Below, piece after piece: positions 1 to 37,483 of a stretch of 37,483 bases of DNA. The notes under the pieces were generated by a model. It saw only the letters and a program-made list of their open reading frames with translations. It was not told where the DNA came from and ran no database searches. Source of the DNA: Mycobacteriaceae bacterium (GTDB taxonomy: Bacteria > Actinomycetota > Actinomycetes > Mycobacteriales > Mycobacteriaceae); the NCBI GenBank assembly GCA_029977845.1, contig JAPOKC010000026.1, positions 1 to 37,483 of the forward strand, given 5' to 3'. A program made the translations under genes and the position numbers. Position 1 is the first letter of the stretch. Each line of letters starts with the position of its first letter.

Positions 1-548
1 GTCAGCCTGCGCGGGTCGTTCTTGATAGCCGCGCACAGCGTGGCGAGGAGTCTGGCGGACCGAGCCACTGAGAGCTTGACGGCGCAGTCGAGAGCCTCGT
101 CGGTGGTTGAAAACTCGATAGCCTCGGCCGCCACCGCCGCGGCGTTCGACAGGTTCAGTGAGCGCCTTCCCGTCAGCATCGGGATGCGCACCTGCTCGGT
201 GATGTGCGGGTCGGCCAGGGTCGCCTGGTCCAGACCGCTGGGTTCCGGCCCGAACATCAGCACATCGCCCGCTTGATAGGCGATCTCGGCGAATGACCGG
301 CCCGCGTGCGCGCTGAACGCGAAGACCCGGGTCGGCCCCAGTGCGGTCCATGCCGCCTCCAGGGACTCGTGAACGGTCACCGAGGCGAGGTCGTGATAGT
401 CCAGTCCGGCCCGGCGCAACTTCGGCTCGGACAGGTCGAAGCCCAACGGTTCCACCAGATGTAATTCGCATCCGGTGGCCGCCACCATCCGGATCGCATT
501 GCCGGTGTTCGGCGCGATGCGAGGGGAGTGGAACAGAATCCGGAACAC
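1..548 (-). CDS. trmL: tRNA (cytidine(34)-2'-O)-methyltransferase, TrmL/SpoU family (3' part cut by window edge and abnormal)
   Basis: The product would 2'-O-methylate the wobble nucleotide of tRNA in the cytoplasm, using SAM. I translated it from the reverse strand. It starts at GTG 548, with GGGAG a few bases upstream. It carries the SPOUT landmarks in order: an N-terminal SPRIAPNTGN segment, EPLGF, RRAGLDYH, MFGPEPSGL and the SAM-knot segment RIPML..RSLNLSN. E. coli TrmL then continues into VYEAWRQ and stops at about 157 residues. Here the match ends after NAAAVA, near position 130. The frame stays open to the window edge through about 43 unrelated residues (ending AAIKNDPRRLT). The N-terminal two thirds are convincing. 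The 3' end looks recombined, or is a fusion. The coiled-coil gene lies 11 bp upstream in the same direction. Confidence 0.8.
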   Translation of the reverse strand, partial: MFRILFHSPRIAPNTGNAIRMVAATGCELHLVEPLGFDLSEPKLRRAGLDYHDLASVTVHESLEAAWTALGPTRVFAFSAHAGRSFAEIAYQAGDVLMFGPEPSGLDQATLADPHITEQVRIPMLTGRRSLNLSNAAAVAAEAIEFSTTDEALDCAVKLSVARSARLLATLCAAIKNDPRRL

Positions 549-850
549 AGGCTCCCGGTCTAGCCGTTCTGCTGATCGATCAGCGATTCGATGAGTTCGG
601 CGATCCGCTGCTGGCCTGCAGCGCTGGCGTCCAACTTCCCTCGCATTTCGGAAAACCCGCGACCGACTTCATCCCGAAGATCGCTGAAGTCCGCGCGCAG
701 CGCGTTGAAACTCGCTGTCGTCGCCTGACGGATGTCGTCGAGGTCATCCTGACTCACAGGAAAGAGACTACCGGCGGGTCGGGTGCGACGGTCGCTCCAA
801 ACCCGAATACCTGGGGATAACAGGAGGGGAGTGGAACAGGATCCGGAACA
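521..850. repeat. 27-bp imperfect direct repeat bracketing a small gene (521-547 and 824-850)
   Basis: Bases 521-547 and 824-850 are identical at 26 of 27 positions (A537 against G840) and lie 303 bp apart. The first copy is the start of trmL read on the minus strand (V-F-R-I-L-F-H-S-P). The second copy encodes the same peptide from an ATG at 851 (M-F-R-I-L-F-H-S-P) and then diverges. The small coiled-coil gene lies between them. The simplest reading is a segment inserted with duplication of the trmL 5' end, or a tandem duplication that has since decayed. Confidence 0.8.
560..757 (-). CDS. small coiled-coil protein of unknown function
   Basis: The product is about 65 residues from GTG 757; an in-frame ATG at 883 would add a low-complexity N-terminus that does not look coding. 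The protein is acidic and helical. Hydrophobic positions recur in a heptad-like pattern (SFNALRADFSDLRDEVGRGF), followed by an amphipathic tail ending DQQNG. There are no catalytic motifs, no membrane segment and no signal peptide. It lies 11 bp upstream of trmL on the same strand, so the two are probably co-transcribed. It sits inside the 27-bp direct repeat. No clear Shine-Dalgarno is visible before 757. I do not recognise a function; oligomerisation through the coiled coil is inference. Confidence 0.5.
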   Translation of the reverse strand: MSQDDLDDIRQATTASFNALRADFSDLRDEVGRGFSEMRGKLDASAAGQQRIAELIESLIDQQNG

Positions 851-889
851 TCCGCTGCCGATCGGTCCTCGGTGCTGTTTCATGAACGG

Positions 890-2371
890 ATGACGGTGCC
901 AACAGCGCGTCCCGGCTGGCTGGCCGTGACAGCAAGTTGCCTTCTGGTCGCGGCGTGCACGGCGCCGGCCGAGGTGACCCCGGCGGCCAGAGCCCCCCTG
1001 AGCTGGACGCGGTGCGGAGAGCTACCCGACCAGACCCGTGAATGCGCAACCCTGCAGGTGCCGTTGGACTACGCCGATCCCTCCGGGCGCATGATCGACC
1101 TTGCGCTGGCCCGCATCCCCGCTCGCGATCCGGGTTCGAGGGTGGGGTCGATCCTGGTCGATCCCGGCGGACCCGGGATCTCCGGAGTCAATGAGATCCT
1201 CACGCTGCCGAATCAACTCGGTGATGCCGTCGAGGCGCGTTACGACATCGTCGGCTGGGACCGCCGGGGCGTCGGGAAGAGCAGTCCGCTGTGGTGTCGC
1301 ACCCCCGAGGAGATGGGTCAGTACGCGCGCGCTCTGGCCGCTGCGCAGTGGTCGGCCTCGCCGGGATCCCCAGAGGTGGCGGCATGGGCAACTCAGGCGC
1401 AGGCATTCGCCGACGGGTGCGCCACGGGCGACCCCGATCTGATCGGGCACATCGGAACACGCGACTCTGCTCGCGATATGGAATCGATCCGGGTGGCCCT
1501 CGGTGAACCGGCGATGAACTACGTGGGCTGGTCGCACGGCACGAAGATGGGTGCCTTCTACATCGACGCCTACCCGCAGCACGTCGGACGGATGGTGCTG
1601 GACAGCGCCATCGACCCGGCACTGTCGATCACCGAGTACAACCGCGGTCAGTCGCAGGGGTTGGAAGCCCAATTGATGAGGTTTGTCGACTTCTGCACCG
1701 CCTCAGGTGACTGCCCACTACCGCCCGACCACGTCGCCGCCACCGTGGCACTCAAGGCCTACCTGGTGTCGCTTCCGGTCGACGGCGCCGATCCGAAAGT
1801 CGCGACGCGCGCGGATGCGATGGCCGCACTGAGCGACGCGATGTATGTGCCCCCGGTGTCGTTCCCCGCATTGCTCAACGCACTGCGCACCGGAATGGCC
1901 GGTGACGGGACCGAACTCATCACCCTCGGTGGCCTGCGCGGGAACCAGACCAACAAACTGCAGGCCCTCTATGCCATCAATTGCTATGACTCCACCCCGA
2001 CACCGGACGTCGCCGGCAGCGCGGCATTGGCCGAGCAATGGAACGCCGACACCCCGATCTTCGGATCAGCCAACGCCTGGGGTGGCCTGCGCTGCAGCAA
2101 TTTTCCCGCCCACGATCCGGTGGGGCCGAAACCGGTTCGTGGCGAAGGGGCGCCGCCGGTCGTCATCATCGGAGCTCGCGATGACGGAGCCACGCCGCTT
2201 CCGTGGTCGGAAGCCCTTGCGATTCAACTTGTCTCGTCCCGGCTGGTGATCGCCGACACCGATGTCCATTCGGTCTATCCGGCCTACAACCGCTGCGTCG
2301 AACAGATCGTTGACGCCTATCTGCTGGACGGCACCGCCCCGTCGAAGGTGTCGCACTGCCCGGCAGACTGA
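890..2371 (+). CDS. lipoprotein alpha/beta hydrolase, tripeptidyl-aminopeptidase-like (TAP/Hip1 family)
   Basis: This is a predicted cell-envelope serine hydrolase. The ATG at 890 gives a short lipoprotein signal with lipobox LVAAC (lipidated Cys23). A GTG at 872 would only add six residues. An oxyanion-hole segment DPGGPG (about residue 91) is followed by the nucleophile elbow GWSHG (Ser215), an acid in GARDDGATP (Asp431/432) and His460 in DVHSVY. This triad order and the 493-residue length match the mycobacterial family that includes CaeA/Hip1 (Rv2224c) and Rv2223c. The elbow GWSHG and the His context differ from the usual GYSYG and GHG, so this is a paralogue of uncertain substrate. Its stop lies one base from the stop of the convergent membrane-protein gene. 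Confidence 0.85.
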   Translation: MTVPTARPGWLAVTASCLLVAACTAPAEVTPAARAPLSWTRCGELPDQTRECATLQVPLDYADPSGRMIDLALARIPARDPGSRVGSILVDPGGPGISGVNEILTLPNQLGDAVEARYDIVGWDRRGVGKSSPLWCRTPEEMGQYARALAAAQWSASPGSPEVAAWATQAQAFADGCATGDPDLIGHIGTRDSARDMESIRVALGEPAMNYVGWSHGTKMGAFYIDAYPQHVGRMVLDSAIDPALSITEYNRGQSQGLEAQLMRFVDFCTASGDCPLPPDHVAATVALKAYLVSLPVDGADPKVATRADAMAALSDAMYVPPVSFPALLNALRTGMAGDGTELITLGGLRGNQTNKLQALYAINCYDSTPTPDVAGSAALAEQWNADTPIFGSANAWGGLRCSNFPAHDPVGPKPVRGEGAPPVVIIGARDDGATPLPWSEALAIQLVSSRLVIADTDVHSVYPAYNRCVEQIVDAYLLDGTAPSKVSHCPAD

Positions 2372-2372
2372 A

Positions 2373-3245
2373 CTAGGTCTCTTCGCTGGTGACCTCGCCG
2401 GCGTTGACCAGATACAGCCAGACCAAGGTCGCGAGCCCGATCGCCAAGGCCTGTACGTTGACGACGAATGCGATGTATTCATGCCAGACCGCGGCCAGTC
2501 CGCATGGCGCGGAATCCGCTTTCACCAGAACAGAGAACGCCAGCGCCAGGGCGGTACAGATCAGTAATACCGTGAACACCGGGGCCACCCGCGTACCGGG
2601 ATCGCCGTCGCGGGAATTACGCCGTAATTGGTTCAGCTCGATCGTCATGGTGAGCAGCAGGACCGCGTTGATGTTGTTCATATCGGCGAAGAAAGCCGAT
2701 GAAACCTCACCTGCGCAACCGTCGTCGACGTTGATGACCGGGTACCACAGCGCCGACGCGATCTGCACGGCGAAGGTGCCGACCGCCAGCGGAATGATCC
2801 AGCTTCGTGATGCCGGTCCGTCGCTGAGCGTGGCGACCATGAGCATGATCATCGCGCTGACGAACACAGCGGAGCCGGCCAGATTGATGCCGATCGAGGG
2901 GAGGTCACCGAGTCCGGCCCGGCGCTCGGCGGTGAGGATCAGCGCGAGGTGGCTTGCGATGACCAGCAGTGCACCCAACACCCAGCATCGGTTCAACCGC
3001 CAGTTTCCACTGATCCGCCACTTGAGCACGGCGGTCAGCAGCACCAGCGCGAGATCCGCTGTCAGGACCAGCCATTGCCGGTCGCTGGCAGCGAGTGCCG
3101 AATTGCCCGAGAGATCGAGCAAGAACTCGACGACGTCGTCACTGAAGGTGAAGCCGACCACCAACAGGAAGGCGGCTGCCAGCGCCGGTAGGTCCGCCGG
3201 AAATTTGAAACGCCACGCGGACTTGGCCATTTCTTTGCGGGTCAC
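2373..3245 (-). CDS. multi-pass membrane protein coupled to the FHA-ABC transporter
   Basis: The protein has about 290 residues from GTG 3245, whose GTGA overlaps the stop of the upstream ABC transporter gene by four bases; ATG 3230 is an alternative start. Seven or eight hydrophobic segments can be picked out, for example LALVLLTAVL, LLVIASHLALIL and VLLICTALALAFSVLV. A conserved-looking loop carries NVDDGCAG. I see no enzyme motifs and do not recognise the family. The overlap implies translational coupling, so a role beside the transporter (partner subunit or assembly factor) is a reasonable inference. The frame stays open upstream into the ABC gene, but that part is out-of-frame shadow of the transporter. 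Confidence 0.75.
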   Translation of the reverse strand: MTRKEMAKSAWRFKFPADLPALAAAFLLVVGFTFSDDVVEFLLDLSGNSALAASDRQWLVLTADLALVLLTAVLKWRISGNWRLNRCWVLGALLVIASHLALILTAERRAGLGDLPSIGINLAGSAVFVSAMIMLMVATLSDGPASRSWIIPLAVGTFAVQIASALWYPVINVDDGCAGEVSSAFFADMNNINAVLLLTMTIELNQLRRNSRDGDPGTRVAPVFTVLLICTALALAFSVLVKADSAPCGLAAVWHEYIAFVVNVQALAIGLATLVWLYLVNAGEVTSEET

Positions 3246-5665
3246 TGCTTGCCGCCCCTGAGCCGGATCCTCCATCGCACCAGGCTCAGGTAGGCCAGGC
3301 TCAGTCCGGCGAGCATCGCCAGGTCGAACCACCAGACCGGTGCCCGGTGCTCCCACCAATGGTCCTTCGGTGTCAGCGGTCCCGGCACCAGATTGATCAG
3401 ATCGACGGTGGATGCCGATGCGGCGAATCCCCAGCGGGCCGGCGTCAGCCAGGACAACTGGTCGAGCACCAGCCGGTTGGTCACCGGGATCATCCCGCCG
3501 GAGAAGACCAGCTGGCTCATGATCGCCACCACCAGCAGCGGCATGATCTGTTCGTTGGACTTGGCCAGTGCGGACAGCAGCAGACCCAGGTTGGCCGAGG
3601 CGACGCAGGTTGCGGCGATGTCGACGAACAACTCCAGTCCGGGTTTGCCCAGCGCCACCGCGCCCTGTGTCGGACCGCCCTTGCCCCACAACACGATCAG
3701 CGTCACGATCGCCGACTGCGCCACCGCGAACACGGTGTACACGCAGACCTTGGCCAGCAGGTAGGCCGTGGTGGACAGCCCGACGGCCTGTTCACGCCGG
3801 AAGATCGCCCGTTCGCCGATCAGGTCGCGGATCGTCAGCGCGGTGCCCATGAAGATGGCGCCGACGTTGAGCAGCACCAGGATCTGTCCGGGTTCGTTGG
3901 GGGCGTCGCCCATCGGGTCGGGCACACCGAACCCCGAGGTTCCCGGCACCGCCAGTGACAGCACTCCCATGATGAACGGCAACAGCGCCAGGAAGATGAA
4001 GTAGCCGCGGTCGGAGATGATCAGCCGGGTCTGCCGGCGCACGATTGTCGAGAACTGCCGTCGCAGACTCGTGTGCACCGGCTCCCCGAGGTCTGAGGGA
4101 GCCTCCATCGGCGGCGCCGCGGGAGGCGGCCCGGTCAGCGCGAGGTAGCGATCGTTGGCGCCCTGGGGGTCGCCGGCGACCGAGGAGAAGATGTCGGCCC
4201 AGTTGGTGGTGCCCATCGCCGAGCCGATCTGCGCCGGGGTGCCGCAGAACGCGGTCTTACCGCCGGGAGCCAGCAGCAGCACCTGATCGCACACGTCGAG
4301 ATAGGTCAGCGAGTGGGTGACGACCAGCACCACGCGCCCGGCGTCGGCCAGTTGGCGCAGCATCGTCATCACCTGCCGGTCCAGCGCCGGATCCAGGCCT
4401 GAGGTGGGTTCGTCGAGAATGAGCAGTGACGGCCCGGTCAGCAGTTCCAGGGCCACCGACGCACGCTTGCGCTGCCCTCCGGAGAGTTTGTCGACGCGGG
4501 TGTTGGCGTGCTGGGTCATCTCCAGTTCGGCCAGCACCTGTGCGACGACCGCCTGCCGGTCCTCGGTGGTGGTGTCCGGCGGCAGTCGCAGTTCGGCGGC
4601 GTACATCAACGCTTGGTTCACCGTGAGCTGACCGTGCACCACGTCGTCCTGCGGCACCATACCGACCCGGGACCGCAGCGAGGCGTACTCGGCGTGGATG
4701 TTGTGGCCCTCGAAGCTGACCGTTCCGCTGGTCGGATGGGTGTAACCGGCGATCAGTTTCGCAAGGGTCGACTTGCCCGCGCCGGAAGGTCCGATGATCG
4801 CGGTCAGTGTGCCCGGCCGGGCGGTGAACGAGATGTTGTCCAGCAGGGTCTTGTTGTTCTCGATGGTCCAGGTGATCGCGCGCACATCGAGACCTCCGGT
4901 CCCGGTTGCAGCCGCTGTGTCACTGCGCCGCAACAGGTTTCCACCGGTGAACACCAGGTCGACGTTGCCGATCGTGACGATGTCACCTTCATCCAGCAGC
5001 GCGGTGTCCACCCGGTTGCCATTGACGAAGGTTCCGTTGATGCTGCGGTTGTCCGCGATCTCCCATCCGCCGGGAGTGGGGATCAACGTCGCGTGGTGCC
5101 GTCCGGCCAGCACGTCGGGGATGACGATGTCGTTGTCGGTCGCGCGGCCGATTTTCAGCGACCCGGGCGGCGCCTCCGGCGCCGAACCGGGCCGCAGGAT
5201 CTTCAGCATGGAGGTGGCGAGATTCGAGTTGCCGCCGGACCGGTCCGGGGACGGGCCCATCCGGGTGGGCGCGGCGTCGAGGGTCGGCGGCTGGGTCGGA
5301 GTAGGAGTGGCAGGCTGTTGGATCATCACCGTCGAGGCCTGCGGCGGCCGTCCCGCCGAGCCCTGATGCCGGCCCAGGTCGAAGGTCACCGGTGGCCCGT
5401 CCGGGCTGCCGAGATTGATGGTTGTGCCGTCGGTGAGGTCGACGGCCTGCATCCGGCGACCATGGACGTACATACCGTTGAGCGATCCGTTGTCGATCGC
5501 CACCCACCGGCCGTTCTCGAAACGCAGCAGCACATGCGCCCGAGAGACCAGTGGGTGGGCGATGCGCACGTCGGCCCGCAGATCGCGGCCGACGACCACG
5601 TCGTTGCCCGCGGCGAAGGTGCGTGGCGCTCCGTTATAGCGGACGGTCAGAACAGGCACGTTCAT
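3242..5665 (-). CDS. FHA-domain ABC transporter, Rv1747-type half transporter (ATPase plus permease)
   Basis: The protein has 807 residues from ATG 5665. The first FHA domain (about residues 22-97) has GRD, SRAH and N..LNG phosphothreonine-binding signatures. A Thr/Pro-rich linker (about 110-140) follows, then a second FHA domain (about 169-242; GRATDND, GRHH, SINGTFVNG). The ABC ATPase has Walker A GPSGAGKST (292-300), signature LSGGQ (394-398) and Walker B LLILDEP (414-420). The last 260 residues form an ABC-2-type membrane domain. M. tuberculosis Rv1747 has this architecture, is phosphorylated in the linker by PknF, and is linked to export of cell-envelope lipids (family knowledge). No kinase gene is adjacent here. 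A TANNNT box (TAGCAT, 5674-5679) eight bases before the ATG suggests a possible leaderless promoter. Confidence 0.93.
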   Translation of the reverse strand: MNVPVLTVRYNGAPRTFAAGNDVVVGRDLRADVRIAHPLVSRAHVLLRFENGRWVAIDNGSLNGMYVHGRRMQAVDLTDGTTINLGSPDGPPVTFDLGRHQGSAGRPPQASTVMIQQPATPTPTQPPTLDAAPTRMGPSPDRSGGNSNLATSMLKILRPGSAPEAPPGSLKIGRATDNDIVIPDVLAGRHHATLIPTPGGWEIADNRSINGTFVNGNRVDTALLDEGDIVTIGNVDLVFTGGNLLRRSDTAAATGTGGLDVRAITWTIENNKTLLDNISFTARPGTLTAIIGPSGAGKSTLAKLIAGYTHPTSGTVSFEGHNIHAEYASLRSRVGMVPQDDVVHGQLTVNQALMYAAELRLPPDTTTEDRQAVVAQVLAELEMTQHANTRVDKLSGGQRKRASVALELLTGPSLLILDEPTSGLDPALDRQVMTMLRQLADAGRVVLVVTHSLTYLDVCDQVLLLAPGGKTAFCGTPAQIGSAMGTTNWADIFSSVAGDPQGANDRYLALTGPPPAAPPMEAPSDLGEPVHTSLRRQFSTIVRRQTRLIISDRGYFIFLALLPFIMGVLSLAVPGTSGFGVPDPMGDAPNEPGQILVLLNVGAIFMGTALTIRDLIGERAIFRREQAVGLSTTAYLLAKVCVYTVFAVAQSAIVTLIVLWGKGGPTQGAVALGKPGLELFVDIAATCVASANLGLLLSALAKSNEQIMPLLVVAIMSQLVFSGGMIPVTNRLVLDQLSWLTPARWGFAASASTVDLINLVPGPLTPKDHWWEHRAPVWWFDLAMLAGLSLAYLSLVRWRIRLRGGKQ

Positions 5666-5686
5666 CGCCAGCAATGCTAGGCGAAC

Positions 5687-6877
5687 TCAGCTCGGGCCCC
5701 CGGTCACCACGCAGTGCGTCCGGCTGTAGATCGTCGGCATGCATTTGTTGCAGTGATCACAGACCGATCGCACCGCACCGTCGCCCCGGATCCGGTCGAG
5801 CAGATCGGGTTCGGCCAGCAGCGCCCGGCCCATCGCGATGAACTCGAACCCCTCAGCCATGGCGGTGTCCATGGTCTGCCGGTTGGTGATGCCGCCCAGC
5901 AGGATCAGCGGCATCGTGAGTTCCCTGCGGAACTGCCGTGCGTCGTCGATCAGGAAAGCGTCCTGATACGGGTAGCGGCGCAGGAACTTGGTCCCGGTCA
6001 TCCGCATCCCCCAGCTCAGCGGTGGTTTGAACGCGGCGCTGAACTCCTTGATCGGAGACTCGCCGCGGAACAGGTACATCGGGTTGAGCAGAGAGCTGCC
6101 CGCGGTGAGTTCCAGGGCATCCAGGCCGCCGTCATCCTGCAGCCACCGGGCGGTCTGCAGCGACTCCGCTATGGCGATGCCCCCGCGCACCCCGTCGGCC
6201 ATGTTCAGCTTGGCGGTCACCGCGATCGGCGCCGAGCCGTCGCGTTCCACCTCCCGGCGGACCGCCATCACGACGTCCCGGGCCACCCTGGCCCGGTTCT
6301 CCAGCGAGCCGCCGAAGGAGTCGGTGCGCTTGTTGATCAGCGGTGAGAGGAACGAGCTGGCCAGGTAGTTGTGGCCCAGGTGGATCTCGACGGCGTCGAA
6401 CCCCGCGTCGATCGCATAGCGGGCAGCCCGGGCGTGGTCGGCGACGACCTCGTCGATATCGGCGCCCGTCGCGTGCCTGGCGAACCGCATGGACAACGGA
6501 TTGAAGAACCGCACCGGGGCCAACGCGGGCGCCTTGTTGGACTTCGCGTTGGCGACCGGACCGGCGTGGCCGATCTGGGCGCTGATCGCCGCACCCTCGG
6601 CGTGCACGGCATCGGTGAGCCGCCGCAGGCCCGGCACGGCCTCCGGCCGCATCCACAGCGCAGTGCCGTCGGTCCGGCCACCCGGGCTGACGGCGCAGTA
6701 GGCCATCGTGGTCATCCCGACCCCGCCGGCGGCAATGGCCCGGTGGAAGGCGATCAGGTCGTCGCTCACCAGTGCCTGCTGGGTTCGGGCTTCGAACGTG
6801 GCCGCCTTGATAATCCGGTTGCGCAGGGTGATCGGACCGAGCTTGGCCGGGCTGAACACATCCGGGACAGCTGTCAT
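5687..6877 (-). CDS. NADH:flavin oxidoreductase, Old Yellow Enzyme family, with C-terminal cysteine cluster
   Basis: The protein has 396 residues from ATG 6877 and would be an FMN-dependent cytoplasmic reductase with a TIM-barrel fold. Family landmarks are QIGHAG (about 101-106), the EIHLGHNYL segment (164-172) where the family normally has Hxx[22 protein letters not shown], and the phosphate-binding LLGGI and [10 protein letters not shown] near the C-terminus. Cysteines at 373, 376, 379 and 389 resemble the iron-sulfur loop of 2,4-dienoyl-CoA reductase-type members, but the FAD/NADPH domain that follows in those enzymes is absent. M. tuberculosis Rv3359 is the likely counterpart. The frame continues upstream into antisense of folD, so the ATG at 6877 is preferred; TACATT six bases upstream would suit a leaderless transcript. 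Confidence 0.9.
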
Positions 6878-6892
6878 ATGGAGAATGTAGCC

Positions 6893-7741
6893 GTGCCCGC
6901 GATAAGCCTGGACGGAAAGCTCACCCGCGACGAGATCTTCGTCGACCTCTCGCAGCGGGTGGCCGCGCTGACCGCCGCCGGCCGGACCCCCGGCCTGGGC
7001 ACCGTCCTGGTCGGTGACGACCCGGGCTCGCACGCCTATGTCAAGGGCAAGCACTCCGACTGCGCCGAGGTCGGCATCACCTCGCTGCGCCGCGACCTGC
7101 CCGCTGATGTCAGCCAGGCCGAACTCAACGCGGTGATCGACGAACTCAACGCCAACCCGGAGTGCACCGGCTACATCGTGCAACTGCCGTTACCTCGCCA
7201 CCTTGACGAGAACGCCGCTCTGGAGCGCATCGACCCGGCCAAGGACGCCGACGGGCTGCACCCCACCAATCTCGGACGCCTGGTCCTTAATGAACCCGCG
7301 CCGCTGCCGTGCACGCCACGCGGAATCGTGCACCTGCTGCGACGTTTCGGCGTGGAGCTCGACGGTGCGCACGTCGTGGTGATCGGTCGCGGTGTCACCG
7401 TTGGCCGCCCGCTGGGACTGTTGCTCACCCGTCGCTCCGAGAACGCGACAGTCACGTTGTGCCACACCGGAACTCGCGACCTTCCCGCGCTGACTCGGCA
7501 GGCGGATGTGATCGTCGCAGCCGTCGGTGTGCCGCACATGCTGACCGCCGGCATGGTATCCCCTGGTGCAGCGGTGGTGGACGTCGGCGTCAGCCGAGTG
7601 GACGGGAAGCTCACCGGCGACGTTGCCCCCGACGTCTGGGATGTGGCCGGATCGGTATCGCCCAATCCGGGTGGCGTCGGACCGCTCACCCGTGCCTTCC
7701 TGCTGACCAACGTCGTGGAGCGAGCAGAAGCCGCGCAATGA
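6893..7741 (+). CDS. folD: bifunctional methylenetetrahydrofolate dehydrogenase/cyclohydrolase
   Basis: FolD interconverts 5,10-methylene-, methenyl- and 10-formyl-tetrahydrofolate with NADP in the cytoplasm, supplying one-carbon units. The signatures are all present: YVKGKHSDC (catalytic Lys region), [19 protein letters not shown], the NADP-binding [11 protein letters not shown] and [13 protein letters not shown] near the C-terminus. It is close to M. tuberculosis FolD (Rv3356c). I prefer GTG 6893, because GGAGAA at 6880-6885 sits at a suitable distance. An in-frame ATG at 6878 would directly abut the divergent oxidoreductase ATG and has no ribosome-binding site. The stop overlaps the next gene's ATG in ATGA. 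Confidence 0.95.
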
Positions 7742-8025
7742 AGCGTTACTGGAGGGCGGTGTTCCGGCGCCAGTGGCCCGTCCTGACCGTCGCGGGGATC
7801 GGTCTGGTCGCCGCGATTCTCGTCGCCGCCGGGTTCTGGCGCCGTGGCACCCTGCTGATCGGCATCGGCGTCGGCGTGGCCGCGGCACTGCGCCTGCTGC
7901 TCCCCGAGGACCGCGTCGGGGTGCTCGCGGTGCGAAGCCGGCGTCTGGACGTGGCGATGATGACCAGCGTCTGTGCGGCGGTGCTCTACATCGCCTGGAC
8001 CGTCGATCCGCTGGGGACTTCCTAA
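7738..8025 (+). CDS. DUF3017 small membrane protein
   Basis: The 95-residue protein starts at ATG 7738, overlapping the folD stop as ATGA, which implies translational coupling. It has a basic N-terminus ([12 protein letters not shown]), then three hydrophobic segments at about residues 14-31, 38-50 and 72-88, separated by a short charged loop ([18 protein letters not shown]). Length, layout and position after folD match the DUF3017 family, for example Rv3355c. Function is unknown. Its TAA stop shares the four bases 8022-8025 with the stop of the convergent methyltransferase gene. Confidence 0.88.
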
Positions 8026-8762
8026 GCCAGGGTGGCCCTGATGCACACGGTGATGTAGGGCATCGCGATCCCGGCGGAGTTGGCCAGCGCCGGATGGGTG
8101 GCCAGCAGTTCCCGGACCTGCTCGAGGGTGCGATCCCGGACGTCAGCCGGTGAGGTGATGCAGTAACTGCGGGAGGCGACGTAGTCGATCAGCGCCTGCG
8201 GCGTCACATAGTTGGTCCACTCCACCCGGTGGTGCTCGACATCGGTGAACGGAGCCGGCAGGTCGGGGGAGACGACTCTGTCGTGTTCGAGGCCGACGAT
8301 CCGGCTGAAATCCTTGACCCAGCCCAGCCGGTCGTCGCGGACGTTCCACACCAGCCCGAGCCTGCCCCCGGGCCGAAGCACCCTGGCCACCTCGGCCACC
8401 GCCCGTTCCGGATCGAACCAGTGCCACGCCTGGGCCACCAGAACGGCGTCAACGGCGTTGTCCGGCAACGGAATATGTTCGGCCGTGCCCAGCAGGGCCG
8501 GTGTGTCGGGAAGCGCGCTGCGCAGCACTTCGAGCATCTCGGCGATCGGGTCGACGGCGATCACGGACAGCCCGCGTTCGACCAGCCGGGTGGTCAGCTT
8601 GCCGGTGCCGGCTCCGAGGTCGAGAACATCGCGGGCGTTGTCCGCAAGCAGCCAGTCGATCGCCTCCGGTGGATAGGAAGGCCGGCCTCGCTCGTATGCG
8701 GCGGCTTGAGACCCGAAGGACAGTGAGCGTTCGTGCGCGTCACTCACCGGTCGGCCCGTCAT
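8022..8762 (-). CDS. class I SAM-dependent methyltransferase
   Basis: The 246-residue protein has a Rossmann-type methyltransferase core. Motif I is VLDLGAGTG (about 46-54), the acidic ribose-binding residue lies in VIAVDP, then come [19 protein letters not shown] and the post-motif [12 protein letters not shown]. The start overlaps the metX stop by four bases (ATGA, 8759-8762), so it is the third gene of the metY-metX unit. This matches the position of M. tuberculosis Rv3342. The WHWFD region is typical of methyltransferase family 11 members acting on small molecules. The substrate cannot be read from sequence. Being downstream of a SAM riboswitch, its supply is tied to SAM level (inference). 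Confidence 0.9.
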
Positions 8763-9880
8763 CGGGATGTCATAGACAGCGTCTTGCGCAGCAACTGGCC
8801 GACGGCTTCGGTCTCGAGCAGGAAGCCGTCATGGCCGTACACCGACTCGATCACGTTCAATCCGGTGCTGCCGGGCAGCAGATCGGCCAGTTCCTGCTGC
8901 AGTCGCAACGGATAGAGGCGGTCGGAGGTGATGCCGCCGATGACGGCGGGAACGCGGCAGGAGCGCAGTGCGGCGGCCACCCCGCCACGGCCGCGCCCGA
9001 CATCGTGGCTGGACAGCGTCTCGGTCAGCGCGATGTAGCTGCCGGCGTCGAAACGCCGGATCAGTTTGGCGCCCTGGTGCTGCAGGTAGCTTTCGATGGC
9101 GTAGCGGCCACCGGCGGCGGGGTCCTCGTCATCCTGACCGCTGTTGCCGAACCGGGTGTCCAGTTCCGCCTCGCCCCGGTAGGTGAGATGGGCGAACCGG
9201 CGAGCCAGGTCCATACCCGCGTCGGGGGCGCGGCCGGTGCCGTAGTAGTCGCCGCCCTGCCAGTTCGGATCGGACTTGATGGCCGCGATCTGGGCGCTCT
9301 GGGTGCCGATCTGATCCGCGGTCGCCCGCGCGCCGACAGACAGCACCAGTCCGGCACGCACCCGTTCGGGGTGGCCGATCATCCATTCCAGGGCGCGTGC
9401 ACCGCCCATCGAGCCGCCCACCACTGCGGCCACCTCGTTGATACCCAGGGCGGATAGCGCCGCGACATCGGCACTGACCTGATCGCGGATCGTGATGGCC
9501 GGAAACCTTGAGCCCCAGGGCTTCCCGTCTCTGGCCAGCGAACTCGGTCCGGTGGATCCGCGGCAACCCCCCAGCACGTTGGTGGCCACCGCACACCAGC
9601 GATTCGTGTCGATCGGTGCGCCGGGTCCGGCGATCCCGTCCCACCATCCGGCGGTCGGATGGCCAGGCCCGGCCGGGCCGGTGATGTGTGAATCGCCGGT
9701 CAGGGCGTGCAGAACCAGTACGACGTTGTCGCGGTTCGGGGACAGCTCACCCCAGCGTTGCACCGCGATCGACACGTCGGAGATGACGGCGCCGCTTTCC
9801 AGTTTCAGCGGGCCGATGTCGACGACGCCGGTCTCGCCCTCGGGGGGCAAGGTCTCGATGCGCTCGAAGGAGAGAGTCAT
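8759..9880 (-). CDS. metXA: homoserine O-acetyltransferase
   Basis: The enzyme transfers acetyl from acetyl-CoA to L-homoserine, the committed step of methionine synthesis. It has an alpha/beta hydrolase fold: [13 protein letters not shown] oxyanion region, nucleophile elbow GGSMGG (Ser157), acid in GITSDRLYP (Asp320) and base in YGHDGF (His350), numbered from ATG 9880. The sequence is very close to M. tuberculosis MetA (Rv3341). The frame also allows a TTG start at 9895, giving a TTGA overlap with the metY stop. The ATG at 9880 aligns with the M. tuberculosis N-terminus and is preferred. It follows metY by 11 bp in the riboswitch-controlled unit and is coupled to the downstream methyltransferase. 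Confidence 0.95.
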
Positions 9881-9891
9881 GTCAGGTTCAT

Positions 9892-11360
<1,469 letters not shown>

Positions 11361-11484
11361 GGACCCGCGCTTGCCGTGCAGCCGGTTTTCGACTACTCAA
11401 CCTGGTCATCACCCGGGGCACCCCACCGCGGTTGGAGGGTTGCCGGCCAGCAAGCCGGGGCTTGATGCTGGCGCTCATGACCGG
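11361..11484 (-). promoter_or_regulatory. SAM-IV riboswitch upstream of metY
   Basis: The minus strand matches the SAM-IV consensus as I know it from actinobacteria. Closing stem P1 pairs GGTCAT (11482-11477) with ATGACC (11408-11403). P2 has GCCAGC/GCTGGC arms (11472-11467 with 11451-11446) around the conserved CAAGCC element. P3 carries the GGCAACCCTCC...GGGGTGCC block (11444-11417). The 3' part GGCAAGCGCGGGTC (11374-11361) fits the extra SAM-IV helix/pseudoknot. A TANNNT box (TATCCT, 11495-11490) lies just upstream and would start transcription at about 11483. SAM-IV riboswitches before Rv3340-metA homologues are established. About 160 nt separate the aptamer from the metY ATG. Confidence 0.93.
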
Positions 11485-11590
11485 CCACGAGGATATCGCA
11501 CATCGGTCTGGGCTGGCTACCCCGACCGCGGCACAGGCGTAGCTACTGGTCAGTAGGCCAAGCCGCCCGACAGCGGGACCTCGCCCCTTG

Positions 11591-11643
11591 TAATGTTGGG
11601 CCCGCGAGCGAGCGCTCGCGGGGCGAGGAGGACGCGGACTCAC
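11591..11643 (+). promoter_or_regulatory. icd promoter -10 box, 10-bp inverted repeat and ribosome-binding site
   Basis: TAATGT at 11591-11596 fits the mycobacterial -10 pattern TANNNT and predicts a start near 11603. A perfect inverted repeat, CCCGCGAGCG and its complement (11601-11610 and 11613-11622, 2-bp spacer), covers that predicted start. AGGAGG (11626-11631) follows, 12 bases before the icd ATG. The palindrome could be an operator at the transcription start or a hairpin at the 5' end of the mRNA. The positions are seen directly; the promoter function is inferred. Confidence 0.55.
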
Positions 11644-12870
11644 ATGTCGAGTGGACGCAAGATCAAGGTTGAGGGCACCGTCGTCGATCTTGACGGCGAC
11701 GAGATGACACGGATCATCTGGAAGCTCATCAAGGACACCTTGATCCTGCCCTACCTCGACGTGAACCTTGAGTACTACGACCTCGGTATGGAGAACCGCG
11801 ATGCCACCGACGACCAGGTGACCATCGACTCCGCCAACGCCATCCTCAAGCACCATGTGGGCGTCAAATGCGCCACCATCACTCCCGACGAGGCCCGCGT
11901 CAAGGAGTTCAACCTCAAGAAGATGTGGCTGTCACCCAACGGCACCATCCGTAACATCCTGGGTGGCACGATCTTCCGCGCGCCGATCGTCATCTCCAAC
12001 ATCCCCCGCCTGGTGCCCGGCTGGACCAAACCGATCATCATCGGAAGGCACGCCTTCGGCGACCAGTACCGCGCGACCAACTTCAAGGTTGACCGCCCGG
12101 GCACCGTCACGCTCAGCTTCACCCCCGAGGACGGCAGCGAACCGATCGTGCACGAGGTGGTGCGTATCCCCGAGGACGGCGGCGTCGTCATGGGTATGTA
12201 CAACTTCAAGAAGTCGATCCAGGACTTCGCCCACTCGTCGTTCTCCTATGCGCTGCAACAGAACTACCCGGTGTACCTGTCGACGAAGAACACCATCCTC
12301 AAGGCCTATGACGGGATGTTCAAGGACGAGTTCCAGCGGATCTTCGACGAGGATTACAAGGAAGAGTTCGACAAGCGCGGGCTGACCTACGAGCACCGGC
12401 TGATCGACGACATGGTTGCCTCCTGCCTGAAGTGGGAGGGCGGCTATGTCTGGGCCTGTAAGAACTACGACGGTGACGTCGAGTCCGACATCGTCGCCCA
12501 GGGCTACGGTTCGCTGGGTCTGATGACGTCGGTGCTGATGACCCCGGACGGTCAGACCGTCGAAGCAGAGGCCGCCCACGGCACCGTCACCCGGCACTAC
12601 CGTCAGCATCAGCAGGGCAAGCCGACCTCGACCAATCCGATCGCCTCGATTTTCGCCTGGACCCGCGGTCTGGAGCATCGTGGCAAGCTGGACAAGACGC
12701 CCGAGGTGATCGAGTTCGCCCACACCCTCGAAGAGGTCGTGATCCACACCGTCGAGGGCGGCGAGATGACCAAGGACCTCGCGCTGCTGATCAGCCCGGA
12801 ACAGCCGTGGCAGACCAGCGAGCAGTTCCTCGAGACGCTGGCCGAGAACCTCAAGAGGGCCCTCGCCTGA
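11644..12870 (+). CDS. icd: NADP-dependent isocitrate dehydrogenase
   Basis: The 408-residue enzyme decarboxylates isocitrate to 2-oxoglutarate and makes NADPH in the TCA cycle. It belongs to the homodimeric eukaryote-like IDH class. Landmarks include [14 protein letters not shown] [30 protein letters not shown] (substrate-binding Ser/Asn/Arg), [21 protein letters not shown] with metal-binding Asp residues, [16 protein letters not shown] and [12 protein letters not shown]. Identity to M. tuberculosis Icd1 (Rv3339c) is evidently high along the whole length. The gene diverges from the metY riboswitch. The next gene begins in its last codon, so icd probably heads a three-gene transcript. Confidence 0.97.
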
Positions 12871-13673
12871 TCGTCACCACTGTCAACGTCAACGGGGTGC
12901 GCGCCGCCGTCCGGGAGCGCTCGGCGGACAACCGCGGCCTGTTGCACTGGCTGTCCGGTACGGAATCCGATGTGGTCTGTATGCAGGAGATCCGCGCCGA
13001 TGACGGCCAACTGGCCCAGGCCCTGGCACCGGCGCTGGACGCGGGCTGGCACCTGGCCTCCGCCGAGCCGCACCTCAAGGGCCGCAGCGGTGTGGCGGTA
13101 CTCGGCCGGAGTCCGTTCTCGGCGGTCCGGATCGGTTTGCCCGCAACGGAATTCGAGAATCACGGCCGCTACCTCGAGGTCGACCTTGCTGACGGGACCA
13201 CGGTGGGCAGTGTTTACGTCCATACCGGCGAGGCCGGCACCGACCGGCAGCTGGAGAAGGAGCGGTTCATGGCCGCTCTCGGCAGGCGGATGGCGGAACT
13301 CGCCGCCGGCGGGCGTGCTGCGGTGTTGTGCGGCGACTGGAACATCGCCCACACCGAGCACGACATCAAAGCGTGGAAGGCCAACGTCAAGAAGGCCGGC
13401 TTTCTGCCCAGCGAGCGCCAGTGGCTGACCGAACTGATGGACGCCGGCTGGGTGGATGTGCTGCGCCGGGTGCAGCCCGAGGGCCCCGGCCCCTACAGCT
13501 GGTGGTCATGGCGTGGCAAAGCCTTCGACAACGACGCCGGCTGGCGTATCGACTACCACCTGGCCACCGAACCGCTCGCGTGCCGCGTCCGGTCGGCGCA
13601 CGTCGAGAAGCCGGAGGCCTACGCGCTGCGCTGGACCGACCACGCCCCGGTCACCGTGGAGTTCAGCCCATGA
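12867..13673 (+). CDS. xth: exonuclease III/AP endonuclease family protein, apparent CTG start
   Basis: The protein is an endonuclease/exonuclease/phosphatase fold DNA-repair enzyme, about 268 residues. Motifs follow ExoIII order: NVNG (catalytic Asn), MQEIRA (metal-binding Glu), [31 protein letters not shown] (catalytic Asp/Asn), [21 protein letters not shown] and WTDHAPV (catalytic Asp-His). No ATG, GTG or TTG lies between GTG 12807, deep in icd, and the first conserved residues. CTG 12867 forms CTGA with the icd stop. It puts the initiator exactly where E. coli ExoIII has Met (M-K-F-V-S-F-N-I-N-G against [10 protein letters not shown]). AAGAGGG lies seven bases upstream. If CTG is not used, the start is GTG 12807. 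Confidence 0.85.
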
Positions 13674-15694
13674 AAACCCTGCGACTCGCCGGCGGTGTCG
13701 GCATCGGTCTGGGCCTGGCCCTGTATGCGAGCACAGGTATTGCCGCCGCCGACCCCGCCGACCAGTCCGCGCCAAACCCGCATCGCCGATCTCCGGTCAA
13801 ACACCAAGGTGTGCAAGCACATTCGGCCCGTGCGGCGACCGACAAAGGCATCACCGTCGACCCCACCGTGGGGCTCGTGGACGGGATCATCCAGGGCAGG
13901 TTGAACGCAACCAGTTCGAGGGGCCTTCCGCTGGCCGTCACCGCTCTGGGCGGTGGCAACGGCGGCAAGCTGGCCACCGGAACAATCGCACGGGATCCGC
14001 AGACCTTCACCGCCCTGCCGTACGCCACCTGGATGGACACCGGGGTCAAAGGATCCGAGACGTTCAGTGTCCGGGTCGCCGAGGTCACTCCCTTCGATCA
14101 GGCCCTGACCGCGATCCCGGTGATCGGACTGGCCGCCGCGCCGGTGATCAGCCTGTTGCAGCAATTGCCGCTCATCAGTGATCTGCTGACCCCGCTCATC
14201 GGCGCCGCGATCGTCGCGCGGTTCGAGGTCGACACCGCCGCACTGGCCCCCGGTGGCACTCCGGTGGCCTTCACCTATCGCATCACCTCGTTCGACGGCA
14301 CCCCGATCAGCACGAACTTCTTCCCTGCGGCGGGCCTTGGAACCGGTGACACCGCGGCGATGTTGCTCTACGGCCCCGGTCTGGGTGACCGGGGCGCGAT
14401 CAATCCCTACGAGGTGGCCGGCACCGCGGACTCGGTCCCCGGCGTGTGGTTGCAACGTCGCGCCGGCTTCAACGTCATCACCTGGGATCCCCGTGGCGAG
14501 TACGACTCCGGCGGCATCATGCAGATCGACAATCCGTTCTATGAGGGCCGCGACGCCTCGGCGATCATCAGCTGGGCCGCCGCCAACACCCCGGCCGCGC
14601 TGAACAGCCCCGGTGATCCCAAGGTCGGCATGGTGGGCGGCTCCTACGGCGGCGGCATCCAGCTCGTGACCGCGAGCACCGATCCCCGTATCGACGCCAT
14701 CGCGCCGGACATCGCCTGGAATTCCACGGTCACCTCGCTGTATCCCTACGACACCTTCAAGACCACCTGGGCCAACATCCTTCTGGTGTTCCTGCTCAGC
14801 GCCCAGGCCCGGGTCAACGACCAGGTCTACCGCGGCATCACCACCGGCAACCTGCTCGGCTGGCTGAGTCCGACGTCCCTGGCCGCACTGTCGAGCACCG
14901 GACCCACCGCCCTGCTCGCCGATCTGAAGATTCCGACTCTGCTGGTGCAGGGCACCGTCGACGCGCTGTTCCCGCCCGACGAGGCGGTCGCCAACGCCGA
15001 GGCGATCCTGGCCAACCCGTGGAGCCCGGAGGTGAAGATGCTCTGGTTCTGCGGCGGGCACGGGATCTGTGTGGACCCGGAGAACCCCGGACAGCAGTCG
15101 CGGATCTTCACCGACACGCTGGCCTGGATGCGTCAGTACGTCGCCGGTGACGGATCGGCGGCCGACGCCATCCCGGCCTTCCAGTGGTACGACCAGAAGG
15201 GCGACTACTACAGCTCGATGCTGTTGCCGTTCCAGGACGGCTTCAACCAGCCGACGCCCTACACCGTCACCGGAACCGGCGGAACGCTCGGCATCGTCCC
15301 GCTGCTCGGCGGATCCGGCCTGCTGGCCACCCCGGCCGTCAATGCGATAAACCTCAGTGCCACACCGGATCTCGGGTCTCAGATCGTCGGCTCACCGCAA
15401 CTGAGCTTCAGCTACCAGGGTCTGGGCACGTCGCGGACGGTGTTCGCTCAACTCGTCGATGACGCGACCGGTCGGGTGGTCGGGCAGTTGGTGTCGCCGA
15501 TCCCGGTGACCCTCGACGGTCAGCCGCACACGGTCTCGGTCCCGATGTACGACATCGCCTACACGGTGGGGGCCGGTGACTCGCTGACCCTGCAGATCAC
15601 CAGTTCGGCCGCGATGTTCGCCAACTCCGCGATCGGGTTGATCAGCATCTCCGACCCCCGGCTGGACCTTCCCCTGCGTGCGGTGCCCGGTTAG
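13670..15694 (+). CDS. secreted alpha/beta hydrolase, S15/CocE-like peptidase family
   Basis: The 674-residue protein starts at ATG 13670, overlapping the xth stop as ATGA. A signal peptide (about 1-27, ending GIAAA-DP) predicts export. After a basic linker, a beta-rich region (about 60-270) precedes the hydrolase core: WDPRGEYDSGG, nucleophile elbow GGSYGG (Ser325), acid in VQGTVDALFPPDE (Asp431) and base in CGGHGICVDP (His464). The last 200 residues are beta-rich and resemble the jelly-roll C-terminal domain of X-Pro dipeptidyl-peptidases and cocaine esterases. The substrate is unknown. The coupling to xth and icd is unexpected for a secreted enzyme. The stop overlaps the convergent GH5 gene's stop at 15691-15694. 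Confidence 0.87.
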   Translation: MKTLRLAGGVGIGLGLALYASTGIAAADPADQSAPNPHRRSPVKHQGVQAHSARAATDKGITVDPTVGLVDGIIQGRLNATSSRGLPLAVTALGGGNGGKLATGTIARDPQTFTALPYATWMDTGVKGSETFSVRVAEVTPFDQALTAIPVIGLAAAPVISLLQQLPLISDLLTPLIGAAIVARFEVDTAALAPGGTPVAFTYRITSFDGTPISTNFFPAAGLGTGDTAAMLLYGPGLGDRGAINPYEVAGTADSVPGVWLQRRAGFNVITWDPRGEYDSGGIMQIDNPFYEGRDASAIISWAAANTPAALNSPGDPKVGMVGGSYGGGIQLVTASTDPRIDAIAPDIAWNSTVTSLYPYDTFKTTWANILLVFLLSAQARVNDQVYRGITTGNLLGWLSPTSLAALSSTGPTALLADLKIPTLLVQGTVDALFPPDEAVANAEAILANPWSPEVKMLWFCGGHGICVDPENPGQQSRIFTDTLAWMRQYVAGDGSAADAIPAFQWYDQKGDYYSSMLLPFQDGFNQPTPYTVTGTGGTLGIVPLLGGSGLLATPAVNAINLSATPDLGSQIVGSPQLSFSYQGLGTSRTVFAQLVDDATGRVVGQLVSPIPVTLDGQPHTVSVPMYDIAYTVGAGDSLTLQITSSAAMFANSAIGLISISDPRLDLPLRAVPG

Positions 15695-18600
15695 ACGGCC
15701 ACCACCCGGTCGCTGATCGTCCCGGCGCCCGATCCGTCGACGATCCTCGCCCCGGACGGAGTCGACAGCGTCACGGTGAACGTCTCCCTGGTCTCGGCGG
15801 TGACGTCAGCGTTGACGATGATCGCGATGGTCTTGCTGGTCTCACCTGGCGCGAAAATGATGGTGCCCGAGGAGGCGATGTAGTCGCTGCCGGCGGTCGC
15901 GGTGCCGTTGGAGGTGGCGTAGGCGACGGTGACCGCACTCGTCGAGGCCGAACTGAGTGTCACCGTGAAGACGGCCAGCGAACTCCCGCCGGCGGAGGTG
16001 AACTCGATCGGGGTGAGGTAGGCCATCTTGTTGGTGTTGACGGTGAGCCAGTCGTCGGCCAGGACGCCGCCGGTGTCCCCGGAGTTGGGGTTCCAGGACC
16101 AGTAGGTCCAACTGATGTTCTGGGTGCCGGCGGGGATGTCTCTGGTGCCGTCGTTGTTGAGGTCTCCGGAGATGTAGGAGGTGATCGCCTCGAGCCAGAC
16201 GGCGTCCTTGGGGTCGGTCAGTTTGGTGCCGAACTCTCCGATGTAGACCGGAGCGATGTTCAGTTCGTAGATGTAGCCCCACATCTGGCGGAACTTGGCG
16301 GGTAGGCCGGCACCGAAATCGGCGGTCTGGAACCAGGTCTGGGGGAAGACCGAGTTGGGGTAGTCGTGCGGGGAGTACACGACCCGGTTGGCGACGTTGA
16401 GCACGATCGGCCGGTCTTTGACGCCCAGCAGGTTGCCGCCCCACCAGTAGTTCTGCCCCTGGTAGCTTTCAACGCCCTCGACGAACACCAGCAGGTTGGG
16501 GTTGGCTCCCAGTGCGGCGTTTCCGGCCCGCTCGGCCGCTCGCGCCCAGTCGGTGGCCCCGCCGCCGCCCCAGGTGCCGTTGTGCGGTTCGTTGTGCAGG
16601 TCGACGCCGATCACCGTCGGGTTGTTCTTGTAGCGGGCGGCCAGGGTGGCCCAGTCGGCTACCCAGGCATCCTCGGTGTAGGTGCTGTCGTACCACAGTC
16701 CGTTGTCGGAGGTGCCCGCGCCGGCGCCGCTGCGGTGATGGTCGAGGATCACCCGCATGCCCTGTTGTCCGGCGTAGGCGACGATCGCGTCCATCACCTG
16801 CAGGCCCGAGAGGCCCTGCAGGTCAGGGTTTTTGGAGAAATCGATGCCGTTGGGTGCGGCGGTGGTGTGTAGCAGTTCGCTGGAGAACGGCAGCCGGATG
16901 GTGTTGAAACCGAGTGCGGCCATCTGGTTGATCATGTCTCTGTAGCTGCGTGTCCACAGCCCGTGCGGCGCCTGGGTGGTGGACTCCATACCGAACCAGT
17001 TGACTCCGGAGATCGCCACCGTCTTGCCCTGGGAGTCCAGGATCTGGTTGCCGGCGGTGTGCAGGAAGCCCGGGGCCATCCCGCCGGATCCCGGCTCGGT
17101 GGCCGAGGCATCGGAGATACTGACACCCGGCGTCAGGGGTGCTGCCACATCGTCGTTGAGGATGGTCCCGATTGCCGTCGCGCGGGCGATGGTGACACCC
17201 GAGGGATTCGACAGGGTGACGGTGAAGGTCTCGTCGGGTTCTACGGTGGCGTCGCCGAGGATGCCCACATGCACCGACTGCGAGGTCACGCCGGGGACGA
17301 AGGTGATGGTCCCGGAACCGGCCGTGTAGTCGACGCCGGCGGTAGCGGTGCTGTTGGCGGTCGCATAGGCCACGCTGACCGGGGTGGCCGATGCCTTGTC
17401 CAGGGTTGCGACGAACATGAAGTGGGCGTGCTCACCGTTGCCCTCGATCACCGCGAGATCGGCGATGGACACCTTCGGCGCCACTCCCGGCGACGGGTCG
17501 AGGTCGTCGTTGGTGATGGTGCCCGTCGCGGTGGCATCAGCGACGGTGGCGTTCGATGCGTTGGACAGGTTCATCGTGAACTGCTCGTTGAGCTCGTACA
17601 GGGTGTCACCGTTGATGGCGACGCTGACGGTCTTGGCGGTGTCGCCCGGCGCGAAGCTCAGTGTGCCCACCGTCGGGATGTAGTCGCCGGCGGTCGCGGT
17701 GTCGTCACTCGTGGTGTAGCCCACACTCACGGTGTTGGTGGAGGGTTTGGACAACTGGACCGTGAAGGTCATCGCGGAGGTGCCGGTATTGCCCTCGGCG
17801 GTGCTGCGATCGGCCACCGACAGGGTCGGAAGTGGAGTCGCCGGAGCCGCACCGAAGATCAGGTTCTGCCACTTGGTGCGCGCGCTGCTGTCCAGGGCGA
17901 CGATATTGCCGGTCTGCAGCTGGCCGAGGGTGACCCCCGTCAGGGTGTAGCTCTGGTTGTTGCCGACGATCGTGATCCTGGTCGATCCGCCGGCGTCGGT
18001 GACATCGAACTCCGGCGCCTTGAACCAGCCGAAGTCGAGTTTGTCCTTGGCCGGGTCGAACGCCAGCGCCGTGTTGGTGCCGTACCTCCACGCGATGACG
18101 GTGGTCGTCCCCACCTGGCCGGACGGAGGCGTCCCGTTGCCGGCGGCAGTAGGCCAGACAGTGGTGCCGGCGATCGGCACACCCTGAGGCTTGATCTGGG
18201 AATCAGGCATCGAGGTGAAGCCGAGTTGCTTGTACAGCGAGTCCTCCCGCACCTGGGCGAAGTGGAAGACGAAGTTCGCTGCGCTCAACTGGCTCTTGGT
18301 GACACCCTTGAGGATCAGCGATTGGCCGGTACCGGCATTGGAGATGATGATGCCGTTGGGGCTGTCGGCCATGTACAGCTGTTCGCGGGTGCCGAAGTAG
18401 CGGAAGTCAACGACATCGGTGGCCGGGTTGAACGCCACGGTGTCGACCTGGCCCACCTCGTGCGAACGCATGTAGACCGTGTTGGGTGCGGCTGTCACGC
18501 CGTGCTCCCAGGCCAGCGCGCCGGAAAGGTCCTGTCGGAGATGATCGTTGATGATCGGAGTGAAGTTGTCGACGGTCAGCTGGCCGAGTGACACCCCCTG

Positions 18601-19812
18601 CAGGATCGCGGTCTCGCCCGTCCACGGACTGCGGAAGCCGACCCCGTCCGGGGTGTCGACGACGATGAAGTTGTGCACCGACACGTCGCCGAGGTCGAGT
18701 TTGTCCTTCGCGGGGTTGAATCCGGTGATATCGGGTCCGGCGGCAGTGATGGTGTAGGTCCTTCCGGTACTCGTGCCGGTGTTCGGTGCAGTGTTGGTGA
18801 TGGTGCCGGTTGCGGTGGCCGCGGTGATGGTTGCACCGGTCGGGTTCGACAGTGTGACGGTGAACGTCTCACTGGCCTCGACGGTGGTGTCGGCAAGGAT
18901 CGGCACGCTGATCTGCTGGGAAGTCACCCCCGGGGCAAACGACACCGTGCCCGAGACCGCGGAGTAATCGGAGCCCGCGGTGGCCGTTGCGTTGCCCGTG
19001 GCATAGCCCACGGTGACCGCAGTCGCCGACGCCTTGGACAGCGTCACCGGGAAGACGGCCGTGCCCGACCCGGTGGCCGGTTCGGCCACCGTCACAGCGC
19101 CCACCGAAACCGCCGGCGGAGCTGCTGACGGAGGGGGGCTTGCGACACCGTTGAGTTGCAGACCGGTCACCGCCGAACCGCCCGCACCAGTGGCGGCCTG
19201 GAACCCGAACGACACACTCTGACCGGCTGCCAACTGGCCGTTCCACGCGGCGTTGCTCACCACATAAACGTCACCGACATGACTGGAGACCACCCCGTTC
19301 CACAGGTTCGTGATCAGCGCCGGAGTATTGAAACTCACCGCCCAACCGTTCAAAGCACCCGAACCCGCCGACACGGTCACATTCCCGATGAATCCCGCAC
19401 CCCAGTTATCGCCGACGCTGTAGGTGACTGCCGGGTTGGCCGATGTCGCGGCCGTCGCCGGGTTCGTCGCGGTGATCGCGCCCCTGATGCGTCGGTTGGT
19501 CCGGTTGACCTCGCGGCTCGTCAGAGACATTGCGGCCGTGACCAAGTCCAGCCGCCCCGCCGGCGTCCCGCCAACGACGGCGGCGGCCTTTGCCACCGTC
19601 AGCGCGGGCGCCGACCTGACGGGTTGGAGATTGCGCGCTCCGGACCGGGGTGAGGGTGCCGAGTTCGAGGATGACGTCGAGGAGGAAGTCGGTGAATTAG
19701 TCGGCTCGTCTGGGGCGGCCACGCAAGGAGCGGCGGCCACTACACCGCCGATACCCAAAGCGACGGCCAGGGCGCCGACGCGGCCTACGGAAATGAATTC
19801 TGCAGCGAACAT
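15691..19812 (-). CDS. secreted modular cellulase-like protein: CBM2, Calx-beta repeats, GH5 catalytic domain
   Basis: The protein has 1373 residues from ATG 19812 (ribosome-binding AGAGG upstream; the longer open frame to 20037 is not coding). Order: signal peptide (1-33), Ser/Thr/Pro linker, CBM2-type carbohydrate-binding domain (about 126-222, Trp137, 157, 171, 190), Calx-beta 1 (236-340), three related modules of about 70 residues (351-416, 450-515, 570-640), Calx-beta 2 (663-771) and 3 (779-888), then a Calx-beta first strand (896-910) interrupted by a GH5 cellulase domain (911-1270), and the rest of that Calx-beta (1276-1369). GH5 catalysis: acid/base Glu1075 in HNEP and nucleophile Glu1193 in IGEFG; Arg973, His1149 and SWTYWSW are also present. 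It should bind and cut beta-glucans outside the cell. TetR-type control is likely. Confidence 0.92.
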   Translation of the reverse strand: MFAAEFISVGRVGALAVALGIGGVVAAAPCVAAPDEPTNSPTSSSTSSSNSAPSPRSGARNLQPVRSAPALTVAKAAAVVGGTPAGRLDLVTAAMSLTSREVNRTNRRIRGAITATNPATAATSANPAVTYSVGDNWGAGFIGNVTVSAGSGALNGWAVSFNTPALITNLWNGVVSSHVGDVYVVSNAAWNGQLAAGQSVSFGFQAATGAGGSAVTGLQLNGVASPPPSAAPPAVSVGAVTVAEPATGSGTAVFPVTLSKASATAVTVGYATGNATATAGSDYSAVSGTVSFAPGVTSQQISVPILADTTVEASETFTVTLSNPTGATITAATATGTITNTAPNTGTSTGRTYTITAAGPDITGFNPAKDKLDLGDVSVHNFIVVDTPDGVGFRSPWTGETAILQGVSLGQLTVDNFTPIINDHLRQDLSGALAWEHGVTAAPNTVYMRSHEVGQVDTVAFNPATDVVDFRYFGTREQLYMADSPNGIIISNAGTGQSLILKGVTKSQLSAANFVFHFAQVREDSLYKQLGFTSMPDSQIKPQGVPIAGTTVWPTAAGNGTPPSGQVGTTTVIAWRYGTNTALAFDPAKDKLDFGWFKAPEFDVTDAGGSTRITIVGNNQSYTLTGVTLGQLQTGNIVALDSSARTKWQNLIFGAAPATPLPTLSVADRSTAEGNTGTSAMTFTVQLSKPSTNTVSVGYTTSDDTATAGDYIPTVGTLSFAPGDTAKTVSVAINGDTLYELNEQFTMNLSNASNATVADATATGTITNDDLDPSPGVAPKVSIADLAVIEGNGEHAHFMFVATLDKASATPVSVAYATANSTATAGVDYTAGSGTITFVPGVTSQSVHVGILGDATVEPDETFTVTLSNPSGVTIARATAIGTILNDDVAAPLTPGVSISDASATEPGSGGMAPGFLHTAGNQILDSQGKTVAISGVNWFGMESTTQAPHGLWTRSYRDMINQMAALGFNTIRLPFSSELLHTTAAPNGIDFSKNPDLQGLSGLQVMDAIVAYAGQQGMRVILDHHRSGAGAGTSDNGLWYDSTYTEDAWVADWATLAARYKNNPTVIGVDLHNEPHNGTWGGGGATDWARAAERAGNAALGANPNLLVFVEGVESYQGQNYWWGGNLLGVKDRPIVLNVANRVVYSPHDYPNSVFPQTWFQTADFGAGLPAKFRQMWGYIYELNIAPVYIGEFGTKLTDPKDAVWLEAITSYISGDLNNDGTRDIPAGTQNISWTYWSWNPNSGDTGGVLADDWLTVNTNKMAYLTPIEFTSAGGSSLAVFTVTLSSASTSAVTVAYATSNGTATAGSDYIASSGTIIFAPGETSKTIAIIVNADVTAETRETFTVTLSTPSGARIVDGSGAGTISDRVVAV

Positions 19813-19833
19813 GGGGAGCCTCTCGTGATGCAC

Positions 19834-19881
19834 TTTGGTTACGATCGTAACCAAATTAACACGCACCTGTGGCAAAGTCAC
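19834..19881 (-). promoter_or_regulatory. GH5 gene promoter with perfect 22-bp palindromic operator
   Basis: Bases 19834-19855 form a perfect palindrome (half site TTTGGTTACGA). It lies 22 bp upstream of the GH5-gene ATG and 218 bp from the divergent TetR start. On the minus strand, GTGACT (19881-19876), a 17-bp spacer and TAATTT (19858-19853) look like -35 and -10 boxes, the latter overlapping the palindrome edge. A protein bound there would block transcription. The partner TetR is the natural candidate. TAACCAA, part of the half site, recurs at 20031-20037 nearer the regulator gene. Confidence 0.72.
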
Positions 19882-20073
19882 CTCCCAATCCGAAATTGTC
19901 TGAAACACCAGTTCAAAAGGGATCTTTCTGGGGCTATTCCGAGGCCATCGCAATGGCCGTCCTGGATCGTCGGGGATGCTGCGATTGCATGTCGGCAACG
20001 CAGTGGGCAAACCCCAGATGGCTCGGGGTATAACCAATGCGATGTTTCAGCGAAACCAGCTGGGGGCGAGGGA

Positions 20074-20691
20074 GTGAATCCGCGGGAGGCGCAGGCGTCC
20101 AGATGGGCGGGGGTGTCGCCGTCCGAACGGCGAGCCGAACGGCGGAGGTTGCTGATCGGAGCTGGTTTCGAGTTGTTCGGCGAGGGCGGTGAGGCCGCGG
20201 TGTCGGTCCGGTCGGTGTGTGCGCGCGCGGGGTTGAACTCTCGCTACTTCTACGAAAGTTTCACCGACACAAACGAATTACTCGGCGCTGTCTACGACGA
20301 GGTCGTCAATGAGCTGGGCAAGGTCCTGTACGCGGCGACGGTCGCGATACCGGACGATCATCGCGCTCGCCTGCGCGCCGGGATCAGGGCGGTTCTGGAG
20401 TTCACTTCGGCAGACCCGCGCCGCGGCGAGGTTCTGTTCGTCGGGGCCGGCGTAAATCCCGTGTTCGCGGTTCGCCGCGCAGCTGCCAAGAATTACTTGC
20501 GCAACCTGGTTCTGACGGATCGGCAGCGGAATCATCCGCGTCCGCATCCGATGTCCAACGAGGTCGAGGCCGCGATCTACGTCGGGGCGATGTCCGAGAT
20601 GGCCCGGGAGTGGGCCATCGGCGCACTGGGCGACGATCTTGATCTCGTCGTCGACGCCGCGATGCAGCTGCTGACGCCGCCTGGCGATTAG
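20074..20691 (+). CDS. TetR/AcrR-family transcriptional regulator
   Basis: The 205-residue protein starts at GTG 20074 behind a purine-rich GGGGGCGAGGGA. The N-terminus has a basic arm (SPSERRAERRRLLIGAGFELF) and a TetR helix-turn-helix (SVRSVCARAGLNSRYFYESFTDTNELL, about residues 44-70). A helical ligand-binding and dimer domain completes the protein. The gene diverges from the GH5 gene, and the 261-bp gap holds a 22-bp palindrome, so it probably represses the GH5 gene and perhaps itself. The ligand is unknown; a sugar or envelope-derived molecule is a guess. An open frame runs back to 19825 but lacks coding character. The stop overlaps that of the convergent lipase gene at 20688-20691. Confidence 0.9.
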   Translation: MNPREAQASRWAGVSPSERRAERRRLLIGAGFELFGEGGEAAVSVRSVCARAGLNSRYFYESFTDTNELLGAVYDEVVNELGKVLYAATVAIPDDHRARLRAGIRAVLEFTSADPRRGEVLFVGAGVNPVFAVRRAAAKNYLRNLVLTDRQRNHPRPHPMSNEVEAAIYVGAMSEMAREWAIGALGDDLDLVVDAAMQLLTPPGD

Positions 20692-21734
20692 CAGCCTTGC
20701 CGGTTGGCCCCCTCGAGGGCCTTGGGCGCGTCCTGGATCGACTGGTGGATCACGTCGAACACTTGCGGATCCCAGGTGAGTGCGGTCTTCCACTCCAGGC
20801 CGGCCTGATCGGAGACGAAGATGCTGTGGGTGTCGTCGAAGCTGTAGCAGCGCCGGTGCGGCAGCACCGGTTCGCTGATGCTCTTGGCCAGCGCGCTCTC
20901 CTCGGCGACGATCCCGTCGTTGGGCCATACCGCGGGGTTGGCCGGCCCGGGCAGGGTGAACTTCTTGCCCGCGATCAGCGTGACCGGGATCTTGTCCAGG
21001 ACGCCGGACTGGAACTGGTTCCACCCGTTCGAGCCCATCAGGAACGCCTTGTTGGCCTCCCGGCCGGAGCCCGACATCAGCTTCAGGGTGCGCACCCTGA
21101 AGTCCCGCATCGCTCCCTCGCAGAGTTTGTCGCCCTGGCACTCGGCCAGCGGGATGAGGTCGTTGGCGTAGTCGGACAGGTAGGTGCCCTGCCACGGCGA
21201 TCCGATGGTGGTCAGCGATCGCACCGTGATCGGCGCGTTGGTGGTGGCCAGTACCCGGATGGCCGCGCGCGAATACAGGCCGCCCATCGAATGGCCGACG
21301 AAGTCGACCTCGGTGACGCCCTTCTCGCTGTGCAGCCAGTTGACGAACCGGGCCAGGTGCTCGCCGGCGGTGTCGATGCTGCCGGTGGAGTTCACCGTCA
21401 TGTTCTCCGGCAGTGTCACCGGGCACACCCCGAAGGCCCCGAAGCCCTGCTGGTCGACCACCTGACCGCGGCCGTTCATGGCCGGTGAGGTGTAGACCGT
21501 GTACTTCTTGTCCAGTAGGAACTGCCGGATGGCCGTATCGGTGTTGCCCGCCGCCAGTCCGGTGGCGCAGGCCTGGTCGTTGGTGGTGAACGGGCTGACG
21601 GCGTCACCGCCGGACACCACGACGACCGCCGCGCCCTCGGGCCTTTTACCGCCCGAACCCGACCCGCCCGAACATCCCGCCACCGCCGTCGTGGCGGCCA
21701 ACACCGCAGCTGTCACCGCAAGGAATTTCCGCAT
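20688..21734 (-). CDS. lipoprotein lipase/esterase, alpha/beta hydrolase fold
   Basis: The 348-residue protein starts at ATG 21734. A signal with lipobox AVAGC (Cys21) and a Gly/Ser-rich tether predict membrane anchoring on the outer face. The core has DFVGHSMGG with nucleophile Ser149, then RSLTTIGSPWQGTYLSD, typical of bacterial triacylglycerol lipases and PGAP1-like esterases. WPNDGIV and FDDTHSIF probably supply the Asp and His of the triad. Cysteine pairs (CATG, FGVCP, ECQGDKLCEG, RRCYSF) suggest disulfides in the exported protein. It diverges from trpS with only 17 bp between start codons. The natural substrate is unknown. Confidence 0.88.
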   Translation of the reverse strand: MRKFLAVTAAVLAATTAVAGCSGGSGSGGKRPEGAAVVVVSGGDAVSPFTTNDQACATGLAAGNTDTAIRQFLLDKKYTVYTSPAMNGRGQVVDQQGFGAFGVCPVTLPENMTVNSTGSIDTAGEHLARFVNWLHSEKGVTEVDFVGHSMGGLYSRAAIRVLATTNAPITVRSLTTIGSPWQGTYLSDYANDLIPLAECQGDKLCEGAMRDFRVRTLKLMSGSGREANKAFLMGSNGWNQFQSGVLDKIPVTLIAGKKFTLPGPANPAVWPNDGIVAEESALAKSISEPVLPHRRCYSFDDTHSIFVSDQAGLEWKTALTWDPQVFDVIHQSIQDAPKALEGANRQGC

Positions 21735-21745
21735 GACAGGATTGA

Positions 21746-23577
<1,832 letters not shown>

Positions 23578-24723
23578 AGATGATCACCGTGCCGACCACC
23601 GCGACGCCCACCCGCACCGGCAGCGCGTCGGCGGAGAGCACCGGCACCGACTTGGGCGCGAGATCCGGTTTGACCGGGATGAGCGACGGGTCGGGATCGA
23701 TCAGGGTGCCGATCCGGGTGTCGGGCGCGGTGGCGAATCCGTAGTCCAGCAGGCGAGCGGACTGCTCCCAGGGGGCGATCGGCTCGCGGGAACCGTGCAG
23801 CAGCACCGAGACCAGTCGGCGGCCGTCGTGATTGGCCGCGCCGACGAAGGTCTGCTGGGCGTCGTCGGTGAATCCGGTCTTGCCGCCCATCGCGCCGGGA
23901 TAGTTCAGCAGCAGCTTGTTGTCGTTCTCGAGTTCGTAGCCCGGAGCCTCGCCGTGGCCCGGGAAGTTGTAGGTGCGGGTGGCCACGATGTTGGCGAAGG
24001 TCGGGTTGTTGAACGCGTACCGGTAGAACAGCCCCATGTCGTAGGCCGAGGTGCTCATGCCCGGACCGTCCAGGCCGGACGGGGTGGCCGCCCGGGTGTC
24101 GTGGCCGCCGAGCTTGTAGGCCAGCTGATTGATCTTCTGCATCGTGACGTCCATCCCGCCCAGCGCAACGGCCAGCGAATGCGCGGCGTCGTTGCCGGAA
24201 TGCATCAGCAGGCCGTGCAGCAGGTCGTTGACGGTGTAGCGGCCGCCCACGTCGACGCCGACCTTGGTGCCCTCCGCGTTGGCGTCCTCCTGGGTGCCGT
24301 CGATGACCTTGTTCAGCGGCAGTTCGTTGATGGCCACCATGGCGATGAGGACCTTGATGATGCTGGCCGGACGGTGCCGGCCGTGCGGGTCGCGGGCGGC
24401 GATGACGTTGCCGCTGTCCAGATCGGCGACCAGCCAGGCGTCGGCCGAGATGTCCGCGGGCACCGGGGGGGTGCCGGCCGCGACGATCACGCCGCAACCG
24501 GCCAGTGCGTCACCGCCGACCGGGTTGACCGGGACCGGCAGCGGCTGCGGGGGATCGCCGGCGGTGGGAATCTCGGAGGAGTCGACGGCCGGCGGTGTGG
24601 ACACCTTGTACGGGCAGGTGTTCGGGTCCGGTGGATCGGCGACCGCCAATACCGGCGATCCCACCAGAAAAAGGGTCGCGGTTAGGGCGGCGATTCGTCT
24701 TGGCCGGGTTTTCATCGCCTTGC

Positions 24724-24752
24724 AGGTTAGGCGATTCCAGCCCGGAATCCCG
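24724..24752 (-). promoter_or_regulatory. possible dacB1 promoter with 6-bp inverted repeat
   Basis: Within the 76-bp gap before dacB1, GATTCC (24733-24738) and its complement (24744-24749) flank five bases. On the minus strand TAACCT (24729-24724) fits TANNNT and ends eight bases before the ATG, suggesting a short or absent leader. The repeat would lie in the -35/-10 spacer, the usual place for an operator. Arms this short can arise by chance. Confidence 0.35.
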
Positions 24753-24791
24753 GGAGCCTCGCTGTGACTGGTGTGACTATTGTTGTGCGAC

Positions 24792-25796
24792 TCAGCGGGG
24801 GACCGGGCAGTGCGCGACGGCCGGGAAGCCGATGCTGCTCATCCACAACCGGCCCTGATGTTCCACCAGGCCGGTCACCACGCCGAAATCCGGACGCTGC
24901 ATGTGCACACCGGCCACGGCCTCACCGGTGTCCGGATCGAAGGCCACCGCCAGGATCTCCGGGGAGATCTGCGGCTGCAACTTGTCCGGCAGCGCCCAGA
25001 CGATCTTGCGTAACAGTGGCAGCTTCGGAGCCAGGACGTCCGCGGCGGTGTTGCGCGGGGTCACCATTGCCACCCAGATCCGTCCGTCCGAACCCGTCGA
25101 GATGTTGTCGGGCATGTTGGGCAGATGCTCGACCAGTCGGGTCACGGTGCCGGCCTTCGGCCCGGTCAGCCAGTACTTGCTCAACCGCCGGCCCTGCGTC
25201 TCGGCGAACACCAGGGCGGAGCCGTCCAGTGTCAGGGTGAGACCGTTGGCGAAGTAGAGGTTCTCCAGCACGGTGTGGACGCTGCCGTCGGGATCGCGCC
25301 GGAAAAGGCCGCCGTCACCGCGCGCCTCGATGATCGCGGCCTTGAAGTGGTCGTAGGTGAACTTGGCGGTGGATTGGGTGAAATAGATTGTGCCGTCGGG
25401 TAATTCGACGACGTTCGAGCAGAAGTTCAGCGGTTTGAAGTCCACCGCATCGACCAGCACCTCGGTCTCTCCCGTGCCGCGGTCCATCGCCAGCAGTCCA
25501 CCCGGGCTGGTGCAGATCAGCAGCCGGCCGTCGTGGGTCACCGTCATCCCGAGCGGGCGGCCCGGAGTGTGACCGACGATCTTCGACTCACCGGACGGGT
25601 CGATCCGCACAATGCGCCCGTCGACGAGTCCGGTCCACAGCGCGCCGTCGGCGTCGACCACGATGTCCTCGGGCGCGTCCCCGGGCATCGACACCACGGT
25701 CAGATCGGCGGCGCCGAACGCGGGCAGCGGTTTCACCGGTGGCGGCTGCCACCGGACCGGCGCGACCGACGGCTTGGGGCCCGGGTTCAGTGCCAT
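24792..25796 (-). CDS. SMP-30/gluconolactonase/strictosidine-synthase-like beta-propeller hydrolase
   Basis: The 334-residue protein starts at ATG 25796, overlapping the end of the aminotransferase gene by ten bases. Repeating blades are visible: [62 protein letters not shown] and [16 protein letters not shown]. The Glu of PEDI, the Asn of FANGL and the Asp of MPDN sit where this family binds its catalytic metal. Members hydrolyse lactones or related esters, and no signal peptide is evident. Position in the Lrp-aminotransferase unit suggests it handles a lactone or lactam-like intermediate, but that is inference. The strictosidine-synthase-type region does not imply alkaloid synthesis. Confidence 0.85.
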
Positions 25797-27187
25797 GCGT
25801 TTCCTCGGGTCTGGAGGTGATCCCAGGCCTGGGTGAAGACCCGGCGCAGGATCGCCTCGATCTCGTCGAACAACGCCTGATCGCTGATCAGCGGCGGCGC
25901 CAGCTGCACGACCGAGTCCCCGCGGTCATCGGCGCGGCAGTACAGGCCGGCCTCGAACAGTTCGACGGACAGGAAGCTGCGCAGCAGCCACTCGCTGACC
26001 TCGTCATCCAGCACCGCCCTGGTGGCCTTGTCCTTGACCAGTTCGATGCCGTAGAAGAAGCCCTCACCGCGCACGTCGCCGACGATCGGCAGGTCCAGCA
26101 GCTTCTCCAGGGTGGCCCGGAACGCCGGGGCGGTGTTGCGCACGTGATCGTTGATGCCCTCACGCTCGAAGATGTCGAGGTTGGCCATGGCCGCGGCGGC
26201 CGCGACGGGATGGCCGCCGAAGGTGTAGCCGTGCGCGAAGATGTGATCGGTGTTGTTGAACGGCTCGAAGAGCCGATCGGAGGCGATCATCGCACCCATC
26301 GGTGCATAGCCGGATGTCAGGCCCTTGGCACAGGTGATGATGTCGGGCACATAGCCGAAATCGTTGCAGGCGAACATCGAACCGATGCGGCCGAACGCGC
26401 AGATCGTCTCGTCGGACACCAGCAGCACGTCGTACTCATCGCAGATCTCACGGACCCGCTCGAAGTATCCGGGCGGCGGCGGGAAGCAGCCGCCGGCGTT
26501 CTGCACCGGTTCGAGGAAGACCGCCGCGACCGAGTCGGGCCCCTCCATCTCGATGGCTTCGGCGATCCGGTTGGCCGCCCACTGTCCGAACTCCTTGACG
26601 TCGGTGTTGTGTCCCTCGGGCGCGCGGTAGAAGTTGGTGTTCGGCACCCGGAAGCCACCCGGGGTGATCGGCTCGAACGGAGCCTTGAAGGTGGGCAGAC
26701 CGGTGATGGCCAGCGCGCCGTGCGGGGTGCCGTGGTAGGCGATGGACCGCGAGATCACCTTGTACTTGTCAGGCTTGCCGGTCAGCTTGAAGTACTGCTT
26801 GGCCAGTTTCCACGCCGATTCGACGGCGTCGCCGCCGCCGGTGGTGAAGAACACCCGGTTCAGATCCCCGGGGGCGTAGCCGGCCAGTCGCTCGGCGAGT
26901 TCGATCGCCAGTGGTGTCGCATACGACCACAGCGGGAAGAACTCGAGGGTCTCGGCCTGCTTCTTGAGGGCCTCGGCGATCTCCTCCCGGCCGTGGCCGA
27001 CCTGCACCACGAACAGACCGGACAGACCGTCGATGTAGCGCTTGCCGTTGCTGTCCCAGATGTGCACGCCGTCGCCGCGGGTGATGATCGGCGGGGTGTT
27101 ACCGGCACCGTGCCGGGCGAAATGGCCCCACAGGTAACGGTCGGCTTTCGCGCCGAGCTCGGCTGTCAGGTTTGCGGTGGATGTCAT
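25787..27187 (-). CDS. class III PLP-dependent aminotransferase (omega-amino acid/diamine type)
   Basis: The 466-residue enzyme starts at ATG 27187, in ATGA overlap with the Lrp gene's stop. Fold-type I, class III features are TTGGGDAVESAWKLA, the YHGTPHGA aromatic/His pair, VFLEPVQNAGG, VSDETICAFGRIGS (PLP-ring Asp259) and the Schiff-base lysine in CAKGLTSGYAPMG (Lys288). It resembles putrescine/omega-amino acid:pyruvate aminotransferases and corresponds to M. tuberculosis Rv3329. With an aldehyde dehydrogenase and a permease close by, transfer from a terminal amine to pyruvate, yielding an aldehyde, is the best inference. The exact substrate is not readable. Confidence 0.92.
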   Translation of the reverse strand: MTSTANLTAELGAKADRYLWGHFARHGAGNTPPIITRGDGVHIWDSNGKRYIDGLSGLFVVQVGHGREEIAEALKKQAETLEFFPLWSYATPLAIELAERLAGYAPGDLNRVFFTTGGGDAVESAWKLAKQYFKLTGKPDKYKVISRSIAYHGTPHGALAITGLPTFKAPFEPITPGGFRVPNTNFYRAPEGHNTDVKEFGQWAANRIAEAIEMEGPDSVAAVFLEPVQNAGGCFPPPPGYFERVREICDEYDVLLVSDETICAFGRIGSMFACNDFGYVPDIITCAKGLTSGYAPMGAMIASDRLFEPFNNTDHIFAHGYTFGGHPVAAAAAMANLDIFEREGINDHVRNTAPAFRATLEKLLDLPIVGDVRGEGFFYGIELVKDKATRAVLDDEVSEWLLRSFLSVELFEAGLYCRADDRGDSVVQLAPPLISDQALFDEIEAILRRVFTQAWDHLQTRGNAWH

Positions 27188-27672
27188 CGCGTGCCCCAAT
27201 TATATTGTTGCTTAACGAGTTTCAGGTACACCAATGTTTCGGTGGCGACCACTCCGGGTACCGCCCGGATCTCGGTGTTGAGCATGTCCAGCAACTCCTC
27301 GTCGTCGGAGCAGACCACCTCGGCGATGATGTCGAAGGTGCCGGCGGTGAGCACCACGTAGGCGACCGCATCGACGAGCGCGAGTCGTTCGGCGACCTTG
27401 CTGGTGTCGCCCTGGCACTTGATGCCGATCATGGCCTGACGGGTGAAGCCCATCTGCATCGGATCGGTGACCGCGACGATCTGCATCACCCCGGAGTCGA
27501 CCAGGCGCTGCACCCGCTGGCGCACCGCGGCCTCGGACAGGCCGACCGATTTGCCGATCCCGGCATACGAACGGCGCCCGTCCTCCTGGAGTTTCTCGAT
27601 GATCGCCTTGGACATCTCATCGAGTTGCACAGGCGTCCCGGGACGATTGCCGACGGCTCGGATGGGATGCAT
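27184..27672 (-). CDS. Lrp/AsnC-family transcriptional regulator
   Basis: The 162-residue protein starts at ATG 27672; the frame open to 27780 is upstream DNA. The N-terminal helix-turn-helix (LDEMSKAIIEKLQEDGRRSYAGIGKSVGLSEAAVRQRVQRL, about 17-58) is followed by a RAM ligand-binding domain (IGIKCQGDTSKVAERLALVDAVAYVVLTAGTFDIIAEV and GVVATETLVYLKLVKQ). It is the first gene of the unit with the aminotransferase and lactonase and diverges from the aldehyde dehydrogenase. Inverted repeats in the 67-bp gap are likely sites for this protein. It probably senses the amine or amino acid that the cluster degrades and adjusts both transcripts (inference). Confidence 0.92.
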   Translation of the reverse strand: MHPIRAVGNRPGTPVQLDEMSKAIIEKLQEDGRRSYAGIGKSVGLSEAAVRQRVQRLVDSGVMQIVAVTDPMQMGFTRQAMIGIKCQGDTSKVAERLALVDAVAYVVLTAGTFDIIAEVVCSDDEELLDMLNTEIRAVPGVVATETLVYLKLVKQQYNWGTR

Positions 27673-27739
27673 GGATTCGATTGTGCACGGAATCCGTTGT
27701 TTCGAGCAAAAAAAGCGACGAAATGCGTAGCATTTGGCC
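27673..27739. promoter_or_regulatory. divergent control region between Lrp regulator and aldehyde dehydrogenase
   Basis: Three elements are visible in 67 bp. GGATTC-N11-GAATCC (27673-27695) directly abuts the regulator's ATG. A run of seven A (27708-27714) could bend the DNA. AAATGC-GTA-GCATTT (27721-27735) is a perfect inverted repeat just before the dehydrogenase start. The two repeat centres are 44 bp apart, close to four helical turns. TAGCAT (27728-27733), inside the second repeat, is a TANNNT -10 box six bases before GTG 27740, pointing to a leaderless dehydrogenase mRNA whose promoter lies under an operator. Confidence 0.65.
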
Positions 27740-29212
27740 GTGATTGCGAGTAGTTGGATCGACGGCGCCCCGGTGACCACCGGCGGCGGCCGACATCAGG
27801 TGATCAATCCCGCCGACGGGTCGAGCGTCGCCGAACTGGCCCTGGCCACCCCCGCCGACGTCGACATGGCGGTGGCATCGGCCCGCGCGGCGCTGCCCGG
27901 CTGGTCGACGGCCACGCCGGTGGAGCGCTCGGCGGTGCTGGCGAAGCTGGCCGAGCTTCTCGACGCCAACGCCGGTGAGGTGATCGCGCAGGAGGTGAGC
28001 CAGACCGGCAAGCCGGTGCGGCTGGCGACCGAGTTCGACGTGCCGGGCAGCGTCGACAACATCGCCTTCTTCGCCGGGGCGGCGCGGCACTTGGAGGGCA
28101 AGGCCACCGCGGAGTACTCCGGTGACCACACCTCCTCGATCCGCCGCGAGGCCGTCGGGGTGGTGGCCACCATCACACCGTGGAACTACCCGTTGCAGAT
28201 GGCGGTGTGGAAGGTGATCCCCGCGTTGGCCGCAGGGTGCACGGTGGTGATCAAACCCGCCGAGATCACGCCGCTGACGACCCTCACGCTGGCCCGGCTG
28301 GCGAAGGAGGCCGGGCTTCCGGACGGCGCGCTCAACGTCGTCACCGGATCCGGTGCGGACGTCGGGCAGGCACTGGCCGGGCATCGCGACGTCGATGTGG
28401 TGACCTTCACCGGATCCACCGCGGTGGGCCGGAAGGTGATGGCCGCGGCGGCCGTTCACGGTCACCGCACCCAACTCGAACTCGGTGGTAAGGCTCCGTT
28501 CGTGGTGTTCTCCGACGCCGATCTCGATGCTGCGATCCAGGGGGCGGTGGCCGGCGCGCTGATCAATTCCGGTCAGGACTGCACGGCGGCCACCCGGGCC
28601 ATCGTCGCCGCCGACCTCTACGACGACTTCGTCTCCGGGGTGGCCGATCTGATGGGCAAGGTCGTCGTCGGCGACCCGCAGGATCCCGACACCGATATGG
28701 GTCCGCTGATCTCCTTCGCCCACCGCGACAAGGTGGCCGGCATCGTCTCGCGGGCGCCCGGTCAGGGTGGCCGGATCGTCACCGGCGGGGTGGCGCCCGA
28801 TCTGCCGGGTGCGTTCTTCCTTCCGACGCTGATCGCCGATGTCGCCGAGGACTCCGAGGCCTACCGCGACGAGATCTTCGGTCCGGTGCTGACGGTGCGC
28901 CGCCACGACGGTGATGACGACGCGTTGCGGCAGGCCAATGACACCGATTACGGACTGGCGGCCTCAGCCTGGACCCGCGATGTCTACCGGGCGCAACGGG
29001 CATCCCGCGAGATCAAGGCGGGTTGTGTGTGGATCAACGACCACATCCCGATCATCAGCGAGATGCCCCACGGCGGCCTGGGCGCTTCGGGTTTCGGCAA
29101 GGACATGTCCGACTACTCGTTCGAGGAGTACCTGACCATCAAGCACGTCATGAGCGATATCACCGGTGTCGCCGAAAAGGGCTGGCACCGAACGATATTC
29201 AAGCTGCGCTAG
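27740..29212 (+). CDS. NAD(P)-dependent aldehyde dehydrogenase, aminobutyraldehyde dehydrogenase-like
   Basis: The protein has about 490 residues from GTG 27740; TTG 27734 is possible but offers no ribosome-binding site either. Catalytic features are all present: TITPWNYPL (Asn149), KPAEITPL, FTGSTAVGR, LELGGKAP (general base Glu247), NSGQDC (nucleophile Cys281) and EIFGPVLTV. The NSGQDCTAATR context and overall sequence resemble gamma-aminobutyraldehyde and betaine-aldehyde dehydrogenases. Next to a diamine-type aminotransferase and an amine permease, oxidation of an omega-amino aldehyde to the acid is likely (inference). Its TAG stop shares bases 29209-29212 with the stop of the convergent permease gene. 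Confidence 0.92.
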   Translation: MIASSWIDGAPVTTGGGRHQVINPADGSSVAELALATPADVDMAVASARAALPGWSTATPVERSAVLAKLAELLDANAGEVIAQEVSQTGKPVRLATEFDVPGSVDNIAFFAGAARHLEGKATAEYSGDHTSSIRREAVGVVATITPWNYPLQMAVWKVIPALAAGCTVVIKPAEITPLTTLTLARLAKEAGLPDGALNVVTGSGADVGQALAGHRDVDVVTFTGSTAVGRKVMAAAAVHGHRTQLELGGKAPFVVFSDADLDAAIQGAVAGALINSGQDCTAATRAIVAADLYDDFVSGVADLMGKVVVGDPQDPDTDMGPLISFAHRDKVAGIVSRAPGQGGRIVTGGVAPDLPGAFFLPTLIADVAEDSEAYRDEIFGPVLTVRRHDGDDDALRQANDTDYGLAASAWTRDVYRAQRASREIKAGCVWINDHIPIISEMPHGGLGASGFGKDMSDYSFEEYLTIKHVMSDITGVAEKGWHRTIFKLR

Positions 29213-30915
29213 CTGTTCTTGGTGAACTCCTCACCCGTCTCCGGATTGATCGCCGTCTCACCCGGGGGCAGGTTGGACAGGTCCGGGGCGATCACCGTCG
29301 GCATATCGCCGGAGTCGGGCAGGCCGAACATCGGTTCCACACCGGTGGCCGGCACCAGCAGAAGATCGGTGCTGTTCCGCCGCGGCAGGGTGATGCCATG
29401 GAAGTAGTCCGGTGCGGTGAACCGCCAGATGAACATGGCGATGACGCCCAGCAACAGCGCCCCGATACCGACGACGGCCACCGCTCCGTAGCCGAAGATC
29501 GTCACGTTGTTGCCGTCGTCATCGGTCAGCCAGTCCGGGGCGGCGTAGGACTGGAGGCCGTAGATGAACACCGCGGTGAGGATCAGCGCGCCCAGCAGTG
29601 GCACGATGCCGCGCATCAGCAGATCGCGCCCCGACTTGGTGAGTTCCTTGCGATAGAACCAGACGCAGGCGAAGCCGGTCAGTCCGTAGTAGAAGGCGAT
29701 CATCAGACCCACCGAGCCGATCAGCGCGGTCAGCAGGTTGGGGCTGACGAGCGTGAACAGCAGATAGAACAGGATCGACACCGCACCCATGGCGATCGTC
29801 GAGGTGGTCGGCGTCAGGTACTTGCGGTGGATCTTGGCGAAGGCGTCCGGCAGGGCCTTGTAGACGCCCATCGAGAGCGTGGTGCGTGCCGTCGGCAGGA
29901 TGGTGGTCTGGGTGGACGCCGAGGCGGAGGTGAGGATCGACGCGGCCAGCAGCATCAGGCCGATCTTGCCCAGCGTGCTCTCGCCGAACAGGTCGTGGCC
30001 GACCGCGGCGAACACGTCGTCGGCATTGTCCTGGTTGCCCAGGCCCACACCCTCGTCGCCGACGCCGGCGAAGGCGATGGTGGCCACGGCCACCGTGGCG
30101 TAGGTGGCCAGCAGCAGGAAGGTCGAGATGACCGCGGCACGGCCCGGTGTGGTGCCGGGATCGTCGGACTCCTCGTTGCAGGCCACCGCGGTGTCCCAGC
30201 CCCAGTAGATGAACAGTGCGGTCAGCAGGGCGGGTGCGATCACCGTCGAGAAGTCCAGCCCGGCCGGCCAGAACCAGTCCAGCGCCGGCTTGATGGAGTA
30301 GGTCTCGGCCTGATCGGTGTAGACCTTGAACAGTGCCACACCGGCGAACGCGATCAGCACGACCAGTTCGATGCCCAGCAGGGCGTACTGCAGGCGGGCC
30401 GACACCTCGATGCCCCGGTAGCAGATGTAAGTCATGATCGCGATCCAGATCACGCCGGCCACCGTCGACCAGAATGTGCTGTCGGCAAGGTCGGAGGCGC
30501 CGACCAGAGTGAAGGAGTAGGAGCCGGCGATCTGCGCCAGGTTCGCCATCACGATGACGTCGGCGGCGATGATGCCCCAGCCGCCCATCCAGCCGACCAG
30601 CGGACCGAACGCCCGCGAGGCCCAGGTGAAGGTGGTGCCGCAGTCCGGTTCGGCCTTGTTCAGTTCCTGGTAGGCGACCGCGATCATCCACATCGGGATG
30701 AAGGCCATCAGGATGATCGCGGGAGCCTTCACCCCGGCAAGCAGTGCGCCGCCGCTGGCGACGATCAGACCGAGGCTGGCCGCCAGTGAATAAGCCGGTG
30801 CGGTGGAGGCCATTCCGACGACGACGCTGGACAGAAGTCCCAGCGCCCCGCCCTTGAGACCCTTGCTGTCAACGTTCCCCGCTGTTGACTCAACGGTGAG
30901 TTCGCCTTTGCTCAT
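29209..30915 (-). CDS. APC-family amino acid/amine permease
   Basis: The 568-residue integral membrane transporter has about twelve hydrophobic helices. The first helix region, GLLSSVVVGMASTAPAYSLA, carries the G-S/A-rich unwound segment typical of amino acid-polyamine-organocation carriers. YQELNKAEPDCGTTFTWASRAFGPLVGWMGGW is the family's conserved TM2-TM3 stretch. The hydrophilic C-terminus (ending GEEFTKNS) is cytoplasmic by prediction. It starts 30 bp after sdhB on the same strand, so it could be read from the sdh operon, yet by function it suits the neighbouring aminotransferase/dehydrogenase cluster. Substrate is probably an amino acid or amine; which one is not visible. Confidence 0.92.
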   Translation of the reverse strand: MSKGELTVESTAGNVDSKGLKGGALGLLSSVVVGMASTAPAYSLAASLGLIVASGGALLAGVKAPAIILMAFIPMWMIAVAYQELNKAEPDCGTTFTWASRAFGPLVGWMGGWGIIAADVIVMANLAQIAGSYSFTLVGASDLADSTFWSTVAGVIWIAIMTYICYRGIEVSARLQYALLGIELVVLIAFAGVALFKVYTDQAETYSIKPALDWFWPAGLDFSTVIAPALLTALFIYWGWDTAVACNEESDDPGTTPGRAAVISTFLLLATYATVAVATIAFAGVGDEGVGLGNQDNADDVFAAVGHDLFGESTLGKIGLMLLAASILTSASASTQTTILPTARTTLSMGVYKALPDAFAKIHRKYLTPTTSTIAMGAVSILFYLLFTLVSPNLLTALIGSVGLMIAFYYGLTGFACVWFYRKELTKSGRDLLMRGIVPLLGALILTAVFIYGLQSYAAPDWLTDDDGNNVTIFGYGAVAVVGIGALLLGVIAMFIWRFTAPDYFHGITLPRRNSTDLLLVPATGVEPMFGLPDSGDMPTVIAPDLSNLPPGETAINPETGEEFTKNS

Positions 30916-30945
30916 GGCGCAGAACCTTACGCCAGGTCAGCTGTT

Positions 30946-31701
30946 CTAGCGCGTGAACATCAACGCGCGTTTGACCTCCTGGATGGCCTTGGTCACCTCG
31001 ATACCGCGAGGACAGGCGTCGGTGCAGTTGAAGGTCGTGCGGCAACGCCAGACCCCGTCGACGTCGTTGAGGATCTCCAAGCGCTCGGCGGCGCCCTCGT
31101 CGCGGCTGTCGAAGATGAACCGGTGCGCGTTGACGATTGCCGCCGGCCCGAAGTAGCTGCCTTCGTTCCAGAACACCGGGCAGCTGGTGGTGCAACAGGC
31201 GCACAGGATGCATTTGGTGGTGTCGTCGTAGCGGGCCCGGTCGGTCTGGCTCTGGATCCGCTCCTTGGTGGGCGGGTTGCCGGTGGTGATCAGGAACGGC
31301 TTGACGGCGCGGTAGGCGTCGAAGAACGGCTCCATGTCGACCACCAGGTCCTTCTCCACGGGCAGGCCGCGGATCGGCTCGATGGTGATGGTCACCTGTT
31401 TCCCCTCGCTCTTGGGCAGCAGGTCGCGCATGAGCACCTTGCAGGCCAGCCGGTTGACTCCGTTGATCCGCATGGCATCGGACCCGCACACGCCGTGGGC
31501 GCAGGAGCGGCGGAAGGTCAGCGTGCCGTCGAGGTAGCTCTTCACGTAGATGAGCAGGTTCAGCAACCGGTCCGAGGGCAGGCACGGAACCCGGAAGCTC
31601 TGCCAGCCGCCACTGTCGGCGTGCCGGTCCGGATTCTCCGGATCGAAGCGGGCGATCTTCAGGGTGACCATCACCGAGCCCGGCGCAACGGGTGCCGTCA
31701 T
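30946..31701 (-). CDS. sdhB: succinate dehydrogenase iron-sulfur subunit
   Basis: The 251-residue subunit passes electrons from SdhA's FAD to menaquinone at the membrane. Cluster ligands follow E. coli SdhB spacing: [2Fe-2S] Cys67, Cys72, Asp75, Cys87, with Asp as third ligand as in E. coli; [4Fe-4S] Cys164, 167, 170 and 230; [3Fe-4S] Cys174, 220 and 226. It starts two bases after the sdhA stop and is the last structural gene of the operon. The set corresponds to the Sdh2 complex (Rv3316-Rv3319 in M. tuberculosis). An APC permease gene follows closely. Confidence 0.97.
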   Translation of the reverse strand: MTAPVAPGSVMVTLKIARFDPENPDRHADSGGWQSFRVPCLPSDRLLNLLIYVKSYLDGTLTFRRSCAHGVCGSDAMRINGVNRLACKVLMRDLLPKSEGKQVTITIEPIRGLPVEKDLVVDMEPFFDAYRAVKPFLITTGNPPTKERIQSQTDRARYDDTTKCILCACCTTSCPVFWNEGSYFGPAAIVNAHRFIFDSRDEGAAERLEILNDVDGVWRCRTTFNCTDACPRGIEVTKAIQEVKRALMFTR

Positions 31702-31703
31702 CG

Positions 31704-33458
31704 TCAGTACTTCCGTTCCATCGGCTCGTAGCGGGTCTGCGTCACCGGCTTGTAGTCCAGACGGACGTCGGAGAGTAGATCCTTGCCCTCCTTGTAGGCC
31801 ATCGTGTGGCGCATGTAGTTGGTGTCATCGCGGTTGGGGTAGTCCTCGCGGGCGTGACCGCCGCGGGACTCCTTGCGGTTGAGCGCGCTGACCACCGTCA
31901 CCTCGGCCAGTTCCAGCAGGAAGCCGAGCTCGATGGCCTCGAGCAGATCGCTGTTGTAGCGCTTGCCCTTGTCGTGCACCGAGATTCGCGAATAACGCTC
32001 CTTGAGCGCGTGGATGTCGGTCAGGGCCTGCTTGAGTGTCTCCTCGGTGCGGAATACCGCTGCGTTGTTGTCCATCGACTGCTGCAGTTCGCCGCGGATG
32101 TCGGCCACCCTCTCCTCGCCGTGCTCGGAGAGGATGTTGGCCACCCACTCGGTCACCATCGCGGCGGGCTCCGGCGGCATCTCGATGCGCGGATTGCCCA
32201 TCGCGTAGTAGGCGGCGGAGAACCCGGCCCGGCGGCCGAAGACGTTGATGTCCAGCAGCGAGTTGGTACCCAGGCGGTTGGCGCCGTGCACTGACACGCA
32301 GGCGCACTCGCCGGCGGCGTAGAGACCGGGCACCACATGGGTGTTGTCCCGCAGCACCTCGCCGATCAGTGTGGTCGGGATACCGCCCATCACGTAGTGA
32401 CAGGTGGGGTACACCGGCACCAGCTCGGTGACCGGATCCACGCCCAGGTAGGTGCGGGCGAACTCGGTGATGTCGGGGAGTTTGGCCTCCAGCACGTCCT
32501 CACCGAGATGACGGACGTCTATGTAGACGTAGTCCTTGTTCGGTCCGGCGCCGCGACCCTCGAGCACTTCGAGCACCATCGAACGCGCGACGATGTCGCG
32601 TGGGGCGAGGTCGACGATGGTGGGCGCGTAGCGCTCCATGAACCGCTCGCCCTCACCGTTGAGCAATCGGCCGCCCTCGCCGCGGACCGCCTCGGAGATC
32701 AGGATGCCCAGGCCGGCCAGACCGGTCGGGTGGAACTGGTGGAACTCCATGTCCTCCAACGGAAGTCCCTTGCGGAATACGATGCCCAGACCGTCACCGG
32801 TCAGCGTGTGGGCGTTGGAGGTGGTCTTGTACATCCGGCCCGAGCCGCCGGTGGCCAGCACGATCGCCTTGGCGTGGAAGACGTGGATGTCACCGGTGGC
32901 CAGTTCGTAGGCCACCACGCCGGTGGCCACCGGGCCGCGGGCGGTCTCGGTGAGCACCAGATCGAGCGCGTAGAACTCGTTGTAGAACTCCACGCCGTGC
33001 TTGACGCAGTTCTGATACAGCGTCTGCAGGATCATGTGGCCGGTGCGGTCCGCCGCGTAGCAGGCCCGGCGAACCGGGGCCTTGCCGTGGTCGCGGGTGT
33101 GGCCGCCGAACCGGCGTTGGTCGATGCGTCCCTCCGGGGTGCGGTTGAAGGGCATGCCCATCTTCTCGAGGTCCAGGACCGCGTCGATGGCTTCCTTGCA
33201 CATGATCTCGACCGCGTCCTGATCGGCCAGATAGTCACCGCCCTTGACGGTGTCGAAGGTGTGCCACTCCCAGTTGTCCTCTTCGACGTTGGCCAGTGCG
33301 GCGCACATGCCGCCCTGGGCGGCGCCGGTGTGGCTGCGGGTCGGGTACAGCTTGGTCAGCACGGCGGTGCGGACGCGGGGGCCCGCCTCGACTGCGGCGC
33401 GCATGCCGGCGCCGCCGGCGCCGACGATCACGACGTCGTACTTGTGCTGATGAATCAT
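31704..33458 (-). CDS. sdhA: succinate dehydrogenase flavoprotein subunit
   Basis: The 584-residue catalytic subunit oxidises succinate to fumarate with covalently bound FAD. The dinucleotide-binding GAGGAG is at about 13-18. The FAD-linking histidine is His43 in TRSHTGAAQGG. Active-site segments are RTPEGRIDQRRFGGHTRDHG, FHQFHPTGL, TCHYVMGG and GANRLGTNSLLD. Length and motifs match Rv3318. A good ribosome-binding site (GAGGAG) lies upstream of ATG 33458, in the 19-bp gap after sdhD. It acts on the cytoplasmic face, bound through SdhB to the SdhC/SdhD anchor. Confidence 0.97.
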   Translation of the reverse strand: MIHQHKYDVVIVGAGGAGMRAAVEAGPRVRTAVLTKLYPTRSHTGAAQGGMCAALANVEEDNWEWHTFDTVKGGDYLADQDAVEIMCKEAIDAVLDLEKMGMPFNRTPEGRIDQRRFGGHTRDHGKAPVRRACYAADRTGHMILQTLYQNCVKHGVEFYNEFYALDLVLTETARGPVATGVVAYELATGDIHVFHAKAIVLATGGSGRMYKTTSNAHTLTGDGLGIVFRKGLPLEDMEFHQFHPTGLAGLGILISEAVRGEGGRLLNGEGERFMERYAPTIVDLAPRDIVARSMVLEVLEGRGAGPNKDYVYIDVRHLGEDVLEAKLPDITEFARTYLGVDPVTELVPVYPTCHYVMGGIPTTLIGEVLRDNTHVVPGLYAAGECACVSVHGANRLGTNSLLDINVFGRRAGFSAAYYAMGNPRIEMPPEPAAMVTEWVANILSEHGEERVADIRGELQQSMDNNAAVFRTEETLKQALTDIHALKERYSRISVHDKGKRYNSDLLEAIELGFLLELAEVTVVSALNRKESRGGHAREDYPNRDDTNYMRHTMAYKEGKDLLSDVRLDYKPVTQTRYEPMERKY

Positions 33459-33477
33459 CGCCAGATCTCCTCGGAGG

Positions 33478-33921
33478 TCACGAGATGTTCGGGTTGAAGG
33501 TCACCAGGGTGTAGGTGCCGACCACCAGGATGAGGACGACCGAGATCGCCAGCAGCGAGTGCAGCCAGAAGCGGGTCGAACCCTTGCGGGAATAGTCGTC
33601 GATGATGGTCCGCATCCCGTTGGCGCCGTGCAGCTGGGCCAGCCACAACATGGCCAGATCCCAGACCTGCCAGAACGGGGACGCCCAGCGCTGGGCGATG
33701 TAGTTGAAGTCGACGCGGTACACGCCGTTCTCCCACATCAGCCCGATGAAGAGGTGACCGAGCACCAGGAAGATCAGCACGACGCCGGAGAACCGCATGA
33801 ACAGCCAGGCGTACTTCTCGAAGTTCGGCGTGCCGGAGTGCCGGCGGGGCGAGCGCGGGTTGTCCAGTGCGGCGGGGCGGTCGTGGTCCTTCTCGACGAC
33901 CGGCGCCTCGGGCCGGGTCAC
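33478..33921 (-). CDS. sdhD: succinate dehydrogenase membrane anchor subunit
   Basis: The 147-residue anchor starts at GTG 33921, overlapping the sdhC stop as GTGA. A charged N-terminal tail (TRPEAPVVEKDHDRPAAL) precedes three membrane helices (about 44-64, 84-102 and 119-140). His in WLAQLHGANGMRTIIDD is in the position expected for a haem b ligand in this family. With SdhC it forms the quinone site. The longer open frame upstream, to 34305, is antisense/out-of-frame sdhC. Equivalent to Rv3317. Confidence 0.93.
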   Translation of the reverse strand: MTRPEAPVVEKDHDRPAALDNPRSPRRHSGTPNFEKYAWLFMRFSGVVLIFLVLGHLFIGLMWENGVYRVDFNYIAQRWASPFWQVWDLAMLWLAQLHGANGMRTIIDDYSRKGSTRFWLHSLLAISVVLILVVGTYTLVTFNPNIS

Positions 33922-34292
33922 AGGAAGTGCTCCGCCATGTGCATCCCGATGACCACCGTCGCCGGGACCATGATCAGCAGCCAGACGGCGGCCACCGTCC
34001 ACAGCATCTGCCGTTGGTAACGCGGACCCTTCCACCAGAAGTCGATGAGGATCACCCGCACGCCGTTGAGGGCGTGATAGAGCACCGCGGCGACCAGCCC
34101 GAGTTCCATAAGGCCGATGGGCACGGTCTTGTAGGTCGCGACGACCTCGTTGTAGGCCTGCGGGCTGACCCGCACCAGCGCGGTGTCCAGGACGTGGACG
34201 AAGAGGAAGAAGAACACCGTGGCGCCGGTGATCCGGTGCAGCACCCACGACCACATGCCGGGATCGCCCCGGTACAGGGTCCGTCGACTCAT
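33918..34292 (-). CDS. sdhC: succinate dehydrogenase cytochrome b556 subunit
   Basis: The 124-residue subunit starts at ATG 34292 behind GGAGG; the frame runs back to 34367, but that part overlaps the gap to add and does not align with M. tuberculosis SdhC. Three membrane helices are visible. Family signatures are YRGDPGMWSWVLHRITG at the N-terminus, FLFVHVLDTALV and LYHALNGVRVILIDFW, with conserved His residues in the last two. It is the promoter-proximal gene of sdhCDAB. Confidence 0.94.
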   Translation of the reverse strand: MSRRTLYRGDPGMWSWVLHRITGATVFFFLFVHVLDTALVRVSPQAYNEVVATYKTVPIGLMELGLVAAVLYHALNGVRVILIDFWWKGPRYQRQMLWTVAAVWLLIMVPATVVIGMHMAEHFL

Positions 34293-34366
34293 CTCCGGCC
34301 TCCAACTGTTCGAACTGTGGGTGACTCTAACTCTTTGCGAGCAGCGGTGACGGGCACAATGGTCCA
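34293..34366. promoter_or_regulatory. divergent promoter region between sdhC and add
   Basis: This 74-bp gap must drive the sdh operon leftwards and add rightwards. On the minus strand TAGAGT (34329-34324) fits TANNNT and would give a leader of about 24 nt containing GGAGG. AACTGT occurs twice in tandem (34303-34308 and 34312-34317). I see no convincing -10 box for add and no clear palindromic operator. Confidence 0.45.
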
Positions 34367-35455
34367 ATGACGACCCCGTTGACCCTCGAGACGATCCGCC
34401 AGGCGCCCAAGGCGCTTCTGCACGATCACCTCGACGGGGGACTGCGGCCGTCGACGGTGATCGATATCGCCGGCCGGATCGGCTACGAGGGCCTGCCCAG
34501 CACCGACGAGAACGAGCTGGCAGCCTGGTTCCGCAATGCCGCGCACAGCGGTTCGCTGGTCCGCTACCTGGAGCCGTTCGCCCACACCGTGGCCGTGATG
34601 CAGACCCCGGACTCCCTGCACCGGGTCGCCCTGGAATGTGTTGAGGATCTCGCCGGGGACAACGTCGTCTACGCCGAGGTCCGGTTCGCCCCCGAGCTGC
34701 ACCTGGCCCGGGGGCTGTCGCTCGACGAGGTGGTGGACGCCGTGCTGGCCGGATTCGCCGATGGTGAGAAGGCCGCCGCGGCCGCCGGTCGGACGATCAC
34801 GGTGCGGTGTCTGGTGACAGCCATGCGCCACGCCGCCCGCTCACGCGATATCGCCGAGTTGGCCGTCCGGTTTCGCGACAAGGGCGTCGTCGGGTTCGAC
34901 ATCGCCGGCGCCGAGGCCGGCAATCCGCCGTCGAGGCACCTCGACGCTTTCGAGTACATGCGGTCCAACAACGCCCGATTCACCATTCACGCCGGCGAGG
35001 CGTTCGGGCTGCCGTCGATTCAGGAGGCGCTGGCGTTCTGCGGAGCCGATCGGCTCGGCCACGGGGTGCGCATCGTTGATGACATCACCCGGTTACCGGA
35101 CGGCGGTGTGGAGTTGGGCCGGGTGGCGGCGATCGTGCGGGACAAGCGCATTCCACTGGAGATGTGCCCGACCTCCAATGTCCAGACCGGCGCGGTGCCC
35201 AGCATCGAGAAGCATCCCTTCGACCTGTTGGCCCGCTTGCGATTCCGGGTGACCGTCAACACTGACAACCGGCTGATGAGCGACACCACCATGAGCCGCG
35301 AGATGCTCCAGTTGGTGGAGGCCTTCGGCTACGGCTGGAGTGACCTCGAGAGGTTCACCATCAATTCGATGAAGTCGGCGTTCATCCACTTCGACGAACG
35401 GCTGGCCATCATCGACGAGGTGATCAAACCGCGGTATGCGGTGCTGGTGGGCTAG
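34367..35455 (+). CDS. add: adenosine deaminase
   Basis: The 362-residue cytoplasmic enzyme deaminates adenosine and deoxyadenosine in purine salvage. Metal and catalytic motifs run in family order: HDHLDGGL (zinc ligands His19 and His21), [26 protein letters not shown], and [17 protein letters not shown] (late Asp pair region). It matches Rv3313c. In M. tuberculosis cdd and deoA lie between sdhC and add; here they are missing and add directly faces sdhC. Its TAG stop shares bases 35452-35455 with the stop of the convergent HNH gene. Confidence 0.95.
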
Positions 35456-36948
35456 AAGGGCGGATCGTCGCCGGGATCGTGCTGGGCCGGGACGTTGAGC
35501 ATCTCGGCCAGTTTCGCATTGCGGTGTTCCCGCCGTCGGCGGTTATGCGCCCGTTCGGTGGCGATGCTGTGTGCCCGGTTCTGAGTCCGGGTGCGCTGAC
35601 GAAGCGGCATCATCGCGGTGCCGTTGCCGGACTCCGGCGAACGTGCCGCGACGGGTACTTCACCGGTGGGCGCCATGAGACTCGGGAGAAGCCATGCGCT
35701 ACCCGGGGTCGTCACGTAGGTCTGACCATCTGGCAGTTCCCAGATCACCGTGCCGTCTCGGAGTTGCCGGTCCTTCCAGCCCCAGAAGGTCTTGACGAGA
35801 TGATGAAAACGGCAGAGGCACTTCAGGTTTGAGGCGTGCGTCGGACCATCCCGATCGTAGGGGACAGTGTGGTCGAGATCGCAGACGATGGCGGGCCGAT
35901 CGCAGCCTGGGGCGCGGCAGGTGAGGTCCCGGGCGCGGACGAAATCGGCCAGCGTTCGAGACGGTCGATAGCGCGGCTCGGCGGGGCAGTCCGCGGGATG
36001 GACCAGCGGACGCAGCCGGGCCTTCGCCGCGATATCGCGGAGTAGCTCGGCGGGAATGAGGGCGCCTGTGCCCATCAGGTAGCCGGGCAGTTCACTGTCT
36101 CCGCGGAGGGATGACTGCTCAGCGACGACGTGGATCACGATGGGGGATTGCACTGCGACGGCGGCGGCGCAGTCCGGGCTTTCGCAACGGCACATCAATC
36201 GTTCGGCATTCGCCGCCAGTGCTCCCAACGCATCAGCTCTGCGCTGCGCGGCGGTACGGGGATCGTTCGGGCAGACGGTGGCGGCCAGCGCATCGAGTCG
36301 CTGGTCGAGCACTTGGGCGTCGGCGGTGAACAACCGGGCCGACAAATCGGACAAGCCTGCGCTGTCGTCCCAGATCGTTACGTCGCGATCTCTGGCACGC
36401 TCCCTGGTGCGCCGTTTGGCATCGCGATCGTGGGTGATGACGATCCGGTCGACTTCCCGGATGAGCCGGCCGTGGGTCATCGACGGCCAGCGTGCGGCTC
36501 GGGCGGCAAGGATTCGGTCGACCTCGGCCATCGCTGCCTCGTCGGTGATCAGGTCGGTGCGGTAGACGAGTGTGCGGAAGGTGTTCATATCGATGTCCCC
36601 GGCCTCGAACACCGCGGCGACCGCGGGCAGCCGGTGCATGGCGAGGCCGTAGTTCATCTGACTTCCGGCTTTGCCGAGGCTGATGCGAAGGGCGGCGGCG
36701 ATCTCCGCGCCGACAGCGGCCCAGGTGTCCACTGCCCACTCGGCGTTCTCGCCGCGCTCAGCACGGCGCAGTTCGAAGAGGTCACCGATGATCCTCAGGC
36801 GTCGCGCCGCCGCCTGGTTCTCCCGGCGTGACGTGACGGCCAACTCCTCGAGCAGCGATCGGGACTCCGGCGTCTCCGGAGGCTCCCAGTAGTCGTGAAC
36901 CTGTTTGTTGTCGAACACATGTTCGATAGTGCCAGAGGGGTCTGACAT
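35452..36948 (-). CDS. 13E12-type DUF222 protein with C-terminal HNH endonuclease domain
   Basis: The protein has 498 residues from ATG 36948. The first 300 residues are helical DUF222 (13E12 repeat family). The HNH module has the zinc-binding Cys pair in CRAPGC (344-349), DLDHTVPY (Asp357, His360), Asn374, then CLCRFHH (His382/383), so the nuclease site looks intact. The tail is basic and disordered ([12 protein letters not shown]). These genes occur in many copies in mycobacteria and often mark mobile or repetitive loci; their biological role is not settled. It lies about 260 bp from an IS110-family transposase gene, with a CAACCG inverted repeat just upstream. Confidence 0.92.
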
Positions 36949-36957
36949 TGATGGTGT

Positions 36958-36974
36958 TCAACCGTTCCGGTTGA
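36958..36974. repeat. 7-3-7 perfect inverted repeat upstream of the HNH gene
   Basis: TCAACCG (36958-36964), spacer TTC, then the exact complement of the first arm (36968-36974). It ends ten bases before the HNH gene's ATG on the minus strand. It could be an operator for that gene or an end-marker of the neighbouring insertion element; the sequence does not decide. Confidence 0.5.
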
Positions 36975-37026
36975 TGATTGGACTGGCTCGTCTGCTGGCG
37001 GTGGTGACCCTCGGTCTGACTGACAC

Positions 37027-37192
37027 CCTGCTGGGTTGTCTTCCATTTGATCTGTCCCACTGGCAGCAGGCGGGTCGCTTCACGAAGAGCCCGGTAGGGC
37101 GGACATGACTTAATCAGGAGCCTGGCAGTTCCCTCGTCAATGTCTTGTCTGCCCGCCCTACCGGTCATCCGCAAGTGCCGGCGGGGCCGGCA
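37027..37192 (+). ncRNA. candidate structured RNA in the non-coding end of an IS110-family element (possible bridge RNA)
   Basis: Three stem-loops lie in the 166 bp before the transposase start. Stem 1 is CCTGCTG/CAGCAGG (37027-37033 and 37064-37070). Stem 2 has 12-bp perfect arms, CCGGTAGGGCGG and complement (37091-37102 and 37153-37164). It continues, after an asymmetric internal loop, through GACATGAC/GTCAATGTC (37102-37109 and 37136-37144) around a 26-nt loop. Stem 3 is TGCCGG/CCGGCA with a 5-nt loop (37176-37192). IS110 elements are known to encode bridge RNAs of roughly this size in a non-coding end. Pairing is seen directly; the assignment is inference. Confidence 0.5.
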
Positions 37193-37209
37193 GAAGGGAC
37201 ACCACCATC

Positions 37210-37483
37210 GTGACATCATCACGGGCCGTCGTCATCGGCGCCGACACACATCTGGACACCGTCCACCTCGCCGCGCTCAGTCCTACCGGGGCACCGGTGG
37301 CTGATGCGCAGTTCCCCACCCGCCCGGCCGGCTACTACCTGGCCGTGAAATGGGCCCAGAGCTTCGGGACGGTTCTGCGGGCCGGGGTGGAGGGCACCAG
37401 CTCCTACGGTGCCGGGCTGACCCGGGCGCTGCAGGAGGCCGGGATCGAGGTCGCCGAGATCAACCGATCGGATCGGGCCGCAC
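37210..37483 (+). CDS. IS110-family transposase (N-terminal part, cut by window edge)
   Basis: This is the first 91 codons from GTG 37210, with AAGGGA (37194-37199) as ribosome-binding site. The DEDD recombinase domain begins VVIGADTHLDTVHLAAL, with the first catalytic Asp at residue 12. The second acidic residue, Glu61, is in GVEGTSSYGAGLTRAL, followed by VAEINRSDR; these are hallmarks of IS110 transposases. The C-terminal serine-containing Tnp_2 domain lies outside the window, so I cannot tell whether the element is complete. The frame is open to the edge with no damage seen. Confidence 0.93.
   Translation, partial: MTSSRAVVIGADTHLDTVHLAALSPTGAPVADAQFPTRPAGYYLAVKWAQSFGTVLRAGVEGTSSYGAGLTRALQEAGIEVAEINRSDRAA

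Follow-up and report, generated by a model that had tools for sequence, protein, structure and literature searches.

The window, a stretch of 37,483 nucleotides of contig JAPOKC010000026.1 from a Mycobacteriaceae bacterium, carries on its reverse strand the gene of a multidomain GH5 protein of 1373 residues (15691..19812). All features below lie on this strand. The gene is a single open frame, uninterrupted from the ATG at 19812 to the stop at 15691. Judged by eye, the sequence of residues 1-33 (19714..19812) is a probable signal peptide. A CBM2 occupies residues 129-223 (19144..19428; PF00553, E 1.5e-17). Pfam gives, in addition, four Calx-beta stretches (PF03160, protein E 5.6e-71) and one GH5 at 926-1244. 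With a Calx profile of length 109, derived from 89 non-redundant unbroken repeats, three whole repeats and a split one are found. The whole repeats are Calx-beta 1 (residues 233-340, 18793..19116, 128.5 bits), Calx-beta 2 (residues 662-769, 17506..17829, 130.2 bits) and Calx-beta 3 (residues 779-887, 17152..17478, 146.5 bits).

The GH5 catalytic domain (residues 913-1270, 16003..17076; PF00150, E 1e-48; PDB 8fc0 and 1ece) lies between strands A and B of Calx-beta 4. The insert is a whole GH5 by fold match, with 76% identity to 8fc0 over 359 aligned residues. Its membership of the family is supported by the profile match, the barrel fold and the presence of both catalytic glutamates. These are Glu1075 in NEP (16588..16590), which we take to be the acid/base, and Glu1193 in GEFG (16234..16236), presumably the nucleophile; each is invariant in the 61/61 rows of the A2 alignment. 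By analogy with the endocellulase E1 and with CelE2, the domain is likely a cellulase, acting on beta-1,4-glucan.

A Calx-beta repeat interrupted by a GH5 domain

The sequence-only reading had proposed that the fourth Calx-beta repeat begins at VSISDASATEPGSGG (residues 897-911, nt 17124-17080), is interrupted by about 360 residues of GH5 and resumes at SSLAVFTVTLSSAS (residues 1277-1290, nt 15984-15943), the other three repeats being contiguous. The Calx profile and the intact frame bear out both the split and the continuity of the sister repeats, with small shifts of the borders. Strand A (residues 895-909, 17086..17130) contains the profile start, residues 895-914 matching profile positions 1-20, so that the repeat starts at 895, not 897. 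Strands B to G (residues 1274-1368, 15709..15993, 119.8 bits) match positions 14-108; the repeat does resume after the GH5, but at 1274 rather than 1277. The size given for the insert was near the actual one of about 365 residues (GH5 core 913-1270). Hence, Calx-beta is continuous in three sister repeats and interrupted by a whole folded GH5 in the fourth, and in the order of segments the GH5 follows strand A and precedes strand B.

The head of the split repeat scores just 1.1 bits by itself; its addition to the tail lifts the score of 127.1 bits to 136.7. None of 2000 shuffled heads reached 136.7 bits (best 134.7), and the joined score was reached by 15 of 1358 windows taken from the same protein, all of which fall on the four strand-A positions. 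The shuffles, together with the presence of strand A in relatives, rule out a chance match.

In the AlphaFold model of residues 892-1373 (mean pLDDT 84.8), strands are predicted at 896-899 and 902-905, and seven strand elements in the tail. The pLDDT is 86 for the first ten residues and 64 for the next ten. When the tail was removed and the same rows were used (892-1272), the 896-899 and 902-905 strands became coil, with pLDDT of 56 and 42 for these blocks. The model of Calx-beta 4 thus contains strand A and the tail strands, strand A being dependent on the tail; its partner was deduced from the tail removal. Since its strands vanish once the tail is cut, strand A most likely pairs with the Calx tail, as modelled. 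The proposed pairing of 897-911 with 1276-1369 therefore survived the check in this form. The matches listed in fold searches were GH5 chains and are uninformative on the Calx part.

Nested order in relatives and its origin

In 240 listed relatives, 242 GH5 matches were found: 130 are flanked by both Calx halves, 4 by only one and 45 by none, and 63 were unreadable. Two of the four one-sided copies are in tandem inside a single split Calx-beta; in P0079, two tandem GH5 domains lie within one split Calx-beta with a gap of 725 residues. The strand-A motif was present upstream of 125 of the 129 GH5 copies with a Calx tail versus 0 of the 42 without (Fisher p 9e-36, kinship ignored). P0137, counted among these 42, has a CBM2 where the Calx tail would be expected and a strand-A-like stretch that falls outside the narrower motif pattern used for the count. 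For the best 80 of 417 genome loci, strand A was found in 80/80 and the Calx tail in 79/80. The distance from the Glu ahead of the insert to the GH5 start is 4-13 residues in the relatives counted, and one relative, P0139, does not have this Glu. Altogether, the profile match, the both-or-neither pattern of the halves in relatives and the paired structure predictions support the nesting interpretation. According to record names, the nested order occurs in Mycobacterium, Alphaproteobacteria and Planctomycetes, so that it extends over three bacterial phyla or more. Unbroken Calx-beta repeats number 602 among 120 listed relatives.

The enzyme had been pictured as a bulge on a beta-sandwich rod. 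Such mid-chain placement does occur in relatives, but in this protein the GH5 more likely caps the chain tip because the split Calx-beta is the final domain. Among 114 nested copies from the first 120 listed relatives, at most 40 residues follow the Calx domain in 51, some of which may end at contig ends, and at least 90 in 63. This presentation of a cellulase may be unusual for cellulases generally, but it is the rule among the close relatives sampled.

Splitting by other inserts was surveyed in 120 listed Calx-array proteins of the 7211 found, which contain 93 partial matches beside 1980 unbroken Calx domains. In 81 of the 93, fewer than 40 residues separate the match from the domain before it. 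The 12 partial matches with a longer gap showed no insert by eye, P0260 being ambiguous. In these 120 proteins and the relatives described above, a split Calx-beta was met only with GH5, and the idea that it serves inserts of any kind was rejected on this sample.

A tree was calculated for 155 GH5 domains, de-duplicated from the 242. Of these, 84 are nested, 2 are in tandem and 44 are bare at both ends; a further 25, which have no strand A and a C side too short to read, were counted as bare. Left out were incomplete copies, those whose N side is unreadable and the other one-sided ones. The nested label requires 10 changes on this tree, at least 5 of which are forced by well-supported branches. 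After five long-branch rows were dropped (150 rows), 9 changes were needed and a single nested clade was rejected (p-AU 1e-55). One origin of nesting is thus rejected on an unrooted tree, where repeated insertion and repeated loss are indistinguishable. The nearest sequence to a nested Calx tail is another protein's nested tail in 125 of 138 cases and an unbroken repeat in 13.

Acidic residues around the split and possible role of calcium

Glu906 (17095..17097), the last conserved residue ahead of the insert, is invariant in the 61/61 rows of the A2 alignment. After the insert, D1310, D1336 and E1343 are invariant and E1340 is present in at least 90% of the same 61 rows. In distinct sequences of partial Calx domains, not individually confirmed beside a GH5 and aligned to a profile trained on repeats picked by a Glu-requiring pattern, the pre-insert E is found in 126/126, and the post-insert acids D, D, E and E in 160/160, 156/160, 150/160 and 154/160, respectively. 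These four post-insert columns align without gaps with NCX1 D421, D447, E451 and E454 (numbering from E454K of 3us9), which have ligand roles (PMC3386913).

NCX1 E385 is a calcium ligand as well (PMC3386913), and we infer that Glu906 is placed opposite this residue. In the nearest match, that of repeat 2 (residues 675-757 with 3us9 24-106), ungapped extension would leave the Glu one residue ahead of E385. The NCX1 sequence matches all begin after strand A, so that none covers Glu906, and a profile of 12 unbroken repeats compared with solved structures matched NCX1 only past strand A. Counterparts of NCX1 D499 and D500 are mostly missing at the ends of the nested domains, where DR often replaces NDD, and position 446 (NCX1 numbering) is non-acidic; any calcium sites would therefore be only partial. 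Since the tail retains acids whose NCX1 counterparts bind calcium, and a near-invariant Glu stands just before the insert, calcium may bridge the split of Calx-beta 4.

We lean towards a mechanism in which the GH5, likely a cellulase, sits between Calx-beta strands A and B, and calcium likely pins the single sandwich that the two halves are predicted to form. The protein would probably be secreted and held on cellulose via its CBM2, as its family suggests, with the Calx-beta repeats acting as stiff spacers. The last of them would grip the enzyme at both ends, two short linkers replacing a single flexible one. At the base of the enzyme, where the two Calx halves are predicted to meet, Glu906 and the predicted ligands D1310, D1336, E1340 and E1343 may share calcium and thereby staple the halves together. 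It is possible, if less probable, that nesting operates with calcium uninvolved: the acids would be kept for the fold and the sole gain would be an enzyme anchored at both ends. The scarcity of D499 and D500 counterparts favours this explanation, as does the fact that no alignment supports the equivalence of Glu906 and E385; however, the four NCX1-ligand columns are kept at 94-100% in the nested tails and the pre-insert Glu is nearly invariant.

Two further explanations dispense with closure within a single chain or with nesting itself. A domain swap, with strand A completing the tail of a neighbouring molecule, would be invisible to single-chain prediction. We regard it as very unlikely, as the single-chain model forms strand A when its own tail is present, and the 4-13 residues from the Glu to the GH5 start leave little slack. 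The least probable arrangement is a linear one, with the GH5 followed by a Calx-beta devoid of strand A and with VSISDASATE as a leftover linker. Pfam does give the tail as an ordinary match, and the Azospirillum paper writes GH_5 - CalX-beta (PMC3245306), but in almost all copies that could be read strand A accompanies the tail, and in the models it forms only with the tail. Beyond calcium-pinned closure in this protein, a broader and rather doubtful proposal is that Calx-beta has a recurrent docking port in its AB loop, which lies at the calcium pole. GH5 enzymes would have been placed there repeatedly in separate bacterial lineages, and the calcium ligands flanking the insertion would make a calcium-operated clasp, switching the tether between rigid and loose.

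Relation to known systems

Descriptions in the literature searched place the Calx-beta after the GH5. If Calx-beta in fact starts ahead of the enzyme, cutting constructs at the customary border splits one fold into two halves. The nested order, if true, would guide enzyme engineers in choosing the cut site, and would be a natural case of an enzyme whose two ends are both held by one domain, from a family that binds calcium. The literature searched, the full text of the CelE2 paper being outside it, yielded no report of this order. Pairing of GH5 with Calx-beta is already published (Azospirillum 2011; CelE2 2023).

CelE2 (PDB 8fc0; Pimentel et al. 2023, Enzyme Microb. Technol. 165:110206) is an endoglucanase of family GH5 that derives from a metagenome and has a Calx-beta. 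Its GH5 is like the present one, as the identity given above indicates. The 8fc0 construct starts with SISDASATEPGSGG and ends where the Calx tail begins; it thus includes strand A without the tail. In its eight chains, 346-364 of 381 residues are visible, and the match to chain B starts at the equivalent of 911. Strand A seems to have no coordinates in 8fc0, as expected when its tail partner is absent, and nesting, if true, would explain this apparently unseen strand. The CelE2 abstract reportedly calls Calx-beta a C-terminal domain; the isolated Calx tail is said to be unfolded, and the cut enzyme to melt about 4-5 degrees lower. If so, nesting would explain both the unfolded tail and the lower melting.

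The 2011 Azospirillum work describes the GH5 and Calx-beta pair in Alphaproteobacteria (PMC3245306); the domain pair is the same as here but is given there in linear order. For Acidothermus cellulolyticus endocellulase E1 (1ece), the solved structure covers just the catalytic domain, which is not surrounded by a Calx-beta. NCX1 CBD1 is of the Calx-beta fold and is matched in sequence by the repeats and the tail described here, with acids at the four ligand columns. In contrast, its AB loop carries no enzyme, it is the regulatory domain of a transporter, and its set of calcium ligands is fuller than that of the split repeat.

A GH5 enzyme enclosed by a split Calx-beta domain

The minus-strand gene runs from an ATG at 19812 to a stop at 15691 and encodes a product of 1373 residues. 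Its N-terminus carries a probable signal peptide, recognized by eye, followed by a CBM2 domain (residues 129-223, Pfam) and by a Calx-beta domain that our Calx profile finds unbroken (residues 233-340). Three imperfect copies of a repeat without Pfam match or family assignment then occupy residues about 350-655 (17848-18765), before two further unbroken Calx-beta domains identified with the same profile (residues 662-769 and 779-887). Directly after these comes the nested unit, made of strand A (895-909), GH5 (913-1270) and the Calx tail (1274-1368, strands B to G). The unassigned repeats are of the type FNPAKDKLDLG...L.GV...L...NF and, by eye only, resemble repeats of secreted calcium-binding proteins.

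The Calx profile, built from 89 unbroken repeats, aligns residues 895-914 with its positions 1-20 and residues 1274-1368 with its positions 14-108. By itself, the head (the strand-A half) is short and weak (1.1 bits); its addition to the tail brings the score up from 127.1 to 136.7 bits. All 2000 shuffled heads stayed below this value (best 134.7), and the 15 windows of the protein that attained it, out of 1358, all lie at the four strand-A places.

Structure prediction points to a pairing of the two halves. Residues 892-1373 were modelled with AlphaFold from 61 aligned sequences; the best of five models has a mean pLDDT of 84.8 and a pTM of 0.79, the five spanning 78.6 to 84.8. Two strands, 896-899 and 902-905, are present in it, and pLDDT is 86 for the first ten residues and 64 for the next ten. 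When the same alignment rows were cut after GH5 (892-1272), both strands disappeared and the values of the two blocks dropped to 56 and 42. In these models, strand A therefore most probably finds its partner within 1273-1373. The crystal construct of CelE2, a metagenome-derived GH5 endoglucanase (PDB 8fc0), begins with strand A, continues with GH5 and leaves out the Calx tail. Of its 381 residues, 346-364 are present in the eight chains, and the match to chain B starts at the equivalent of residue 911. Judged from these chain lengths and match ranges, strand A appears to be unseen in the crystal, in line with the models. Separately, residues 679-783 of a solved protein-asparaginase (PDB 9xg1) match the full-length repeat profile, strand A included, and may provide a bacterial template for the split domain.

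Conservation of both halves among relatives

Among 120 listed proteins of the 4422 relatives in a first search, 118 contain GH5 (121 copies); the 120 together carry 602 unbroken Calx-beta domains, in addition to 116 tail halves. All tails but one (115/116) come after GH5; the remaining one, in P0086, begins at the protein's own end. The profile finds a head for 112 of the 116 tails; of the other four, two in P0037 and one in P0096 have the strand by eye, the fourth being that of P0086. With a second search using only the GH5 domain as query (120 listed of 5461), 240 listed proteins gave 242 GH5 matches, one GH5 (P0189) being counted twice. Both halves flank 130 of them and neither half 45, three have strand A only and one the tail only, while 63 have a side too short for reading. 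The four one-sided copies include the two tandem copies of P0079 and that of P0164, in which the sequence following GH5 is odd and may be frameshifted. P0137, also one-sided, shows a strand-A-like stretch before GH5 and a CBM2 in the tail's place; its host domain may have decayed or been replaced.

Independently of the profile, a strand-A motif was found in 125 of the 129 tail-bearing copies and in none of the 42 that lack a tail, the latter including P0137, whose stretch is missed by this narrower pattern. Two of the four misses keep the Glu with one unusual neighbour, P0139 is devoid of it, and P0124 was not read. In addition, a genome scan yielded 417 stretches encoding relatives; strand A is present in all 80 best loci fetched and the tail in 79, the frame of the last one (L053) ending before it. 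As these samples favour close relatives of the nested query, they inform on the strictness of the rule rather than on the frequency of nesting among all GH5.

Genomic setting, spread and origin

The source assembly is 2.79 Mb long and 73% complete. Within the window's own genus, 40 of 198 genomes have any match, 26 of these 40 (the window's own included) with a printed match across nearly the whole fragment. In one relative of the genus, a second copy (G053:C5:117397-118838) matches as two overlapping pieces in different frames and is probably a broken or misassembled gene. The source genome also carries, on another contig, a second Calx-beta gene (G000:C118:4794-5621; L004, L005, L007) with 47-59% identity to the tail.

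Mycobacterium and other actinobacteria are the nearest plausibly named records among the best 80 of the 417 stretches. The gene neighbours include Icd, an S15-type hydrolase, TrpS, a BrkB protein and a D-Ala-D-Ala carboxypeptidase. Icd and/or TrpS also occur in the fetched flanks of 13 of the 80 named loci, all actinobacterial by title, so that some of the closest relatives have this chromosomal site in common. By record name, nested copies are found in Mycobacterium, in Alphaproteobacteria (e.g. Reyranella, Roseomonas, Azorhizobium, Xanthobacter, Ancylobacter) and in Planctomycetes (Gemmataceae P0096, Planctomycetia P0155). A gene 86-87% identical to the window's is present in three MAG records that bear the name Bifidobacterium breve (L009, L010, L011), in L011 with Icd and MetZ as neighbours as well; these names look wrong.

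On a GH5 tree of 155 rows, a selected subset, the nested label has to switch 10 times, and no fewer than 5 of these switches are forced. A single nested clade was rejected on the tree with 5 long rows removed. Nesting may have been gained several times or lost several times. The insert behaves as a module: P0079 has two tandem GH5 within one split Calx-beta (residues 133-964), and P0037 and P0096 have two nested units apiece. Among 120 Calx-array proteins sampled (1980 unbroken domains), no clear case of an insert other than GH5 was seen.

We take the end of strand A and the start of strand B to lie at the calcium pole, also the exit of the chain, as in CBD1 topology. Because the split domain is last in the window's protein, GH5 probably caps the tip of the chain. 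Among the first 120 listed relatives, 51 of 114 nested copies likewise end at most 40 residues past Calx-beta, some maybe through contig-end cuts. The other 63 have 90 or more residues beyond it, so in many relatives the enzyme would branch off at an inter-domain junction.

Comparison with CelE2 and the NCX1 calcium sites

CelE2 was reportedly crystallised and published in 2023. Outside the text of the CelE2 paper itself, we found no report of the nested order in the partly accessible literature on GH5 with Calx-beta, CelE2 and nesting. The pairing of GH5 with Calx-beta was already described in 2011 (PMC3245306). The domain pair is therefore known, and the nested order is what is new, as far as the literature found extends.

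One paper on CBD1, the Calx-beta domain of the sodium/calcium exchanger NCX1, gives its calcium ligands as E385, D421, D446, D447, I449, E451, D498, D499 and D500, and places E454 at the Ca1 site (PMC3386913). It also describes a loss of structural integrity without calcium and a tethering by calcium of the domain adjoining CBD1 (PMC3386913). With NCX1 numbering anchored on the E454K residue of 3us9, D1310, D1336, E1340 and E1343 of the tail stand opposite D421, D447, E451 and E454 in an ungapped match. These columns keep their acid in 160, 156, 150 and 154, respectively, of 160 distinct partial Calx sequences. Glu906 stands at the end of strand A and is the final conserved position ahead of the insert. 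Its column is E in all 61 rows of the alignment and in 126/126 heads, the latter count being inflated because this Glu had served to select the training repeats of the profile. We infer that Glu906 lies opposite E385; NCX1 matches start only after strand A, and the nearest, extended ungapped, misses this pairing by one.

Unlike in NCX1, the D446 position is replaced in the nested domain, and the D499/D500 positions are mostly Arg and others in nested copies, whereas NDD is mostly kept in unbroken repeats. At their end (about 15694-15712 in the window), nested domains here and in relatives often read D-R-x, where unbroken repeats mostly have N-D-D. This ending is possibly a signature of the nested form, and may mark altered calcium sites or an enzyme contact. 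Calcium could thus bridge residues on either side of the enzyme, though through fewer ligands than in NCX1. The likely gain would be a hold on both enzyme ends by a domain that becomes locked when it binds calcium.
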